From positions 2,046,001 through 2,110,000 of the forward strand of contig CP042428.1 of NCBI GenBank assembly GCA_024207135.1: a DNA stretch of 64,000 nt. The letters are read 5' to 3'. The translations under genes were made by a program, and so were the position numbers. The notes beneath the pieces are model-generated. The model saw only the letters and a list, made by a program, of their open reading frames with translations, did no database searches and was not told the origin of the DNA. This document shows, piece by piece, positions 1 through 64,000 of this stretch. The DNA is from Arthrobacter sp. C2. Lineage in GTDB: Bacteria; Actinomycetota; Actinomycetes; Actinomycetales; Micrococcaceae. Positions within the stretch are counted from its first letter, which is position 1. Each line of letters opens with the position of its first letter.

Positions 1-185
1 AGCACCGCCTGCTGGCGGATGGAAACCGGGAGTTCGAGGACGCCGTGCTGGCCTTCCGCAGCGAGGAGCAATTGCGAACCGCTCTGGCCGCCGCGGACCT
101 GCAGGTCGATGCGGTGTTCGGCGGCTGGCACCGGGAACCGGTGGGCCGCGGCGCCGGGGAACTGATCGTGGTGGCACACCGTTAG
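1..185 (+). CDS. C-terminal end of a class I SAM-dependent methyltransferase (partial)
   Basis: Only the last 60 codons are in the window; the reading frame starts at base 3 and ends at TAG 183-185. The tail has the pattern of small class I methyltransferases: a segment starting FRSEEQL, then a glycine-tryptophan turn (GGWHREP), then a final beta strand ELIVVAHR, which is where many of these enzymes end. The SAM-binding part lies upstream of the window, so the substrate cannot be inferred. The next gene runs in the opposite direction and converges on this one. Confidence 0.6.
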   Translation, partial: HRLLADGNREFEDAVLAFRSEEQLRTALAAADLQVDAVFGGWHREPVGRGAGELIVVAHR

Positions 186-294
186 CGCACCGGAACACCG
201 TGCTTCACCGACCGGTGATGGCTGGTTGCTGCGGTTTCAGGACGGCCGCGCCAGGGGCACCCGGCAGGCTGCCGTTGGCTGGTTGCCGTGTCCG

Positions 295-1212
295 TCACCG
301 ATACCCGGCACCGTTGGCCGGCAGCCCGGCTCCCTGCACCTCGTCCATGTAGCGCCAGCAATCGGGCGCCGACCCGTCCAGGTCCGTGAAACCGTAGTCG
401 CGGGCAAGCCCCCCGCTGGAGAATGACCCGCCGCTGCGCGAGAGAAGCTCGGGATCCGCGGCGAGCGAGGCGATTGCCCGGCCCACGAAGCGCGGGGATT
501 CGCTGATCGCGGCAAAGTGCCCCGCTTCCTCCGGGGAGCTTTGCCAGTTGGCCTCGGTCACCCCGTAGTGCTCCAGCATCATCTCCGAGCGCAGCCACCC
601 CGGGCTCACGACCACTGCAGCGCACCCATGGGGCTTGAGTTCGTGGGCGAGCGTGAAGGCCATGCGCAACGCAGCGTTCTTGGCCAGGTCGTAGAACGTG
701 GAGACCCGATAGTGGCTCCAGTTGAATTCCCTGGTCCCGTCGGTCACCTCGACAACCAGTCCGCCGGGCTTCCGGGAAAGCAGCCCCAGCGCGTGGTGGG
801 AGGTGATCAGGTGCGTCTTCACCCCAAGTTCCAGCATGTGCAGGCCGGCCTCGAGGTCATGCTCCCAGATGTTTTGTTCCCACTGAATGAGTTTTTCCCC
901 GCCCCAGATGTCGTTGACCAGCAGATCCAGCCTGCCCTGCTCGGCTTCGATGCGCGCCACCAGCGCGGCAACTGCATCGGACTCCAGGTGGTCAACCGCC
1001 ACCGCGATCCCGGTGCCGCCGGCCGCGGTGACACGTTCTGCCGTTTCCTCGATGGTTTCGGGGCGGTCGTACTCGCTGCGGGCTTCCCGGGTGCTGCGCC
1101 CGGTGCAGTACACCGTGGCCCCGGCCTCGCCCAGCGCGACGGCAATGCCACGCCCGGCCCCGCGCGTTGCCCCGGCCACCAGGGCGATCTTTCCTGCAAG
1201 TGTTCGTTCCAT
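295..1212 (-). CDS. SDR family oxidoreductase
   Basis: This 305-residue protein is a short-chain dehydrogenase/reductase, a cytosolic NAD(P)-dependent alcohol/carbonyl oxidoreductase. The nucleotide-binding glycine motif GATRGAGRGIA is at residues 14-24 with an Arg after it and CTGRS at 36-40, which favours NADP(H). The catalytic Tyr-x3-Lys is Y174/K178 in STFYDLAKNA. The usual NNAG motif is replaced by VNDIWGG at 99-105, as in the DHRS1-like branch of the family. It is longer than classical SDRs (about 250 residues), with an extended C-terminus. A TAGCGT box at 1219-1224 (minus strand) ends 6 bases before the ATG and no Shine-Dalgarno is seen, so translation is probably leaderless. The substrate is unknown. 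Confidence 0.88.
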   Translation of the reverse strand: MERTLAGKIALVAGATRGAGRGIAVALGEAGATVYCTGRSTREARSEYDRPETIEETAERVTAAGGTGIAVAVDHLESDAVAALVARIEAEQGRLDLLVNDIWGGEKLIQWEQNIWEHDLEAGLHMLELGVKTHLITSHHALGLLSRKPGGLVVEVTDGTREFNWSHYRVSTFYDLAKNAALRMAFTLAHELKPHGCAAVVVSPGWLRSEMMLEHYGVTEANWQSSPEEAGHFAAISESPRFVGRAIASLAADPELLSRSGGSFSSGGLARDYGFTDLDGSAPDCWRYMDEVQGAGLPANGAGYR

Positions 1213-1288
1213 GGCTTCACGCTAGACCCGGCCCGCGGAGCGTGGCCAGGGTTGCCGGCGGTGGAATCGGCGCGGTTGAACGACGCAG

Positions 1289-1335
1289 AAGCCCAGAACC
1301 CCCGCCCGGGAATCTCGGGTGGGGGTTCTGGGCTT
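1289..1335 (-). terminator. Hairpin downstream of the GST-family gene
   Basis: The arms 1289-1303 and 1321-1335 are a perfect 15-bp inverted repeat (AAGCCCAGAACCCCC and its complement), and the stem can extend inward with one G-T pair. It lies 30 bases after the stop of the minus-strand gene at 1366 and before the next minus-strand gene. There is no strong T-run, so termination efficiency is uncertain. Confidence 0.65.
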
Positions 1336-1365
1336 GCTTCACACGTGCTTTTGGCCCGGTGGTTC

Positions 1366-2478
1366 CTAGGCCAGCGGGTAGAGCGGGTTGTGCCCGGCGG
1401 CGACCTGCTCGGATTCGCGGACCGGCTCCGGAGCGGTGCCGTTGCCCCAGGGGTTCCCGCCGAGGGCCTCGCGGCCGTGCGGCTCGAGCCAGTTTTCCAG
1501 GTCCGGGCCGACCGGGACGATCTGCGTCGGGTTGATGTCCTCGTGGACCACGTAGTAGTGCTTCTTGATCTGGTCGAAGTCGACGGTGTCGCCGAAGCCC
1601 GGAAGCTGGAACAGCTCGCGGGCGTAGGCCCAGAGGTTCGGCATCTCGGTGAGCTTGTTCCGGTTGGTCTTGAAGTGCCCGTGGTAGACCGCATCGAAGC
1701 GCACCAGCGTGGTGAACAGGCGCACGTCGGCCTCGGTGACCGAGTCGCCCATCAGGAAGCGGCGGGTTGCCAGGCGTTCCTCCAGCCAGTCCATGGCCGT
1801 CCAGAGCCGGTCGTAGGCCTCGTCGTAGGCCTGCTGGCTTCCGGCAAATCCGCAGCGGTAGACGCCGTTGTTGACCTCGGTGAAGATGCGCTTGATGACC
1901 GGCATCATCTCCTCGAGCTTGTCCTCGGGCAGCAGGTCCGGGGCGCCTTCGCGGTGGAATTCCTTCCACTGGGTGGAGAGGTCCAGGGTGATCTGCGGGT
2001 AGTCGTTGGTGACCACGGCACCGGAGGGCACATCGACGATAGCCGGCACGGTGATGCCGCGCGGGTAGTTCGCAAAGCGCTTGAAGTAGTTCTCCTGGAT
2101 GCGTTCGGTGCCCAGCACCGGGTCCACCCCGCCCTCATCGAGGTCGAAGGTCCAGGACCGCACGTCGTGCACCGGCCCGGGGGTGCCCAGGGAGATCGCG
2201 TCCTCCAGGCCCAGTAGGCGCCGCACGATGATGGCACGGTTGGCCCAGGGGCAGGCGCGCGCGGCAACCAGCCGGTAGCGGTCGGCCTGGACCGGCCAGA
2301 GTTCGGCACCCTCGGCCGCACCCGAGTGCACGTTGCCGATGGTCCCCGCGGTCGGCCCGCCGGAGGCGCGCACGGCGTCGGGATCGGCGACGATCCGGTC
2401 CTGGATGTAGTTGGTGTCGCGCGTGAATTCCGCGCCCGTGACGTATGCACCGGCGGTGCTGTGCTGCTGTTCGCTCAT
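1366..2478 (-). CDS. Glutathione S-transferase family protein, glutathionyl-hydroquinone reductase type
   Basis: This 370-residue protein matches the omega-like GST group (YqjG/PcpF/ECM4), which reduces thiol-conjugated hydroquinones. The catalytic cysteine is C76 in ACPWANR, followed by the thioredoxin-like fold (VPAIVD, TNDYPQI) and a helical domain with the MGDSVTEADVRLF signature. The length is normal for actinobacterial members. Actinobacteria use mycothiol rather than glutathione, so the physiological conjugate is probably mycothiol-based; that is inference. The neighbouring FMN quinone reductase on the same strand makes a quinone-detoxification theme plausible. Confidence 0.9.
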   Translation of the reverse strand: MSEQQHSTAGAYVTGAEFTRDTNYIQDRIVADPDAVRASGGPTAGTIGNVHSGAAEGAELWPVQADRYRLVAARACPWANRAIIVRRLLGLEDAISLGTPGPVHDVRSWTFDLDEGGVDPVLGTERIQENYFKRFANYPRGITVPAIVDVPSGAVVTNDYPQITLDLSTQWKEFHREGAPDLLPEDKLEEMMPVIKRIFTEVNNGVYRCGFAGSQQAYDEAYDRLWTAMDWLEERLATRRFLMGDSVTEADVRLFTTLVRFDAVYHGHFKTNRNKLTEMPNLWAYARELFQLPGFGDTVDFDQIKKHYYVVHEDINPTQIVPVGPDLENWLEPHGREALGGNPWGNGTAPEPVRESEQVAAGHNPLYPLA

Positions 2479-2528
2479 AACCCAACCCTATGTTCGGGTG
2501 CCCTGAAGCACCATGGAGGAAAAGGAAT

Positions 2529-2559
2529 GGCCTGCCCGTGGACTTCTCCGGGGCAGGCC
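2529..2559 (-). terminator. Terminator hairpin after the FMN reductase gene
   Basis: The arms 2529-2537 and 2551-2559 form a perfect 9-bp stem (GGCCTGCCC). Reading on the minus strand the hairpin is followed by a T-rich tract (ATTCCTTTTCC), as expected for a Rho-independent terminator of the minus-strand gene ending at 2697. Confidence 0.6.
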
Positions 2560-2622
2560 TTGATCCCGCGGGCCGGGCCGCACGTCCGTTGAACGGCACG
2601 AGGCGGGCGGCCCGGGGGGGGA

Positions 2623-2675
2623 ATCACTTGGCCGGTCCCCGCGCCCCCATGTTGCACGGGGAGCGGCCAAGTGAT
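2623..2675 (-). terminator. Long hairpin just after the FMN reductase stop
   Basis: A perfect 12-bp stem (2623-2634 with 2664-2675) encloses a second 5-bp stem (2636-2640 with 2658-2662). It starts about 20 bases after the minus-strand stop codon. It lacks a T-run, so it may be an mRNA 3' stabiliser or act together with the hairpin at 2529-2559. Confidence 0.45.
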
Positions 2676-2696
2676 GTTGTCTTGGGCGGTTGGCCC

Positions 2697-3272
2697 TTAG
2701 GCGGAAACCAGTGCTGCGTCGCGCACGGTCTTCATGGCAACGGTCCACGGCACCAGCTGGTCCAGGACCGGTGCCAGCGAGGCTGCCTGCAGTTCGGTGG
2801 GCTTGAACACCGAGAAGTTCTCGAAGTCGGTGAACAGCGAGAACATGCCGGTCTTCTGCACGTGGGCGACCTGCAGCTCGGAGAGGATGCCGCGCAGGTG
2901 CTCGACGGCGCGCACGCCCATGGCCGAGCCGTAGGAGACGATGCCGGCGGCCTTGTTGGCGAACTCGGCGTTCAGGTAGGACAGCGCGTTGGCCAGGGCC
3001 GGTGCGACCGAGTGGTTGTACTCGGGGGTGACGAAGACGTAGCCATCGAATTCGGCGATCTTGGCCGACCAGGCCTTGGTGGCCTCGTTCTGGTAGTTCT
3101 GGTAGGCAGCCGGGTAGGCTTCATCCAGCAGTGCCAGGTTGAAATCGGCGATGTCAACGAGCTCGTAGTCGGCGTCGCCGCGCAGGTTCGCCTGCTCCAG
3201 GACCCACTGGGCCACGCCGGCGTTGTTACGTCCCGGGCGGGTTGAACCGGTGATGATGGCAATCTTGGTCAT
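2697..3272 (-). CDS. NADPH-dependent FMN reductase / quinone reductase family protein
   Basis: This 191-residue flavodoxin-fold protein belongs to the NADPH-dependent FMN reductase family (ArsH/ChrR/azoreductase-like), soluble enzymes that give two-electron reduction of quinones, chromate or azo compounds. The FMN phosphate-binding loop GSTRPGR is at residues 9-15 and the second flavin loop TPEYNHS at 82-88. The ATG is preceded by a clear AAGGAGA ribosome site. It is transcribed divergently from a MarR gene, and the shared 130-bp gap carries two copies of one palindromic operator. The layout suggests the MarR protein represses the enzyme until a quinone or electrophile binds; the inducer is inferred. 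Confidence 0.9.
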   Translation of the reverse strand: MTKIAIITGSTRPGRNNAGVAQWVLEQANLRGDADYELVDIADFNLALLDEAYPAAYQNYQNEATKAWSAKIAEFDGYVFVTPEYNHSVAPALANALSYLNAEFANKAAGIVSYGSAMGVRAVEHLRGILSELQVAHVQKTGMFSLFTDFENFSVFKPTELQAASLAPVLDQLVPWTVAMKTVRDAALVSA

Positions 3273-3311
3273 GCTGGGTCTCCTTGGTCTGGGGGGGTGA
3301 CACGCAGGCTA

Positions 3312-3332
3312 TTTACTGACGCGTCAACTAAA
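3312..3332. promoter_or_regulatory. MarR-type operator, copy 1
   Basis: The site contains the palindrome TGACGCGTCA (3317-3326) and the 16-mer TGACGCGTCAACTAAA, which recurs 47 bases downstream with two changes. It lies just upstream of the FMN reductase gene, in the likely promoter spacer on the minus strand. Confidence 0.65.
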
Positions 3333-3362
3333 ACTTGATATCTCTATCCTGCCGGGAGAAGA

Positions 3363-3379
3363 TTGACATGTCAACTAAA
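3363..3379. promoter_or_regulatory. MarR-type operator, copy 2
   Basis: The 12-bp perfect palindrome TTGACATGTCAA is at 3363-3374, within the repeat TGACATGTCAACTAAA (3364-3379). It sits 24-40 bases before the MarR start codon, consistent with autoregulation. Two copies in one divergent gap argue against chance. Confidence 0.65.
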
Positions 3380-3402
3380 TGTGAAGAAGTGTGAGGCGCA
3401 CC

Positions 3403-3870
3403 ATGTCCGAGCCCCGTTGGCTCAACGAAGTAGAAGCCCAGCTGTGGCTGGAGTTCCGGGAATTCCTCTGGGGGTTCCCCCGCGCGATGGATCGCCAGCT
3501 CATCCGCGACGCCGGGATGTCCGGCGGGGAATATGCGGTGCTCGCCGCCGTTTCGGAAGCGGCCCCCGAGGCCCTGCGCTCGGGCGACCTGGCCGCGACG
3601 CTGCAATGGGAGCGATCCCGGGTCTCGCACCTGTTGCGCCGGATGGAGGCCAAGGGCCTGATCGAGCGCTGCGCCTCCAGCTCCGACGGCCGGGGCCAAG
3701 ACATCAAGCTGAGCGATGCCGGCTGGAAAACGATTCGCAGCGCGGCCCCCGACCACGTCTCGTTCGTGCGCGAAACGCTCTTCGACCCGCTGTCCGCGGC
3801 CGAACAGGAACAATTCGGGACAATGCTCGCCAAGATCCGTTCGGCAGCGGTCGACCGCAACCTCTGGTGA
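3403..3870 (+). CDS. MarR family transcriptional regulator
   Basis: This 155-residue winged-helix protein has the MarR layout: dimerisation helices at both ends and a central DNA-binding core from about residue 55, with the recognition helix in WERSRVSHLLRRMEAKGLIER and the wing in SSSDGRGQDIKLSDAG. The ATG at 3403 is chosen over the in-frame GTG at 3391 because GAGG lies 6 bases upstream of it and the GTG would extend the protein into the operator region. It is divergent from the FMN/quinone reductase gene, its probable target. Confidence 0.9.
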   Translation: MSEPRWLNEVEAQLWLEFREFLWGFPRAMDRQLIRDAGMSGGEYAVLAAVSEAAPEALRSGDLAATLQWERSRVSHLLRRMEAKGLIERCASSSDGRGQDIKLSDAGWKTIRSAAPDHVSFVRETLFDPLSAAEQEQFGTMLAKIRSAAVDRNLW

Positions 3871-3889
3871 CCGCGCCGGGCCCTGAAAC

Positions 3890-4339
3890 CTACTCCCCGT
3901 GTTCTGCGGTTGAGGGCCAGTGCCCGTCCGCGGTGAACGAGGTTGCCCAGTAGTAGGGGTTCAGCTTCCGCAGCGTCAGCATCTCCCACGTATCGTTTCC
4001 AGCCGAACCCGGCACGGCGGCCAGGACCTCGGGCCCCCAGACAGCCAGGCGTTCCTGGCAGATGCCGCAGGGCGCAAGCACCTGGTAGGTCCCCTCTTCG
4101 GTGCCGTTGGTTACGCAGGCCGAAGCCACCACACGCTTTCCGAGGGTGTAGGCCTGGGCGACCGCTCCGGCCTCGGCGCACAGCGTCGCGGCGGCATTGA
4201 AATTGTCGAAACTGACGCTGGTCAGGATCTGGCCGTCCTCCAGGACAACGGCAGCGGCCGCCACAGAGTCCTGCGCCCCGGGCCACCTGCTCCGCAGTTG
4301 TTCAATGGCGGAATTGACGAGCAGCTGGTTCGAGTCCAT
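3890..4339 (-). CDS. Cytidine deaminase family protein
   Basis: This 149-residue protein has the zinc deaminase signature: LCAEAG at 53-58 gives zinc ligand C54 and catalytic E56, and APCGICQE at 89-96 gives zinc ligands C91 and C94. The size fits homotetrameric cytidine deaminase of pyrimidine salvage (cytidine to uridine). The sequence after the second motif is less standard, and blasticidin-S deaminase-like enzymes share these motifs, so the substrate is not certain. The ATG at 4339 has no Shine-Dalgarno; a CAGAAT box ends 6 bases upstream, which suggests a leaderless message. Confidence 0.85.
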   Translation of the reverse strand: MDSNQLLVNSAIEQLRSRWPGAQDSVAAAAVVLEDGQILTSVSFDNFNAAATLCAEAGAVAQAYTLGKRVVASACVTNGTEEGTYQVLAPCGICQERLAVWGPEVLAAVPGSAGNDTWEMLTLRKLNPYYWATSFTADGHWPSTAEHGE

Positions 4340-4421
4340 GTTTTTATTCTGCCACGCGATGCCGGTTCCGGCTCCTGGTTCCGGTCGGCGAAGCCGACAT
4401 GGAGAGCCCCCGGCGGGGGAA

Positions 4422-5153
4422 TCACTCCTTCGGCTCAAACCGTGGAGCTCCCGCAACCGGCTTCGCGTCGGCGTCGGCCAACCACCCCAAGACAACGTCG
4501 GAAAAATTGCTCGGTTGCACCTGATGAACGTTATGGCCAACGGGCATGGTGACGAGGGTGCATTCGGGGATGGTTTCGGAGACCTCCACGAGCAACTCCT
4601 GCGGGATGTGACTGGCGGGACCGCCACCGATGAGCAACGTGGGAGATGAAATATCGGTCAGCCGCTTCCACCAACGCCGGGTGGGGTCGTTGACCTGGTC
4701 GACAATTGCCGGGACAACGGCCCAATCGAACCCCAGTGCACCCTTGGGTCTTTCGGGCACCTGCCGGACACGGGGAAACGGCGGAGGAACGTCCTCGACC
4801 ACCAATCGCGCGATGCGACCCGGTTGCGCCTGGGCAACCAGGTAGGCCACCGCACCGCCCATCGAGTGGCCAACCAGCACCACATCATGCAAACCGAGGA
4901 CCTCAAGGACTTCAATGACGTCATCGCGCATGAGTTCGAACGAGTAGACCCCCGGTCGATCGCTGCTGCCGTGACCGCGCAATTCCAGATTCACCACCCT
5001 GTACCGCGAAGCGAACCGTGGCGCGACTCCGGACCAGCTGGCGGCTTGCTCCCCCAACGCGTGCAACAACACCATCGCAGGTCCGCCCAAGGGGCCCGAT
5101 AGGTGACAGGCGATTCGGATCCCGCTGCCAAGCTCAACCAACCGGATGTCCAT
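4422..5153 (-). CDS. Alpha/beta hydrolase
   Basis: This 243-residue protein has the alpha/beta hydrolase fold. HALG at 31-34 forms the oxyanion region, the nucleophile elbow VGHSMGG at 94-100 places the catalytic serine at S97, and a C-terminal histidine follows in MPVGHNVHQ. There is no signal peptide, so it is cytosolic. Substrate specificity cannot be read from the sequence. The ATG at 5153 is preceded at 6 bases by TAAGGT (minus strand 5160-5165) with no ribosome site, so it is probably leaderless. The cytidine deaminase gene follows on the same strand 82 bases later but looks independently expressed. Confidence 0.88.
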   Translation of the reverse strand: MDIRLVELGSGIRIACHLSGPLGGPAMVLLHALGEQAASWSGVAPRFASRYRVVNLELRGHGSSDRPGVYSFELMRDDVIEVLEVLGLHDVVLVGHSMGGAVAYLVAQAQPGRIARLVVEDVPPPFPRVRQVPERPKGALGFDWAVVPAIVDQVNDPTRRWWKRLTDISSPTLLIGGGPASHIPQELLVEVSETIPECTLVTMPVGHNVHQVQPSNFSDVVLGWLADADAKPVAGAPRFEPKE

Positions 5154-5742
5154 GAGCCGACCTTAACATTGTCGGGTCGAACTTTCACGGTCAGCCGGGA
5201 AACAATTGCCAATTGGTTCCTGGGGCGTGCCCCCGATGGTTCGACGGACACCATCTCGACCGGTCGGTAGTCAGCAGCGAGACAGCTGACACAGCCACTT
5301 CAGGACCGATCCACAACACTTTCACGCCACAACTTGATATTCGAGGCCCACACCGGGCCCAAGACCATTCGTACTCCAACTGCGCTCCTTCCACGGTTGC
5401 TACGTCAGGTGGCGGCTTCCCGCGAGCCCCATGGGTTGCGCGTGACGAAGTTCCACGAGCCCGCCCGGTGTCCTTTCAACCCAGCCAGGGTTTCCGGCGC
5501 GGCGCCCGGTTTCATGTTCCCGAAAGAACTCACGTTGGACTTTCTCCTCCACCGTCCTGTTTCCATGCCATCGATGGGTTTGAACTGGCCGTTCCGCGAA
5601 AAATGCATCACGTAGCGCGACGGGTCGTTGGCGAGGCAGACCGCGCAACAGCCCCTCGCGGCCGTCGAAACACCCTGTGGTGCCGCACTGCCCCCTTCCG
5701 ACTCCCGGGGCAGACCGGAAACGGCGCCCCGACCAACGACAA
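5154..5742. other. Long intergenic stretch without a supported gene
   Basis: Nearly 600 bases between the hydrolase promoter and the mtlD terminator hold no gene I can support. Several short open frames overlap on both strands and none has a convincing start. The longest plausible one is on the minus strand, ending at 5405; it is open back to about 5700 but its first ATG is at 5608 and has no ribosome site. Base composition is less G/C-biased than the flanks, as expected of decayed sequence. Confidence 0.5.
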
Positions 5743-5787
5743 AAGGTGCCGGTTCCCTTCTCCGCTGGAGAAGGGAACCGGCACCTT
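5743..5787 (-). terminator. Rho-independent terminator of the mannitol operon
   Basis: This is a perfect 21-bp stem (5743-5763 with 5767-5787) closed by a 3-base loop, followed on the minus strand by TTTTGTCGTT. It lies 51 bases after the mtlD stop codon and is the strongest terminator in the first 10 kb. Confidence 0.92.
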
Positions 5788-5837
5788 ACGCGTGGCCGTT
5801 CAACGGTCCTTGCCATGGCCCGGACCCGGATGAGGAA

Positions 5838-6983
5838 TCAGCCGGCTTGCGCGGCCTTGACCAGTTCGTTCACCGATCCGAAGAGCGGGTGCCCCTCAGC
5901 CAGCCCGGTGATCTTCTCGGTGGCTGCTTCACTCGTGTTTCCCGCCAGGATCACGGCCAGTTCGGCGGCCTCGGCGTCTTCCGAGTCGTTGAACCGCAAT
6001 GCCGCGGACATGGCCTCGAGCAGCGCCACCGGCTTGATGCCGTTCTCAGCCAGCTCGGCGGCCGGGCCGATGAACCGCTCGTGCCGGCTGAGCTTGCGCA
6101 GCGGCGCCCGGCCCACGCGCGCCACGGTGTCGGGCAGGTACTCGTTGGAGAACCGGGCCAGGATCTTTTGCACGTAGGCCTCCTGGTCGGCCTCGGCAAA
6201 TCCGTGCTTGGACACCAACAGCGATTTGGTTTCCGCCAGCACCGCGGCAACCTTCGCAAAGACCCGCGGGTCGGCCATCGCTTCGGAGATCTTCTCCATG
6301 CCGGCGGCAAAGCCCAGGTATGCCGTTGCGGCGTGCCCGGTGTTCACGGTGAAGAGCTTGCGCTCGATGTACGGACCCAGGTCCTCCACGAACGTCGCTC
6401 CGCCGATCTCCGGAACGGCATCCCCGAACGGGGTCTTGTCGATGACCCACTCGAAGAAGGTTTCCACCGTGACGTCCAGGCCCTGGCCCGGCGCCTGGTT
6501 CGGCACGATGCGATCCACCGCGGTGTTGGCGAAGATCGCGTTGGCGTCGATGGTCTCCGCAGCGGCGGCGCCGTCGGCGCGCACCGCCGCTTCAAGGATG
6601 TCCGTGGCGTTGATGGCGTTCTCGCACGCCATCACCTGCAGCGGCGCCAGCGCGGCGTCGCGCTTGGCGATGCCGGCGGCAATCAGCGGGGCGACGAATT
6701 TCAGGATGTGCGGCCCCACGGCGGTGGTGACCATCTGGGCGGTGGCGATCTCGTCGATGACCGCATCGGCCTGGGTCGAGGAATTCAGCGCGCGGAAGTT
6801 CTCCACGGTGCGCACCTTCGGATCCTGCCCGACCTCGTGCACCTGGTAGCTGTCGGCCGCAGCCAGCGCGGTGATCAGCGCGTCGGCCACGTCCGCAAAC
6901 ACGATCTCGTAGCCCGCGTCGTGCAGCAGCAGCCCGACGAACCCCCGGCCGATGTTCCCGGCCCCAAAATGTACTACCTTCAC
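5838..6983 (-). CDS. mtlD: Mannitol-1-phosphate 5-dehydrogenase
   Basis: This 381-residue enzyme oxidises mannitol-1-phosphate to fructose-6-phosphate with NAD in the cytosol. The N-terminal Rossmann motif FGAGNIGRGF starts at residue 6. Family landmarks include VNTGHAA, which carries a conserved active-site region, and the C-terminal helical domain (FIGPAAELAENGI). Length matches bacterial MtlD. The start is GTG at 6983 and overlaps the mtlA stop by 4 bases (GTGA), so the two genes are translationally coupled. A strong terminator follows. Confidence 0.96.
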   Translation of the reverse strand: MKVVHFGAGNIGRGFVGLLLHDAGYEIVFADVADALITALAAADSYQVHEVGQDPKVRTVENFRALNSSTQADAVIDEIATAQMVTTAVGPHILKFVAPLIAAGIAKRDAALAPLQVMACENAINATDILEAAVRADGAAAAETIDANAIFANTAVDRIVPNQAPGQGLDVTVETFFEWVIDKTPFGDAVPEIGGATFVEDLGPYIERKLFTVNTGHAATAYLGFAAGMEKISEAMADPRVFAKVAAVLAETKSLLVSKHGFAEADQEAYVQKILARFSNEYLPDTVARVGRAPLRKLSRHERFIGPAAELAENGIKPVALLEAMSAALRFNDSEDAEAAELAVILAGNTSEAATEKITGLAEGHPLFGSVNELVKAAQAG

Positions 6984-8977
6984 GATGCGTTGACCTTTCC
7001 GAAGATGTCCAGGATTTCCTCGCGCGTGGTCGCGGTTTCCAGCCGTGCCACCTGCGCCTTGTCGGTGAAGACCCGGGCGATCGAGGACAGGATGGCCAGG
7101 TGCTCGTTGTTCACCCCGGCGATGCCGACCACGAACTTGACCTCCTTGCCGTTCCAGTCGATGCCCTCGGGGTAGCGGATGATCGACACCGCGGAGCTGG
7201 CGATATTGCCCTTGGCCTCGTTGGTGCCGTGCGGGATGGCCAGGAAGTTGCCCATGTAGGTGGACACCGAGGACTCGCGGGTGTGCATCGAGGCCACGTA
7301 TTCCGCGTTGACCGCACCGCGTGCCAGCAGCAGGGCGCCGGCCTCGTCGATGGCGGCATCGCGCGAGGCGGCGGTGCCGGTGAGCACCACGCTGTCGGCG
7401 ACCAGCACCTCGCGTGCCGGGGCCGCTTCGGTTTCGGCAGGGGCGGCGGCATGCTTGGCCGCGTGGGCCGCGGCACCGGCGTGCTCGTCGGTTGCCGAGG
7501 CACCGGCACCTGCTGCCACTGCGCCCACGGAAACGGATTCCGCCGGTGCGGCGTTGCGGGTGCGCACCAGCTCGACGATTTCCTCGTAGCGCGGGCTGTT
7601 CATGAAGTTGTCCACCGAAACGTGCACCGCGCTGGCCGTCACGGGCGTGGCACGGGCCGCAAGGTCCTGGTGGGTGACGACGATGTCGTAGGTGTCGGTC
7701 AGGTTCGCAATGGCCGAGTTGGTGACCTTGACGTCCACCAGCCCTGCCTTCTTGAACATGTTGCGCAGCACCGAGGCGCCCATGGCGCTCGACCCCATGC
7801 CCGCGTCGCAGGCGAAGACCACGTTGTTCACCGGGCCGGAAGTGGCATCGGCGGCGAAGGCGAAGCCCACCGCGGACTTCTTGCCCTTCATGGCTTCCAT
7901 CTTGGCCGCTGCCTCGCCGAGCTCGTCGCCCTCGGGGGCCTTGGAGATCTTAAGCAGGAACGAACCGATCAGGAAGGAGACCACCGTTGCGGCAACCACC
8001 GAGAGCGCGACGCCCAGGTAGCTGTCCGAGGAGGTCATGGCGAACACGGCGAAGATGCTGCCCGGTGCGGCCGGCGCGCGCAGGCCGGCGCCGGTGAGCA
8101 CCAGCATGAAGATCCCGCTCATGCCGCCGCCGATGGCGGCCAGGATCATGACCGGCTTCATCAGGATGTACGGGAAGTAGATCTCGTGGATGCCGCCGAC
8201 GAACTGGATCAGCGCGGCGCCCGGGGCCGAGGCCTTGGCCAGGCCCTTGCCGAAGATCGCGTAAGCCAGCAGGATGCCGAAGCCCGGGCCGGGGTTGGCC
8301 TCAAGCAGGAAGAGGATGGACTTGCCCTGCTCCAGCGCCTGTTCGGTGCCCAGCGGGGTGAGGATGCCGTGGTTGATGGCGTTGTTCAGGAACAGGACCT
8401 TGGCCGGTTCGATGAAGATGCTGGTCAGCGGCAGTAGTCCGTGGTTGACCAGGAACTGCACCACCGCGCCGGCGCCGTTGGAGAACGCCACCACCAGCGG
8501 GTTGACCAGCAGCATGCCGAAGATCGCCATGGCCGCCCCGACGATGCCGGAAGAGAAGTTGTCGATGAGCATCTCGAAGCCCGGCTTGACCCGGCCTTCC
8601 CACGCGGCATCGAGCTTCTTCATGACCCAGGCCGAGAGCGGACCCATGATCATCGCACCGATGAACATCGGGATGTCGGCACCGACCACCACGCCCATCG
8701 TGGCGATCGCACCGATCACGCCGCCGCGGACCCCGTGGATCATCTTGCCGCCGGTGTAGCCGATCAGCAGCGGCAGCAGGTAGGTGATCATCGGTTCCAC
8801 CAACGAGCCAAGTTGCTCGTTGGGCAGGAAGCCGTCGGGAATGAACAACGCGGTGATCAACCCCCAGGCGATGAACGCCCCGATGTTGGGCATGATCATC
8901 CCCGAGAGGAAGGTGCCGAACTTCTGCACCCCGACCCGCAGCCCGCCGCGGGTGGCAGCCTCAGTTTGTGTTGCCAT
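6980..8977 (-). CDS. mtlA: PTS mannitol transporter subunit IICBA
   Basis: This 665-residue membrane enzyme imports mannitol and phosphorylates it on entry. The EIIC channel domain spans about 1-345, with multiple hydrophobic segments and the substrate motif GGIHEIYFPY at 261-270. EIIB follows at about 383-475 with the phosphorylated cysteine C390 in FACDAGMGSSAMG. An alanine/histidine-rich flexible linker covers about 476-522. EIIA is at 523-665 with the phosphohistidine H583 in AIPHGTNEAKG. All three domains are intact, as in E. coli MtlA; many Gram-positives split EIIA off. AGGAAG precedes the ATG. It lies 60 bases after a TetR gene on the same strand and overlaps mtlD. Confidence 0.96.
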   Translation of the reverse strand: MATQTEAATRGGLRVGVQKFGTFLSGMIMPNIGAFIAWGLITALFIPDGFLPNEQLGSLVEPMITYLLPLLIGYTGGKMIHGVRGGVIGAIATMGVVVGADIPMFIGAMIMGPLSAWVMKKLDAAWEGRVKPGFEMLIDNFSSGIVGAAMAIFGMLLVNPLVVAFSNGAGAVVQFLVNHGLLPLTSIFIEPAKVLFLNNAINHGILTPLGTEQALEQGKSILFLLEANPGPGFGILLAYAIFGKGLAKASAPGAALIQFVGGIHEIYFPYILMKPVMILAAIGGGMSGIFMLVLTGAGLRAPAAPGSIFAVFAMTSSDSYLGVALSVVAATVVSFLIGSFLLKISKAPEGDELGEAAAKMEAMKGKKSAVGFAFAADATSGPVNNVVFACDAGMGSSAMGASVLRNMFKKAGLVDVKVTNSAIANLTDTYDIVVTHQDLAARATPVTASAVHVSVDNFMNSPRYEEIVELVRTRNAAPAESVSVGAVAAGAGASATDEHAGAAAHAAKHAAAPAETEAAPAREVLVADSVVLTGTAASRDAAIDEAGALLLARGAVNAEYVASMHTRESSVSTYMGNFLAIPHGTNEAKGNIASSAVSIIRYPEGIDWNGKEVKFVVGIAGVNNEHLAILSSIARVFTDKAQVARLETATTREEILDIFGKVNAS

Positions 8978-9037
8978 GATTCTTCCTAATCGTTAGTCCT
9001 GCGCCGTCGCAGGGAAGGAACCGACGCGTGTGCACGG

Positions 9038-9760
9038 TTATGTCGTCTTGGAGATGCGATGCAGCCATTCGAGGAACATCTTCATTTCGGTGTTGGAAAG
9101 TTGCTGCGGGTTCGAGGACTCCAACGCGGCGTTCAGCGCGATGGCGGCCACGACGACCGCGGAGGCACCCACCGGGGTGGCGGAGTCGGCAATTCCGGCC
9201 TCCGAGGACACCGCGGTGATCACGGCATCGCGCGTCATGTCGGACAGCTCGAAGTTCCGCTCCTTCTCCGGCTCGGAGATGAGCATCAGGGTGACCCCGA
9301 TATTCGCGGCCATGATGCTGCGCACCGCGTCGGCCGGGGGCACGTTCAGGTGCCCGGCTTCCGCTGCCCGGTCGAGCTTCCCGCGCAGCAGCGCTTCCGC
9401 CTCCGAGACCCTGTTGGATCGGTTTCCGGGCCTGACCTTGCCGAACATCACCAGGTAGAGGTGCGGTTTCTCGATGCCGAAGCGCACGTGTTGGTCCCAC
9501 ATGCGCCGCACGTCGTCCAGCGGCTTCCCGGTGGGTTCAAGGTCCATTTCACTGGCCACGTACTGCTCGAAACCCACGGCAACGACCGCGTCGAACAGGC
9601 CTTCCTTGTCCCCGAAGTGGTGGTACAGCGTCGGCGCCGTGACCCCCGCCAGCTCGGTGATCTTCCGGGTGGAGACCGGAGCCCCGTCCGAATTGGCCAA
9701 GAGCTCGACGGCTGCCTGCAGCAGTCGCTCCCTCGGCGGAAGCTGGATGTCTAGACTCAT
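9038..9760 (-). CDS. TetR family regulator heading the mannitol operon
   Basis: This 240-residue protein has an N-terminal TetR helix-turn-helix (ITELAGVTAPTLYHHFGDKEGLFDAV, in two adjoining parts, about residues 34-59) and a helical ligand-binding C-terminal domain. It is the first gene of a same-strand set with mtlA and mtlD. The ATG at 9760 is 7 bases after a TAGGGT -10 box (9768-9773, minus strand), so translation is likely leaderless. A perfect 15-bp palindrome at 9779-9793 falls between that -10 box and the -35 position, which predicts autorepression. A TetR regulator for mannitol PTS genes is unusual, since MtlR or DeoR/GntR types are common. The ligand is unknown. Confidence 0.88.
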   Translation of the reverse strand: MSLDIQLPPRERLLQAAVELLANSDGAPVSTRKITELAGVTAPTLYHHFGDKEGLFDAVVAVGFEQYVASEMDLEPTGKPLDDVRRMWDQHVRFGIEKPHLYLVMFGKVRPGNRSNRVSEAEALLRGKLDRAAEAGHLNVPPADAVRSIMAANIGVTLMLISEPEKERNFELSDMTRDAVITAVSSEAGIADSATPVGASAVVVAAIALNAALESSNPQQLSNTEMKMFLEWLHRISKTT

Positions 9761-9778
9761 GACTGCTACCCTAGCACC

Positions 9779-9793
9779 TATAGCATTGCTATA
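9779..9793. promoter_or_regulatory. Probable TetR operator, perfect palindrome
   Basis: The sequence TATAGCATTGCTATA is a perfect 7+1+7 palindrome in a divergent promoter region. It covers the spacer and -35 side of the TAGGGT promoter that serves the TetR-mtlA-mtlD genes, and it is about 100 bases upstream of ptsI, so one protein could control both directions. Confidence 0.72.
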
Positions 9794-9896
9794 TGAAGGG
9801 GATCACAGCTTGAGTTTATGCTCGAGTCCTGCGTGATCATCGTCTGCATCGCGCAACGGACAACCCAAGAGCAACCCACGGGAACGAGGAACTCAA

Positions 9897-11582
9897 GTGC
9901 AACACTTCTCCGGAGTGGGCGTCATGCCCGGACGTGTCATCGGAACCATCCGGCACATGCCCCCGGCGCTTTCCGAACCGCCGGCCGGCGAGAAGCTGGA
10001 CGCCGCGGTCACCGCGGAGCAGGCCATCGCCGGGCTCAAGGAAGCTGCCGCGTCCGTGCAGGCGGACCTGCGCACCCGCGCCGCAACCGCCAGCCCCGAG
10101 GCCAAGGCCGTGCTGGAGGCCACCGCGCAGATGGCCACCGACTCGATGCTGCTCAAGGGTGCCAACAAGCTGATCAACACCGGCCTTTCGGCCGAACGCG
10201 GCATCTGGGAGTCCGGCGAAACAGTCGCCCAGATGCTCATCACCCTCGGCGGCTACATGGCCGAACGCGCCACCGACGTGCTGGACGTGCGCGCCCGCAT
10301 CGTGGCTGCGCTGCGCGGGGTCCCGGCCCCCGGCATCCCCGATTCGACGGACCCGTTCATCCTGGTGGCCGAGGACCTGGCACCGGCGGACACCGCCACG
10401 CTGGACCCGGCCAAGGTCATTGCCCTGCTGACCACCGGCGGCGGGCCCCAGTCGCACACCGCCATCATCGCCCGCGCCATGGGCCTGACCGCCATCGTCG
10501 CCGCCAAGGGCCTGGAGGCACTGGAATCCGGCACCGAGATCTTCGTCGACGGAGCCGCGGGAACCATTTCCACCTCCCCCGGCGACACCGAGCGCACGGC
10601 CGTGGACGCCTGGCTGAAGAACGCCGCGCTGCTCTCGGTCTTCGACGGCAACGGCGTGATGGCCGACGGGCACCAGGTCCCGCTGCTGGCCAACGTCGGG
10701 GGCGGCAAGGACGCGGTTAAGGCCGCTGCGGCCGGAGCCCAGGGCGTGGGGCTGCTGCGCACCGAATTCTGCTTCCTGGGCCGCGACACCGAGCCGTCCA
10801 TCGAGGAGCAGGTCGCCCAGTACAAGGCCGTCTTCGATGCCTTCGGGTCCAAGAAGGTTGTGGTGCGCACGCTGGATGCCGGCGCCGACAAGCCGCTGCC
10901 CTTCCTCACCGACGCCTCGGAGCCCAACCCGGCCCTGGGCGTGCGCGGCTACCGCACCGACACCACCTCCCCCGGGGTGCTGGCCCGCCAGCTCTCGGCC
11001 ATCGCCACCGCATCGGCCGGCTCCGAGGCCGAGGTCTGGGTCATGGCCCCGATGATTTCCACTCCGTCCGAGGCGGCCGATTTCGCCGCGATGTGCGCCG
11101 ACGCCGGACTGGCCACCCCCGGGGTGATGGTCGAGGTCCCCTCCGCGGCACTGAGCTCCGAGGCCATCCTGGGCCAGGTGTCCTTCGCGTCCCTGGGCAC
11201 CAACGACCTGACGCAGTACACCATGGCCGCGGACCGGCAGCTCGGCCCGCTGGCCGCGTTGAACAACCCGTGGCAGCCTGCGGTGCTGCGCCTGATCGAA
11301 TTGACGGTTGCCGGCTCCCGGGCCGAGGGCAACCACAAGCCCGTGGGCGTCTGCGGCGAGGCCGCGGCGGATCCGGCGCTGGCCGTGGTGCTGGTGGGCT
11401 TGGGCGTCTCGACCCTGTCGATGTCGGCCCGCTCGCTGGCCTCCGTGGCCGCGGTGCTCAAGACCGTCACGCTGGAACGCGCCGGCGAATTGGCGCAGCT
11501 GGCATTGGCCGCACCGAGCGCCGAGGCAGCACGCACCGCGGTGCGCGAGGCGCTGCCGGCACTGGCCGAACTGGGCCTGTAG
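9897..11582 (+). CDS. ptsI: Phosphoenolpyruvate-protein phosphotransferase (PTS enzyme I)
   Basis: This 561-residue cytosolic enzyme takes phosphate from phosphoenolpyruvate and passes it to HPr. The phosphohistidine is H187 in GGGPQSHTAIIAR, the N-terminal HPr-binding domain precedes it, and the C-terminal PEP-binding barrel has LLRTEFCFLGR, GTNDLTQYTMA and the catalytic cysteine in VGVCGEAAADP. Length is normal. The start is GTG at 9897, with GAGGA 6 bases upstream. It is divergent from TetR-mtlA-mtlD and followed by ptsH, giving a complete local mannitol PTS. Confidence 0.96.
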   Translation: MQHFSGVGVMPGRVIGTIRHMPPALSEPPAGEKLDAAVTAEQAIAGLKEAAASVQADLRTRAATASPEAKAVLEATAQMATDSMLLKGANKLINTGLSAERGIWESGETVAQMLITLGGYMAERATDVLDVRARIVAALRGVPAPGIPDSTDPFILVAEDLAPADTATLDPAKVIALLTTGGGPQSHTAIIARAMGLTAIVAAKGLEALESGTEIFVDGAAGTISTSPGDTERTAVDAWLKNAALLSVFDGNGVMADGHQVPLLANVGGGKDAVKAAAAGAQGVGLLRTEFCFLGRDTEPSIEEQVAQYKAVFDAFGSKKVVVRTLDAGADKPLPFLTDASEPNPALGVRGYRTDTTSPGVLARQLSAIATASAGSEAEVWVMAPMISTPSEAADFAAMCADAGLATPGVMVEVPSAALSSEAILGQVSFASLGTNDLTQYTMAADRQLGPLAALNNPWQPAVLRLIELTVAGSRAEGNHKPVGVCGEAAADPALAVVLVGLGVSTLSMSARSLASVAAVLKTVTLERAGELAQLALAAPSAEAARTAVREALPALAELGL

Positions 11583-11661
11583 CCAACACCCCGGCACCGT
11601 AGGATTGATCCTGCCTGCCCCCAATTGTTTCCCAAACACCTTCGTACACAGGAGAAAACAC

Positions 11662-11940
11662 ATGTCCGAACGTCTTGCCACCATCGCCAGCGCCTCCGGC
11701 CTGCACGCCCGTCCCGCCGCGCTCTTCGCCGAAGCAGCCGGCGCCCTGGACATCGAGGTCACCATCGCGCCCAAGGGCGCCCCGGAGGACGATGCCCTGG
11801 ACGCCTCGAGCATCCTCTCGCTGATGACCCTGGGTGCCGCCAAGGGCGACGAAGTGGTGCTGCGCGCCTCCGGCGACGGCGCCGAGGCCGCGCTGGATTC
11901 CCTGGTTGCACTGCTGGAAACGGACCTGGACGCCGTCTAA
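11662..11940 (+). CDS. ptsH: Phosphocarrier protein HPr
   Basis: This 92-residue protein relays phosphate from enzyme I to the sugar-specific EIIA domains. The active-site histidine is H15 in SGLHARPAA. The region of the regulatory serine is DASSILSLMTLG, with serines at 49 and 50; whether HPr kinase acts here cannot be seen, and most actinobacteria lack that kinase. GGAGAAAA precedes the ATG. It lies 79 bases after ptsI and is closed by a terminator hairpin. Confidence 0.95.
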   Translation: MSERLATIASASGLHARPAALFAEAAGALDIEVTIAPKGAPEDDALDASSILSLMTLGAAKGDEVVLRASGDGAEAALDSLVALLETDLDAV

Positions 11941-11956
11941 CCAACCGCGTCGACCA

Positions 11957-12018
11957 CCGCCGATGGCGTGGATCCCGAGCCGAAAGGCCTGGGGCCCACG
12001 CCATCGGCGTTTTGCGTT
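11957..12018 (+). terminator. Rho-independent terminator after ptsH
   Basis: Inverted arms 11958-11971 and 11996-12009 (CGCCGATGGCGTGG and its complement) are followed by TTTTGCGTTT. It starts 17 bases after the ptsH stop. The remaining bases to 12277 hold no gene I can support. Confidence 0.85.
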
Positions 12019-12277
12019 TACAGGCCGCCGGTGCAACTGCGCGGACGGTCACGAAGCCAAGGCGCAGACATCGCAGTTCCGTTGAAAACATTTCGGCAGA
12101 CCGGGGGATGCCGTTCTTGGAACGGACCGCAGTGACCTATCAACCACCGGCCCTGGCAAGGTACGGTTGCGCATATCCGGCGCGGCTACGGCCGGCAGGC
12201 CCTGCAGGGCGACAGCGTCCCGGTCCGGGCGTCCTATGCGGACCGACCCAACGAATGGTCCAGGTGAGGAGCTCTAC

Positions 12278-12985
12278 ATGGAACTGATCTTTGTGCACGG
12301 CGCTTTGGTGCGTGACGGACAGTGGTGGTGGCAGCGGACCGCAGAGCTGCTCCACGAACACACCGGGATCCGGAGCAGAGCCATTGCGTTGCCCTCCTGC
12401 GGCGAGGGAGCACCTGAAGAGGTTGCTGGCGGCCTCATTGCGGACGCGGCTGTGCTGCGCGGCGCACTGGGCGAGGTGGACTCCGCCATCGTTGTCGGCC
12501 ACTCCTACGGCGGCACCGTTATCGCCGAAGCCGGCCGGCATCCGGCCATTGCGCACCTGCTCTATGTGTCGTCGTACCTGCCCGAGGTCGGGCAGTCTCA
12601 GGGTGCGATCATGAGCGGCGAAGGCGACCCGGTATCCATCGGCGACAACAGTGACGGAACGCTGAGCGTGTCCGGCTACGACGCAACGTCGTTTGGAGCC
12701 CGATTCCTTCAGGACGCAGACGACGAGACCCAGCACCAGGCGTGGGAGCGGGTGACCGCACAGGCTGCCGGGGCATTCATGACCCCGACGAGTGCTGCCG
12801 GCTGGGAGGGAATCGATTCAACGTACATCGTCTGCGGGCAGGACCGCAGCACGTCGGTCGAGTTGCAACGCTTCCACGCGAGCCGAGCGACGCACTCCGT
12901 CGAACTGCCGACCGGGCACCATCCGTTCATTTCCCGACCCGATCTGGTCGTCGAACAAGTGCTGGAGCTGTTGCAGCGAGGGTGA
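12278..12985 (+). CDS. Alpha/beta hydrolase, short esterase-like type
   Basis: This 235-residue protein resembles small alpha/beta hydrolases of the salicylate-binding/hydroxynitrile lyase-like type: it opens with the strand MELIFVHGALVRDG, has the nucleophile elbow VVGHSYGGTV (serine about 78), an aspartate after YIVCGQD, and the catalytic histidine in PTGHHPF. No signal peptide is seen, so it is cytosolic. GTGAGGA lies 8 bases before the ATG at 12278. The substrate is unknown. The neighbours do not form an operon with it. Confidence 0.85.
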   Translation: MELIFVHGALVRDGQWWWQRTAELLHEHTGIRSRAIALPSCGEGAPEEVAGGLIADAAVLRGALGEVDSAIVVGHSYGGTVIAEAGRHPAIAHLLYVSSYLPEVGQSQGAIMSGEGDPVSIGDNSDGTLSVSGYDATSFGARFLQDADDETQHQAWERVTAQAAGAFMTPTSAAGWEGIDSTYIVCGQDRSTSVELQRFHASRATHSVELPTGHHPFISRPDLVVEQVLELLQRG

Positions 12986-13302
12986 GTCGTGCAGTGTCGT
13001 CTGCCCTGAACGGAGCTTTGGGCCTCTCGGGGCGTGGAACCTGTCGGATGGTACTCCTGGCAGCCGACGCCATTGCCCGGTGATCCATCGGCACTCCTCG
13101 GCTCCACCGCCTACGTCCGAATGCCCATGTCGACCGCATGGCGAATGCCCGCAGGAGACGACGTTCCAGGCCGTTATACGTCGAGTCATGCCTTAGGGCG
13201 ACTTGCGGGCAAGGGCAGCGATTCCTCCCCGTGGGAGGGGTCGAGGGCTGTTAGCCTCAGGTAAATGCGTGTTCCCCTTCCAAGCTCCGGAGGAATTGCC
13301 AG
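12986..13302 (+). other. Intergenic region upstream of the methyltransferase gene
   Basis: This 317-base gap has no supported gene. Its last 15 bases hold the CGGAGGA ribosome site of the methyltransferase gene. No clear terminator, operator or RNA gene was recognised. Confidence 0.5.
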
Positions 13303-14004
13303 ATGCCGCAGGACACCAATTACGACACCTTTGCCGAGGCGTACTCTGCCGAAAACGAATCCAGTCTGCTCAATGGATTCTACGAGCGCCCGGCAATGCT
13401 CAACCTCGCCGGGGATGTCCGCGACCGCCGGATTCTTGACGCCGGCTGCGGTTCCGGGCCGCTGGCTGCGGCGCTCGGTGAACGCGGCGCCACCGTGACA
13501 GGATTTGATTCCAGCGAAGCAATGGTCAATCTGGCCCGAAAAAGACTGGGCGAAAGGGCGGAACTGCTCGTGGCGGACCTTGGCCGGCCCCTTCCGTTCG
13601 CCGACGACACGTTCGACGACGTGGTTGCCTCGTTGGTCTTCCACTACTTGGAAGACTGGGTGGGCCCGCTGACCGAGATGCGGCGCGTGCTGCGGCCGGA
13701 AGGCAGGCTCATCATGTCCGTCAACCATCCGATCCTGTATCCCTGGACAAACCCCGGCACAGACTACTTCAAGCCCGTGAAGTACTCGGATGAGCACACC
13801 TTCAACGGCCAACCGGCCACCCTGACGTATTGGCACCGGCCATTGCATGCCATGACTGACGCGTTTGCCAAGGCAGGATTCCAGATCGAGGAGCTCAGCG
13901 AACCACCGTACTCGACCGATGCGCCCCCGGACATCGTCCCTGCGCAATTCAAGGACCGGGATTCGTTCCTGAGCTTCATTTTCTTCGTGCTCCGCGCGAA
14001 GTGA
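13303..14004 (+). CDS. Class I SAM-dependent methyltransferase
   Basis: This 233-residue protein has the class I methyltransferase core: motif I ILDAGCGSGPLA at about 45-56, the acidic residue of the second strand in VTGFDSSEAMV, and a motif IV-like VVASLVFHYLEDW. The C-terminal part (HRPLHAMTDAFAKAGFQI) resembles ubiE/UbiG-like small-molecule methyltransferases. It is cytosolic and the acceptor is unknown. The ATG at 13303 is preceded by CGGAGGA. Confidence 0.88.
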   Translation: MPQDTNYDTFAEAYSAENESSLLNGFYERPAMLNLAGDVRDRRILDAGCGSGPLAAALGERGATVTGFDSSEAMVNLARKRLGERAELLVADLGRPLPFADDTFDDVVASLVFHYLEDWVGPLTEMRRVLRPEGRLIMSVNHPILYPWTNPGTDYFKPVKYSDEHTFNGQPATLTYWHRPLHAMTDAFAKAGFQIEELSEPPYSTDAPPDIVPAQFKDRDSFLSFIFFVLRAK

Positions 14005-14152
14005 CGGCGGCGTTCCCGGGCTTCGGCGGGCAAGGACCAGGTCGTCCGGCTCGGGATCGGCCGATTGGGGCCCGGGTTTGCCATGGGGCCTTCACCGCAG
14101 GCGGGGCCCCTTGGCCTGGATGTGCGTACCGTCGGCTCTCGGGAATCGCCGC

Positions 14153-16063
14153 TCAGGGGACCAGCTCGGCGGCCCGTTCCTCGCCGGCCGCCACAAGCCT
14201 GGCGAAGGGGCCATCGGCATCGCGCAGTTCGGCCGGGCTGCCGCGCTCGACGATCGCTCCGGATTCGAGCACCGCCAACCGGTCGGCGTTTTCCACGGTG
14301 GACAGCCGGTGGGCGATCATCAAGGTGGTGCGCCCCACGGCCAGGCGATCCAACGCGTCCTGCACCAGCGCCTCGGTGGTGTTGTCCAGTGCGCTGGTGG
14401 CCTCGTCGAGCACCAGCACCTTCGGGTTGCGCAGGATGGTGCGGGCAATGGCCAGGCGCTGCTGCTCTCCCCCGGAGAAACGGTGCCCGCGCGCACCGAC
14501 CAGCGTGTCAAGACCCTCGGGCAGACCCGCAACCAGGTCGGCGATCTGTGCGCTGGCCAGTGCCTTCCACAGCGTTGCGTCGTCGGCCCCGGGATCGGCC
14601 AGCAGCAGGTTGTTGCGGATCGAGGCGTGGATCAGGTAGGTCTCCTGGGATACCACGCCCACGATCTTGTTCAGGGTTTCCGGGGCGAGCTCGCGGATGT
14701 CGATGCCGTCGATGGTGATGCGGCCGCGGCTTGGGTCATGCAGGCGCGGCAGCAGCGAACCGAGCGTGGACTTGCCCGATCCGGTGGGCCCGACGATCGC
14801 CGTCGCGGTGCCCGGGGCCAGCTCCAGGTCGATCCCGTGTAGCACCTTCGGCCCGTCCCGGTAGGCGAAGGAGACGCCTTCGAAGCGCACCAGCCCCGCA
14901 ACGGTCTCCGGGTCCAGGCTCGCCGGGTTCGCCGGCGCCTTGATTTCCGGGTCCATGTCCAGGTACTCGAAGATGCGGCTGAACAGGGCCATCGCGGTGA
15001 CCCATTGGACCCCGACGTTCAGCAGGCCCATGATGGGGCGGAAGATCGCGCCCTGCAGCGCGGTGAACGCCACCAGCGTGCCGATGGTCATCCCCCCGGA
15101 GGTGGCGGGGAAGCCGGCGGCCAGGTAGATGACCGCGGGGATCGCGGCGAACACGATGCCCATGGTGGCCATGCGCCAGCGCCCGGCCAACTGGCTGCGC
15201 ATTTCCAGGTCCACGAGCCGGTGCGAGGACCCGGCAAAGCGTTCCACGTCCCGCCCGGTGGTGCCCAGGGTCTTGGCCAGGCGGATGCCGGAGACCGAGA
15301 GGCCCTCCTCGATCTGCGTGTACATCCCGGCAAGCTCGGCCTGCCGCTTGCTGGTCACGTCGCGGCGCATCAGCGCCACCTTGCGCGAAAGCCAGATCGC
15401 CGGCGGCAGCACCACCAGCGAGAGCAGGCTCATCCGCCAGGAGAGTGCGGCCATCGCGATGGCGGTGGCCACCGCCGTGGTCAGGTTGGAGGCCACCGAG
15501 GTGGCGGTGGAGGTCACCACCGACTGCATCCCGGCGATGTCGTTGGTCAGCCGCGACTGCACCTCCCCGGAGCGGGTGCGGGTGAAAAAGCCCAGCGACT
15601 GGGCCTGCAGGTGGGAAAACAGGCGGGTCCGCAGCGTGTGCATGACCTTCTGGCCCATCTTGGTGGCCATCCAGGTCTGGACCACGCCGATGGCCGCTGT
15701 CGCCGCGGCGACGGCCACCAGCCCGCCGGCAAGCCAGGCGAGCAGTACGGTGTCTTGGTGCGGCAGCGCGTCGTCGATTATGGCGCGGATCAGGAACGGC
15801 TGGGCCAGTCCGATGACGGAGGCTGCGGAGATGAGCAGCACGACGACGGCGATGGCGAGCTTGTGCGGCTTGAAGAGCGCAGCGATCCGGGCCGGCTGCA
15901 CCGGGTGGAGCCTGACCTGCTTGAGGTCCGCGGGGTTCAGGCGGGCGACGGGACCGCCGCGGCCTCCCCCGCCGCCGGGTGCCCGATCGGCACCGGCGTG
16001 ATTCTTGGCCGATTGGCCCTGGCCCGAACGGGCCGTGCTGGAAGATGAACTCGATTCCAACAT
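14153..16063 (-). CDS. ABC exporter, fused permease and ATP-binding domains
   Basis: This 636-residue half-transporter has the MsbA/LmrA/BmrA layout. A low-complexity Ser/Gly-rich N-tail (1-45) is followed by six transmembrane segments (about 70-365) and a nucleotide-binding domain with Walker A GPTGSGKST at 425-433, signature FSGGE at 529-533 and Walker B VLVLDE at 549-554. It probably works as a homodimer exporting lipids or drugs. The ATG at 16063 is chosen because the in-frame ATG 15 codons upstream would run through the regulatory gap. A 5-bp hairpin pairs CCACC with the GGTGG of its ribosome site. It is divergent from a MarR regulator, its likely controller. Confidence 0.92.
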   Translation of the reverse strand: MLESSSSSSTARSGQGQSAKNHAGADRAPGGGGGRGGPVARLNPADLKQVRLHPVQPARIAALFKPHKLAIAVVVLLISAASVIGLAQPFLIRAIIDDALPHQDTVLLAWLAGGLVAVAAATAAIGVVQTWMATKMGQKVMHTLRTRLFSHLQAQSLGFFTRTRSGEVQSRLTNDIAGMQSVVTSTATSVASNLTTAVATAIAMAALSWRMSLLSLVVLPPAIWLSRKVALMRRDVTSKRQAELAGMYTQIEEGLSVSGIRLAKTLGTTGRDVERFAGSSHRLVDLEMRSQLAGRWRMATMGIVFAAIPAVIYLAAGFPATSGGMTIGTLVAFTALQGAIFRPIMGLLNVGVQWVTAMALFSRIFEYLDMDPEIKAPANPASLDPETVAGLVRFEGVSFAYRDGPKVLHGIDLELAPGTATAIVGPTGSGKSTLGSLLPRLHDPSRGRITIDGIDIRELAPETLNKIVGVVSQETYLIHASIRNNLLLADPGADDATLWKALASAQIADLVAGLPEGLDTLVGARGHRFSGGEQQRLAIARTILRNPKVLVLDEATSALDNTTEALVQDALDRLAVGRTTLMIAHRLSTVENADRLAVLESGAIVERGSPAELRDADGPFARLVAAGEERAAELVP

Positions 16064-16116
16064 ATGCACCACCTTTCGTGGTGGTCGTGGGTGCGGGACT
16101 CGCACCACGTTATTGA

Positions 16117-16129
16117 TGAGGTTACCTCA
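16117..16129. promoter_or_regulatory. Probable MarR operator between exporter and regulator
   Basis: TGAGGTTACCTCA is a perfect 6+1+6 palindrome in the gap between the divergent ABC exporter and MarR genes. A second inverted repeat, GGTGCG-GGACT-CGCACC, is at 16090-16106 on the exporter side. Confidence 0.6.
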
Positions 16130-16181
16130 CTATGTGGTTGCCCGTCAAATTCGGCACCCGCCGGACGGTAGTCTTGAGGGC

Positions 16182-16643
16182 ATGCCAGCCAGCAACAATC
16201 CGGCACTTCCCGGTGACCTTTCGGAGCTTTTCCACCGCGCTTTTCGTTCGCTGCGCCATTCCTGGTCGCAGCGCCTTGCCCCCTTTGAGCTGACCCCGCA
16301 CCAGTTCCGCGCCCTGCACTCGCTCGCGCGCAACGCCGCGGACCCGGCGTCCGCCGACGGGATGCGGCTCAAGGACGTTGCCGAACGCCTGCGCATTGCC
16401 CCGCGCTCGGCCACCGAGGTCATCGACCACCTCGAGGCCAAGGGGCTGGTGGCCCGCAGCGCCGACCCCGTCGATCGCCGCGCCACGCTGGTCACGCTGA
16501 CTGCCGAGGGGCTCAGGCTGACCGAGGAAGTCCGCGCGGCACGCCGCGAGCACACGGAGAGCTACTTCGGCCGGATCGATGCGCAGGAACGCGCCGAGCT
16601 GGCCCGCATCCTGGGCAAGCTCGGCGGCCACCCGGAGCGCTGA
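16182..16643 (+). CDS. MarR family regulator of the ABC exporter
   Basis: This 153-residue winged-helix protein has the MarR signature: recognition helix and wing in LRIAPRSATEVIDHLEAKGL and DPVDRRATLVTLTAEG. It is divergent from the exporter gene with a palindrome between them, the standard arrangement for drug-inducible exporters. The ATG has TTGAGGG just upstream and also a TAGTCT box 7 bases before it, so either leadered or leaderless translation is possible. Confidence 0.9.
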   Translation: MPASNNPALPGDLSELFHRAFRSLRHSWSQRLAPFELTPHQFRALHSLARNAADPASADGMRLKDVAERLRIAPRSATEVIDHLEAKGLVARSADPVDRRATLVTLTAEGLRLTEEVRAARREHTESYFGRIDAQERAELARILGKLGGHPER

Positions 16644-16677
16644 ACGCGTTCCGCGGGAACTCCCCGGCGACCGGGTC

Positions 16678-18702
16678 CTAGTTCTCGGACCTGCCCCGGC
16701 GCCAGTACCCCATGAAGGCGACCTGCTTGCGGTCCATGCCGGCCTCGCGGACCAGGTAGCGGCGCATGCCCTTGATCATTTCCGCCTCGCCGGCCAGCCA
16801 CGCGTAGAACGGCTGCGTGGAGGCGGTGGCCGTCTCCCAAAGGATCTGCGAGTCGACGTCGACGTCCTCCGGGTCGGCCCCGGGCATCACCGCGCCGGCG
16901 GCGGGAATCGCCACGACGTCGCGCACCGCGGCCGCCAGCAGCTCGCCGTGCGGGTGGGAACCGCGCGGCAGCCACTGCACGGACACGCCCGAGCGGGTCG
17001 AGGAACCCTGGATGTCCCCGGTGTCGGGCACCTCGATGAGCGCATGTCCGGTGATCCCGGCAGGCAGCGATTCGAGGATCGAGCAGATCGCCGGGGCAGC
17101 GGTCTCGTCCCCGGCCAGCAGGATCCGCTTGGCCGAGCCGGGGCGGAACTCGATGCCGCCGTAGTCGGGCCCGCACAGGCCCGCGTTGGGACCCAGCAAC
17201 AGCAATTCGTCCCCGGCCTTGGCCCGGGCCGCCCACACCGTGGCCGGGCCGCCGGCCAGCTTGCCGTTCTCGGTGCGCAGGTGCAGCACGAAGTCGATGT
17301 CGATCTCCGCCTCCGTACCGCGGTTGTCCCGGTGGCCCGCCGGGCGCAGGGCACGGACGGTGTAGGTGCGCATGGCGCCGCGGGATTCGGCCGGCAGCGC
17401 GAGCCAGCGCCGGTACCAGCCGGTGGCCTCCGCCCGGGAAAGCCAGGCGCCCGGGCGCAGCGACGCGAATTCCGCGGGCAGCCCGGCAGCCGGGACCCCG
17501 GATTCGGCGGCCGGCTGGATCATCAGCTTGATGCGCAGATCCAGCGGGGAATCCCCGGCGCCGAAGTGCGCCAGGTCCGCGCCGGCCAGGGTGATGCGCT
17601 TGAAGTTCTCGCCGATGCCCTGCACCGCGACCACATGCGTGGCGAAGGCCAGCATCTCGCTGATCTCCTCGGCGCGTTCGGGCACGTCCTGGGCCGCGGG
17701 CGCCGGGGAGTCCGCTTCGGCGGTTGCGGCTGCGGTCCCGGCCGTTGCCTCCGCCACGGAATCCGTGGCTGCATCCGCAACGCCGCCGGCCTCGGGGCCT
17801 GCGGTTCCCGGTGCGGCCGCGGGCACCTCGGACGGCACGGGACCGGCATCGAGCCGGGCATCGGGATTCGTGGTGCGGTGGATGCCCTTGGCCGCCAGCA
17901 CCGACTCGGCGCGCAGCACCCGGTGCCGGCCGATCGGCAGCACCAGCGGGGTGCCGGCCACGGGGTCCGGGATGACGCGGCACGGCATGCCGAAGACGTT
18001 TTTCACCATCTCCTCGGTGACCACCGCCGCGGGGTGCCCGGCGGCAACGATCTTGCCTTCCTTCAGCGCGACCAGGTGGTCGGCGTAGCGGGCGGCGAGG
18101 TTGAGGTCGTGCAGCACGATCACCACGGTGGTGCCGCGGGTGCGGTTCAGCTCGGAAATCACGTCGAGCACCTCCAGCTGGTGGGCGACGTCCAGGTAGG
18201 TGGTCGGCTCGTCGAGCAGCAGCAGCTCGGTTTCCTGGGCCAGCGCCATGGCGATCCAGACGCGTTGGCGCTGCCCGCCGGAGAGCTCGTCGATGGGCCG
18301 CTCGGCCAGGTCGGTGGTACCGGTGACGGCCATGGCGCGGGCCACCGCGGCCTCGTCCTCGGAGGAGAAACGCTTGAACCAGCCCTGGTGCGGGTAGCGG
18401 CCGCGGCCGATCAGCTCGCGCACCGTGATCCCGTCGGGCGCGGTCGGGGTCTGCGGCAGCAGGCCCAGCATCTTGGCGACCTCGCGGGCCGGGCGGGTGT
18501 GGATGTCCTCGCCGTTGAGCAGGACCTTGCCCCCGGCGGGCTTCAGCAGCCGGGACAGGCCGCGCAGCAGCGTGGACTTGCCGCAGCCATTGGCTCCCAC
18601 GATGATCGTCACCTCGCCGGTGGGCAGCTGCAACGAGAGCTCGTCGACGATGCTGACCGCGTCGTAGGCGAGTGTGAGGTCCTGTGCTTCGAGAAGTGCC
18701 AT
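16678..18702 (-). CDS. Ferric-siderophore ABC ATPase fused to a siderophore-interacting (ferric reductase) domain
   Basis: This 674-residue protein joins two functions normally on separate genes. Residues 1-265 are a FepC/FecE-type ATPase: Walker [10 protein letters not shown] 36-44, signature LSGGQRQRV 140-148, Walker B LLLLDEP 160-166, H-loop histidine 198. An Ala/Pro/Glu-rich linker follows (about 280-345). Residues 350-674 are a SIP/ViuB flavoprotein: FAD motif RTYTVRAL 445-452, NAD(P)-binding [10 protein letters not shown] 530-539, and the family C-terminus [18 protein letters not shown] and [10 protein letters not shown]. Ferric siderophore import would thus be tethered to reductive iron release at the inner face of the membrane. 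The ATG is at 18702; the FecCD permease gene ends 8 bases upstream. No frameshift or stop separates the halves. Confidence 0.93.
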
Positions 18703-18710
18703 GCGTACCC

Positions 18711-19865
18711 TCAGGTTCCTTCCTTGTTGGAGCGCACCAAGACCCAAATCAGGAATGGTGCTCCCAGTGCGCCGGTGACGACGCCGACTGGTAATTGTAT
18801 GTCGGGCAAGATGTTGGTGGCGATGAATGTCGCCGTGGTGACCAGCAAGGCGCCGATGCCGGCGGCGGAGCCCAGGTGGCTGCGGCCATTGCACAGGCGC
18901 AGGGCCAGCGGCCCGGCCAGGAACGCGACGAACGCCAGCGGGCCGGTCACCGCGGTTGCCACCGCGCACAGCCCGACCCCCAGCAGGATCAGCCCCAGCC
19001 GGGTGGACCGCACGCGCAGCCCCAACCCGGCGGCGGTGTCGTCGCCCAGTTCCAGGATCCGCAGCTTCGCCGCGGCGGGCAGAAGCAGCGGCAGCAGGAT
19101 CGCCAGTGCCGCACCCAGCATTCCGGCCCGCTCCCAGGTGCTGGCGGACAGCGACCCGGTGAGCCAGCGCAGTGCGTCGGAGGCCATGCGGATGTCGGTG
19201 CGGGTGAGCAGGTAGGAGATGATGCCCTGCAGCATCGCGGCGACCGCGATGCCGGCCAGGATCAGCCGGGCCCCGGTGTGCTTCCCGGCGTCGGCAATCG
19301 CGTAGATCAGCAGCGCCACGGCCAGGGCGCCGGCGCAGGCGATCAGCGAAAGCCCGATCCCCTGGGCGCCGAAGAACAACATGCCCGCCACCGCGGCGGC
19401 GGACGCCCCGTAGCCGACCCCGATCACGTCGGGGCTGGCCAGCGGGTTGCGCAGCATGCGCTGGAAGATGGCCCCGGAGGCGCCGAACGCGGCCCCGGCC
19501 AGGATTCCGACGGCGGCCTGCGGCAGCCGGTCTTCCCAGAGCATGAAGGAGACCCCCGGAACGCGTTCGCCGGACAGGGCGGCGAGCATCTCGTCGAGGG
19601 CGATGGGATGGCGCCCGGCCACCAGGTTCAGGAGCACCGCAACCAGGATGCCGGCGGTGGCCAGCAGGTTCACCCGGGCCACCGGGCCGATGCGGCGCTT
19701 GGCGCGGGGTGTGGATTGGCGCGGGGCCCGGGGCATGCGCCGGGGCCTGGGCCGCGGCGCGCCCGGAGGCCGTCCTCCGGACGGCGCGGCGGAAGCCTCG
19801 GCCCGCTCCATTGCGGGCGCAGCCGCGGCGGCGTCGCCAACCCGGGAGAGCATCTGGCGGCTCAC
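18711..19865 (-). CDS. FecCD family siderophore ABC permease (second subunit)
   Basis: This 384-residue protein has a 60-residue Arg/Pro-rich N-terminal extension followed by the BtuC-type fold of about ten membrane helices. Family motifs are present: [29 protein letters not shown], in two parts, and [12 protein letters not shown], the cytoplasmic loop that contacts the ATPase. The start is GTG at 19865, overlapping the preceding permease stop by 4 bases, with GGAAGGAAGG upstream; an ATG at 19853 is an alternative. It pairs with the neighbouring permease and the fused ATPase gene downstream. Confidence 0.92.
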
Positions 19866-20947
19866 AGCGTGACCTTCCTTCCGCGGCGCAGCAGCCAGAG
19901 GAACAGCGGCGCGCCGATCACCGCGGTCATGACCCCGACCTGGATTTCCGCCGGTGGGGCGATGACCCGGCCCAGCACATCGGCACCCAGCAGCAACACC
20001 GGGCCGGCGAGCATGGACAGCGGCAGCAGCCAGCGGTAGTCCCCGCCGGCCAGCACGCGGATCGCGTGCGGCACGATCAGCCCGACGAAGCCGATGGGCC
20101 CGGCCAGCGCGGTGGCCGCGCCGCACAGCAGCACCACGCCCGCCGCCGACACGGCACGCCCGCGGCCCACGCGGAAGCCGAGACCCACGGCCGAGTCGTC
20201 GCCCAGGGCCAGCGCGTTGAACAGCCTGGCACCGGCCAGCACCGCGACCGCGCCCAGGGCCAGGAACGGGGCGACGGAGAGCATCTCGGGCACCTCGCGG
20301 GCGCCGAGGGTGCCGACCTGCCAGAACCTGAAGCGGTCCAGGGCCTCCTGGCCGATCATCAGCACGGCGTTGGTCAGCGACCCGAGGCCCGCGGCCATGG
20401 CCGCACCGGCCAGGGCCAGTTTCAGCCCCGTGGCGCTGTCGCGGCCCAGCGATGCTACCAGGTAGACCAGCAGCGAGGCGCCCGCGGCTCCCACGAAGGC
20501 GAAGAGGATGTAGCCGTGCAGCGTGGTCACGGCGAAGAAGTGGATGCCGGCCACCACGGCCAGCGCGGCCCCGGCGTTGACGCCCAGGATGCCCGGGTCC
20601 GCCAGCGGGTTGCGGGTGATGCCCTGCATCCCGGCTCCGGCGAGCCCCAGGGCGGCGCCGATGAGCAGCCCGGCAACGGTGCGCGGGATGCGCGAGGCGA
20701 CGACCGCGTGGTCCCCGTTGGCCGGGTCCAGGTGCACCAGCGCGTCGAGGACCGTGGACGGGGCGATGGGCCGGGCACCGATGAGCAGGGACAGGAAGAG
20801 CCCCAGGGCCAGGGCTGCCGCCAGGAGAAGTCCGAGCACCGGCGCGGGCATCAGCCCGGGGCGCCGGGCGGGCGCGCGGGAATCGGTTTTCTGCGCGGAC
20901 AGCGGCAGGGCCTCGGACGTTCGTGACCCGGATGGTGGAGCGCTCAT
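19862..20947 (-). CDS. FecCD family siderophore ABC permease (first subunit)
   Basis: This 361-residue BtuC/FecCD permease has the conserved segments [27 protein letters not shown] and [14 protein letters not shown], plus [12 protein letters not shown] near the C-terminus. It forms the membrane channel with the overlapping downstream permease. It opens a three-gene minus-strand operon (permease, permease, ATPase-reductase). The operon's binding protein is not adjacent: it lies at 21854-22900, beyond a metallo-hydrolase gene on the other strand. I see no iron box in the 56-base gap upstream. Confidence 0.92.
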
Positions 20948-21003
20948 GGATTGTCCACCCGGTTCCGGGCGGAGGCGCGGGCCGTGGCCCTAGACTGGGG
21001 GCC

Positions 21004-21798
21004 ATGAGCAAGCAGCAAGCCACCGTCGTCTCCGAGCAGGCAGCCTTCCACCTGGCCCCGAACCCCGGACCGATGTCGCTGGAGGGAACCAATTCCTGGA
21101 TCCTGCGCGCACCGGGGTCCGAGCATGCCATCGTCGTGGATCCGGGTCCCGACGACGCCGGGCACCTGGGTGCGCTGGCCGCCGAATCCGTCGAACTGAT
21201 CCTGATCACGCACCGCCACCACGACCACACCGAGGGCATCGACACGCTGCACCGGCTCACCGGGGCGCCGGTGCGTGCGGCGCTGCCGGAGCATTGCCGC
21301 GAGGCCGGGGTCTTGGTCGACGGCGAGGAGATCCACGCGGCGGGCCTGCGGCTGCGCGTGCTGGCCACCCCAGGCCACACCTCCGATTCGCTCGGCTTCC
21401 TGCTGCCCGACGACGGGGCAAACGGCTCGATGCTCACCGGGGACACCATCCTGGGCCGCGGCACCACCATCCTGGATGCGCCAGACGGGACCCTGGGCGA
21501 CTACCTGTCCTCGCTGGACAAGCTGGAGGCCGGCCCCGATGCGCTGGTGCTCCCGGCGCACGGCCCGGTGCTGGGGTCCCTGCACGGTATCGTGCGCGAA
21601 TACCGGGCGCACCGGCTTGAACGGCTGGCCCAGATCCGCGCCGCCCTGGCGCAGATCCGGGCAGATTCCGCCGTTGCGCCCACCATCGCCCAGGTCACCG
21701 ACGTGGTCTACGCCGACGTGGATCCACGGGTGCGACGGGCAGCCGAGATCTCGGTGGCAGCGCAATTGCGCTACCTTGAGGAGTCCGAAGCTTCCTGA
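21004..21798 (+). CDS. MBL-fold metallo-hydrolase
   Basis: This 264-residue protein has the metallo-beta-lactamase fold of the LACTB2/glyoxalase II-like group. The zinc motif HRHHDH is at 70-75, further ligands are in TPGHTSDS and LTGDTILG, and the last histidine is in LPAHGPVL. A C-terminal winged-helix-like tail (IAQVTDVVYADV) matches LACTB2-type members, which act on nucleic acid or thioesters. TAGACT ends 7 bases before the ATG, suggesting a leaderless start, though GGGGG could serve as a ribosome site. It lies head to head with the permease operon and separates it from the binding-protein gene. Confidence 0.88.
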   Translation: MSKQQATVVSEQAAFHLAPNPGPMSLEGTNSWILRAPGSEHAIVVDPGPDDAGHLGALAAESVELILITHRHHDHTEGIDTLHRLTGAPVRAALPEHCREAGVLVDGEEIHAAGLRLRVLATPGHTSDSLGFLLPDDGANGSMLTGDTILGRGTTILDAPDGTLGDYLSSLDKLEAGPDALVLPAHGPVLGSLHGIVREYRAHRLERLAQIRAALAQIRADSAVAPTIAQVTDVVYADVDPRVRRAAEISVAAQLRYLEESEAS

Positions 21799-21853
21799 CA
21801 TTGCCTGTGGTTCCCGCCTGTATCGGTGCCGGTGCGTGGGTGGTGCGGGCCGG

Positions 21854-22900
21854 CTACTTGCCGGCGGCTGCCTGCGCGGCCGCAGCGAAGGCCGGGACGA
21901 CCTTCTCGAGGGCGTAGGGCACCGACAGCGGGGACGCCGCCGAGATGGCGAGCACCTCCATGTCGTTGGCCGCGGCCACCAGCCCGCCCTTGGAGACGGC
22001 GGGGAGCTGGGCAAAGAGCTTGTTCTTGGCGACCGCATCGGTGCCGGTGCCCTCGGCGGCCCAGGTGAAGAAGATGTCGGAGTCCAGCTCGTTCGCGCGT
22101 TCCGCGGCCCATGGAAGGAAGAACTCGCCGTCCTTGGCGTTCGCATCGACGATTGCCGCCTGGGTCATGCCCAGTGCGGTGAGGAAGCGCGGGCGCGAAT
22201 CCCCGGTGGCGTAGAGGCTGATGGAGTTGTCCGACAGTTCCAGGTTTCCGGCAATGAAAGTGGTGTCCTTGAAGACCGGGTTCGCCTCGGCGGCAGCAGC
22301 GACCTTGCCCTCGACCTCGGTGATTACGGCCTTGGCCTCGGCGTCCTTGCCCAGTGCCTGGCCTACGGCGGTGGTCACGTCCTGCCAGCCGGAGGTGTAG
22401 TTCGGTGCCATCGGGCCGATGACCGGGGCGATCTTGGAGAGCTTGTCGTACTCCTCCTGCGTCAGGCCCGAGTACCCGGCCACGATGAGGTCCGGCTGGG
22501 CCTCGGCCAGCGCGGTGAAGTTCACGCCGTCCTTCTCGGAGTACTGAACCGGGGCCTTCTCGCTGCCGATCGGGGCGCCCAGCTCGGTGAGCTTGGCATC
22601 CTTCCAGTCGGTGGAGCCCTGCTTGTTGTTTCCCCAGGTGTCCTCGGCCATGGCCACCGGAACGACGCCCAGTGCCAGCACCGCATCGGCGTTGACCCAG
22701 GAAACCGTGGCCACGCGCTCGGGTGCCTCGGTGATTTCGGTGGTCCCGTAGATGTGCTTGATGCTGACAGGGAAGGCGGCGCTTGCCGCTGCGGTGCTGC
22801 TGGCCGGGGCGCTGTCGGCGGTTCCGCCGCAGGCGCTGAGGGTCAAGGCAAGGGCGGTGGTTGCTGCGGCGATGAGGCCGGCGCGTCGAGTGAACTTCAT
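21854..22900 (-). CDS. Iron-siderophore ABC transporter substrate-binding lipoprotein
   Basis: This 348-residue FecB/FepB-type protein has an RR-containing signal peptide and a lipobox LSAC with acylated C24, so it is anchored outside the membrane. The periplasmic-binding-protein type III fold is seen in the strand IYGTTEITEAPERVATVSW, and in LIVAGYSGLTQEEYDKLSKIAPVIG, in two parts. It probably captures hydroxamate or catechol ferric siderophores for the permeases at 18.7-20.9 kb. The ATG at 22900 is chosen because an upstream extension would bury the signal peptide. A DtxR/IdeR-like box lies at 23005-23023, about 105 bases upstream, predicting iron repression. Confidence 0.92.
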   Translation of the reverse strand: MKFTRRAGLIAAATTALALTLSACGGTADSAPASSTAAASAAFPVSIKHIYGTTEITEAPERVATVSWVNADAVLALGVVPVAMAEDTWGNNKQGSTDWKDAKLTELGAPIGSEKAPVQYSEKDGVNFTALAEAQPDLIVAGYSGLTQEEYDKLSKIAPVIGPMAPNYTSGWQDVTTAVGQALGKDAEAKAVITEVEGKVAAAAEANPVFKDTTFIAGNLELSDNSISLYATGDSRPRFLTALGMTQAAIVDANAKDGEFFLPWAAERANELDSDIFFTWAAEGTGTDAVAKNKLFAQLPAVSKGGLVAAANDMEVLAISAASPLSVPYALEKVVPAFAAAAQAAAGK

Positions 22901-23004
22901 GTGGGTGTGGAATCCTTTGCGATTCAGCGGTGGAAAGCGATGGATACGGAGGAGGAGGTGCTCGGTCGGCAGGAATTGTGGATTGGCCGTCACACCAACA
23001 CCTG

Positions 23005-23023
23005 ACGAGTAAGGCTAACCTCA
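23005..23023 (-). promoter_or_regulatory. DtxR/IdeR-like iron box upstream of the binding-protein gene
   Basis: On the minus strand the 19-mer TGAGGTTAGCCTTACTCGT agrees with the published consensus TWAGGTWAGSCTWACCTWA at 14 of 19 positions, with a near-complete left half-site. It lies upstream of the lipoprotein gene starting at 22900. Confidence 0.65.
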
Positions 23024-23141
23024 CCAATTCGGATTACGCAACACAGCTCGGACCTAATTGCCCGAACGCCGCCGTGGCCGGGGATGACAAATGCCCGTCA
23101 TTTCGCAAGCCATCCGGCCATTCGGTGACTAGGCTCACATC

Positions 23142-23942
23142 ATGAAAGATTTCTTGCCGCCGGAAACCAGCAACCCGCACCGCACTCCGGGCACGGCACT
23201 GGTCACGGGTGCCACCTCGGGGCTGGGCGCCGAATTCTGCGCGCAACTGGCGGCCCGCGGACACGACCTGGTGGTCACGGCCCGTGACGGGCAGCGGCTG
23301 GCGGAGCTCGCCGCACGGCTGCACGCACAGTTTGCCGTCAACGTCGAAGTGCTGGCCGCGGACCTGGTGACCGACGAGGGAACCGAACGGGTGTCCGCCC
23401 GCCTCGCCCAAGCCGCGCGACCCGTCAACCTGCTGGTCAATAACGCCGGGTACGGCCTGCGCGGCAATTTCGCCGACAACGACCTCGGCGAGGAGCTTGA
23501 CCACCTGCGGATCCACACCCAGGCACCGCTGGTACTGATGCATGCGGCACTGAACGCCATGGGCTCCGGCGGCGGGGGAAGGATCATCAACGTCGCCTCG
23601 GTCGCCGCCTTCACCCCGCGCGGCAGCTACTCGGCAGCCAAGGCGCTGATCGTGAATTTCAGCCGATGGGCCAACGTTTTCTATGCCGGCCGCGGCATCT
23701 CCGTCACCGCCGTGTGCCCCGGCTTCGTGCGCACCGAGTTCCACGACCGCATGGGCGTGGACAAGACCAAGATCCCCGCCCGGGGGTGGCTGGATGCCCC
23801 GAGCGTGGTGCGGCAGGCGCTGGCCGACAGCGACGCGGGCAAATCCGTATCGATCCCTTCGGTGCGCTACAAGCTCGCTACCGCCTTGGCGCGGATCGCG
23901 CCCGATGCACTGGTGGAGCGCCTTGCCAGACGCGGGCGCTAG
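23142..23942 (+). CDS. SDR family NAD(P)-dependent oxidoreductase
   Basis: This 266-residue classical-type SDR has TGATSGLG at 22-29, NNAG at 100-103 and the catalytic triad S153, Y163, K167. The sequence resembles DltE/YdfG-type reductases of unknown substrate. It is cytosolic. A TAGGCT box ends 6 bases before the ATG and no ribosome site is seen, so it is probably leaderless. It sits between two siderophore uptake loci but has no obvious iron link. Confidence 0.9.
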   Translation: MKDFLPPETSNPHRTPGTALVTGATSGLGAEFCAQLAARGHDLVVTARDGQRLAELAARLHAQFAVNVEVLAADLVTDEGTERVSARLAQAARPVNLLVNNAGYGLRGNFADNDLGEELDHLRIHTQAPLVLMHAALNAMGSGGGGRIINVASVAAFTPRGSYSAAKALIVNFSRWANVFYAGRGISVTAVCPGFVRTEFHDRMGVDKTKIPARGWLDAPSVVRQALADSDAGKSVSIPSVRYKLATALARIAPDALVERLARRGR

Positions 23943-24133
23943 CAAAGCCGCCCACCCCCACCCCGGCCGGCCGCCCAGCCACTGCATTACTTCCACCCCG
24001 CACGGGCCACCCGTCCGTCGCCGGAGGTCAAGAATCGTCACGGCACGCCCTTTTGCCGCGCCCGAAACCATGAGTGACCGAGATCACATATCGGGGCGAG
24101 GGTGTCCCGGATTCCCCGTGTCGCAGGGGTTCC

Positions 24134-24152
24134 TTAGGCAGACCTACCCTCG
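24134..24152 (+). promoter_or_regulatory. DtxR/IdeR-like iron box, copy 1
   Basis: TTAGGCAGACCTACCCTCG matches the TWAGGTWAGSCTWACCTWA consensus at 13 of 19 positions. It is 154 bases before the second binding-protein gene and shares the core TAGGCAG-CCT with the copy at 24198. Confidence 0.5.
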
Positions 24153-24197
24153 CGATCGGATGGCGCCGACAACCTATCAAGGTTGCTCGGTTTGCAC

Positions 24198-24216
24198 ATA
24201 GGCAGGCCTTATCTAT
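24198..24216 (+). promoter_or_regulatory. DtxR/IdeR-like iron box, copy 2
   Basis: ATAGGCAGGCCTTATCTAT matches the iron-box consensus at 14 of 19 positions and lies about 90 bases before the GTG start at 24306. Two related sites 64 bases apart suggest cooperative repression of the siderophore operon. Confidence 0.6.
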
Positions 24217-24305
24217 AGCGTTTCACTTAAGTTCATTTACGCCACGAGGTCGTTCGCTAATTGATGCGGGCCTTGGGCAGCGGCCCCACCATCGGAGAAA
24301 TCATC

Positions 24306-25250
24306 GTGAAGACCCCCGTTCGCGTCGTCCTTGGCGCACTTGCCGCCGGCGCATCCCTGCTCGCCCTGACCGCTTGCGGCGGCTCCACCGAGGCAGGTGC
24401 CCAGGCCGATTCCGGCAAGACCGTGAGCATCACCCACGCGCAGGGGACCACCGAGGTTCCGGTGAACCCGGAGACCGTCTACACCTTCGACCTGGGTGTG
24501 CTCGACTCGATGACCGCCTTGGGTCTGGAAGCCGACGGCGTTCCGGAAACCAAGTACCCCGAGTCGCTGGCCAAGTACAACGACGCTTCCGTCGCCAAGA
24601 TCGGTTCCATGAAGGAACCCGACTTCGAAGCCATCTCCAACGGCAATCCGGACCTGATCATCATCACGGGCCGCACCGCCACCTCCTACGAGGAACTTTC
24701 CAAGATCGCCCCGACCGTCGACCTGTCCGTGGACCTCAAGAAGCCGCTGGACTCCTTCAAGGAGCAGGCCGGCAAGCTGGGCCAAATCTTCGACGTCGAA
24801 TCCAAGGTCACCGAGAAGCTCGCGGCCATCGACACCAAGATCGCCGACACCAAGGCCAAGAGCGCCGATGCCGGCAAGGGCCTGATCATCATGACCTCCG
24901 GCGGCGAACTGACCGCCTACGGCGCCGGCTCGCGCTTCGGCCTGATCCACGACGTGCTCGGGGTGGCCACCGTCGCCGACGTCAAGTCCGAAGGCTCCCA
25001 CGGCGAGTCGATCTCCTTCGAGTTCCTCAAGACGAACAATCCCGACACCCTGTACGTCATTGACCGCGATTCGGCCATGGGCACCTCGGGCGATGCAGCC
25101 AAGGCCGTCCTGGACAACGAGCTGGTCGCCTCGACCAACGCCGCCAAGAACAACAAGATCGTGAACCTGGATTCCAACGCCTGGTACATGGTCGGCTACG
25201 GCCTGGACAACACCGAAAAGATGATCGACGAGGTCGCTGCGGGTCTGTAG
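24306..25250 (+). CDS. Siderophore ABC transporter substrate-binding lipoprotein (YclQ/CeuA type)
   Basis: This 314-residue lipoprotein has a signal peptide ending in LTAC with acylated C24. The mature part has the type III binding-protein fold with the strand ITHAQGTTEVPVNPETVYTF and LGVLDSMTALGLEADG, which resembles the petrobactin/catecholate binding proteins YclQ and CeuE. The start is GTG at 24306, with GGAGA 7 bases upstream; the in-frame ATGs upstream would add residues before the signal peptide. It is the first gene of an SBP-permease-permease-ATPase operon preceded by two iron boxes. Confidence 0.92.
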   Translation: MKTPVRVVLGALAAGASLLALTACGGSTEAGAQADSGKTVSITHAQGTTEVPVNPETVYTFDLGVLDSMTALGLEADGVPETKYPESLAKYNDASVAKIGSMKEPDFEAISNGNPDLIIITGRTATSYEELSKIAPTVDLSVDLKKPLDSFKEQAGKLGQIFDVESKVTEKLAAIDTKIADTKAKSADAGKGLIIMTSGGELTAYGAGSRFGLIHDVLGVATVADVKSEGSHGESISFEFLKTNNPDTLYVIDRDSAMGTSGDAAKAVLDNELVASTNAAKNNKIVNLDSNAWYMVGYGLDNTEKMIDEVAAGL

Positions 25251-25277
25251 GCACCCGCCCACAGTCGCAAACTGATC

Positions 25278-26318
25278 ATGAGCGCACCAGTACTCAGCCG
25301 TTCGGCCGCCGCGGAGCAGGATCCCGCGGTGGCCGTTCGGCGTTCCAAGAAGCCCTCCGAAACCACGTGGCTGGTCTCCGGCACCGTCCTGGTGGGGCTG
25401 CTCGCCGTCGTAAGCCTGTTCGTCGGGGTGTCCGACGTCAGCCTTCCGATGCTGCTGGCCGGCGACCCGGAGGCCTGGGACCTGCTGTGGATCTCCCGCG
25501 TGCCACGCACCCTGGCCGTGATCCTGGCCGGAACCGCGGTGGCCGTGGCGGGGCTGATCATGCAGCTGATGGTGCGCAACCGCTTCGTCGAACCCTCCAC
25601 CGTGGGCACCGTGGAGTCCGCGACCCTGGGCATCCTGGTCGTCACCGTGCTGGTCCCCGCTGCCCCGATCATGATGAAGATGGGTGTGGCCTCGGTGTTC
25701 GCGCTCGGTGGCACCGCCCTTTTCCTGGCGGTGCTGGGCAGGCTGCCGGCGCGCAACACGCTGCTGGTGCCGATCGTGGGCATCATGCTCGGCGGGGTCA
25801 TCGGCTCGGTCACCACCTTCTTCGCCTACAAGTACGACCTGCTCCAGACGCTGAGCAACTGGATGATCGGGGACTTCTCCGGGGTGCTGCGCGGGCGCTA
25901 CGAGCTGCTGTGGATCGTCGCCGCGCTCACGCTGGCCGGCTACCTGGCCGCGGACAGGTTCACCGTCGCGGGCCTGGGCGCCGACTTCACCACCAACCTG
26001 GGGATGAACCACAAGGCCATCATGCGCCTGGGCCTGGTGCTGGTGTCGCTGATTTCCGCCGTCGTGGTCACCACCGTCGGCGCCGTACCGTTCCTCGGGC
26101 TGATCGTGCCGAACATCGTCTCGTTGCTCTTCGGCGACAACCTGCGCCGGGCCGTCCCGTGGACCGCGCTCTTCGGCGCCGGCTTCGTGCTGGTCTGCGA
26201 CATCATCGGGCGCACCATCCGCTTCCCCTACGAGGTCCCCGTGGGCATGGTGATGAGCGTGCTCGGCGCCACCATCTTCCTGGCCCTGCTGCTGAGAACC
26301 AGGAAACGCAATGCCTAA
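25278..26318 (+). CDS. Siderophore ABC permease (YclN/CeuB type)
   Basis: This 346-residue FecCD-family permease has about nine to ten membrane helices, with the characteristic ILAGTAVAVAGLIMQLMVRNR segment spread over residues 75-96 and the ATPase-contact loop GADFTTNLGMNHK. It pairs with the next permease, whose start it overlaps by 8 bases. It follows the binding-protein gene by 27 bases, with a poor ribosome site, so coupled translation or a weak start is likely. Confidence 0.92.
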   Translation: MSAPVLSRSAAAEQDPAVAVRRSKKPSETTWLVSGTVLVGLLAVVSLFVGVSDVSLPMLLAGDPEAWDLLWISRVPRTLAVILAGTAVAVAGLIMQLMVRNRFVEPSTVGTVESATLGILVVTVLVPAAPIMMKMGVASVFALGGTALFLAVLGRLPARNTLLVPIVGIMLGGVIGSVTTFFAYKYDLLQTLSNWMIGDFSGVLRGRYELLWIVAALTLAGYLAADRFTVAGLGADFTTNLGMNHKAIMRLGLVLVSLISAVVVTTVGAVPFLGLIVPNIVSLLFGDNLRRAVPWTALFGAGFVLVCDIIGRTIRFPYEVPVGMVMSVLGATIFLALLLRTRKRNA

Positions 26319-27348
26319 GACACCCTCGCCGGCCCTCGCCGGGACCCGCCGGCCCCTGCCCCGGCGCAGCTTCTCCCCCGCCATGCTCTCGCCCAAGCGG
26401 ATCTCCCCGGCCGCGCTGATCACCGTGATGGCCGTGATCACCCTGGGCTGCATCGCCGCCTTCATGACGATCGAGCTGCGCGGAAACCTGTCCTACGCGC
26501 TGACCCGCCGCGGCATCCGCGTGGGCGCGATGCTGGTGGTCGCCGTCGCGGTGGGCCTGTCCACGCTGATGTTCCAGACCGTGACCGCCAACCGCATCCT
26601 GACCCCCTCGATCATGGGATTCGACGCGCTGTACATCCTGATCCAGACCGCGCTGGTGTTCATGCTGGGTTCCTCCACGCTGCTCACCGCCTCCCCCGCG
26701 CTGAAGTTCGGGGTCGAGGTGGGCCTGATGATCGTGTTCTCCGCGCTGCTCTACCGCTGGCTGTTCACCGGCGGCACCGGGTCGCTGCACCTGATGCTGC
26801 TGGTGGGCATCGTCATCGGCACGCTTTTCCGCGGGTTCTCCTCGCTGCTGCAGCGACTGATGGAACCGAGCGAATACATCGTGCTGCAGGACCTCTTCTT
26901 CGCCTCCTTCAACCAGGTCGAGCCGCTGCTGCTGGGGATCTCCGCGGTCATCGTGGCGCTGGTCGCGGCCGTGGTGTGGAAGCTGCGCAAGAGCTTCGAC
27001 GTGCTGGCCCTGGGCCGCGAAACGGCCATCAACCTGGGCGTGGACCACCAGCGCATCGTCACGCTGGTGCTGGTGCTCTGCTCGATCCTGGTCGCGATCT
27101 CCACCGCGCTGGTGGGTCCGGTGACCTTCTTCGGGTTGCTGGTGGTCTCGCTGGCGTACCAGATGGTGCGCAAGTTCTCCCACGCCGCCCTGATCCCCAT
27201 TGTCTGCCTGCTCGGGGCCATCACGCTGATCGGCGGCCAACTGCTGCTCGAGCGGGTCTTCGGCTTCGCCACCGCGCTGAGCGTGATCATCGAGTTCGCC
27301 GGCGGACTGCTGTTCCTCTACCTGCTCCTGAAGGGTTCCCTGAAGTGA
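26311..27348 (+). CDS. Siderophore ABC permease (YclO/CeuC type)
   Basis: This 345-residue FecCD-family permease forms the second half of the channel. The conserved motif VGLSTLMFQTVTANRILTPS (about 72-91) and the loop GRETAINLGVDHQ are present, with about nine membrane segments. A basic N-tail of some 30 residues precedes the first helix. The ATG at 26311 overlaps the upstream stop by 8 bases and the downstream ATPase start by 4. Confidence 0.92.
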   Translation: MPKTPSPALAGTRRPLPRRSFSPAMLSPKRISPAALITVMAVITLGCIAAFMTIELRGNLSYALTRRGIRVGAMLVVAVAVGLSTLMFQTVTANRILTPSIMGFDALYILIQTALVFMLGSSTLLTASPALKFGVEVGLMIVFSALLYRWLFTGGTGSLHLMLLVGIVIGTLFRGFSSLLQRLMEPSEYIVLQDLFFASFNQVEPLLLGISAVIVALVAAVVWKLRKSFDVLALGRETAINLGVDHQRIVTLVLVLCSILVAISTALVGPVTFFGLLVVSLAYQMVRKFSHAALIPIVCLLGAITLIGGQLLLERVFGFATALSVIIEFAGGLLFLYLLLKGSLK

Positions 27349-28103
27349 TCCGCATTGATTCGGTGACCAAGTCCTACTCCGGCAAGACAGTGGTGGACGC
27401 GGTGAGCACCACCATCCCCGCCGGTGGTGTCACCTCCATCATCGGGCCCAACGGCGCGGGCAAGTCCACGCTGCTGTCGCTGATTTCGCGGCTGATCCCG
27501 ATGGATTCCGGTGCGGTGTCGATTGCCGGGCTGGACATCGGGCGCACCCCCAGCAAGGACCTGGCCAAGTCGATGGCGATCTTGCGGCAGGAAAACCACA
27601 TCACCATGCGCCTGCGCGTGCGCGACCTGGTGGGCTTCGGGCGTTTCCCGCACTCCGGCGGGCACCCGACCACCGAGGACCTGGCGCACATCGAGGCCGC
27701 CATGGACCAGCTGGATTTGACCGAGATGGCCGACAGCTTCCTCGACGAGCTCTCCGGCGGCCAGCGCCAGCGCGCCTACATCGCGATGGTGCTGGCGCAG
27801 GACACCGACTACCTGCTGCTGGACGAGCCGCTGAACAACCTGGATATGAAGCACTCGGTGGAAATGATGCGGATGATCCGCAAGCTTGCCGACGACCTGG
27901 GCAAGACCGTGGTGATCGTCATCCACGACATCAACTTCGCATCCTGCTACTCGGACACCATCCTGGCCATGCGCCGCGGCGTGCTGGTGCACCAGGGAAC
28001 ACCGTCGAAGATCATGACCCAAGAGGTATTGCGCGACATCTACGACATCGACATCCGCATCGAGGAGATCGACGGCAACCGGATCGGCGTGTACTTCGCC
28101 TGA
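27345..28103 (+). CDS. Siderophore ABC transporter ATP-binding protein (YclP/CeuD type)
   Basis: This 252-residue ATPase drives the second ferric-siderophore importer. Walker A GPNGAGKST is at 34-42, signature LSGGQ at 136-140, Walker B LLLDEP at 157-162 and the H-loop at H194. The start is GTG at 27345, overlapping the permease stop (GTGA). Unlike the ATPase at 16678-18702 it has no reductase domain and normal length, so the two uptake systems in this window differ in how iron release is arranged. Confidence 0.94.
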   Translation: MIRIDSVTKSYSGKTVVDAVSTTIPAGGVTSIIGPNGAGKSTLLSLISRLIPMDSGAVSIAGLDIGRTPSKDLAKSMAILRQENHITMRLRVRDLVGFGRFPHSGGHPTTEDLAHIEAAMDQLDLTEMADSFLDELSGGQRQRAYIAMVLAQDTDYLLLDEPLNNLDMKHSVEMMRMIRKLADDLGKTVVIVIHDINFASCYSDTILAMRRGVLVHQGTPSKIMTQEVLRDIYDIDIRIEEIDGNRIGVYFA

Positions 28104-28327
28104 GGTTCGTGGCGCGGCCCGGCGGCGGCCATGCTGATGCAAAACAATTCATCGTCGTGCATGTTTCGGGGCGTTGATTCCGGATGCCGGGGTAAGTTTT
28201 GCCACAGTGCGCCCCGCGTCGGTGATGCACAACTTCATGCTTGACCTGTAGTTTCATGAGCATTCCGTGGGCTTCCCGCGGCTGCCGCAGCGCGCGGCAG
28301 ACCGCCAATAAATGCAAAGATTTATGC

Positions 28328-29791
28328 ATGACCACGCAAAACATTGCAGCGGGCACATCCAAGCCCACGCTGCGCCAACAACTGGGCGCACGCAAGCCCA
28401 TCGAGGCATTCATGGCCGAGGCCGGCAACGGCACCGGCGGCCCCAAGCTGCGCCGCACCCTCGGGCTGCTGCACCTGACCATGATCAGCGTCGGGGCCAC
28501 GCTGGGCACCGGCATCTTCGTCGTGCTCTCCTCCTCGGTGCCGATGGCCGGGCCCGCGGTCTGGATCTCCTTCGCCATCGCCGGGCTTGCCGCCCTTTTT
28601 GCCGCGCTGTCCTACGCGGAAATGGCCGGCGCGGTCCCGGTTTCCGGGTCGAGCTACACCTACACATACGCGACCATGGGCGAGGGCCTGGCCTGGATCT
28701 GCGGCTGGTGCTTGGTGCTCGAGTACGCGGTCTCCGTCGCGGCGATCGCGGTGGGAGCCGGCGAATACCTCAACGAGATGGCCCGCTCGCTGGGCATCGG
28801 CCTGCCCGCGGCGCTGACCAATCCCCCGGGCACCGACGGAGGGGTGTTCAACATCCCTGCCCTGCTGATCGTCCTGTTTGCCACGGTGCTGCTGGTGCGC
28901 GGCACCCGCGAATCGACCGTGGTCAACACCGTGCTGGTGTTCATCAAGATCGCCGTGCTCATCTTCTTCATCGTGATCGCCTTCAGCGCGTTCACCTCCG
29001 GGAACTTCGACCCGTTGCTGCCCATGGGCACCGCCGGGGTCTCCGCGGCGGCCGCCCGCCTGTTCTTCTCCTACATCGGCTTCGACGCCGCCTCCACCGC
29101 CGGCGAGGAAGCAAGGAACCCGCAACGGGACCTGCCCCGTGCCATCGTGCTGTCGATGGTCATCATCACCTCCCTGTACATCCTGGTGGCGATCTCCGCG
29201 ATCGGTGCCCGCCAGTGGACCTGGTTCGAGGGCAAGAGCGCCGCGCTGGTCCAGCTGCTCGAGGAGGTCACCGGGCAGGGCTGGGTGGCGCTGCTTTTCG
29301 CCGCCGGCGCGGTGCTGGCCATCGTCTCCATCGTGATCACCGTGCTCTACGGGCAGACCCGGATCCTGGTGGCGATGAGCCGCGACGGCATGGTGCCGAA
29401 GGTCTTCGGGCGGATCTCCCCGCGCAACGGCGCACCGGTGGCCGGCACCTGGATCACCGGCGGAGCCGTGGCCCTGGTCGCGGGCCTGGTGCCGCTGGGC
29501 CAGCTGGCCGACGCGACCTCCATCGGCACGCTCTTCGCGTTCTCGCTGGTGTCCCTTGCAGTGATCATCCTGCGCCGCACCCAGCCGGAACTGCCGCGCA
29601 CCTTCAAGGTGCCGCTCTACCCGCTGACCCCGATCCTGGCGATCCTGTTCTGCGGGTACCTGATGGCCAACCTCGGGGTGATGACCTGGGTGGTCTTCGG
29701 GGTGTGGATGGTCGTTGGCGCGTTCATCTACCTGGGCTACGGGCGAAGGCACTCGAAGCTTGCCGCCGGCTGGGACGGCCTCCGGAAGTAG
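28328..29791 (+). CDS. Cationic amino acid transporter-type permease (APC superfamily)
   Basis: This 487-residue membrane protein has about twelve helices and the APC landmarks: GATLGTGIFVVLSS near helix 1, SYAEMAGAVPVSGSSYTYTY, and FFSYIGFDAASTAGEEARNP in helix 6, which is typical of the CAT/YfnA group of proton-driven amino acid transporters. The ATG at 28328 is chosen over upstream ones because it gives the usual 45-residue cytosolic N-tail. A strong terminator follows. The substrate cannot be fixed from sequence. Confidence 0.92.
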   Translation: MTTQNIAAGTSKPTLRQQLGARKPIEAFMAEAGNGTGGPKLRRTLGLLHLTMISVGATLGTGIFVVLSSSVPMAGPAVWISFAIAGLAALFAALSYAEMAGAVPVSGSSYTYTYATMGEGLAWICGWCLVLEYAVSVAAIAVGAGEYLNEMARSLGIGLPAALTNPPGTDGGVFNIPALLIVLFATVLLVRGTRESTVVNTVLVFIKIAVLIFFIVIAFSAFTSGNFDPLLPMGTAGVSAAAARLFFSYIGFDAASTAGEEARNPQRDLPRAIVLSMVIITSLYILVAISAIGARQWTWFEGKSAALVQLLEEVTGQGWVALLFAAGAVLAIVSIVITVLYGQTRILVAMSRDGMVPKVFGRISPRNGAPVAGTWITGGAVALVAGLVPLGQLADATSIGTLFAFSLVSLAVIILRRTQPELPRTFKVPLYPLTPILAILFCGYLMANLGVMTWVVFGVWMVVGAFIYLGYGRRHSKLAAGWDGLRK

Positions 29792-29812
29792 GCGCCGCGC
29801 CAACGCCGCGCG

Positions 29813-29861
29813 CGCCGCTGCCCGGGCACCGATGGTTGGTGCCCGGGCAGCGGCGTTTCTT
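29813..29861 (+). terminator. Rho-independent terminator after the amino acid permease
   Basis: Perfect 18-bp arms 29813-29830 and 29838-29855 enclose a 7-base loop, followed by TTTCTT. It lies 22 bases after the stop. Confidence 0.9.
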
Positions 29862-29878
29862 GTGGGGTCTTGCCGCGA

Positions 29879-31207
29879 CTAGCCGGATTTGCCCAGCTTC
29901 AGCACACCGCCGGTGGCCGTCAGGGCCACGGTCCCGCGCACCGCCAGCACCCCGGCCAGCAGCGTCAGCAGGATGATGCCCACCGAGACCGGGGCGACGA
30001 TGACGGCGATCCCGGCCAGCGGGAAGACCAGCACGCCGCTGACGAGCACCGCGCCCGCGCCGACCCCGATGACCGGGGCCATGACGGAGCCGACGCGCGC
30101 CTTTTCCATGGTGTCCCGCTCCATGCCCAGCCGGTGCAGGCCGGAGTACAGGTCGGCCCGATCCAGGGTGGCAGCGGCCTGGGTGATGGCCGTGGAGCAG
30201 GCCACCGAGATGAACGAGGCGACCAGGGTGATCAGCACGCCGGTCATCACGTCGGCGGCCAGCAACGCGTCCGGGCTGCCGGGGTCGGACTCGGTACCCG
30301 CCGTGTTCATCAGCGCGGCGCCGCTGCCGCCGACCACCGCGACGAAGCTGCTCATCGCGATGCCGGAGACCTGCCGCCAGGCCTGCGCCGGGTTTTCCAG
30401 GATCATCCGGGCGGCCAGCAGGTCGGCCGGGGCTTCGGCCTTCTTGAGCTTGGCGTTGCCGATGACCCGCACGGCCCACGGGCCCACCAGGTTCAACGCG
30501 CCCAGGCCCAGAGCGAACCCTCCGAGCAGCACGGCAATGATGATGGCCATGGACTGGAAGGCCGAGAGCATCGAGAACGCCAGGGAAACCACCAGGATCA
30601 GTGCCGCAACGACCACCGCACGGATCCAGCGCGGCTTCGGGGTGGTGGTGCGGTTGCGCACGCCCAGCGGGGAGACGATGACCTTGCGCAGGCCCACGGC
30701 CGCCGAGATCGCGGCGATGAGCGCCACGGCCGCCACCACCAGGGCGACGATGCCCGGTTCCAGCCACATCGCCGAACCGATGGCCGAGCCCTGGAAGTGC
30801 ACCAGGCCGACCGCCGGAGCGGCAGCGGCGTAGAGCAGCACCCCACCCACTGCCCCGGCCAGGGCGGTGGCGCTGGATTCGATGATGGTGATGCCCACAA
30901 CCAGCGACGGGGTGCCTCCGAGCAGGCGGACGGTGGACAGCCGGGTGTCCTGGCTGCGGGCCGAGAGCCGGGCGGCGGCCGCGCCGAGCACCGCCAGCGG
31001 AACCAGCAGCAGCACCACCGCGAGCCCGGCCAGCGTCAGGTACATGCCGGTCAACTCGTCTTGCACGCGGGTGAAGGACAAGGCGCCGGCGGTGACGGTG
31101 AGCACCAGCGCGGAGACCAGGGCGTAGGCCCCCATGGTCAGCAACAGCGGGGCGCGGCGCCCGTGGCCGGGCCGGCCCAGCATCCAGGCCAGGGTCAGCG
31201 CGCGCAT
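29879..31207 (-). CDS. FtsX-like ABC permease
   Basis: This 442-residue membrane protein has two FtsX-like halves, each with about three to four helices (GAYALVSALVLTVTAGAL; LAVVLLLVPLAVLG; then ALILVVSLAFSML and further C-terminal helices). There is no large extracellular MacB-type domain of the classic kind. With the LolD-type ATPase whose stop overlaps its ATG by one base (TGATG), it forms an exporter or peptide/antibiotic-resistance ABC system. The ORF is open further upstream, but the ATG at 31207 has the overlap expected of coupling. Confidence 0.88.
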   Translation of the reverse strand: MRALTLAWMLGRPGHGRRAPLLLTMGAYALVSALVLTVTAGALSFTRVQDELTGMYLTLAGLAVVLLLVPLAVLGAAAARLSARSQDTRLSTVRLLGGTPSLVVGITIIESSATALAGAVGGVLLYAAAAPAVGLVHFQGSAIGSAMWLEPGIVALVVAAVALIAAISAAVGLRKVIVSPLGVRNRTTTPKPRWIRAVVVAALILVVSLAFSMLSAFQSMAIIIAVLLGGFALGLGALNLVGPWAVRVIGNAKLKKAEAPADLLAARMILENPAQAWRQVSGIAMSSFVAVVGGSGAALMNTAGTESDPGSPDALLAADVMTGVLITLVASFISVACSTAITQAAATLDRADLYSGLHRLGMERDTMEKARVGSVMAPVIGVGAGAVLVSGVLVFPLAGIAVIVAPVSVGIILLTLLAGVLAVRGTVALTATGGVLKLGKSG

Positions 31208-32001
31208 CACTTCATCGTTCCCGGGGTTGCGGTCCGCGGGCTTCCGGCGGCAGGGGCCGCGGCGTGCTCGGCGAGGATGCGTCCGTCGCGCAGCCGGATG
31301 GTCCGGTCGCAGCGTGCCGCGACCTCGGCATCGTGGGTCACCATGACCAGGGTGTTCCCGCGTCCGACGGTGGAATCCATGAGGATCGACAGCACCTCGG
31401 CCCCGGTGCCCGAGTCCAGGGCGCCGGTCGGTTCGTCGGCAAAGGTCACCTGGGCACCGGACACCTGGGCGCGGGCGATGGCCACGCGTTGGGCCTGGCC
31501 TCCGGAAAGTTGGCCGATGCGGCGTTCCTCCATCCCGCCCAGACCCAGTGCACGCAGCCATTCGGTGGCCCGGGGCAGCGCCGCGGCGCGCGGGGTCCCG
31601 TTGATCATCAGCGCCATCGCCACGTTCTCCACGGCGGTGAGTTCCGGGATCAGCAGTCCGGACTGGAAGACGAAGCCGAAGGCCCCGCGGCGCAGCGCGG
31701 AGCGTTCGGACTCTCCCAGCGCGGTGATTTCACGCGGTGCCCCCTGGGCCGGGGCGAAGAGCACCGAGCCGGAGTCCGGACGTTCGATGCCGGCCAGGGT
31801 GTGCAACAGGGTGGACTTGCCGGAGCCCGAGGGACCCATGATGGCCACCGACTCGCCGGCGCGGATGTCCAGGTCCACGCCGTCCAGTGCCAAGGTAGAT
31901 CCATAGGCGCGGCGCAGGGCCCGGGCGGAAAGCACCGGGGTGGTGGATGGGGGTGCCGCCGTGGCTGCGGCGGTCTCGGGTGCGGGGTTTGCTTCGATCA
32001 T
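31207..32001 (-). CDS. LolD/MacB-type ABC ATP-binding protein
   Basis: This 264-residue ATPase has Walker A GPSGSGKST at about 55-63, the Q-loop FVFQSGLLIPELTAVENVA, signature LSGGQAQRV, Walker B VTFADEPTGALDSG and the H-loop VTHD, the profile of LolD/MacB/BceA ATPases that power FtsX-like permeases. A 25-residue Ala/Thr/Pro-rich N-tail precedes the domain. The permease gene overlaps its stop codon. An inverted repeat at 32068-32085 may be its operator. Confidence 0.93.
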   Translation of the reverse strand: MIEANPAPETAAATAAPPSTTPVLSARALRRAYGSTLALDGVDLDIRAGESVAIMGPSGSGKSTLLHTLAGIERPDSGSVLFAPAQGAPREITALGESERSALRRGAFGFVFQSGLLIPELTAVENVAMALMINGTPRAAALPRATEWLRALGLGGMEERRIGQLSGGQAQRVAIARAQVSGAQVTFADEPTGALDSGTGAEVLSILMDSTVGRGNTLVMVTHDAEVAARCDRTIRLRDGRILAEHAAAPAAGSPRTATPGTMK

Positions 32002-32067
32002 GCCACCAGCATTTCAAATCCGCACCGCCGCGGCATCGGAGCAGGTGATGAACTGTTTGCGGCCCGT

Positions 32068-32085
32068 CTCCACCCCAGGGTGGAG
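32068..32085. promoter_or_regulatory. Palindrome upstream of the LolD-type ATPase gene
   Basis: CTCCACCCCAGGGTGGAG is an 8+2+8 inverted repeat, 67 bases upstream of the ATPase start and in its probable promoter region. The tight spacing is more like a protein-binding site than a terminator. The rest of the 276-base gap to 32277 shows no gene. Confidence 0.4.
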
Positions 32086-32277
32086 TTCATCGTCAGCCCT
32101 GCGGTGGCCCCTATCTTGTGATTTGTCCTCAATCGACTGAACCACTTCGCTTGAACCAGACGGTTTCAGCTACCTTTTCTGTCGATCAGGACCGGCAAAA
32201 ATTGAACAAGCCACCTCTGATGTTGCTATCAGGCCTCCAACAACACCACGCCGGGTACAGACCCGCGAACGCCAGCG

Positions 32278-33792
32278 TCAACGCGAATCTAGCATTTCAC
32301 GAATATGGGACCCGGTCATTCTCAGGTATGTGGAAACGTCTTTGGTGGAACCAAGCTTTAGGGGCTCCCCACAATTGCGATGTTCCCAAACATAGGCTTC
32401 GGGCAACGTTGGATCATCGTAAATCTCAGCTTTGATCAGCAGTGCGGCTTCTTCGTCCCGGCCCAGAACATGCAGGGCCAGAAGATGGTTTGCCGTCAGC
32501 AGCTGGTTTTCGTTGCTACGGAATGCAGCCGCGATCCCGAAGGACCTCAAAGCGGCTGACGGATCAAAAGCCAACTGGCAGAAACCCAGATTGTTCCAGG
32601 AGTCAGCGTTTGCGGGTTGCAGTTCCGTGATTCCGGAAAACAGGTCGGCTGCTGCGCGAGGATTTCCTTCTCGAAGATACTGCACTGCGATTCCGATTGC
32701 GTTGGAAAATCCAACACTTTCGGCCATCCGTCCGTGGTCTCCCATCGTTCGAGCCATGCTGGCAGAGGCTATCTGTTCGGAATCAATGGCGCGCTCATTG
32801 AGGAAGTGACGGGGCAGTCCATGGCTTTCTTGAAATTTTTGCCAGTTCCATTCCAATGCGTAGGAGGTGGTTTGCCAATCTTCGAGTCGGGTTTGGGTAT
32901 GTCTATCCCAAAACCAACTCCCGAGCTTGTCCGAGTACCCGACTTTTGCCAGCGAGCGGAAGAGGTCGACTGACGGAATTCGATTCCTGACGGATTGGAA
33001 AACGCCTTCACGTAGCAGCCCGCCGAACCAGTTGCTCAAAGGGTAAACGACTGCGGGGCTGAATACATGCCGCAATTCTTCGTCGTGCTGTATCCGCTGA
33101 ATCACGACTTCACTGTTTACAAGCCCTCGGATCCAATTTGGCAGGGCCAGTGCTTTGCTCTGAACGGCGCGGTCGTGGTCGTTTGTGAGCTGCATCCGGA
33201 CCCCATCCAACACTGGCTGCCACGACTCTGCCAAAGTGGATGTTGAGTCCTGGTTGGATCGAATGAGCCCAAGGGTTTCCATTCGTGGGCGCGAGATAAG
33301 GGATACAACAGAGCGAGCGAGCGTCAGCGCCAAGCCCGCGCCGGCAGCCTGCCTCACCGGGAATTTTCGTTTTTCCAGCTCTTCCCAGAAATATCCGAGG
33401 TCACTTTCGGCTTGTTCATTCTGGCCCAAAACGGCAGCCGTAATTCGAGCCTGAACACCGAGCAACAACGTCGTCGTGGATTGCTCTGACGGTTCGAGGT
33501 GCCGATCCTGCAGATAGGTCCGGTTAGCATCGAAGACTTGGTAACCGGCCGTAGCCGCCAGAGGGATCGCGCGACCCGTGAGTCTCAAGCCACCAAAGTC
33601 GTGACTCTCCACCGGACGATCACGGTACCCAAGCTGTTCGGCAATCGCCCGACACTCCTCGTCACAGGTCGGGGTACCACCTTCGACCCTATAAAACGGA
33701 CATGAGGCTGTGAGCTTTGGCCGGGTACAGGAATCGGCAAAGGCGATAATTGCATGACCGATAAACCGTTCGGACTGCGCTTCAAAATCCAC
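32278..33792 (-). CDS. Unrecognised protein with an N-terminal Cys cluster and C-terminal TPR-like repeats
   Basis: This 504-residue soluble protein is one I do not recognise. The N-terminal 50 residues hold four cysteines (C22, C31, C43, C47) in the pattern CTRPKLTASC and CDEEC, which could bind zinc. The middle (about 60-380) is helical without a known motif. Residues from about 375 to 470 look like tetratricopeptide repeats, e.g. IGIAVQYLREGNPRAAADLF followed by ELQPANADSWNNLGFCQLAF. TPR proteins usually act as scaffolds or sensors. The start is GTG at 33792 with GAGGGGG 8 bases upstream. Codon use is far less G/C-rich than in all neighbours, and a toxin-antitoxin pair lies just upstream, so it is probably acquired DNA. 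Confidence 0.75.
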   Translation of the reverse strand: MDFEAQSERFIGHAIIAFADSCTRPKLTASCPFYRVEGGTPTCDEECRAIAEQLGYRDRPVESHDFGGLRLTGRAIPLAATAGYQVFDANRTYLQDRHLEPSEQSTTTLLLGVQARITAAVLGQNEQAESDLGYFWEELEKRKFPVRQAAGAGLALTLARSVVSLISRPRMETLGLIRSNQDSTSTLAESWQPVLDGVRMQLTNDHDRAVQSKALALPNWIRGLVNSEVVIQRIQHDEELRHVFSPAVVYPLSNWFGGLLREGVFQSVRNRIPSVDLFRSLAKVGYSDKLGSWFWDRHTQTRLEDWQTTSYALEWNWQKFQESHGLPRHFLNERAIDSEQIASASMARTMGDHGRMAESVGFSNAIGIAVQYLREGNPRAAADLFSGITELQPANADSWNNLGFCQLAFDPSAALRSFGIAAAFRSNENQLLTANHLLALHVLGRDEEAALLIKAEIYDDPTLPEAYVWEHRNCGEPLKLGSTKDVSTYLRMTGSHIREMLDSR

Positions 33793-33859
33793 AGTTCGTT
33801 CCCCCTCAGTAACGTCATCCGAGCATATCGCTGGAGTCTGTTTTATTACAGGGTGAAGG

Positions 33860-34156
33860 TTATGGGTGTGGTGTTATCGTGACGATGGTGATCATGCCTG
33901 GCTCTGGACCATACTGCCAATAAATTCTCCACGCCGATGGCGTGTTGTTTTCAACGTAGGAATCCCAGACATCGGTATCTCCCGGCCCCTGTGCTGAGTG
34001 GTACTTGTGCGACCTCAAACCCGGATACTTCGGATCTTCCTGCAACCTGCCAAGAGCCCTTCGAACCTTTTTCAGCCTTTCGGCCGAATGCCCACTCTTA
34101 CTAAGCCCTTGAAGATCCTTCTGAGCCTGTTTTGTAAAGCGCAACATGAACGCCAT
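33860..34156 (-). CDS. RelE/ParE-family toxin
   Basis: This 98-residue basic protein has the RelE/ParE pattern: FTKQAQKDLQGL near the N-terminus, a helical pair rich in Arg/Lys (LKKVRRALGRLQEDP), and the C-terminal strands with AWRIYWQYG and IVTITPHP. RelE-type members cleave ribosome-bound mRNA, ParE-type members poison gyrase; which applies here cannot be told. The ATG overlaps the antitoxin stop by one base (TAATG). The GC content is low for the window. Confidence 0.82.
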   Translation of the reverse strand: MAFMLRFTKQAQKDLQGLSKSGHSAERLKKVRRALGRLQEDPKYPGLRSHKYHSAQGPGDTDVWDSYVENNTPSAWRIYWQYGPEPGMITIVTITPHP

Positions 34157-34446
34157 TAAGCGTCGTCATCTGCGTCGATGAACTGTGTGAAGTCGCCGAG
34201 GTCATCGGTCTCGCCAGCAGCGGCTTCCAGGAGTCCGCGGCTGAGGGCCTCGCGAACCTGCGCATTTTCCCAGATCAGCAGTTCCCGGAGGGGCACGGAA
34301 GCCAACGGCGTCAACAGTATTTCTCCATCTTCGTTGACAGCCACTGCGTATTTGTCGTCGTGGCGTACGCCAACCTTGCCGAAGGCCATGCGTGAGCGCC
34401 CATCAGCGATCACTTCTCCTGCTGGCACAAAGCCGCGCTCGTCCAT
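34156..34446 (-). CDS. Antitoxin partner of the RelE/ParE-like toxin
   Basis: This 96-residue protein has a small N-terminal beta-rich part (GKVGVRHDDKYAVAVNEDGE), a helix with LLIWENAQVREALSRGL, and a very acidic tail (FTQFIDADDDA), as expected of an antitoxin that neutralises a basic toxin. The gene order antitoxin-toxin with a one-base overlap supports the assignment. The ATG at 34446 has GGAG 9 bases upstream; the frame is open for 37 codons further up, but that part covers two palindromes and has no better start. I do not recognise the DNA-binding family. Confidence 0.72.
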   Translation of the reverse strand: MDERGFVPAGEVIADGRSRMAFGKVGVRHDDKYAVAVNEDGEILLTPLASVPLRELLIWENAQVREALSRGLLEAAAGETDDLGDFTQFIDADDDA

Positions 34447-34496
34447 GCTCTTGGTCTCCGTCGTGGTTGAAACTGCGTTGATACCATTACAACACG

Positions 34497-34513
34497 TGTG
34501 GGTAATGCCCACA
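34497..34513. promoter_or_regulatory. Inverted repeat upstream of the toxin-antitoxin pair, site 1
   Basis: TGTGGG-TAATG-CCCACA is a perfect 6-bp inverted repeat 51 bases upstream of the antitoxin ATG. Antitoxins commonly bind such sites to repress their own operon. Confidence 0.45.
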
Positions 34514-34518
34514 AGCCC

Positions 34519-34533
34519 AATTGTTTCACAATT
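34519..34533. promoter_or_regulatory. Inverted repeat upstream of the toxin-antitoxin pair, site 2
   Basis: AATTGT-TTC-ACAATT is a perfect 6+3+6 palindrome six bases from site 1. The 365-base gap 34447-34811 otherwise shows no supported gene, only low-GC sequence grading back to normal composition near 34760. Confidence 0.5.
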
Positions 34534-34811
34534 CTCGCAGTGCCGCGAGTGTGTCACACCAGCAGCGATGGATGAGGCTTGTGGCCCGCGTGGGCCTGCT
34601 TTCCCTTCGCGTCGAAGGCCTCATCGTGAAAACGCTGTCGTTCATCAGAGTCCAGGAGATTAAACCGGATGCCGTGGTAGCGCGCCGGTATCGCACTTCG
34701 AAGCTCCGTGGAAGGCCCGGCACCGAACGTCAACACAGTTTCATCGGCACCCCGAGCAGTCCTGCTTGGAGCCGGGAATCGAATGCGCCGAGTCCCGGTT
34801 GTATCCCGGTG

Positions 34812-35072
34812 ATGGAACTTATTCTGTACACCTCCGCTTTCTGTGCACCGTGCGTGCGCGCCCGCTCCGTGCTCCGCAAGGCGGGCAAGCTGCTGGCCCA
34901 GGCGAGCATCCGCGAGGTCGACGTGCTCTCGCACCTGGCCGAATCCGAGGAGGCGGGCATCGCCTCCACCCCCACGCTGGTGGTGCGCCGGGACGGCACC
35001 GAGGTGTTCCGCGCCTCCGGGGTGCCCAGCGTGCAGCAGGTGCTGGCCGCGGCGGCGCTCGCGCTGGCGTAG
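34812..35072 (+). CDS. Small thioredoxin-like protein
   Basis: This 86-residue protein has a minimal thioredoxin fold: the redox motif CAPC at 11-14 after the strand ELILYTSAF, and the cis-proline in ASTPTLVV (51-58). The sequence resembles glutaredoxin-like/thioredoxin-family proteins that work as thiol-disulphide carriers in the cytosol. The ATG at 34812 has no convincing ribosome site; the open frame runs upstream into the low-GC region, but that part does not look coding. Confidence 0.8.
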   Translation: MELILYTSAFCAPCVRARSVLRKAGKLLAQASIREVDVLSHLAESEEAGIASTPTLVVRRDGTEVFRASGVPSVQQVLAAAALALA

Positions 35073-35304
35073 CGTCCGCCGGGTCCGGGGCCGGTCGGCA
35101 CGTGGGCCCGGGGAGTCTGGGAGCCTGCCCGCTAGGCCGGCGCGGGCACCCGTTCCCCTTCCTGCTGCCTCGGGCTATGCTGTGCTGACCAGTGCGTTTT
35201 GGGGATTTTAGGTGTGGCGCACTGCGTGAACATCTGTTCTGCTCCGGTTCCGAGGGTGGTTGTCCTCCCCTTGCCGGGGCATGGCCAAGGGGGAATGGTT
35301 GGAC

Positions 35305-35877
35305 ATGGAAAAAACAACGTCGTGGACGCGGTTCCTGGGGGTTTCGCTGCGCCCGTTTTCGGGGCATGCGCCCCTGTCACTGGTCCTGCGCGGCGCGCTC
35401 CAGGCAGCAATCTGCATCGCGCTGCTGGTGGTGGGCTTCCGGATGCGCACCGAGATGCGGCAGCTCGCGGCGGCGGATGCCGGGGCCGCCCAACTGGGCG
35501 GGTTCCTGATGCTGGCCGGGGTCGTGCTGGTGGTGCTGGCACTGGCCGCGCTGCTGAAGGTCGCAGTGGGCATCCTCGATTTGGTGCCGCGGACCTCGGT
35601 TCCCGGGACCGTCGTGAGCATCTCCGAGCGCCGGTTCCTGGACTTCCTTCCCGATGCGCTGAACAACGCGCTGTGGGAACGGAAGAACATCGTCGGACAG
35701 TCCTGGGCCGAGCGGCGCAGGGTCCGCCACGAGCTGGTCATCGACACCGAAGACGGGACCCGTGCCTGGACCCTGCGGAACCGGCAAAAGGCCCGCGGGC
35801 TGCGGCCGGGGCAGGCCGTCACCGTCGTGGCCAGCCCGCTGGTCGGCTACGTCGACAGGCTGGAATCCCGCGGCTGA
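35305..35877 (+). CDS. Hypothetical membrane protein with two N-terminal helices
   Basis: This 190-residue protein is one I do not recognise. Two hydrophobic helices lie at about 30-50 and 65-90, followed by a soluble C-terminal domain (VPGTVVSISERRFLDFLPDAL onward, in which RHELVIDTEDGTRAWTL and GQAVTVVASPLVGYVDRL look like beta strands). Such a layout is common in actinobacterial small membrane proteins with a cytosolic OB-like or beta domain. The ATG at 35305 is preferred; ATG 35281 is possible. It converges on, and overlaps by 31 bases, the next minus-strand frame. Confidence 0.7.
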   Translation: MEKTTSWTRFLGVSLRPFSGHAPLSLVLRGALQAAICIALLVVGFRMRTEMRQLAAADAGAAQLGGFLMLAGVVLVVLALAALLKVAVGILDLVPRTSVPGTVVSISERRFLDFLPDALNNALWERKNIVGQSWAERRRVRHELVIDTEDGTRAWTLRNRQKARGLRPGQAVTVVASPLVGYVDRLESRG

Positions 35878-36248
35878 GCCCCGACCATCGGCCCGGGTGC
35901 CGGGTGCGGGTCTTCAGGTGAGGTTTTGGCAGGCCTGGAGAGGGACACCGGGACCATCGCGATCTTCGGCAGGTCCTCATGATGGACGGGTGCCGGCTTG
36001 TACGTGCGCACCAACGACTTCCCGTCACACTTCCAGGTGAAGTCGGGGCGCGAAAGGGCCACGCGGTAGAGGCCGTCGACGGTGTCAGGATGCTGCCCGG
36101 CGCAGGACTCCAGGATGAAGAAGGGGAGCTGGTCGTCTTCCAGGTACCCGCGCAGCACCGCGGCACCCGGATCGCCGGCACTGTCCGGCGGGGTTCGGTG
36201 GGCGTCCTCGAGCGGCTCGTAACCGACCAGGAACACCGCGGACTTCAC
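35847..36248 (-). CDS. Hypothetical protein, uncertain 5' end
   Basis: This 133-residue frame looks coding (e.g. LEDDQLPFFILESCAGQHP and YRVALSRPDFTWKCDG), but I do not recognise the family. The start is placed at GTG 36248, with GGAG 9 bases upstream. The same frame is open and coding-like for another 40 codons upstream (KERLSAEDIEALLHRAAEHH) right to the stop of the isomerase gene at 36378, without any ATG or GTG. Either translation begins inside the apparent coding region, or this is a 5'-truncated gene joined behind the isomerase. Confidence 0.5.
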   Translation of the reverse strand: MKSAVFLVGYEPLEDAHRTPPDSAGDPGAAVLRGYLEDDQLPFFILESCAGQHPDTVDGLYRVALSRPDFTWKCDGKSLVRTYKPAPVHHEDLPKIAMVPVSLSRPAKTSPEDPHPAPGPMVGAQPRDSSLST

Positions 36249-36377
36249 CGGGTGGTGCTCCGCGGCCCGGTGCAGGAGGGCTTCGATGTCTTCGGCTGAA
36301 AGGCGTTCCTTGCCCGAATCTTCCCCCGCGGTGCCCGGCCACCCAGCCGGAGGGGCGGGCTGCGGAAGCGGTGGACC

Positions 36378-37244
36378 TCAGCGCAGGCCACCGGCTTGCA
36401 GGTTCTTCAGGTAGCCGAGGGAGTCCGCGGCCAAGGCGTCCTGGGTGCTGGCCAGCGGCCGCCAGATGGGGGCCGCCTCGGCGTTCGAGGCGTTCCCGGG
36501 GGTGAAGGATTCGACGCAGAGCGGGCCGGCGTACCCGGCCAGGTCCAGCGCGCGGATGAAGCCGTGCCAGTCGAAGTGGTCGGCGCCGACGGTGCCGCGG
36601 TCGTTGCCGCTGACCTGGACGTGGGCGATGTGGGCGGTGGCGCGGGCGACGGCGGCCGCGATGTCCTGTTCCTCGATGTTCAGCTGGAAGCTGTCCAGGG
36701 CGATGCCGAGCCCGGGCCCGAGCAGCGGTTCCAGCGCGTCAAAGGCCTGGTCCACGGTGTTGATCAGCGAGGTTTCGTAGCGGTTGCGCGGTTCGATCCC
36801 CAGGGTGATTCCGTGGGCGGCCGCGTGGGCGGCCAGCGGTGCGAGGTTTTCGCGTAGCTGGGTGTAGGTGGCCCGGCGGTGGACCTCGTTCATGGACCAG
36901 GTCCGGCCGGTGGCCGCGTGGAAGGGGCCGGCGACGGTGGTCGCCCCGAGGGATGCCGCCGCGTCGATGAGGCCGCGCAGGTGGTCACGGGTGGCTTCGA
37001 GCTCGGCGTCGGGTGCGGAGACCAGGTTGCGTCCCGGGGACATGGTGCCGATGAGCACAGGAGCCAGGGAGTGTTCGGCCAGCACCTCGCGGGCGCGCTT
37101 CGGGTCCCAGTCTCCGAGGTTTTCCAGCGGGAGCGCAATGGCGCCGAAGCCCAGCGACGCCACATGGGCGGCGAGTTCGGGCAGCGTCGCGTCGGTGAGC
37201 GGGGAGGTCCATACCCGGGTGGTCACGCCCAGCAATCGTTCCAT
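36378..37244 (-). CDS. Sugar phosphate isomerase/epimerase family protein (TIM barrel)
   Basis: This 288-residue protein belongs to the AP endonuclease 2/xylose-isomerase-like TIM barrel family. Metal-binding positions are visible in GIEPRNRYETSLINT (Glu), ALDSFQLNIEE (Asp), HVQVSGNDRG (His) and VESFTPGN (Glu), the set found in D-psicose/tagatose 3-epimerases and IolE/IolI-like enzymes. The exact sugar is unknown. No transporter or kinase for a rare sugar lies next to it. It is cytosolic. Confidence 0.87.
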   Translation of the reverse strand: MERLLGVTTRVWTSPLTDATLPELAAHVASLGFGAIALPLENLGDWDPKRAREVLAEHSLAPVLIGTMSPGRNLVSAPDAELEATRDHLRGLIDAAASLGATTVAGPFHAATGRTWSMNEVHRRATYTQLRENLAPLAAHAAAHGITLGIEPRNRYETSLINTVDQAFDALEPLLGPGLGIALDSFQLNIEEQDIAAAVARATAHIAHVQVSGNDRGTVGADHFDWHGFIRALDLAGYAGPLCVESFTPGNASNAEAAPIWRPLASTQDALAADSLGYLKNLQAGGLR

Positions 37245-37525
37245 GGCGATGCGGTGTTCCTTCCGTTGCGGCGGTGGGGGGTCCGGAGTTTCAGGCTACG
37301 CCCGCGTGCGCCCTCCGGCCAGTGCGCTGGGTGCGGCCCCCGGGGTTCCCTGGAGGCTTGGGACATCGATTCCACGGGGTCGTCCATCGTGCGGGGAGCA
37401 TCCGCGAACGGATGTCGTCGGGGCAGGTGGCATCGGCCAGGGACACCGCAGGCCGCCATCGCCGCGCGGCGGGTGCCGGGGCCCGACGCGCCGCCGGTTC
37501 GCGGTGCCCGGGTTTTTTGTGAACA

Positions 37526-38185
37526 ATGGGTCAGGTGATCCCCTCGCCGCTAGACCCCGCCCCCGCCGCCTGCCTGCAGCGCATCGTCGCCGATTCCTCG
37601 GACCGGATCGCCTGGCTGCGGGCCCGCTCGCAGGGCATCACGGCCACCGACGCGGCCAGGCTCTCCACCCCGAAATCCATCCAGTCCGCGGCCTGGGACA
37701 AACTGAACGGCTCGGGCTTCGGCGGGAATCCGTACACCGACCACGGGCGGGCCCGCGAACCAGTGATCGCCGCGTGGGTGCAGGAGAACTACGGGATCGT
37801 GCCCTCCACCCAGCTGTTCCACGCCGCGGAGAACCACATCCACCTGGCCACCCCCGACGGCTTGGGCATCCGGGAGCACGGGCGGGTGGAGCTGGCGGAA
37901 ATCAAGACCACCAACAAGCCGTTCAAGACCATCCCGCGCAACTACCTGCGCCAGGTGTTCTGGCAGCAGTACGTGCTTGGCGCCGAGCGCACGCTCTTTG
38001 TGTGGGAACCGCACAAGGACTTCGTCCCGGTCCACCGGGAGCCGCTGACCCGATGGGTGGACCGCGACGATGCCGAGATCGCCGACCTGATCTCCAAGGC
38101 CGATGCGATGGTGGCGATCCTGCGCGAACGCACCGCCCGGGCCCGGGCCTATGAGGACTACGGGCCGGCGGCACTGCGCCTTTAG
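37526..38185 (+). CDS. YqaJ-type viral recombinase family nuclease
   Basis: This 219-residue protein has the lambda-exonuclease/YqaJ fold: WLRARSQGITATDAARL near the N-terminus, GRAREPVIAAW, then the catalytic cluster with the aspartate in ATPDGLGI and the E-x-K in ELAEIKTT, and the last helix YLRQVFWQQYVLG. Such nucleases digest one strand of linear duplex DNA to prepare recombination and are usually phage-borne; this copy stands alone, with no RecT or phage genes near it. Codon use matches the chromosome, so it looks long resident. Its stop overlaps the convergent mscS-family stop by 4 bases. Confidence 0.85.
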   Translation: MGQVIPSPLDPAPAACLQRIVADSSDRIAWLRARSQGITATDAARLSTPKSIQSAAWDKLNGSGFGGNPYTDHGRAREPVIAAWVQENYGIVPSTQLFHAAENHIHLATPDGLGIREHGRVELAEIKTTNKPFKTIPRNYLRQVFWQQYVLGAERTLFVWEPHKDFVPVHREPLTRWVDRDDAEIADLISKADAMVAILRERTARARAYEDYGPAALRL

Positions 38186-39276
38186 GCCGGGGCGGCACCC
38201 GGCATCATCGGCTTGGGCAGTGCGTCGGGGTAGTCCCTTCCCAATTCGGCAATCAGGTGCTCGCGCACGTAGTTGCGCAGGTCGTAGAGGTCCCCGGGGT
38301 TCCTGGCGCTGAGCGCAATCGTGACCTTGAGGATGCCGCCGATGGCATCTGTCACGTTCAGGGACCCGGTGCGTCCGTCCCACAAATCCGTGGAGGCGAG
38401 CAATTGCTCGGTGCGCGTGCGCAGGTGTTCGATGGGCGCATTCCAGTTCAGGTCCAGCAGCACGAAGCCGCTGATCTCGGTGCTGCGGCGCGACCAGTTC
38501 TCGAACGGGACCGTGGTGAAGTGCGTCGAGGGGATGATCATCCGGCGCCCGTCAAGCAACAGCACCACCACGTAGGTGAGGGTGATTTCCTCGATGGTGC
38601 CGCGTTGGGTCTCCACCACCACGGTGTCGTTGACCCGGATCGCGTCGGTGAAGGCGATCTGCAGCCCGGCGAACACGTTGGCCAGCGAGGACTGCACGGC
38701 GAGCGCCGCGACCACCGAGATCAGGCCGGCCGAGGCCAGCAGCCCCGCGCCCAGCGCCCTGACCTCGGGAATCGTGAGCAGTGCACCTGCAACAGCCAGG
38801 GTGATGACCAGCGCGGTGGCCACCCGGCGCAACAATCCGACCTGCGTCTGGATCTTCGCCAGCCGCCGCGGGTTCCCGTCGTCCTCGCGGTACTTGGCCA
38901 GGAGGATGTCCTCGAAGATTCCCATGGCGACGATTAGCAGCCAGGCAATGGAGCTGATCAGTCCCAGCAGCAGCAGGAACTGCCAGATCGTGACCCATTG
39001 GTTCGAGGCAAACGAGAGCCCCACGGTGATCTTGGTGAAGGCGAAGGCCAGGGTCAGCAGCAGGGGCATGCGGCGCAGGGGGCGATCGGGTGCGGACCCC
39101 TGGATGCGGCGGAGCATGCGGGTGAAGATGAAGGAGAGGACCACGGTGATGAGCACCGCGGCCAGTAACCCGATCGCAACCACAACCCATGGTCGGATGG
39201 GATCCGGTAATGCGTTCGTGTTCTCCACTACCTCGTTCAGGGCGTCGTCCAGTGTTCCGGTGGCAAAGATTTGCAT
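38182..39276 (-). CDS. MscS family mechanosensitive ion channel protein
   Basis: This 364-residue membrane protein has four to five helices (about 27-50, 66-85, 95-125, 150-170) and the pore-lining helix LGAGLLASAGLISVVAALAV followed by QSSLANVFAGLQIAFTDAIRV, the MscS TM3 hallmark of Gly/Ala packing. The beta domain carries VETQRGTIEEITLTYVVV. It opens under membrane tension to release solutes during hypo-osmotic shock. The ATG at 39276 has no clear ribosome site. It overlaps the convergent nuclease gene by 4 bases. Confidence 0.9.
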   Translation of the reverse strand: MQIFATGTLDDALNEVVENTNALPDPIRPWVVVAIGLLAAVLITVVLSFIFTRMLRRIQGSAPDRPLRRMPLLLTLAFAFTKITVGLSFASNQWVTIWQFLLLLGLISSIAWLLIVAMGIFEDILLAKYREDDGNPRRLAKIQTQVGLLRRVATALVITLAVAGALLTIPEVRALGAGLLASAGLISVVAALAVQSSLANVFAGLQIAFTDAIRVNDTVVVETQRGTIEEITLTYVVVLLLDGRRMIIPSTHFTTVPFENWSRRSTEISGFVLLDLNWNAPIEHLRTRTEQLLASTDLWDGRTGSLNVTDAIGGILKVTIALSARNPGDLYDLRNYVREHLIAELGRDYPDALPKPMMPGAAPA

Positions 39277-39461
39277 ATCAACAAGGTTGTCACACCCCCG
39301 TGGGCGCACGCTGGATATGACCGGTCGACGTAAGGCATATCTCCTGCGCATTGCAATGGAATGGATTGTGGATATACCCCCTTGCGGCCCGGTTTCCCGG
39401 CGCGCATGCTGATTCCACCATCCACCCACACACGGATTTACCGCACCAAGCGAGGATCACC

Positions 39462-40025
39462 ATGAAAACCAGGATCGCCGCCGGCCTGGCCGGCGCACTG
39501 CTCATTGCGGGGCTCGGCATCGCACCGGCCGCCCCCGCCGCAACCCCCACCGCGGTGGCCGCACCCTACTGCGGCATCACCTGGGGCTCGCTGGCCGACT
39601 CGGTCGCCGGCTACTCCTCGGCCACCGTCACCAACGTCCGCACCGGCCGCCACGATTGCTTCGACCGGATGGTCATCGACCTGAAGGGCAAGGTGAAGGG
39701 CTACGACGTCCGCTACGTCTCGGCCGTCTACACCGAGGGCCAGGGCAAGCTCGTTCCGCTGGCCGGGGCCGCGGACCTGCGCATCATCGTCAAGGCACCG
39801 GCCTACACGACCTCCGGAACCCCGACGTACTACCCGGCCAACCGGCTGAACGTGCGCGACGTCTCGGGCTACACCACCTTCAGGCAGGTGGCGTTCCTGG
39901 GCAGCTTCGAGGGCCAGAGCTCCTTCGGCCTGGGGGTCCGCGCCCGGCTGCCGTTCCGGACCTTCGTGCTCATCGACGCCACGGGCAACAGCCGCCTGGT
40001 GATCGATGTGGCCCACCGCTGGTAG
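39462..40025 (+). CDS. Secreted AMIN-like domain protein
   Basis: This 187-residue protein has a Sec signal peptide (MKTRIAAGLAGALLIAGLG, cleavage near APAAPAATP) and a single beta-rich domain. The pattern TGRHDCFDRMVIDLKGKVKGY and FVLIDATGNSRLVIDVAHRW matches the AMIN-like domain found in secreted actinobacterial proteins. The family is thought to bind cell-wall components; that is a family-level guess. GAGGATCACC lies before the ATG. A hairpin follows the stop. Confidence 0.82.
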   Translation: MKTRIAAGLAGALLIAGLGIAPAAPAATPTAVAAPYCGITWGSLADSVAGYSSATVTNVRTGRHDCFDRMVIDLKGKVKGYDVRYVSAVYTEGQGKLVPLAGAADLRIIVKAPAYTTSGTPTYYPANRLNVRDVSGYTTFRQVAFLGSFEGQSSFGLGVRARLPFRTFVLIDATGNSRLVIDVAHRW

Positions 40026-40046
40026 GCCGCCTCGTTCCCGGCAACA

Positions 40047-40091
40047 GGGCGCCGGCTGCACCCCACAAACCGTGGGGTGCGGCCGGCGCCC
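40047..40091 (+). terminator. Hairpin after the AMIN-like gene
   Basis: Arms 40047-40065 and 40073-40091 pair over 19 bases with one mismatch and a 7-base loop. There is no T-run, so it may be a weak terminator or need Rho. Confidence 0.65.
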
Positions 40092-40194
40092 CTGCCTTGG
40101 TGCCCGTTGTTGCCCCGCCGGGGTTGTTGCGTCGTTGGATGACAAAACGGCGTCATCCGGCGCGCCGCTCGGGCGGATGTGTCACGATTCATTC

Positions 40195-41190
40195 ATGAGT
40201 ATTGCCCGCCCGTACAAGCAAGTCGATGTCTTCTCTTCCTCCCCCTACACCGGCAACGGCCTGGCCGTGGTGCTCGACGGCGAGGGGCTGTCCGATGCGC
40301 AGATGCTGAACTTCGCCAATTGGACCAACCTGGCCGAAACCGCGTTCCTGCTGCCGGCCACGCACCCCGACGCCGACTACCGCGTGCGCATCTTCACCAC
40401 CACCACCGAGCTGCCCTTCGCCGGCCATCCCACCCTGGGTGCGGCCCACGCGTGGCTCGAGGCCGGAGGGGTGCCCAAGAACCCCGCCGCGCTGATCCAG
40501 CAATGCGACGCCGGGCTCATCGAGGTCCGCCGCGTCCCGGGCGAGGACCCGTCCGATCCCGAGTCCCTGGCGTTCAAGGCGCCGCCCATGGTGCGCACCG
40601 GCGGGCTCGAGGACGACGTGCTGGACTGGGCGCTGACCGGGCTGGGCATCACGCGCGAGGACGTCGTGGGGCACCAGTGGCTGGCCAACGGGCCGCAATT
40701 CGCCGGGCTGCTGCTGCGCGACGCGGAAATGGTGCTCTCCCTGGAACCGGACTACTCGATCCTGGCCGGGCTGGAGGTCGGGGTCATCGGCCCGCACACC
40801 GTCCCGGGCATCCCGGCACGCTCCTACGACCCCAATGTGCCCACAGACCGGCCCTCCGGGGCGCGCGAGGAGTTGCGCCCGGTCTCCGAGGCCGACGAGC
40901 GCCGCGGCTCCCAGCGCTTCCGCAACGTGGTCACCGGCATCCCGGCCGACTACGAGGTCCGTGCCTTCTGCCCCGGCGAGGGGCTTCCCGAGGACCCGGC
41001 CACCGGGTCGCTGAATGCCGGGTTCGGGGTCTGGCTGACCGGTTCCGGGCTGGCCCCGGAGTCCTACACGGTGCGCCAGGGCACCCGGCTGGGGCGCTCC
41101 GCGATCCTGCACGTGGACCGCGATCCGGCCGGCGTGTGGATCGCCGGGCAGTCGTTCACCTGCATCGAGGGCTTCGTCAACCTGCCCTAG
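40195..41190 (+). CDS. phzF: PhzF family isomerase-like protein
   Basis: This 331-residue protein has the PhzF/diaminopimelate-epimerase fold in two halves. The catalytic glutamate is E48 in NLAETAF, and FTTTTELPFAGHPTLGAAHAW and FCPGEGLPEDPATGSLN carry the family signatures. PhzF makes phenazine precursors, but no other phenazine gene is present, so this is more likely a general isomerase or epimerase of unknown substrate. The ATG at 40195 is chosen over the long upstream extension, which lacks homology features. A CACGAT box ends 6 bases upstream, so it may be leaderless. Confidence 0.9.
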   Translation: MSIARPYKQVDVFSSSPYTGNGLAVVLDGEGLSDAQMLNFANWTNLAETAFLLPATHPDADYRVRIFTTTTELPFAGHPTLGAAHAWLEAGGVPKNPAALIQQCDAGLIEVRRVPGEDPSDPESLAFKAPPMVRTGGLEDDVLDWALTGLGITREDVVGHQWLANGPQFAGLLLRDAEMVLSLEPDYSILAGLEVGVIGPHTVPGIPARSYDPNVPTDRPSGAREELRPVSEADERRGSQRFRNVVTGIPADYEVRAFCPGEGLPEDPATGSLNAGFGVWLTGSGLAPESYTVRQGTRLGRSAILHVDRDPAGVWIAGQSFTCIEGFVNLP

Positions 41191-41265
41191 GACCCTAAAA
41201 CGGTTCACTGTGAGGTGCGGCTCAAATCCCTGTTGCTCCCCGGCGCCCCGGCGTACACTCGGGCG

Positions 41266-42771
41266 GTGGATGCGAACCAGGACATAGCGGCAAAGACCGA
41301 GGACAAGCGCGCATGGGGTGCCCTCTGGGCGCTGGTCATCGGCTTCTTCATGATCCTGGTGGACTCCACCATCGTTTCCACGGCCATGCCGGCGATCATG
41401 AACGGCCTGGACACCGACATCAACGGCGTCATCTGGGTCAACAGCGCCTACCTGCTGGCCTTCGCGGTGCCGCTGCTGATCACCGGGCGGCTGGGCGACC
41501 GGTTCGGCCCGCGCACCATCTACCTCGTCGGCCTGGTGGTCTTCACGCTCTCCTCGCTGTGGTGCGGGCTGGCCGGCGACATCACCACGCTGATCGTTGC
41601 GCGCGTGGTCCAGGGCCTGGGCGCCTCCCTGATGAGCCCGCAGACCATGACCTTCATTACCCGCATGTTCCCCTACGCCCGCCGCGGCGCGGCCATGGGC
41701 GTGTGGGGCGCTGTCGCGGGCATCGCCACGCTGGTGGGCCCGATCGCCGGCGGCATCTTCGTCGACACCCTGGGCTGGGAATGGATCTTCTTCGTCAACG
41801 TGCCGGTCGGCGTGTTGGCCATCTGGCGGGTGCTGGTGAAGGTTCCCGAGCTGCCGCGCCACTCGCACTCCTTCGACTGGCTGGGCGTGGGCCTGAGCGC
41901 CGTGGCGATGTTTGCGCTGGTCTTCGGCATCCAGGAGGGCAACGGGCACGACTGGGGACCGTTCATCGGCCCCATCGGTTCCTGGCACCTGATCATCGGC
42001 GGCGTGGTGCTGCTGGGGCTGTTCATCTGGTGGCAGGCAGCCACCCGGGCCGAGCCGCTGGTGCCGCTGGGGTTGTTCAAGGACAAGAACTTCTCGCTGG
42101 CCAACATCGCGATCGCCTTCATGGGCCTGTCGATCACCGCCATGAGCTTCCCGATGATCCTGTACCTGCAGTCGGTGCGCGGGCTGACCCCCACGGCCTC
42201 GGCGCTGATGCTCGCCCCGATGGCGGTGGTGGCCGGGGTGCTGGCCCCGGTCATCGGCAAGAACGTCGGGAAGATCGAGGCCAAGTACTTCGCGGTCCCC
42301 GGGTTCTTCCTCTTCGGCGCCTCGATCACCGCCTACGGGCTGATCCTGCGCGCCGACACCCCGTTCTGGGTGCTGCTGCTTCCGCCGGTGTTCATGGGGC
42401 TGGGCTCGGCCATGATCTGGCCCTCGGTCTCGCTGACCGCCACCCGCGACCTGGGCCAGGCCAATGCCGGCGCCGGGTCGGGCGTGTACAACACCACCCG
42501 GCAGGTCGGTGCGGTGCTGGGTTCGGCCCTGATCGCGCTGATGATGGAATCGCGCATTGCCGTGGAATCCGAGAAGGTCGTGGCGTCCATGGCCGGCGGG
42601 GCGCCGGCCGGGATCGGCGCGGAGCCGGGAACCGGGGCACGGGTGCCCGAGTTCCTGCACCAGGCGTTCTCGCTGGCCCTGGGCCAGGCGCTGCTGCTGC
42701 CGGGCATCGTGGCGATGGCCGCGGCCCTGGTGGCCCTGATGTTCCGCAAGGGTGCGCGCCGCACCCCGTAG
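41266..42771 (+). CDS. DHA2 family MFS drug/proton antiporter
   Basis: This 501-residue membrane protein has about fourteen helices, as in DHA2 exporters (EmrB/QacA). Family motifs are present: motif A GRLGDRFGPR, and the motif C-like VGPIAGGIFVDTLGWEWIF. It probably exports toxic organic compounds. The GTG at 41266 is chosen because a TACACT -10 box (41254-41259) ends 6 bases upstream, with a TTGCTC at 41233, and there is no ribosome site: a leaderless message. A 17-codon longer form from 41215 would overlap that promoter. Confidence 0.9.
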   Translation: MDANQDIAAKTEDKRAWGALWALVIGFFMILVDSTIVSTAMPAIMNGLDTDINGVIWVNSAYLLAFAVPLLITGRLGDRFGPRTIYLVGLVVFTLSSLWCGLAGDITTLIVARVVQGLGASLMSPQTMTFITRMFPYARRGAAMGVWGAVAGIATLVGPIAGGIFVDTLGWEWIFFVNVPVGVLAIWRVLVKVPELPRHSHSFDWLGVGLSAVAMFALVFGIQEGNGHDWGPFIGPIGSWHLIIGGVVLLGLFIWWQAATRAEPLVPLGLFKDKNFSLANIAIAFMGLSITAMSFPMILYLQSVRGLTPTASALMLAPMAVVAGVLAPVIGKNVGKIEAKYFAVPGFFLFGASITAYGLILRADTPFWVLLLPPVFMGLGSAMIWPSVSLTATRDLGQANAGAGSGVYNTTRQVGAVLGSALIALMMESRIAVESEKVVASMAGGAPAGIGAEPGTGARVPEFLHQAFSLALGQALLLPGIVAMAAALVALMFRKGARRTP

Positions 42772-42793
42772 GACAGCCACCAGGGTGAAACAT

Positions 42794-42835
42794 GGCGGGC
42801 CGGGGCGCACGATGATTCGTGCGTCCCGGCCCGCC
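42794..42835. terminator. Bidirectional terminator between convergent genes
   Basis: Arms 42794-42812 and 42817-42835 pair over 19 bases with one G-T, around the loop TGAT. It lies between the stops of the DHA2 transporter and the DoxX-like gene. Confidence 0.8.
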
Positions 42836-42847
42836 GTTGCCGCCCTG

Positions 42848-43294
42848 CTACTTCTTCTTGGCGGCGACTTCCTTGATCTTGGTCTTGGTCTTGCCGCGGC
42901 CGAGGACCAGGGCGGCGGCAATGCCCGCGAGCCAGAAGTCCTTGGCCATCGCTCCGCCGTTGGTCGTCGGGCGGATTCCGTCGGACTCGGTCAGCCCCGG
43001 GGTCTTCAGGTAGACGGCCACCAGTCCCGCGGCGAAGGCCCCCAGGCCCAGGCCGACCAGGCGCGAGGGCAGGAACGGGGTCAGCAGTGCGGCACCCAGG
43101 CCGATCTCGCCGACGGCGACGGCCTTGCCGAAGACCGCCGGTTCCAGCTTTTCGACCTGCGGGATGGCGTTGGCGGTCATCGACTGCAGGCCCTGGGCTG
43201 ATTCGGCGGGAAGCCGCAGCTTCCCGATGCCGCTGTTGAGGATGTAGGCACCCGAGACGAGTCGTAGTGCGGCGTTGGCGATGTTGAAGCCCAT
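42848..43294 (-). CDS. DoxX-like membrane protein
   Basis: This 148-residue protein has about four hydrophobic helices and the small-membrane-protein pattern of the DoxX/DoxD group (LRLVSGAYILNSGIGKL; AVAVGEIGLGAALL), ending in a Lys-rich cytosolic tail. Members are linked to quinone or sulphur redox chemistry, but function is not established. AGGAG precedes the ATG at 43294. Confidence 0.82.
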   Translation of the reverse strand: MGFNIANAALRLVSGAYILNSGIGKLRLPAESAQGLQSMTANAIPQVEKLEPAVFGKAVAVGEIGLGAALLTPFLPSRLVGLGLGAFAAGLVAVYLKTPGLTESDGIRPTTNGGAMAKDFWLAGIAAALVLGRGKTKTKIKEVAAKKK

Positions 43295-43494
43295 GTGTTT
43301 TCTCCTGGTCGTGGGTCGCGGTCTTGCTACTTCTCACCCCACCCTATGGTTTGGCCCTCCGCCAGGGCTATAGCTCCCCCGGTGTGGCGCGGGTCGGGTG
43401 CCGGCGCACGCGCGGGCTGTGGCGTGGCGCACATTCGTGAATCACGCGTCAACATGGGAGCGCGGGAATCGGGCGGCGTGCTAGATTCTCGTGC

Positions 43495-44178
43495 ATGATC
43501 ACCTCCTCCGCGGTTCCCGACGCCGCACTGCGCCTGCTTGTCGAAAAGGGCTTCGATGCCACCAGCGTCGATGCGCTGGCCCAGGCCGCGGGCATCTCGC
43601 GCTCCACCTTCTTCCGGCGCTTCGGCTCCAAGGAAGAGATGGTCTTCGCCGACATGGAGACGATCATCCACCACCTCGAAACCGTGCTGGCCACCTCCTC
43701 GGCCGGGCCCGTGGCCTCGCTGGTGCACGCGGGGCTGACGGTCTTCGACCAGCACACCGCCCGGCCCGAGGCCGCGGGCCTGCGCCACCGCCTGCTGCTG
43801 GACGTGCCCTCGCTGCGCGACCGCGAGCTGGTCTCGATCCACCGCTACGAGCGGGTCTTCCGCAACCACCTGCGCGACCGCGGGCTGTACTCGCTGCCCA
43901 ACGGGCGGGCGATGTGCATCGCCTTTGCCTCCGGGGTCGTCTCGGTGCACAACGACCACCTGCGGCGCTGGCTGCGCCACCCGGAGGACACCCGCCGCCC
44001 GGAGCTGGAGCGCGAGCTGAACGCGCTGGGCGCGCTGTTCGCCCCGGTGCTCGAGCCGCAGGAATCGGCGCCGGCACCCGAGCCGACCACGGTGGTCATC
44101 ACCATCGCCGGCGGCACCCCGGACACCGAGACGGTGCTCTCCCAGGTCCGCGAGGCCCTGGACCGGCCCAGGGGCTGA
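43495..44178 (+). CDS. TetR family regulator
   Basis: This 227-residue protein has a standard TetR helix-turn-helix at about residues 25-48 (VDALAQAAGISRSTFFRRFGSKE, in two parts) and a helical C-terminal ligand domain. A TAGATT box (43482-43487) ends 7 bases before the ATG and there is no ribosome site, so it is likely leaderless. A GNAT gene follows 8 bases after and an acyl-CoA dehydrogenase gene further on. Control of the latter by an acyl-CoA ligand is possible but inferred. Confidence 0.87.
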   Translation: MITSSAVPDAALRLLVEKGFDATSVDALAQAAGISRSTFFRRFGSKEEMVFADMETIIHHLETVLATSSAGPVASLVHAGLTVFDQHTARPEAAGLRHRLLLDVPSLRDRELVSIHRYERVFRNHLRDRGLYSLPNGRAMCIAFASGVVSVHNDHLRRWLRHPEDTRRPELERELNALGALFAPVLEPQESAPAPEPTTVVITIAGGTPDTETVLSQVREALDRPRG

Positions 44179-44186
44179 GGACGGGC

Positions 44187-44783
44187 ATGGCTTCGGATTC
44201 CAGTCCGCCCCTGCATGGGGCCGCCGCTTGGCCGTTGGAAACTGCACGGCTCGCCTTGCGCCCGGCCACGGCTGCGGATGCGGGAGCGACCTGGTCATAC
44301 CGCAAGTTGCCGGAATCCTCTCGCTGGACCCATTCCGCTTGGACCGACGCCGACGAATACCGACGTGCCTTCGCCTGCCCGGATCACCTGGGCGAACGAT
44401 TGGTCCTGGAATCCGGCGGAACGCTCATCGGCGAGGTGGTGGTCCGGCTCCGCGACGCGTGGTCCCAGCGCGAGTCCGCGGCCCGGGCCGCAGACACCGA
44501 AGCCGAGCTTGGATGGTCGATCGATCCGGCCCATGCCGGCCGCGGGTACGCGACCGAGGCCGTTGAACGGGTGCTGGGCCTGTGTTTTGTCGAGCTGGGA
44601 CTGCACCGGGTCCACGCCCGCTGCCTTTCCGCCAACGAACCCTCGTGGCGGCTGATGGAACGGGTCGGGATGCGCCGCGAAACCCACCTCGCCGCAGGCT
44701 TCCTGCACCGCGACGGCACCTGGATGGACGGGTACGGATACGCCCTGCTCGCCGATGAATGGCATGCAACCCAGACCAAGTGA
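44187..44783 (+). CDS. GNAT family N-acetyltransferase
   Basis: This 198-residue protein has the RimJ/RimL-like GNAT layout: ETARLALRPATAADA at the start, then ELGWSIDPAHAGRGYATEAV carrying the acetyl-CoA pyrophosphate loop (GRGYA), and LGLHRVHARCLSANEPSWRLMERVGM near the end. It acetylates an amino group of a protein N-terminus, an antibiotic or a metabolite; which is unknown. The ATG at 44187 follows the TetR stop by 8 bases, so the two are cotranscribed. Confidence 0.88.
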   Translation: MASDSSPPLHGAAAWPLETARLALRPATAADAGATWSYRKLPESSRWTHSAWTDADEYRRAFACPDHLGERLVLESGGTLIGEVVVRLRDAWSQRESAARAADTEAELGWSIDPAHAGRGYATEAVERVLGLCFVELGLHRVHARCLSANEPSWRLMERVGMRRETHLAAGFLHRDGTWMDGYGYALLADEWHATQTK

Positions 44784-44794
44784 ACCTCAGTCTC

Positions 44795-44822
44795 TTGACG
44801 TGATACTCAGTTCCAGTATGCT
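44795..44822 (+). promoter_or_regulatory. Sigma70-type promoter of the acyl-CoA dehydrogenase gene
   Basis: TTGACG at 44795-44800 and TATGCT at 44817-44822 are separated by 16 bases, the best matched -35/-10 pair in the window. It starts 11 bases after the GNAT stop and serves the gene at 44870. Confidence 0.65.
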
Positions 44823-44869
44823 GGTGCCCTAGCGACATTTCCGCCGCCGACGAAAGGGCGCCACCTTCC

Positions 44870-46102
44870 ATGAGCATCGAAGCCAGCCTCAGCACCAATT
44901 TCCCCGCCGGGGTCGTTGAACCCGAGTACGAACTCTGGGGCGAGGTGGACGTCGATCCGGCAGGGCTCTTCGAGGACATCGACGCGGCGGACCGCGAATA
45001 CTGGGACCGCGCCCGGAAGTTCGGGCTCGACGAGGTGCGCCCGGTCATCGACGAATACTGGAACAACTCCGACTACCCGCTGGATTTGGCCACGCGCCTG
45101 GGCGAGCTGGACCTGCTGCGCGACGGGCTCACCCTCGAGGGCCACCCGGAAATGAGCGTGCTGGCCGCCGGGCTGGTGAACATGGAACTGTCCCGCGCCG
45201 ACGGATCGGTGGGCACCATCGCCGCCGTGCAGGCCGGGCTGGCGCTGCGCTCCATCGTCTACTGCGGCTCACCCGAACAGATCGCCCACTGGGCCCCGAA
45301 GCTCGCCACCGCTGAGGTGCTCGGCGCCTTCGCGCTGACCGAGCCCACCCACGGCTCGGACTCGGTGTCGCTGGAAACCCGCGCCACCAAGGTGGAGGGC
45401 GGCTACCGGATCAGCGGCGAGAAGAAGTGGATCGGCAACGGCTCCACCGGCGGGATCACCATCGTGTGGGCGCGCGACGAGGACGACAAGGTCCGCGGCT
45501 TCATCGTGCAGCAGGAGTGGGAGGGCTACACCGGCACCACCATCGAGGGCAAGCTGTCCTTGCGCGCCATCTGGCAGGCCCACATCCGCATGGAAAACGT
45601 CTTCGTCCCCGACTCGCACGTGCTGCCCGGGGCCAACAGCTTCAAGGACACCGCCAAGGTCCTCTTCGCCACCCGGCTGGGCGTCGCCTGGTCCGCGGTG
45701 GGACACGCGACCGCCTGCTACGAGACCGCGGTGCAGTACGCGGCCCAGCGCATCCAGTTCGGCCGCCCGCTGGCCGCCAGCCAGATCGTCCAGGAACGCC
45801 TGGCCCGGATGCACTCGGAGCTGGCCACCATGCAGCTGATGGTCATGCAGGCCACGAAGCGCGAGGAAGCCGGCACGCTGTCTCCGGTGCAGGCCTCGCT
45901 GGCCAAGTTCACCTGCACGCGCATCGCCCGGACCATCGCGTCCAACGCCCGCGACCTGCTTGGCGGCAACGGCATCCTGCTGAAGAACCGCGTGGCCCGG
46001 CACATCGCCGACATCGAGGCGATCCACACCTACGAGGGCACCGAAACGGTGCAAGCGCTGATCATCGGGCGCTCGATCACCGGGATCTCCGCCTTCGCCT
46101 AG
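44870..46102 (+). CDS. Acyl-CoA dehydrogenase (glutaryl-CoA dehydrogenase-like)
   Basis: This 410-residue flavoenzyme oxidises acyl-CoA thioesters with FAD. Motifs include AFALTEPTHGSDSVS, the substrate loop GEKKWIGNG, FGRPLAASQIVQERLARM, and the catalytic glutamate E389 in IHTYEGTETVQALIIGRSITG, in two parts, a C-terminus typical of glutaryl-CoA dehydrogenases. Substrate preference is inferred from that pattern. It has its own promoter and is not strictly tied to the TetR-GNAT pair. Glutaryl-CoA dehydrogenases belong to lysine and tryptophan breakdown. Confidence 0.88.
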   Translation: MSIEASLSTNFPAGVVEPEYELWGEVDVDPAGLFEDIDAADREYWDRARKFGLDEVRPVIDEYWNNSDYPLDLATRLGELDLLRDGLTLEGHPEMSVLAAGLVNMELSRADGSVGTIAAVQAGLALRSIVYCGSPEQIAHWAPKLATAEVLGAFALTEPTHGSDSVSLETRATKVEGGYRISGEKKWIGNGSTGGITIVWARDEDDKVRGFIVQQEWEGYTGTTIEGKLSLRAIWQAHIRMENVFVPDSHVLPGANSFKDTAKVLFATRLGVAWSAVGHATACYETAVQYAAQRIQFGRPLAASQIVQERLARMHSELATMQLMVMQATKREEAGTLSPVQASLAKFTCTRIARTIASNARDLLGGNGILLKNRVARHIADIEAIHTYEGTETVQALIIGRSITGISAFA

Positions 46103-46111
46103 GAACACGAC

Positions 46112-46146
46112 CGTGGCAAGGGCACCACTGCAGTGTCCTTGCCACG
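46112..46146 (+). terminator. Hairpin after the acyl-CoA dehydrogenase gene
   Basis: Outer arms 46112-46121 and 46137-46146 (CGTGGCAAGG) pair perfectly and enclose the inner palindrome CACTGCAGTG. It starts 10 bases after the stop; no T-run is seen. Confidence 0.65.
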
Positions 46147-46200
46147 GGCGCCGCCCGCCACGACCCGCTGACGTTGGACGATCTTTCGTATGATCGGTGG

Positions 46201-46782
46201 ATGAGCCTAACTCCCACGCTGCGGCCAGCCCGGTACGTGACCGAAATCCTGTCACCGGCGATCCTGGTGAGCGTCTTGCTGCTGCTGCAGCCGCTTCTCA
46301 CGCCCGGAACCACCTGGCCCCAGGCCCTGGTGGCCTTCTTCTTCGTGACGGGGCTGCCCTTCGGCGCGCTGCTGTGGATGAGGCACCGGGGCAAGGTCAC
46401 CGACCACCACGTCGGCGACCGCCGCCAGCGGGCACCGGTCATGATGATGGCCGGAACGTCCCTGGTGGTCGGCGCCGTCCTGCTCTTCGTGCTTGATGCC
46501 CCCGCGGGGCTTTTCAGCGCCGTGGGAACCATCTTCCTGGGTCTGCTGGTGTGCCTGCTGGCCAACCTTCTCTGGAAGCTTTCGGTCCACAGCGCGGTGG
46601 CGGCCTTTGTGGGCCTGGAACTCCTGGCGCCCTTGGGGCAGGTTGGCCCCGCGTTGGCGCTGGTCCTGGCGGCAACCGTGGGATGGTCGCGCATCGAGCT
46701 GAAGGACCACACCTCCACACAGGTCCTGGCCGGTCTGGTGGTCGGCTGCGCCGTGTATGCGGTGGGCCTGCTACTGCCCTGA
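46201..46782 (+). CDS. PAP2-like membrane protein with degenerate motifs
   Basis: This 193-residue protein has five to six membrane helices and resembles the type 2 phosphatidic acid phosphatase fold. Only fragments of the catalytic motifs remain: HSAVAAF in place of PSGH, and SRIELKDH in place of the SRxxxxxH motif; the K-x6-RP motif is not seen. It may be a non-catalytic or divergent member. TATGAT (46189-46194) ends 6 bases before the ATG, so it is leaderless. It converges on the dioxygenase gene with a 12-base overlap of the 3' ends. Confidence 0.75.
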   Translation: MSLTPTLRPARYVTEILSPAILVSVLLLLQPLLTPGTTWPQALVAFFFVTGLPFGALLWMRHRGKVTDHHVGDRRQRAPVMMMAGTSLVVGAVLLFVLDAPAGLFSAVGTIFLGLLVCLLANLLWKLSVHSAVAAFVGLELLAPLGQVGPALALVLAATVGWSRIELKDHTSTQVLAGLVVGCAVYAVGLLLP

Positions 46783-47784
46783 ACCCGGGGACCCGACCTG
46801 TTGGCTGCCGGAATCTCCTGGTGCACCGCTCGGAGGGGTTCCGCCGGGTCCGCCACTGGGTGGTGTTCCGCCCTGGCCGCCACCCGGGGCACCGCCACCT
46901 GCGGCGGGCGTGGTCCGGGTGTCCACCCCGACATCCAGCACCACCTTGTATCCGTTCGAGATATCCCCGGTGACGGTGGCGAGCTGGCTGGCACCCGAAT
47001 CGTCGCCGAACACGTTGTCGGTCGCCAGCGACAGCTGGGCCATGTTCTTGACCGAGGACTCGTACCCGGTGACCGCGTAGACCTTCGCGGAGACATCTTC
47101 GGGCAGCGCCACCTGGGAGGTGGCGATGGCGTTGGCCGTGTCGGTGATCGATGCCGCGTCGGGGTAGACCTCGAAGTGGATGTGCGGCCATCGGCCGGTG
47201 TAGCAGGCCGGGAAGATGCTGGTGAAGCGCACGGTGCCCTGTGCATCGGCGACCTGCACCCCGCGCAGGTAGTTCTCGTTCTCCACGGCGGCGGAGTACA
47301 TGGAGTAGTTGCCCTCGCGGTCGCAATGCCAGACGTAGACGGCGACCCCGGCGAAGGGCGCCGAGGCGTTGGCCAGGTCCTTGATGTTCAGCTCGAGGGT
47401 CATCGGGATGCCTGCGGCCGTGGTGCTCGATTCCCCGAAGCTGGAGCGGATGTCGGAGCGCACGATGCCGCTTTGCTCCAGCACGTCCGGGCCATTGGAC
47501 CCGTCACCAGGATAGGGGCCGGCGGTTTCATCGGGGGTCTCCCCGGCGGACGTACCGGACGATCCGATGGGTGCTTCCGCATCCGCGGTGGCGCTGCAGG
47601 CGGCCAGGCCCAGCGCCAGGGCCCCAACCCCGAAGGCCTTCAGCGCGCTGCGGCGCCCCAGCAGCGTCTGGACGTCGAAGCCGAGTCCCTGGTCCTCGAG
47701 GTCTTCCGCGGGTCGCGGCAGGGTCCTGCCCTTGTACGTGGGACGCCCGGAACTCGGTGTGCGGTTGCGGATCTTGTTCTCCAT
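46771..47784 (-). CDS. Exported intradiol ring-cleavage dioxygenase-like lipoprotein
   Basis: This 337-residue protein begins with a twin-arginine-like signal, GRRSALKAFG at 43-52, and a lipobox LAAC with C63, so it is a membrane-anchored exported protein. The catalytic domain has TAGPYPGDGS, the strand VYVWHCDREGNYSMYS with metal-ligand tyrosines, and the GRWPHIHFEVYP histidines H201 and H203, which are the non-haem iron site of intradiol dioxygenases. A Gly/Pro-rich tail of about 45 residues ends it. Secreted family members are of unclear substrate; aromatic diol cleavage outside the cell is possible. AAGGAGC precedes the ATG. Confidence 0.85.
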   Translation of the reverse strand: MENKIRNRTPSSGRPTYKGRTLPRPAEDLEDQGLGFDVQTLLGRRSALKAFGVGALALGLAACSATADAEAPIGSSGTSAGETPDETAGPYPGDGSNGPDVLEQSGIVRSDIRSSFGESSTTAAGIPMTLELNIKDLANASAPFAGVAVYVWHCDREGNYSMYSAAVENENYLRGVQVADAQGTVRFTSIFPACYTGRWPHIHFEVYPDAASITDTANAIATSQVALPEDVSAKVYAVTGYESSVKNMAQLSLATDNVFGDDSGASQLATVTGDISNGYKVVLDVGVDTRTTPAAGGGAPGGGQGGTPPSGGPGGTPPSGAPGDSGSQQVGSPGSGQ

Positions 47785-47991
47785 GGTCGGGTGCTCCTTG
47801 GGGCAGCTCGTGCGCCGCATGCCGGCGCGTGGTGGGTTGGTTTCCCACGCTAGGCCCGGCGGATTTGACCCCGCTGTGGCCCGGCCTAGGGCGGGCCATG
47901 GGGCCGGCGGATTCGACCTGCGGATAGTCCCGGGCGGGCCGAACTCGCAGGGCTTCGTTGAACCGGAAACCGACCCGGCCAGCTCCACAAT

Positions 47992-48846
47992 TTAGGTACC
48001 GGGGGCCAATCTCGCCCGGACATGGTTCTCCTGCTCGGCAGTGAGCACACCCCAGCGGTCCCCGGGATGCGGCAGCGGTCCATACCTGGTCCGGAGCACG
48101 TGGCGAACCGTCTTGGGGTCTTTCCCGAGCTCCCGGGCCAACTCGACCGGCGTAAAACCGGGACCCCGCGGCATCCGGGCTTGGGCTGCCACAGGTTCTT
48201 CCCCCGAACCGTCCCTGCCGGGAGTCGACGGCGTGGAGTTGCCGGGGACAAGGGCGCTGGCGGCGGCCTGCCGTGCCATGGCTTCACGGGCCAGCTTGAG
48301 GCGCTGAAGCGGCCGCGGGTTCATCTGGATATTGATGGGTGGCTTCCAGCATCGGATCACGGCGGATTCGATGTCACTCAGCGGTTGTGCAACACCTGTG
48401 GTTTTCTCCCAGGCCGCGAGGGTCAGGCGTTCGTGCATCCAGGCCGTGAGCCGGGCGTCCCCGGCTGCCGTCAGGGCATAGTGGGAATATTTTCCGGGTT
48501 TCCCTGGATTCCGTGGAGTCGCCTGCAGGTCCAGGGAATCGCTGAGCAGCGCGGCAAAAGACCTGCGCACGGTTGAGCTGCCGGTCCGGGCCTTGCCGGT
48601 TTTGTCGGCCGCAAAGTGGGTGGTGAGGTCCCTGCCCACGAGACTCGATTCGCTCTTGCCCACATAGAGCGCGTTTTCCGGCCGCGGCTCCAGGCCAAGA
48701 TCGTGCCAGGCGTCGGCGTCACCGTAGATGGCATACAGCCCTGGAACGGGTTGCAGGCGTTTCCTCGCTTGGTCGACGTTCCAGCGTGTAGACAGCAGCG
48801 CGTCGAACACGTCGGAAAGTTGCGGCGGGGGATCCATGGCTTCCAT
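47992..48846 (-). CDS. GIY-YIG nuclease family protein with a C-terminal HTH-like tail
   Basis: This 284-residue protein has a GIY-YIG-like segment: PGLYAIYGDADAW, then ENALYVGKSESSLVGRDLTTHF with the Y/G and the arginine, as in UvrC and small endonucleases. A middle helical region follows, and the C-terminus (GFTPVELARELGKDPKTVRHVL, in two parts, and RWGVLTAEQENHVRARL) looks like a DNA-binding helix-turn-helix. The ATG at 48846 is 7 bases after a TAGCGT box, which decides this start and suggests a leaderless message; the frame is open to 49005. Biological role unknown. Confidence 0.7.
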   Translation of the reverse strand: MEAMDPPPQLSDVFDALLSTRWNVDQARKRLQPVPGLYAIYGDADAWHDLGLEPRPENALYVGKSESSLVGRDLTTHFAADKTGKARTGSSTVRRSFAALLSDSLDLQATPRNPGKPGKYSHYALTAAGDARLTAWMHERLTLAAWEKTTGVAQPLSDIESAVIRCWKPPINIQMNPRPLQRLKLAREAMARQAAASALVPGNSTPSTPGRDGSGEEPVAAQARMPRGPGFTPVELARELGKDPKTVRHVLRTRYGPLPHPGDRWGVLTAEQENHVRARLAPGT

Positions 48847-49280
48847 CCGATCGACGCTAGCAGGTGCGACCGACAACTGGCCGCCAGTGGACACCGCTGA
48901 AACTGCAGGATCGAGCCGAACCGCTCTTCCTGGGAGATCCGTGATTCGTCCGCCGGATTCTCCACTAGCGCGCCCGGCACGAACCAGCCCGGTGTGTCTC
49001 GTCATTTGTTCCGTCTGTTCCGTCCTGGGGCAAATTCATGGCGCTGGACGCGGCAATCGTCGAGGTTCTCCTTGCCCTTCGCGAATTCCGGGGCGTTCTG
49101 GATCTGGCCCGGGTTCGTGCCCTGCTCGGTTCCGTTGCGGAATTGGGCTTCGATCCGGAAGGCGGCCCGGAACAGCCGCGGGGCGGACTTTTAGATGGCG
49201 AGCAGGTGCGGGACCGTCCCCGATGCGTCTGCCGCGTGCCGAGTCCGAGACCCGGGTGCCGAACCGCTGCACGGAAGCCG
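48847..49280. other. Gap with a possible decayed reading frame
   Basis: This 434-base stretch has no supported gene. A plus-strand frame from ATG 49038 looks coding for about 55 codons (VEVLLALREFRGVLDLARVR), but then its codon use collapses and it runs antisense through the EamA gene. It may be the stump of a lost gene or chance. Confidence 0.3.
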
Positions 49281-50264
49281 TCAGTCGGACCCCGGAACGC
49301 TGATTTCTTCCGGTCTCTCGCCTGTCACCGGTTGCTTGGGTCCCCGTCCGAGCGTCGCAATGGCGGCAATGATCATCAAGAACCCCGTGGTCGAGGCCAC
49401 CGTTGGTTCATCGCCCAGGAAGAGCACCGCGATCAGCACCGCAGTGGCAGGTTCGAGCAGCGTGGCCACCACGGCGTTGGCGCTCGAGGTGGTGCGCAAC
49501 CCGGCATAGAACAGGCCGTAGGCCAGCGCCATCGCCACCACACCCAGGTAGATAACCAGCCACCACGATCCGGCGTCGGTGGTGCCCAGCGGCTCGGCGT
49601 TCACCCAGGCCAGCATGAGGCCTGCGGGGACCAGGCAGGCGGCGGCCAGCACCATGGTGATGACGGTCAACGCGAAGGGGTCCAGCACCCGGGCCATCGG
49701 CACGGCCGCATCGGCAGCCAGCGCAAACCCCGTCCCCGAGACCAGCGCGGCCAGGATCCCCAGCACCGGGTGCGGAGCCGTGGAAACCTCGGCACCGGCC
49801 AGGCTCACCAGGCACAACCCCGCCAGCGCCACGGCCACCGTGGCCAGCGCCCCGGGCCGCGGCAAGGCCCTGGAGCGAATGGACTTGAGCACCAGCAACA
49901 ACACCGGTGCCAAGCCCAGGGCCACCACCGTGCCGACGCTGACCCCGGCCCACACCACGGCCAGGAAAAAGAAGAACTGGAAGACCGCCGTCAACGACCC
50001 CACGGCCACCGCGCGCCCGGGGCTCGCCCGGCCCAGCACCCAGCACTCGCGCAGCCGACCGGCAACCAAGGCCGCCACCAGCAAGGCGAGGGCTGCCGCG
50101 GCGGCCCGGTAGGAGCCGAGCAGCGAGGGTGAAAGCCCCGAGGCCCGGTGCGCGAGCTGGACGGCCGGGCCGATGGTCCCCCACGCGATTCCGGCCAGGC
50201 AGATCAGCAGCAGCCCGGACGGGCGGCGCCTGGTGGCGAGGGGAATGGGTCTGCGCGGGCTCAT
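49281..50264 (-). CDS. EamA (DMT) family transporter
   Basis: This 327-residue membrane protein has ten helices in two EamA repeats, each ending with the characteristic loss of a loop and a Pro-rich turn (IAWGTIGPAVQLAHRASG; AYGLFYAGLRTTSSANAV; LLEPATAVLIAVLFLGDEP). Such proteins export amino acids or metabolites. The start is placed at ATG 50264, which lies 7 bases after a CACACT box; ATG 50270 and a TTG at 50294 are alternatives. The helicase gene begins the next unit upstream with its stop at 50302. Confidence 0.88.
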   Translation of the reverse strand: MSPRRPIPLATRRRPSGLLLICLAGIAWGTIGPAVQLAHRASGLSPSLLGSYRAAAAALALLVAALVAGRLRECWVLGRASPGRAVAVGSLTAVFQFFFFLAVVWAGVSVGTVVALGLAPVLLLVLKSIRSRALPRPGALATVAVALAGLCLVSLAGAEVSTAPHPVLGILAALVSGTGFALAADAAVPMARVLDPFALTVITMVLAAACLVPAGLMLAWVNAEPLGTTDAGSWWLVIYLGVVAMALAYGLFYAGLRTTSSANAVVATLLEPATAVLIAVLFLGDEPTVASTTGFLMIIAAIATLGRGPKQPVTGERPEEISVPGSD

Positions 50265-50301
50265 GCCCATCAGTGTGCCATGGACCGCTGACAAGGAGGG
50301 A

Positions 50302-52944
50302 TCAGGGCTGGCCCATGCGCTTCTTCACGTGCCGGGTGGCGGGAGCGGTCCACGGGTCCTCGGGCCACGGATGCTTGGGATAGCGGCCACGGTTCTCCGC
50401 CCGCACCTGGGTGTAGGGCCCGGACCAGAAGGAGGCCAGGTCGTCGGTGACCGCCAGCGGGCGTCCGGCCGGGGAGAGCAGGTGGAACAGGACCGGCACC
50501 CTCCCGCGCACCAGCGCCGGGGAGGTCGCCAGCCCGAAGCACTCCTGCAGCTTCACCGCGACCACCGGCGGTGCGTCCGGGGCATCGACGCCCGGGTAGT
50601 CGATGCGGACCTTCGATCCGCTGGGCACCGCGAGGCGTTCGGGAACCAGCTCGTCCAGCTCAGTGGCCTCGGGCCAGGGCAGCAGCCGGCGCAGCGCATC
50701 GGCCAGGTGCAGCGAGCCGGCGGACTTGCCCCCGGCGAGCGCCTCGAGTTCCGGGGCCAGCCAGGTCTCGGCCGCTTCCAGCAGCGCGGCGTCATCCATG
50801 GACGGCCACGGGTCCCCGAGCTCGCGGTGGACAATGGCCAGCCGGTTGCGCAGCGCCGTGGCGGAGGCCGAGAACCTGAGCATGCCCAACCCGTTGGCCC
50901 GCAGCGCATCAAGCACCGCGGCGCGTCCCTGGGCGCGGGTGGGTGCCACCGGGGTGCTGGCCAGCTCGATGGCACCGAGCCGGTGCACGTCCCTGGCGGT
51001 GAGCTTCCCGTGGGCAAAGACGGTGGCCGTGTCCTGGGTTTCCAGGTGGGCTGCGGCAAGCAGCGCGGTGGCCTCGTCCAGCGGGGCAGCGGCGCGGATC
51101 AGCGCGCCGGTTCCGGCCGCGTCGCGGCCGGCGGCCCGGGCCACCTCGGCCACCGCGATCCAGGCGTGGTGTGCCACGGGGCTTGCCGCCGGGAGCCCGG
51201 CCCGGGTGCCGGAGGCCAGCAGGTAGGTGGTTCCCGCGGCGCCTTCCACGCGCCGGGCCACCTGGCCCGGGAAGGCCAACGCGGTGATCAGGCCCAGCGG
51301 GTCGCCGGTGAAGGCTTCGGCGGACCGGTCCGCTTGGCCGGCAGCCTGCGTGGCGATGCGTTCGAGGCGGGCCGATTCGCGTTTCCAGGCACCGGAGCCG
51401 GGGTGCCGGCCGCTGCGCAGCAAGGCCAGCAGCGCCCCGAGGTCCGCACCCTGGGCCCGGTAGTCGCCAGCCAGCAAGGCGACGATGCGTGCGGTGGCGG
51501 CGGCCCCGGCCATCGGGGCTCCGTCGAGCAGCGCGCGCCCAAGCCGCGGGTCCGCCGGGATGGAAGCCAGGCGCCGGCCCAGCGCGGTCGCCTGCCCGGA
51601 TTCCTCGATCGCGCCGAGGTGTTCGAGCACCGTGGTGGCTGCCTGCAGGCTGGAGGCCGGGGGCGCCTCGGGCAGCGCCAGCCCCTGCCCGCCGGGGGCG
51701 CCCCAGCAGGCCAGGATGAGCGCGGCGGAGGCCAGGTCCGCCACGGTGATCTCGGCTCGCGGGTGCGCCGGGGCGGCGGCGAAGCTCTTTTCCTCGAAGC
51801 AGCGCACCACGGTGCCCGGGCCCAGGCGGGCGGCACGTCCGGCGCGCTGGATGCACGAGGCCCGCGAGGCGGAGACCGTGACAAGTCCGCTCATGGAACG
51901 GGCCGCGTCCCGGCGGGGTTCGCGGGCCAGCCCCGAGTCGATGACCAGCCGCACCCCGGGGACGGTGAGCGAGGATTCGGCCAGCGAGGTGGAGACGATG
52001 ATCCGCGGTTTCCCGCCGGGTTCGCGCCCGGAGACCGCGCGGTCCTGCTCATTGGCGGGCACCTGGCCATGCAGCTCGAGCACCTCGGTGCCTTCGGCCC
52101 TGGAGCGCAATTGGGCCGCGACGTCGGCGACCTCCCAGGCCCCGGGCAGGAACACCAGCGCGTCGATGCCCGGGTCCTGGGCCAGCGCCCGGGCGTGGGC
52201 CTCGACGGCGACGGCCGCCACGTGGGTGAGGAAGGTGCGTGAGACCCCGCGGTCGGTCAGCCGCGGGGCCGCCGCCGGTGCCCAGCGCACCGCCAGTTCG
52301 TGCAGCGCGGAGGGGCAGTCGACCAGCGGGGCTTCCCCGCTGCCGGTGGCATCCCCCAGCAGCTGGGCGAAGCGCGGGGCATCGAGCGTGGCGGACATGG
52401 CCACCAGGGTGAGGTCCCCGCGCAGTTCGTGGACCTCGCGCAGCATGCCCAGCAGCAGGTCGGTTTCCAGCCCGCGTTCGTGCACCTCGTCGATGATCAC
52501 CGCGTCCACGTTTTCCAGGCCCGGGTCGGCCAGCAGCCGGCGCAGCAGGATGCCGGGGGTCACGAACTCCACCAGCGTGTGGGCACCGGCGGTGTGTTCC
52601 CCGCGCACCGTGAAACCCACCCGGGTGCCCAGGCCGCTGCCGTCCAGGAAGGCCAGGCGGCGGGCGGCGGAGCGGGCGGCGACGCGGCGCGGCTGGGTGA
52701 CCACGATGCGGGCGGGCTTCCCGGTGCGGGCGGCAACGGCGTTGGCGACCAGCGGCGGGACCAAGGTGGTCTTGCCGGTGCCCGGCGGGGCTTGGATGAC
52801 CGCGGTGGCGCTGGCCCCGCCGCCCTCAATCACCTGGGCAAGTTCTGGCAGGGAATGGGCAAAGACCAACCCGTGCCCGATGGCTGCCAGGTCGAAGTCG
52901 TGGGTGGGTAGGGGATTTTCCTGCCGGATCTGCTGCGTGCTCAC
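50302..52944 (-). CDS. hrpB: ATP-dependent RNA helicase HrpB
   Basis: This 880-residue protein is a DEAH/RHA-type helicase. Walker A APPGTGKTT is at 52-60, the DEVH box at 152-155 (IIDEVHERG), then the SAT motif (MSATLD) and the helicase C region with QRAGRAARLGPG. The C-terminal HrpB-specific domain ends in HPWPEDPWTAPATRHVKKR, as in bacterial HrpB. It is thought to unwind RNA in processing or turnover; the cellular role is not well known. The GTG at 52944 lies 7 bases after GATAAT (52952-52957), so a leaderless start is preferred over the ATG at 52953. Confidence 0.92.
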   Translation of the reverse strand: MSTQQIRQENPLPTHDFDLAAIGHGLVFAHSLPELAQVIEGGGASATAVIQAPPGTGKTTLVPPLVANAVAARTGKPARIVVTQPRRVAARSAARRLAFLDGSGLGTRVGFTVRGEHTAGAHTLVEFVTPGILLRRLLADPGLENVDAVIIDEVHERGLETDLLLGMLREVHELRGDLTLVAMSATLDAPRFAQLLGDATGSGEAPLVDCPSALHELAVRWAPAAAPRLTDRGVSRTFLTHVAAVAVEAHARALAQDPGIDALVFLPGAWEVADVAAQLRSRAEGTEVLELHGQVPANEQDRAVSGREPGGKPRIIVSTSLAESSLTVPGVRLVIDSGLAREPRRDAARSMSGLVTVSASRASCIQRAGRAARLGPGTVVRCFEEKSFAAAPAHPRAEITVADLASAALILACWGAPGGQGLALPEAPPASSLQAATTVLEHLGAIEESGQATALGRRLASIPADPRLGRALLDGAPMAGAAATARIVALLAGDYRAQGADLGALLALLRSGRHPGSGAWKRESARLERIATQAAGQADRSAEAFTGDPLGLITALAFPGQVARRVEGAAGTTYLLASGTRAGLPAASPVAHHAWIAVAEVARAAGRDAAGTGALIRAAAPLDEATALLAAAHLETQDTATVFAHGKLTARDVHRLGAIELASTPVAPTRAQGRAAVLDALRANGLGMLRFSASATALRNRLAIVHRELGDPWPSMDDAALLEAAETWLAPELEALAGGKSAGSLHLADALRRLLPWPEATELDELVPERLAVPSGSKVRIDYPGVDAPDAPPVVAVKLQECFGLATSPALVRGRVPVLFHLLSPAGRPLAVTDDLASFWSGPYTQVRAENRGRYPKHPWPEDPWTAPATRHVKKRMGQP

Positions 52945-52981
52945 CCGCCCCATTATCCAGTGTTGCCGCCGGTTCCCCGGA

Positions 52982-53716
52982 TCAGGGCGTGCGGCGGCGC
53001 AGCGTCATCGAGCCCACGACGATGGCGGCCAGGATCCAGGCGGCAATGAATCCGATGCGCAGCCAGATGTAGCCGGCGTCCTGGTCGTCGCGGGCCACGG
53101 CGTTCAGCGCATCAATGGCGTGGCTCAAGGGCAGCCAGTCGCCGATCTTCTCCAGGGCCTCGGGCAGCTGGTCCCGGGGCAGGAAGATCCCGCCGAGCAG
53201 CACCTGCGGGAAAACGAAGGCCGGCATGAACTGCACGACCTGGAACTCGCTGCGGGCAAAGGCGCTGGCCAAAAGCCCCAGCGAGGTGCCCAGCAACGCA
53301 TCGACGATCGCCACCGCGAACAGCAGCCCCAGGTTCCCGCCCACGTCCAGCCCGCAGACCCACACGGCGAAGCCCACCGCGATCGCGGTCTGCACGATCG
53401 CCAGCAAACCGAAGGCCAGCGCGTAGCCCAAGATGAAGTCGGCCTTGCCCAGCGGCAGGGACAGCAGCCGTTCCAGGGTGCCGCTGCGCCGTTCGCGCAA
53501 CGTGGCGATCGAGGTGACCAGGAACATCACGATGAAGGGGAACAGCGCGATCATGGCCGGGCCGATCTGCCCGAACACCGGGGTGTCCGTGAAGATCCAG
53601 GCGACCAGGCCCACCAGCAGCGCGGGGACCAACAACAGCAGGCCCAGCGTGCGGTGGTCGTGCCGCACCTGGTTCAGCACCCGGGCGGTGGTGGCAAGGG
53701 TGCGGGCGACGCTCAT
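52982..53716 (-). CDS. ABC-2 type permease
   Basis: This 244-residue membrane protein has six helices of the ABC-2 family (NodJ/YhhJ/DrrB-like). The cytosolic segment RERRSGTLERLLSLPLGKADFILGY between helices 2 and 3 is characteristic. It pairs with the ATPase whose stop codon overlaps its start by 4 bases (ATGA). Likely role is export of a drug or polysaccharide; substrate unknown. Confidence 0.9.
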   Translation of the reverse strand: MSVARTLATTARVLNQVRHDHRTLGLLLLVPALLVGLVAWIFTDTPVFGQIGPAMIALFPFIVMFLVTSIATLRERRSGTLERLLSLPLGKADFILGYALAFGLLAIVQTAIAVGFAVWVCGLDVGGNLGLLFAVAIVDALLGTSLGLLASAFARSEFQVVQFMPAFVFPQVLLGGIFLPRDQLPEALEKIGDWLPLSHAIDALNAVARDDQDAGYIWLRIGFIAAWILAAIVVGSMTLRRRTP

Positions 53717-54489
53717 GGTTCCTCCGACCCGGCGCGGTGCTTGGGGACGTGCGGCGTGTCGCTCCCTGGCTCCTGTGCCCCTCGGATCAGGGCGAGGAAG
53801 GCGTCCTCGGCGTTGTCGGTCCCGGTGCGCTCCAGCAGCGAGCCGGGGGTTTCCTGGGCGATGACCTGCCCCTCGCGCATCAGGATCAGCCGGTCGCAGC
53901 GCGTGGCCTCGTCCATGACGTGGCTGGAGACCAGCAGCGTCGTGCCCTCGGCGGCGAGCTGCGCGAACAGTTCCCAGAGGGCCACGCGCAGCACCGGATC
54001 CAGCCCGACGGTCGGCTCGTCCAGCACCAGCAGCTCGGGGGAACCCAGCAGCGCGATGGCCAGCGAGAGCCGGCTGCGCTGGCCGCCGGACAGGTCCGCG
54101 GCCAACGACTTGGCCTCCGACCCCAGGTCGGTGCGTTCGATGATCTCGGCGACCTGCGCGGGCGGGGCGCCGAGGATCTTGGCGAAGTAGTTCAGGTTCG
54201 CAGCCACCGGCAGGTCGTCGTAGATGCTCGCTTCCTGGGTCATGTAGCCCACGCGGTGGCGCAACGCCGCGGAGCCTGCGGTGTCCCCCAGGACTTTCAC
54301 GTCCCCGCCGGAGATGATCTGGGTGCCCACGATCGCACGCATCAGGGTCGACTTGCCGCAGCCACTGGGACCGAGCAGCCCCACGACCTCGCCGCGCGGA
54401 ACCAGCAGGTCAAGGCCGGGAAGCACCAGGTTCTTCCCGCGCAACACTTTCAGCCCGGTGATCGAGATTGCCGCCGTGTCAGCATCCAT
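53713..54489 (-). CDS. ABC transporter ATP-binding protein
   Basis: This 258-residue ATPase has Walker A GPSGCGKST at about 40-48, signature DLSGGQRSRL, Walker B LLVLDEPTVGLDP and the H-loop SSHVMDEATRC, the DrrA/YadG-type profile for ABC-2 exporters. The ATG at 54489 is used because the frame upstream is Arg-rich and not coding-like. The permease gene overlaps its stop. Confidence 0.92.
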   Translation of the reverse strand: MDADTAAISITGLKVLRGKNLVLPGLDLLVPRGEVVGLLGPSGCGKSTLMRAIVGTQIISGGDVKVLGDTAGSAALRHRVGYMTQEASIYDDLPVAANLNYFAKILGAPPAQVAEIIERTDLGSEAKSLAADLSGGQRSRLSLAIALLGSPELLVLDEPTVGLDPVLRVALWELFAQLAAEGTTLLVSSHVMDEATRCDRLILMREGQVIAQETPGSLLERTGTDNAEDAFLALIRGAQEPGSDTPHVPKHRAGSEEP

Positions 54490-54642
54490 TTCTTGAGTCT
54501 TGCCCCTGCGGCGGCCCCGGTCAAGGGGGGTGCTTTGGCGCCCGGACACGGCGCCGCCCTATCCTTGCCCGGCGAGGTCCGGGCATACTGGGTGAAAGGC
54601 TGCTGCCCGCCCGCTGCCTCCGTCAACCTCCAGGAGCGCGCC

Positions 54643-55176
54643 ATGAACGAGCCGCGCGGAGAAGGAACCATTCGCACCCCGCATCCCGTGCTCGTGGGGG
54701 TGTGCCAGAACCAGCATCCGGAGGTGGTCGCCACCGCGGCACGCCTGGCAGTGGCCCTGAAACTGGATCTGGTGTGTGCCTACGCCGTCACGGGGTTGGA
54801 ATCTTCCGAGTGGAAGGCGAAGGCAATCATCGATTTCGAGACGCTGGGTCGGGACGCGCAGGAGGAAATCGGCGTCATGGTTGTCCGCGAGCTCCAAGCC
54901 GGCCTCGGCGCTGCGTTGCAGGATTCACCCGTGCGCTGGATCCTGCGCATACTGGTGGGCGCTCCCGCGGGTGCGCTTGAGGAGTATGCAACGGCATTGG
55001 GGGCCTCGCTTTTGGTCCTCGGATCCCCCATGCGGCGCCCCCTCGGCATCACCTCCGCCCGGCTGCGCGCCTCCACGCTGGCACGTTTGCTTTCCCACCG
55101 CATGGTGCCGGTGCTGGTGGTTCCGCCGGAGCACTCGCCCGGGAAAACGGATACACCTTATTTGCCCATGCCCTGA
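54643..55176 (+). CDS. Universal stress protein family protein
   Basis: This 177-residue protein has the UspA fold: the first strand VLVGVCQNQHPEVVATAARLA and the ATP-binding glycine motif near the end, LLVLGSPMRRPLGITSARLR, which is modified from the usual G-x2-G-x9-G(S/T). The final strand VPVLVVPP is intact. It probably acts in stress or dormancy signalling. CAGGAG precedes the ATG by 8 bases. It stands alone between a hydrolase gene and the divergent ABC pair. Confidence 0.85.
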   Translation: MNEPRGEGTIRTPHPVLVGVCQNQHPEVVATAARLAVALKLDLVCAYAVTGLESSEWKAKAIIDFETLGRDAQEEIGVMVVRELQAGLGAALQDSPVRWILRILVGAPAGALEEYATALGASLLVLGSPMRRPLGITSARLRASTLARLLSHRMVPVLVVPPEHSPGKTDTPYLPMP

Positions 55177-55188
55177 CGCCGCGGGACC

Positions 55189-55980
55189 CTAGGTGTTGGT
55201 CCGCAGGAACGGCAGCAACTGCTCCAGGATGGGTTGCGGCGGGTAGAGCGTGCCTCCGTGGGTGCGGCCCTCCAGCTCAACCAGCCGGGCGTTGGGCATC
55301 ACCGAGGCCATGGTGCGCGAGTGCTCGATGCGCGGCCTGTCCCGGGTTCCGGTCATCAGCAGCGTCGGGGTGTCCAGCTGCGCCAGCAACAGCTCGCTCA
55401 CCGCGCTTCCTGCCTCGGTCGATTCGAAGTACGCCGCCAGCGCCAGCGCGTCGTTGGACGCGAAGGCCAGGCGTGTTGCGGGGTCGAGCCTCCCGCCGTC
55501 GGCTTCCATGCCTGCGATGAAGGCGTCCATGTCGCCCGTCTTGAGCGCCTCGAGATAGCCGTCGAAGAAGAGCGTGCTGATGTGTTGGGCCTCTATGGCG
55601 TGGGTTCCGCCGAGCATCGTCAGCGAGCGCACCATCGACGGGTGCTTGATGGCCAGCGAGAGGCCCACGCGCGAGCCGAAGGAATATCCCACGATGTGGA
55701 TCGACTCGTGGCCGGTGGCCGCCAGCACCGCCTTGACGTCCGCCAGCACCAGGTCCATGTTGTAGGCGGCCGGATCGTGCGGCTTGCCCGAGCGCCCGTG
55801 CCCGCGCAGGTCCATGCGGATCGTGTCGAACTCCGGCTCCAGGGCCTTCACATAGCCCAGGCCGCGCCAGATGGAACGGGAGAGAGCCGAGCCGTGCAGC
55901 AGCAGGACCGGTGGGGCCCCTGTGTCGCTGGCGTCGAAGTAGATAGTCTGGGCATCAATCGGGTTCACTGCATGGGGCAT
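55189..55980 (-). CDS. Alpha/beta hydrolase (dienelactone/epoxide hydrolase-like)
   Basis: This 263-residue protein has the hydrolase fold: HGSALSRSIW forms the oxyanion region, the elbow IVGYSFGSRVG gives the nucleophilic serine near residue 101, and a late aspartate and the histidine in LEGRTHGGTLYPP complete the triad. It resembles the 3-oxoadipate enol-lactonase group. The ATG at 55980 is taken because the long extension upstream is the reverse strand of the thiolase gene. The thiolase gene runs away from it 55 bases beyond. Confidence 0.88.
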   Translation of the reverse strand: MPHAVNPIDAQTIYFDASDTGAPPVLLLHGSALSRSIWRGLGYVKALEPEFDTIRMDLRGHGRSGKPHDPAAYNMDLVLADVKAVLAATGHESIHIVGYSFGSRVGLSLAIKHPSMVRSLTMLGGTHAIEAQHISTLFFDGYLEALKTGDMDAFIAGMEADGGRLDPATRLAFASNDALALAAYFESTEAGSAVSELLLAQLDTPTLLMTGTRDRPRIEHSRTMASVMPNARLVELEGRTHGGTLYPPQPILEQLLPFLRTNT

Positions 55981-56035
55981 GTGAATGAGCCTATGGCACC
56001 GAACCGGCATTTTCCCAAGCGCTAAGGATGCAGCA

Positions 56036-57223
56036 ATGAATGACGATCTGACTCCCGTGATCATTGGCGGGGCGCGCACGCCCTTTGGGAGGTTCCGCGG
56101 GGCCATCTCCTCGCTGCCGGCCACAGAGCTCGGCGCCCACGCCATCAAGGCGGCCCTGGAACGCAGCGGGGTGCCGGCCAGCGACATCAACCACGTCATC
56201 ATGGGCCAGGTGATCCTGGCCGGCACCGGGCAGGGCCCGGCCCGCCAGGCCTCCTTGAAGGCCGGGATCGGCTGGGACGTGCCCACGGTGACCATCAACA
56301 AGCTCTGCCTCTCCGGGCTGACGGCGGTCATCGACGCCGCCCGGATGATCCGGGCCGGGGAAGCCGACTTCATCGTCGCCGCCGGCCAGGAGTCCATGTC
56401 CAACGCACCCCACTTGGTCCGCGGCATGCGCACGGGGCTGGCGATCGGGGACCGCGGCCTGGAGGACTCGCTGAACCACGATGCCCTGGCCGACCCGCTC
56501 ACCGGCGAGCTCATGGGCTCGACCACCGAACGCGGCAACGCCAAGCTGGGGATCGGCAGGGCGGAGCAGGACGCGTACGCCGCGGCCTCGCACCAGCGCG
56601 CGGCCGCCGCCCGGGCGCACCTTGATGCGGAGATCGCCCCCATCTCCATCCCCCAGCGCCGCGGGGAGGATCTGGTTGTCTCCACCGACGAGGGCATCCG
56701 CCCCGAGACCACGGTGGAGAAACTGGCCGCATTGGGACCGGCATTTTCCCAGGAGCCGGGGGCAACCATCACGGCGGGTTCTTCCTCGCCGCTCTCCGAC
56801 GGGGCAGCCGCGTTGGTCGTGGCGTCCAAGGGGGCGGCCCGCAGTGCGGGGCTGTCCTGGCTGTGCGAGATCGGGGCTCACGGACAAACCGCGGGGCCGG
56901 ACGGGCAACTGCATTCCCAGCCCAGCACCTCGATCCTCGCGGCCTTGGAGAAGGAGGGGCTGAAGGCCGGGGACCTTGACGCAATCGAGATCAACGAGGC
57001 CTTCGCCTCGGTGGTGCTGCAATCGGCCAAGGACCTCGGCGTGGATCCGGCCAGGGTCAACACCGAGGGCGGGGCCATCGCGCTGGGCCACCCGGTGGGT
57101 GCCTCCGGGGCCCGGCTGGTGTTGCACATGGCGATGGAGCTGGCGCGGCGCGGCGGCGGCACCGGGGTCGTCTCGCTGTGCGGCGGTGGCGGGCAGGGCG
57201 ATGCGCTGGTGCTCCGGGCCTGA
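56036..57223 (+). CDS. Acetyl-CoA acetyltransferase (thiolase)
   Basis: This 395-residue enzyme condenses or cleaves acyl-CoA units. The acyl-accepting cysteine is C91 in INKLCLSGL, the histidine H352 is in GGAIALGHPVGASGAR and the second cysteine C382 is in SLCGGGGQGDA, all as in biosynthetic-type acetyl-CoA acetyltransferases. Length is normal. AAGGA lies 7 bases before the ATG. It has no neighbour from fatty-acid or PHB metabolism next to it. Confidence 0.95.
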   Translation: MNDDLTPVIIGGARTPFGRFRGAISSLPATELGAHAIKAALERSGVPASDINHVIMGQVILAGTGQGPARQASLKAGIGWDVPTVTINKLCLSGLTAVIDAARMIRAGEADFIVAAGQESMSNAPHLVRGMRTGLAIGDRGLEDSLNHDALADPLTGELMGSTTERGNAKLGIGRAEQDAYAAASHQRAAAARAHLDAEIAPISIPQRRGEDLVVSTDEGIRPETTVEKLAALGPAFSQEPGATITAGSSSPLSDGAAALVVASKGAARSAGLSWLCEIGAHGQTAGPDGQLHSQPSTSILAALEKEGLKAGDLDAIEINEAFASVVLQSAKDLGVDPARVNTEGGAIALGHPVGASGARLVLHMAMELARRGGGTGVVSLCGGGGQGDALVLRA

Positions 57224-57285
57224 GTTCACACGTGGTTGCCGGGCCCCGTACAGCCTGTGCATAGATTGGAATCCTAGAGTAATAA

Positions 57286-57376
57286 CTACCTCATGAAGGT
57301 GCGAGTGATGAGAGCACCGGTCGGATACACGGCAGATTCCCCCCCTGGCCTTCCGACCGGTGCTCAACCATTTAAG
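57286..57376 (+). ncRNA. Candidate small RNA, C-rich loop hairpin element 1
   Basis: A TAGAGT box at 57275-57280 is followed by CTACC, five variable bases, AAGGTGCGAGTGAT (57296-57309), then a perfect 14-bp stem (57312-57325 with 57352-57365) and TTTAAG. Inside the stem a short GGC/GCC helix presents a loop with seven consecutive C residues. The same order of sequence and structure recurs at 57729. The region is also open as a peptide frame from ATG 57293, but the second copy cannot encode the same peptide, so conservation is at the RNA level. Confidence 0.6.
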
Positions 57377-57515
57377 CCCGGCGGTGCCCGGCGCGCGGCG
57401 CCGAGACGAGGCATGGCGCATCCCCTCGACAACGTCGGAACTTCGGACCAAACTGAAGATACCGGTCGCGCCGGTGAATCGGGCGACATGATCTACGGAC
57501 CAAGGAGCACGCGTG

Positions 57516-57668
57516 ATGAGTGAAAAACCAATCGGCGACGAAGAAGATGTCACGGCAGAAGAAGCTGCCGCAGAGCCGGAACATGTTGCCAGCGCCCACG
57601 ACGAGGCGCTGGTCGAGGAATGGGAAGACGAGTCCTTCCCCGCCTCCGACCCCCCGTCGAATTACTGA
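57516..57668 (+). CDS. Small acidic protein, unrecognised
   Basis: This 50-residue protein is one I do not recognise. It is very acidic (runs of Asp/Glu, e.g. DEEDVTAEEAAAEPE) and ends with the distinctive motif EWEDESFPASDPPSNY. The ATG at 57516 has AAGGAGC 9 bases upstream, one of the better ribosome sites in the window, which is good evidence that this short frame is real; a GTG at 57513 is also in frame. There is no membrane segment. It lies exactly between the two C-rich-loop elements. Confidence 0.72.
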   Translation: MSEKPIGDEEDVTAEEAAAEPEHVASAHDEALVEEWEDESFPASDPPSNY

Positions 57669-57728
57669 CTCTCGGCTGACTGACAACCAATCCTCAGCCC
57701 ACACTCAGCTTGGCCTCTTAGGCTGAAG

Positions 57729-57816
57729 CTACCTTCTCAAGGTGCGAGTGATCAGAAGAACCGGTCGCGGCGGAGTTTCACCTCCTTAGCCGTCACGACC
57801 GGTTCTTCACTTTAAG
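57729..57816 (+). ncRNA. Candidate small RNA, C-rich loop hairpin element 2
   Basis: TAGGCT at 57719-57724 precedes CTACC, five variable bases, AAGGTGCGAGTGAT (57739-57752), a perfect 13-bp stem (57755-57767 with 57796-57808) and TTTAAG. An inner CGGC/GCCG helix displays a loop with CACCTCC, complementary to ribosome-binding sites. Relative to element 1 the outer stem differs at two paired positions and both changes keep the pairing. The inner ORF stops after 17 codons and has no start. Confidence 0.6.
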
Positions 57817-57999
57817 AACGCCGGCACCGAAGGTGGGCCTCTCCCCGGGTCACAAAGCAGCGGATTTCGCTTCTCCCCAGCGTGCCGCGCCCGCCGTCGT
57901 GGATTATCGGCGCCTCGGGGGACAAGAATGGATGCGAATGACGCCCAGAAAGCGTCATGAGATTTTCCGTCCCACCAATTTCAGGAGAACACCACCACC
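57817..57999 (+). other. Leader region of the aldo/keto reductase gene
   Basis: This 183-base remainder of the gap holds no gene. It includes an inverted repeat ATGACGC-7-GCGTCAT (57938-57958), 42 bases before the start codon, that could be an operator, and an AGGAGA ribosome site. Confidence 0.4.
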
Positions 58000-59064
58000 A
58001 TGGCCGAAGAACTCCGCTATGCCCCCGTCCCCGAAACCCACGCACCCTATGTGGCCGCCGCGGATCGCTACGAGGCCACCGGCTACCGGCGCGTCGGCAA
58101 CTCCGGCTTGGTCCTTCCCCCGATTTCCCTGGGCCTGTGGTGGAACTTTGGCGACAACCGCCCCTTCGACACCCAGCGCGAGGTGTTGCGCCATGCCTTC
58201 GACCACGGCATCACGCACTTCGACCTGGCCAACAACTACGGCCCGCCCTACGGTTCCGCCGAGGAAAACTTCGGCCGCATGATGCGCGGCGATTTCAAGG
58301 CCTACCGCAACGAGCTGATCATCTCGTCGAAGGCCGGCTGGGACATGTGGCCGGGCCCCTACGGCAACCTGGGTTCGCGCAAGTACATCATGGCCTCGGC
58401 CGACGAGTCCCTCTCCCGCATGGGCCTTGACTACGTGGACATCTTCTACTCGCACCGCCCGGACCCAGACACCCCGATCGAGGAGACCATCGGCGCGCTG
58501 GACACCCTGGTCCGCCAGGGCAAGGCCCTCTACGTGGGCATTTCCTCTTACTCCCCCGAACGCACTGCGCAGGCCGCGCAGGCCGCCAAGGCCATGGGCA
58601 CCCCGCTGGTCATTCACCAGCCTTCCTACTCGATGCTCAACCGCTGGGTGGAAGACGGGCTGCTGGACACCCTCAAGGAACACGGCATGGGCTCGATCGC
58701 CTTCACCCCGTTGGCCCAGGGTCTGCTGACCGGCAAGTACCTCAAGGACGAATCGGCCATCCCGTCCGGCGGACGGAACTCGCTGGCCGGGCACCTGACC
58801 GAGGAGAACCTGTCCAAGGCCCGCGACCTGTCCAAGGTCGCCGAGACGCGCGGCCAGTCCCTGGCCCAGCTGGCCATCGCCTGGCTGCTGCGCGAGGGCG
58901 GGGTGACCTCGGTGCTGCTCGGGGCGTCCTCGACCGCGCAGCTGGATGAGAACCTCGGAGCCCTGGGCAACACCGCATTCAGCCCCGCGGAGCTGGAACT
59001 GATCGACAGGATCGCCGCCGGCGATGCCGGAATCGACCACTGGCGCGCGGCGGCCACGAGCTAA
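58000..59064 (+). CDS. Aldo/keto reductase (YghZ/glyceraldehyde 3-phosphate reductase-like)
   Basis: This 354-residue TIM-barrel oxidoreductase has the catalytic tetrad D75, Y80, K111, H152 (FDLANNYG; SSKAGW; FYSHRPD). GLWWNFGD and GISSYSPE fit the YghZ/Kv-beta-like AKR14 branch, which reduces L-glyceraldehyde 3-phosphate and methylglyoxal with NADPH. The ATG at 58000 has AGGAGAACACC upstream. A terminator follows. Confidence 0.92.
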   Translation: MAEELRYAPVPETHAPYVAAADRYEATGYRRVGNSGLVLPPISLGLWWNFGDNRPFDTQREVLRHAFDHGITHFDLANNYGPPYGSAEENFGRMMRGDFKAYRNELIISSKAGWDMWPGPYGNLGSRKYIMASADESLSRMGLDYVDIFYSHRPDPDTPIEETIGALDTLVRQGKALYVGISSYSPERTAQAAQAAKAMGTPLVIHQPSYSMLNRWVEDGLLDTLKEHGMGSIAFTPLAQGLLTGKYLKDESAIPSGGRNSLAGHLTEENLSKARDLSKVAETRGQSLAQLAIAWLLREGGVTSVLLGASSTAQLDENLGALGNTAFSPAELELIDRIAAGDAGIDHWRAAATS

Positions 59065-59087
59065 GTAGCCGAAGCGCCCCGACCCGA

Positions 59088-59117
59088 AACCCTGCGGAGA
59101 CGAATTCCGCAGGGTTT
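59088..59117 (+). terminator. Rho-independent terminator after the aldo/keto reductase
   Basis: Perfect 11-bp arms 59088-59098 and 59106-59116 (AACCCTGCGGA) with a 7-base loop, followed by TTCTCGTCGTT, start 24 bases after the stop. Confidence 0.8.
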
Positions 59118-59280
59118 CTCGTCGTTAACAACTAATACCGCAGATGGACAATTCGCTGACGGCGGATATCACCACTGATCCCGCGTGACCGGCTTCACAA
59201 ATCGCAGTTTTCGCGACATGATGTAACCGTACGTGGCGCGCAACGCAGATTTTCGCCGCCCAGTGACTACCAGAAGGAGC

Positions 59281-60693
59281 ATGGCCGTGACCGCCAACGC
59301 CCAGACGACGCCAACCGCCACCGGATATCGAGTCCTCAACCCCGCCACCGGCGAAGTTCTCGAGGAATTCGCCACCGCGACGGACGCCGAGGTCCAGGAC
59401 GCCATTGCCGCGGCCGAAGCCGGCTACCAGGGGTGGAAGGACGTCGACATCAACGAACGCGCCAAGATCGTCTCCCGTGTCGGCGAGCTCTTCGCCGAAC
59501 GCGCCGACGAGCTTGCCGCGATCATCACCCGGGAAATGGGCAAGCCCCTGTCCGAGTCCAAGGGCGAGGCCGAGTTCTGCAAGGACATCTTCGAGTACTT
59601 CGCCACCGAGGGCCCGACGCTGGCCGCGGACACGGAGATCAAGACCATCGGCGGCGGCAAGGCCATCATCCAGCGCCTGCCCGTCGGCCCGCTGCTGGGC
59701 ATCATGCCGTGGAACTACCCGTACTACCAGGTCGCCCGCTTCGTGGCCCCGAACCTGATGCTCGGCAACACCATCGTGCTCAAGCACGCCGAAACCTGCC
59801 CGCGTTCGGCCCTGGCCATCGCGCAGATCATGGACGATGCAGGGGTCCCGGCAGGCGTCTACAACAACGTCTTCGCCTCGCACGAGCAGATCTCCACCAT
59901 CATCGAGGATCCCCGCATCCAGGGCGTCTCGCTGACCGGTTCCGAGCGCGCCGGCGCAATCATCGGCGAGCAGGCCGGACGCAACCTGAAGAAGGCAGTG
60001 CTGGAACTGGGCGGTTCGGACCCGTACGTCATCCTCGACTCGGCGGACATCGCCGGGGACGCGGCCACCGCGTGGGCCACCCGCATGGAAAACACCGGCC
60101 AGGCCTGCAACTCCAACAAGCGCATGATCGTCATGGAGGACATCTTCGATGACTTCGTCGGCGAACTGACCAAGCTTGCCGTCGACCTGGTTCCGGGCGA
60201 CCCGGCCAAGGAGGAGGAAGGCACCTTCGGTCCGCTCTCCACCCGTGGCGCCGCCGAGGGCGTGGCCGCGCAGGTCCAGGACGCCATCGACAAGGGTGCA
60301 ACGCTGCACGCCGGCGGCGTGCTGCACGAGGGCCCGGGTGCCTACCTGTCCCCGACGATCCTCTCCGGGATCACCAAGGGCATGCGTGCCTACTACGAGG
60401 AGCTCTTCGGCCCGGTGGCGATTGTCTACAAGGTGTCCTCCGACGAGGAGGCCCTGGAATTGGCCAACGACACCCAGTACGGCTTGGGCGGCGCGGTGTT
60501 CTCCACCGATCCGGCCCGTGCCGCGAAGGTTGCCGCTGGCCTTCAGGTCGGCATGGCCAACGTGAATGCCCCGAGCGCCGAAGGAGCGGAAATGCCCTTC
60601 GGCGGCGTGAAGCGCTCCGGTTTCGGCCGTGAGCTGGGCCCGCTGGGCATGGAGGAGTTTGTCAACAAGCGCCTCTTCTACGTGGCCGACTAA
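59281..60693 (+). CDS. NAD(P)-dependent succinate-semialdehyde-type aldehyde dehydrogenase
   Basis: This 470-residue aldehyde dehydrogenase has PWNYP at 143-147, general base E242 in LELGGSDP, and the catalytic C276 in GQACNSNKR. The sequence around the cysteine, with GQACNS in place of the common GQxCxx, is that of the GabD2/SSDH-like branch, and the C-terminus PFGGVKRSGFGRELG is standard. It oxidises succinate semialdehyde or a similar omega-aldehyde. AGAAGGAGC stands right before the ATG at 59281. A strong terminator follows. Confidence 0.92.
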   Translation: MAVTANAQTTPTATGYRVLNPATGEVLEEFATATDAEVQDAIAAAEAGYQGWKDVDINERAKIVSRVGELFAERADELAAIITREMGKPLSESKGEAEFCKDIFEYFATEGPTLAADTEIKTIGGGKAIIQRLPVGPLLGIMPWNYPYYQVARFVAPNLMLGNTIVLKHAETCPRSALAIAQIMDDAGVPAGVYNNVFASHEQISTIIEDPRIQGVSLTGSERAGAIIGEQAGRNLKKAVLELGGSDPYVILDSADIAGDAATAWATRMENTGQACNSNKRMIVMEDIFDDFVGELTKLAVDLVPGDPAKEEEGTFGPLSTRGAAEGVAAQVQDAIDKGATLHAGGVLHEGPGAYLSPTILSGITKGMRAYYEELFGPVAIVYKVSSDEEALELANDTQYGLGGAVFSTDPARAAKVAAGLQVGMANVNAPSAEGAEMPFGGVKRSGFGRELGPLGMEEFVNKRLFYVAD

Positions 60694-60716
60694 CCACACG
60701 CACCACCGTGACATGA

Positions 60717-60769
60717 AGCGAGGCTTCGTGCGATCCCCGGATAGGGGTTCGCACGAAGCCTCGCTTTTT
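60717..60769 (+). terminator. Rho-independent terminator after the aldehyde dehydrogenase
   Basis: Perfect 17-bp arms 60717-60733 and 60749-60765 (AGCGAGGCTTCGTGCGA) with an inner CCCC/GGGG helix, followed by TTTTTC. Confidence 0.93.
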
Positions 60770-60783
60770 CTGCAGCACGCCCG

Positions 60784-61152
60784 TTAAGGCATGCGTTCCA
60801 GCGTGCCGATCCGCTGGCCCTGCGCGTCCATGATTTCAAGCGTGTCGGCCCCGAGCGTGGCACCGGCGGCATGCGAAAGCCAGGTGTCGACTCCCTCGCA
60901 GAACATCCTGGTTCCTCCCAAGGGGCCGAAGGTGATGTCCGTGCCGGATGCCTCGTAGCTGCCCAGCAAGCGGTTGCAGCCGTCGGTGCCGTGCAGTTTC
61001 CCGCCGGCTTCGAGCACCAGGCTCGGCTGCCCGGGCCCATCGGATCCCCAATTGCCCTCCGGCCCGGGCGCCACCGTCGAGGAGGTAGCGCAGGAGGACA
61101 GCAACAGGACCGCCCCCAGCAAGCCGAGTGCGGACATCTGCTTCGTCTTCAC
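60784..61152 (-). CDS. META domain lipoprotein
   Basis: This 122-residue protein has a lipoprotein signal with lipobox LSSC (C21) and a single META/HslJ-like domain, seen in GCNRLLGSYEASGTDITFG, a segment with two domain cysteines. Function of META domains is not established; they are linked to outer-surface stress tolerance. The GTG at 61152 directly abuts the upstream stop codon, so the gene is coupled to the M15 peptidase gene before it. Confidence 0.85.
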   Translation of the reverse strand: MKTKQMSALGLLGAVLLLSSCATSSTVAPGPEGNWGSDGPGQPSLVLEAGGKLHGTDGCNRLLGSYEASGTDITFGPLGGTRMFCEGVDTWLSHAAGATLGADTLEIMDAQGQRIGTLERMP

Positions 61153-62475
61153 TCACTTCCCTACGTAGTCGAAGTGCCAGGCTTCGGCATAGGGCGAGCC
61201 CTCTTCAAGGATCTTGCGGTGCACCCAGTTGAACTTCTTGGAGTTGGCCTTCAACCACTTGTGGTATTTGCCGCGGAAGGAATAGTTGTAGGTCTCGGGC
61301 ACGTCAATGGCGGTGCCCCAACCGTGGTTGGAGGTTCCGGGGCGCGCCGCGACATAGGGTCCGAGTTCGACCCAGTAGGCATCCTGGGTCGCGCGGGTCC
61401 GGTAGGCCAGGTCGATGTCGAGATTGTGGCCGAACTTCTTCTTGAAGGCGGTGTTGAGCCGGTTCAGGTCCTTCAGCGCGGGAGCGGCGATGAGGGTCTT
61501 TTCCTTGTCCCATCCGATGGCCACGAGCATCCGTTCCGGGATCTTGCCGTTTTTCTGTCCCAGCACCGTCTTGACCGAATATTTTCCGGGCTTGGTGGTC
61601 GCCGTGGATTTGCGGGCCAGTTGGCTGGTCTTCATCCAGCCACTCATCCCCTGTGTTCGGACGAAGATCCACCCCTTGACCGAGCCTGCGGTTTTTTCCA
61701 TCTTCTTGTCGCGGTACACCACCGAGTTGCGTGGAATATCACCTATGCGGATCTTGCCCTTCACGCTCTCATGAAGGTCGCTCCCGGAGACCTTGGTCCA
61801 GTACCGGTCGGTCAGGCCGGCACGGTTGGAGGTGTATTTCTTGTCGATGTAGATCTCACGACCGGGCTTCTTCGCAACAACCTTCAGGTATTTGCTTTGC
61901 ACCCATCCGGTTTTTCCCCGGCTGGTGATCTGGCTGAATCCCGCCGAGACCTTATTGACCGTGTAGATGCCGGCATTGGGCACCGTGGCCAAGGCCTTGG
62001 AAGTGGTACTCGCCTGCCGCCGCAGTTTCAGCGCGACGGTGCTCTTGCCGAGGTCCCCGCGCTTGATGGCCTTGGAGGTATTCTTGGGCACCGCACGCAA
62101 ATAGGCACTCGAGGCCCAACCCGTTTTCCCGGCGTAACGGACCTGGCTCCATCCCGGCTTCGTCGAACCCACGGTCAGCTTGGTGCCCTTGGGAATGAGC
62201 GCCAGCTTCTTGCCCGAGGTGGAGGGATTCGAACGCAGGTTCAGGTTTGCCGTCGCTTGGACGCTCTTCACGGCGGCCGCACCGATCTTGCCCGTGTGCT
62301 GCGAAACAAGGTGGGCCGCGGCAGCCTGCGCGACCGAACCCTGCACGGATGCCGACGGAGCCTGCTGTGCCTGGGCCGGGCTCAGGGTGGCCAGCACAAG
62401 CGCTGCTCCCATGAACAATGCCGTATAAACCCTGTTGGAAGGCCATCGGCCATCCCGTTTGTCTTTGCCCTGCAT
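61153..62475 (-). CDS. Secreted SH3b and M15 peptidase-domain protein
   Basis: This 440-residue protein has a signal peptide (residues 1-36, ending AQAQ), several bacterial SH3-like repeats (e.g. NLNLRSNPSTSGKKLALIPK; VALKLRRQASTTSKALATVP), which bind the cell wall, and a C-terminal VanY/M15-like zinc carboxypeptidase: SNHGWGTAIDV gives H384 and D391, and EAWHFDY gives H434. It probably trims D-Ala from peptidoglycan. GGGGGAG lies just before the ATG at 62475. The META lipoprotein follows it in an operon. Confidence 0.9.
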   Translation of the reverse strand: MQGKDKRDGRWPSNRVYTALFMGAALVLATLSPAQAQQAPSASVQGSVAQAAAAHLVSQHTGKIGAAAVKSVQATANLNLRSNPSTSGKKLALIPKGTKLTVGSTKPGWSQVRYAGKTGWASSAYLRAVPKNTSKAIKRGDLGKSTVALKLRRQASTTSKALATVPNAGIYTVNKVSAGFSQITSRGKTGWVQSKYLKVVAKKPGREIYIDKKYTSNRAGLTDRYWTKVSGSDLHESVKGKIRIGDIPRNSVVYRDKKMEKTAGSVKGWIFVRTQGMSGWMKTSQLARKSTATTKPGKYSVKTVLGQKNGKIPERMLVAIGWDKEKTLIAAPALKDLNRLNTAFKKKFGHNLDIDLAYRTRATQDAYWVELGPYVAARPGTSNHGWGTAIDVPETYNYSFRGKYHKWLKANSKKFNWVHRKILEEGSPYAEAWHFDYVGK

Positions 62476-62638
62476 AGCTCCCCCACCATCCACTTTCACG
62501 CGACATACCAAACAAGGGGCAGTCGAAGCCCACTAGTGCATTATTAGACTAACCTTTTTGCTAAGAGGTTTTTCCGGCGCTTGCTCAGCACGTTCCGTGT
62601 CTGGAGTATAGCCGTTGCCAATTGCGAGGAGTCACTGG

Positions 62639-63937
62639 ATGTCAGCGAAACTACGTTTCAAGAGAAAGCCGCGCCCGATCCCGCCCGAGGAAGCCCCCAT
62701 TGCGGCGGCCGTCGTGGCTCCACCCGCCCACAGCGTGTCCGGGATGTGGATCGATCCCTTGGGGCGCGTGGCCACGCGGTCGGTCCAGTTGCTGGTGGTA
62801 CTGGTGTTGGCCTCGGCCGTGGTCTTCAGTCTCCTGCGCCTGAGCGTGATCGCGCTGCCGATCCTGATCGCCTTGATCCTTTCCTGCGCGTTGTGGCCGC
62901 TGGTGCGCCTGCTGCGCAAGGTCATGTCGGCCATGCTGGCGGCATGGTCGGTGTTCCTGGGTTCGTTGCTGGTGCTCGGCGGCATCGGGACCGCGCTGGT
63001 CTATTCGGTGCTTGCCGAATGGTCCACGCTGGTGGACAAGGGTGTGGAGGGCTTCAACAAGCTCCAGGAAATGCTGAACCAGCTGCCCTGGAGCATATCC
63101 AACGAGCAAATCGACCAGGCAGTCAGCCAGGTCACCGGTTTCCTGACCAGCTCCCAATTTGGTGCCGGGGCACTGAACGGGCTTTCCGCCGCGGGCAACT
63201 TCTTCACCGGCTTGGCCTTGCTGCTGGTGATCCTGTTTTTCTTCTTGAAGGACGGCGACAAGATCTGGGCTTTCTTCCTCTCCTGGATGCCGGACCACCA
63301 GATGCACCGCTGGCTTTCCACTGGTGGACGCACCGTTGAAACACTCGGCGGTTACATGCGCGGCACCGCCACCGTGGCGGCGGTGGATGCGATTGGCATC
63401 ACCGTGGTCTTGCTCGTGTTGCGGGTCCCGCTGGCCATCCCGCTGGGCGTCGTGGTGTTCATGAGCTCCTTCATCCCATTGGTGGGTGCCACCTTTGCCG
63501 GGATCCTGGCGACCTTGATTGCCCTGGTGACCAATGGCCCGGTGGTTGCCCTGATTGTCCTGGGTGCGGTGATCGTGGTGAACCAGCTGGAAGGAAACTT
63601 CCTGCAGCCCGTGGTCATGGCCCACGCCCTGAACCTGCACGCGCTGGTGATCTTGCTGTCGCTGGCCGCCGGCACGGTGCTCGGTGGATTGGTGGGTGCG
63701 GTGTTGGCCGTTCCGCTCACGGCCGTTGCCTGGGCAATCGTGAAGATCTGGTCCGGCCGTGATCTTCCGGGATTGGATCCCGGTGCCGATTCCAAGAAGG
63801 ACGAAGCCGCGCAGGAGCCCACCGAGGAGCAGGTCCTGGCCCATGCCGAGGTCGGTGCGGCCGAGCGGGCCCAGGATGTCGATGCCGAACGCGAGACCGG
63901 ATCCCCGTCCCCGGATCTGCGCCCCAAGCGTTCCTGA
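62639..63937 (+). CDS. AI-2E family transporter
   Basis: This 432-residue membrane protein has about eight helices and the AI-2E (TqsA/PerM) signature, including the paired central helices ALLLVILFFFLKDGDKIW and the reentrant region VFMSSFIPLVGATFAGILA, then NQLEGNFLQPVVMAHALNLH, the family's best-conserved stretch. Cytosolic tails at both ends are charged, the last 60 residues very acidic. Family members export signal molecules or other small solutes, or act as Na/H antiporters. GCGAGGAG lies before the ATG at 62639. A terminator follows at the window end. Confidence 0.92.
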   Translation: MSAKLRFKRKPRPIPPEEAPIAAAVVAPPAHSVSGMWIDPLGRVATRSVQLLVVLVLASAVVFSLLRLSVIALPILIALILSCALWPLVRLLRKVMSAMLAAWSVFLGSLLVLGGIGTALVYSVLAEWSTLVDKGVEGFNKLQEMLNQLPWSISNEQIDQAVSQVTGFLTSSQFGAGALNGLSAAGNFFTGLALLLVILFFFLKDGDKIWAFFLSWMPDHQMHRWLSTGGRTVETLGGYMRGTATVAAVDAIGITVVLLVLRVPLAIPLGVVVFMSSFIPLVGATFAGILATLIALVTNGPVVALIVLGAVIVVNQLEGNFLQPVVMAHALNLHALVILLSLAAGTVLGGLVGAVLAVPLTAVAWAIVKIWSGRDLPGLDPGADSKKDEAAQEPTEEQVLAHAEVGAAERAQDVDAERETGSPSPDLRPKRS

Positions 63938-63958
63938 CCGCGAGCTTCCCAAGATATT

Positions 63959-64000
63959 ACGGGCCGTGGAACCAACCTTTTGGTTGGTTCCACGGCCCGT
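63959..64000 (+). terminator. Rho-independent terminator at the window end
   Basis: Perfect 19-bp arms 63959-63977 and 63982-64000 around the loop TTTT, 21 bases after the AI-2E gene. The window ends at the right arm, so any T-run is not visible. Confidence 0.8.

Follow-up and report, generated by a model that had tools for sequence, protein, structure and literature searches.

The question raised by this locus is what is encoded by two similar structured elements around a small acidic gene of Arthrobacter sp. C2, in a window of 64,000 nucleotides (the whole stretch of DNA that was analysed). The elements look like members of a large multicopy small-RNA family which is specific to Micrococcaceae and apparently undescribed. 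The family is widely conserved, and it has a nearly fixed promoter geometry, complementary arms in a 5' mini-hairpin, a covarying long stem and an intergenic placement. Probably the two elements are paralogues, and each of them, with a promoter and a terminator to itself, encodes a trans-acting RNA of about 90 nt; the RNAs would be induced by an OmpR-type regulator and repress by anti-Shine-Dalgarno pairing. The transcripts of about 90 nt, with their starts and ends, we infer from the sequence.

The preliminary description had reported two elements with a spacing of 443 nucleotides, and the boxes, CTACC, AAGGTGCGAGTGAT, stems and TTTAAG were all found again at the same coordinates (Table 1), the perfect stems being 14 bp in copy 1 and 13 bp in copy 2. 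With up to two mismatches allowed, the 14-mer AAGGTGCGAGTGAT had only two matches in the window, both exact; shuffled windows gave a mean of 0.32 matches, and two or more matches occurred in 4 of 100 shuffles. The hairpins alone had fold z values of -6.7 (copy 1) and -8.1 (copy 2) against shuffles, and the stretches of 92-95 nt had -4.9 and -4.65. No sigma-70 consensus site was found by the promoter scan. The only call of the terminator scan was a 5-pair stem inside copy 2, neither hairpin being recognised in full, and the T-tract TTTAA behind the hairpins is short. The covariance model cited in the table, R1, describes the 5' part of the family and was made from 86 sequences with 41 positions.

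Table 1. Features of the two elements and of the gene between them (positions of the window).
Feature	Position	Strand	Evidence
Upstream direct repeat TACAG-N6-CATAG, PhoP-like box pair, 11-bp period, copy 1	57249..57264	+	family profile CACAG..CACAG
-10 hexamer TAGAGT, copy 1	57275..57280	+	family TANNNT position
Candidate small RNA type A, copy 1, about 90 nt, both ends predicted	57286..57378	+	R1 57.3 bits; fold z -4.9; type-A alignment
CTACC	starts 57286 (copy 1), 57729 (copy 2)	+	sequence
5' mini-hairpin, copy 1: UACCU 57287-57291 with AGGUG 57297-57301	57287..57301	+	pairing in 86 sequences
Near-invariant motif AAGGTGCGAGTGAT, copy 1	57296..57309	+	exact matches, family conservation
Terminator-like hairpin, copy 1, loop region CCCCCCC	57312..57365	+	14-bp stem 57312-57325/57352-57365; covariation
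TTTAAG after hairpin	57371-57376 (copy 1), 57811-57816 (copy 2)	+	
Small acidic 50-aa ORF, between both RNAs	57516..57668	+	tblastn relatives beside type-B copies
Upstream direct repeat CTCAG-N6-CTCAG, copy 2	57693..57708	+	family profile
-10 hexamer TAGGCT, copy 2	57719..57724	+	sequence, R1 match
Candidate small RNA type B, copy 2, about 90 nt, both ends predicted	57729..57818	+	R1 43.7 bits; fold z -4.65; type-B alignment
Near-invariant motif AAGGTGCGAGTGAT, copy 2	57739..57752	+	exact match
Hairpin, copy 2, 13-bp outer stem + CGGC/GCCG, apex CACCTCCTT	57755..57808	+	stem 57755-57767/57796-57808; covariation

The 4.56-Mb genome of the strain carries five exact copies of AAGGTGCGAGTGAT on one strand: the pair of the window and three more near 2.50 Mb. 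The reversed-pattern control gave 0. Each of the five comes with the -10 box, the 5' segment, a GC-rich hairpin and TTTAA. Among 59 genomes (relatives and the strain itself), 29 contain exact AAGGTGCGAGTGAT: 15 of 15 in the same genus (the strain included) and 14 of 22 other family members. No exact copy, and no match of the control pattern, was found in the 22 genomes outside Micrococcaceae. A 24-mer pattern with 3 mismatches was present in 195 of 295 Micrococcaceae genomes and 27 of 32 genera (control matches: 2), and R1 matched 266 of these 295 genomes and 31 of 32 genera, with 1-9 copies per matching genome and many genomes with a single copy. The listed genomes of one genus, g6, had no R1 match. 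The element, whose recurrence in related genomes the preliminary description had put forward for checking, is therefore kept in them. Across the order, 22 of 297 genomes matched R1, all 22 within Micrococcaceae, and among the listed Micrococcaceae genomes of that search G016 and G068 were without match. Across the class, 5 of 296 genomes matched, three of them in Micrococcaceae; the two others, 1.3-Mb genomes with 23.1 and 22.1 bits, were judged to be chance matches. R1 was partly built from genomes which were then searched in the family, order and class scans.

Several sets were used for the family. There were 168 distinct copies, all of which had passed a filter that required stretches resembling CCT and the -10 box, so that -10 conservation is inflated in this set; alignment A1 contains 86 representatives of them, with three rows of odd spacing excluded. 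A coding match with one mismatch (L006) was excluded from all sets, L048 was reassigned from type A to type B, and L058, a type-B copy which runs into N, is absent from the type-B alignment A3. Among the matches listed (80 of 106), the element occurs in Paeniglutamicibacter, Arthrobacter, Glutamicibacter, Micrococcus, Citricoccus, Zhihengliuella, Kocuria and others. Three of these 80 stretches had titles outside the phylum. One, L207, lacks both the -10 box and the hairpin and was rejected as a chance match. The other two, L206 and L274, have the element in full and appear to be contigs that were misassigned or are contaminants; L274, with 69% G+C, is titled Vibrio cholerae 35D and is probably contamination or a mislabelled record.

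The most conserved part of the family is the 5' segment and not the C-rich loop, a point which, like the five copies in the genome, was absent from the preliminary description. This segment is conserved far above loop or stem, and the linker CGAGUGAUGA is almost invariant across the family, though the searches select for both. In front of the linker lies the mini-hairpin YRCCU..AGGUG, in which 98.6% of 430 cells were paired in the 86 sequences, compared with 30-63% in slid controls. Its changes are one-sided only (U-G/C-G, A-U/G-U), with no two-sided change, and its loop length is variable. The linker might provide a common seed, or it might be bound by an RNA-binding protein. A search for its complement that allowed up to 2 mismatches gave 49 sites versus 9 in the control; the exact sites were the family itself only, and no target was identified. 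In G069, three copies (L162-L164) have two consecutive AAGGTGCGAGTGATG units after a single 5' hairpin, like a repeatable module.

Behind the linker there is one hairpin, or two in several genera. By a simple minimum-free-energy fold criterion a C-rich loop was present in 121 of 168 copies (42 of 61 in the same genus and 79 of 107 elsewhere), and C-run loops recur across genera. Two types occur in the same genus. In type A the stem is GAGCACCGG..CCGGTGCTC and the loop usually has a C run. In type B the apex CACCTCCTT matches the 3' tail of 16S rRNA, a tail sequence that occurs 5 times in the genome of the strain, and CCTCCTT is retained in three loci of other genera (L100, L104, L111). The C-rich loop is not always present or free: it is missing in 47 of the 168 copies by the fold criterion, and in the predicted fold of copy 2 the apex CUCC pairs with GGAG, leaving CACCTCCTT partly paired.

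Compensatory change in the stem had been proposed from the two window copies only, and it holds in larger alignments. In 42 type-A sequences two-sided change was found at 4 pairs and in 21 cells, where the shuffles averaged 4.1 cells; 0 of 500 shuffles reached 21 cells and 4 of 500 reached 4 pairs. The 16 type-B sequences, three of them from other genera, showed two-sided change at 6 pairs and in 13 cells (shuffled mean 2.1), which 0 of 500 shuffles reached for pairs or for cells. In both types the shuffles ignore relatedness. Slid versions pair far less, those of type B at 27-55% compared with 94% in the true register; sliding by -2 also gave 6 two-sided pairs, but with 8 cells and 27% pairing versus 13 and 94%.

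In the promoter region, 87 of the 95 exact copies taken without filtering have TANNNT at 22-23 nt before GGTGCGAG, with 3.2 expected, and in the family profile two CACAG-like boxes, 11 bp apart, are located upstream of the -10 box. In 165 copies the weighted mean of matches to the CACAG repeat was 5.81 of 8, versus 3.29 in shuffles; these do not correct for the use of the same data to define the motif. The boxes lie outside the copy filter, and self-similarity peaks at 11 bp. PhoP of M. tuberculosis is described to bind direct repeats of TCACAGC with a 4-bp spacer (PMC4832192), and this TCACAGC-N4-TCACAGC box has the CACAG boxes and the 11-bp period of the family promoters. The MtrA motif has an equal 11-bp period and a different sequence (PMC6265350), so that MtrA, judged by this published motif, would fit the CACAG boxes less well than PhoP. 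By analogy, control of these promoters by an OmpR-type two-component regulator is plausible: a PhoP-like response regulator might bind CACAG-N6-CACAG and induce several copies together. The RNAs would then repress mRNAs, with a C-rich loop, either CCCCCC or the CACCUCCUU of the 16S tail, pairing with ribosome-binding sites, and the 5' ACCUC could perhaps pair with such sites as well.

The preliminary description had also suggested that selection acts on RNA and not on an open reading frame. This is supported by the covariation of the stem, by the position of the copies, since 0 of 96 distinct copies lie wholly inside an ORF of at least 150 aa, and by broken GTG frames. Called ORFs of this size partly overlap 9 of the 96 copies, two of them by 77-78 of 85 nt (L062 on the same strand, L097 antisense), and the 292-aa ORF which starts inside the motif of L062 is taken as an over-long start call. 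A peptide reading was rejected, for the ATG/GTG frames in the motif are broken, with a stop two codons after the GTG in L111 and insertions elsewhere.

The neighbouring genes are relevant to the idea that some or all copies act in cis, as leaders or attenuators of the downstream gene or as 3' terminators of the upstream gene, which we regard as improbable. By crude GC3 ORF calls, 37 of 60 copies of the same genus have same-strand genes on both sides, which speaks for a cis role. Outside the genus, the same calls gave for 36 copies the (upstream, downstream) strands (+,-) in 10, (-,-) in 10, (-,+) in 7, (+,+) in 7 and (unknown,+) in 2, which makes 20 downstream genes convergent and 17 upstream genes divergent. 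Because the flanking orientations vary in this way, a leader or attenuator role for all copies is judged unlikely. Ten neighbour proteins scanned at eight loci also belong to varied families, namely MFS (2), HD, aldehyde dehydrogenase (2), glyoxalase, transposase-like, tannase, acyl-CoA dehydrogenase and aldo/keto reductase, and the copies carry their own -10 box. Type B is the more constant case: in three genera it is flanked by the acidic ORF on one side and by an aldo/keto reductase gene on the other, while the neighbours of type A vary. The reductase is beside 12 of 16 type-B loci of A3, in three genera, and is downstream of type B in the same genus as well as at L104 and L111, which belong to two further genera; copy 2 of the window ends about 180 nt before it. 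The acidic 50-aa ORF, which ends with SFPASDPPSNY and had no match in Pfam or NCBIfam, is likewise beside 12 of 16 type-B loci of A3, in four genera, and has tblastn relatives in L100, L104 and L111. Because both genes recur beside type B, the acidic ORF is a gene under conservation, and type B may act in cis. Repeats that act as DNA, either mobile or as an operator site, with no RNA product, would explain the near-fixed distance of the motif from the -10 box, and one copy in the genome of the strain has a transposase-like neighbour with HTH and integrase-core domains (L005:1633-3012). We give this explanation hardly any credit, as it does not account for the compensatory stem change or the variable loop length of the 5' hairpin, for the varied flanks outside type B, or for the 1-9 copies per matching genome.

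Another explanation, which is possible but unlikely, is that the RNAs serve as protein decoys or scaffolds. The 5' hairpin with CGAGUGAUGA would bind an RNA-binding protein, either to titrate it or as the place where a chaperone loads, and the long hairpin would be only a terminator. The dominance of the 5' segment in conservation is in its favour, subject to the search bias given above, together with the retention of this segment in copies without C-rich loop and the tandem AAGGTGCGAGTGATG units of G069. It is opposed by the retention of CCTCCTT in type B of the three loci in other genera and by the recurrence of C-run loops over genera. Very improbable is a descent from 6C RNA, with the copies as degenerate members. 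6C RNA has two hairpins, each with a C-rich loop, and the 2019 work of Mai et al. is said to show that it works via these loops. The family shares with it the actinobacterial hosts and hairpins with C-rich loops; the window copies have one such hairpin whereas 6C RNA has two, and several other genera of the family have two as well (for example L089 and L136). The search with the Rfam 6C model that had been proposed as a check gave no match: RF01066 (gathering score 47) had 0 matches in the window, none in 14 family loci at E up to 1 and none in 12 further loci at gathering. The genome of the strain had no RF01066 match either. In G024 a match above the cut-off is on contig C11 and a family copy separately on C14, and the family motif was absent within or beside the 6C match in 12 6C loci. 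The likeness to 6C RNA, noted before with reserve about membership, thus stands as an analogy of working principle, and membership, by the Rfam model, does not.

No Rfam 15 family matched at gathering in the window, and none matched the element in the tested loci. Pseudomon-Rho, RMST_9 and sR2 appeared at E 1.4-3.7 in a 701-base region and were rejected as chance, as was ctRNA_pGA1 (E 0.35 in L019), a chance likeness of a GC-rich hairpin. RF01066 matches below the cut-off were located elsewhere in G001, G003, G006, G012 and G018; these may be chance, and the same search also gave matches in Caulobacter among its control genomes. One of the weak 6C matches (L044, G001:C4 near 189053; 40.7 bits, cut-off 47) follows a repetitive stretch of AAGTCGGCT units. 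In G019, of the genus g6 without the family, a 6C-like locus of 46.3 bits (L041) has an apparent CTAGAGT box and several successive C-rich loops.

Small RNAs in sibling sets are known from other bacteria, and LisR, the regulator of one of them, is OmpR-type. In Listeria monocytogenes LhrC1-5 are five near-identical sRNA copies that depend on LisRK; redundant CU-rich (UCCC) motifs, which lie in loops and in a single-stranded stretch, serve them to block translation (PMC4132741). The family is likened to LhrC by its description and not by sequence: both are multicopy with C-rich motifs, and two-component control is shared if the promoter reading is right. In contrast to LhrC, the hairpins of our family diverge while the 5' linker is near-invariant, and the phylum is another one. 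In Streptococcus pneumoniae the response regulator CiaR controls five sibling csRNAs, 87-151 nt long, that are able to pair with start codons as well as ribosome-binding sites (PMC4507080). They too were compared by description; they are of another phylum, and a near-invariant linker is not mentioned in the consulted part of that paper. By analogy with LhrC and csRNAs, the family members are likely sibling sRNAs which would block ribosome-binding sites.

Among the papers listed, no description of the family was found, including under the strings GGUGCGAGUGAU and GGTGCGAGTGAT. A transcriptome paper on Arthrobacter reports four sRNAs (PMC6696678), and it is possible that a family member was detected earlier among them. 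For actinobacteria, another paper states that sequence searches identified no Hfq homologue (PMC6789036). It is a speculative and somewhat doubtful extension that the 5' module is a loading site for an RNA-binding protein, the actinobacterial counterpart of Hfq, and that the family would be an interchangeable set of sRNAs which use this protein and are induced together by a PhoP-like regulator. A near-invariant module with swappable hairpins offers a handle on how actinobacteria handle sRNAs and on the signal that uses them, and this in soil bacteria which can be cultured.

Two loci had unusual arrangements. In L108 (G036:C5:179119-179639) four family copies are in tandem, about 160 nt apart, and their hairpins differ. 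In L033 a SAM-IV riboswitch (363-482, 78.4 bits) lies upstream of a family copy, and a cspA match below the cut-off follows the copy.
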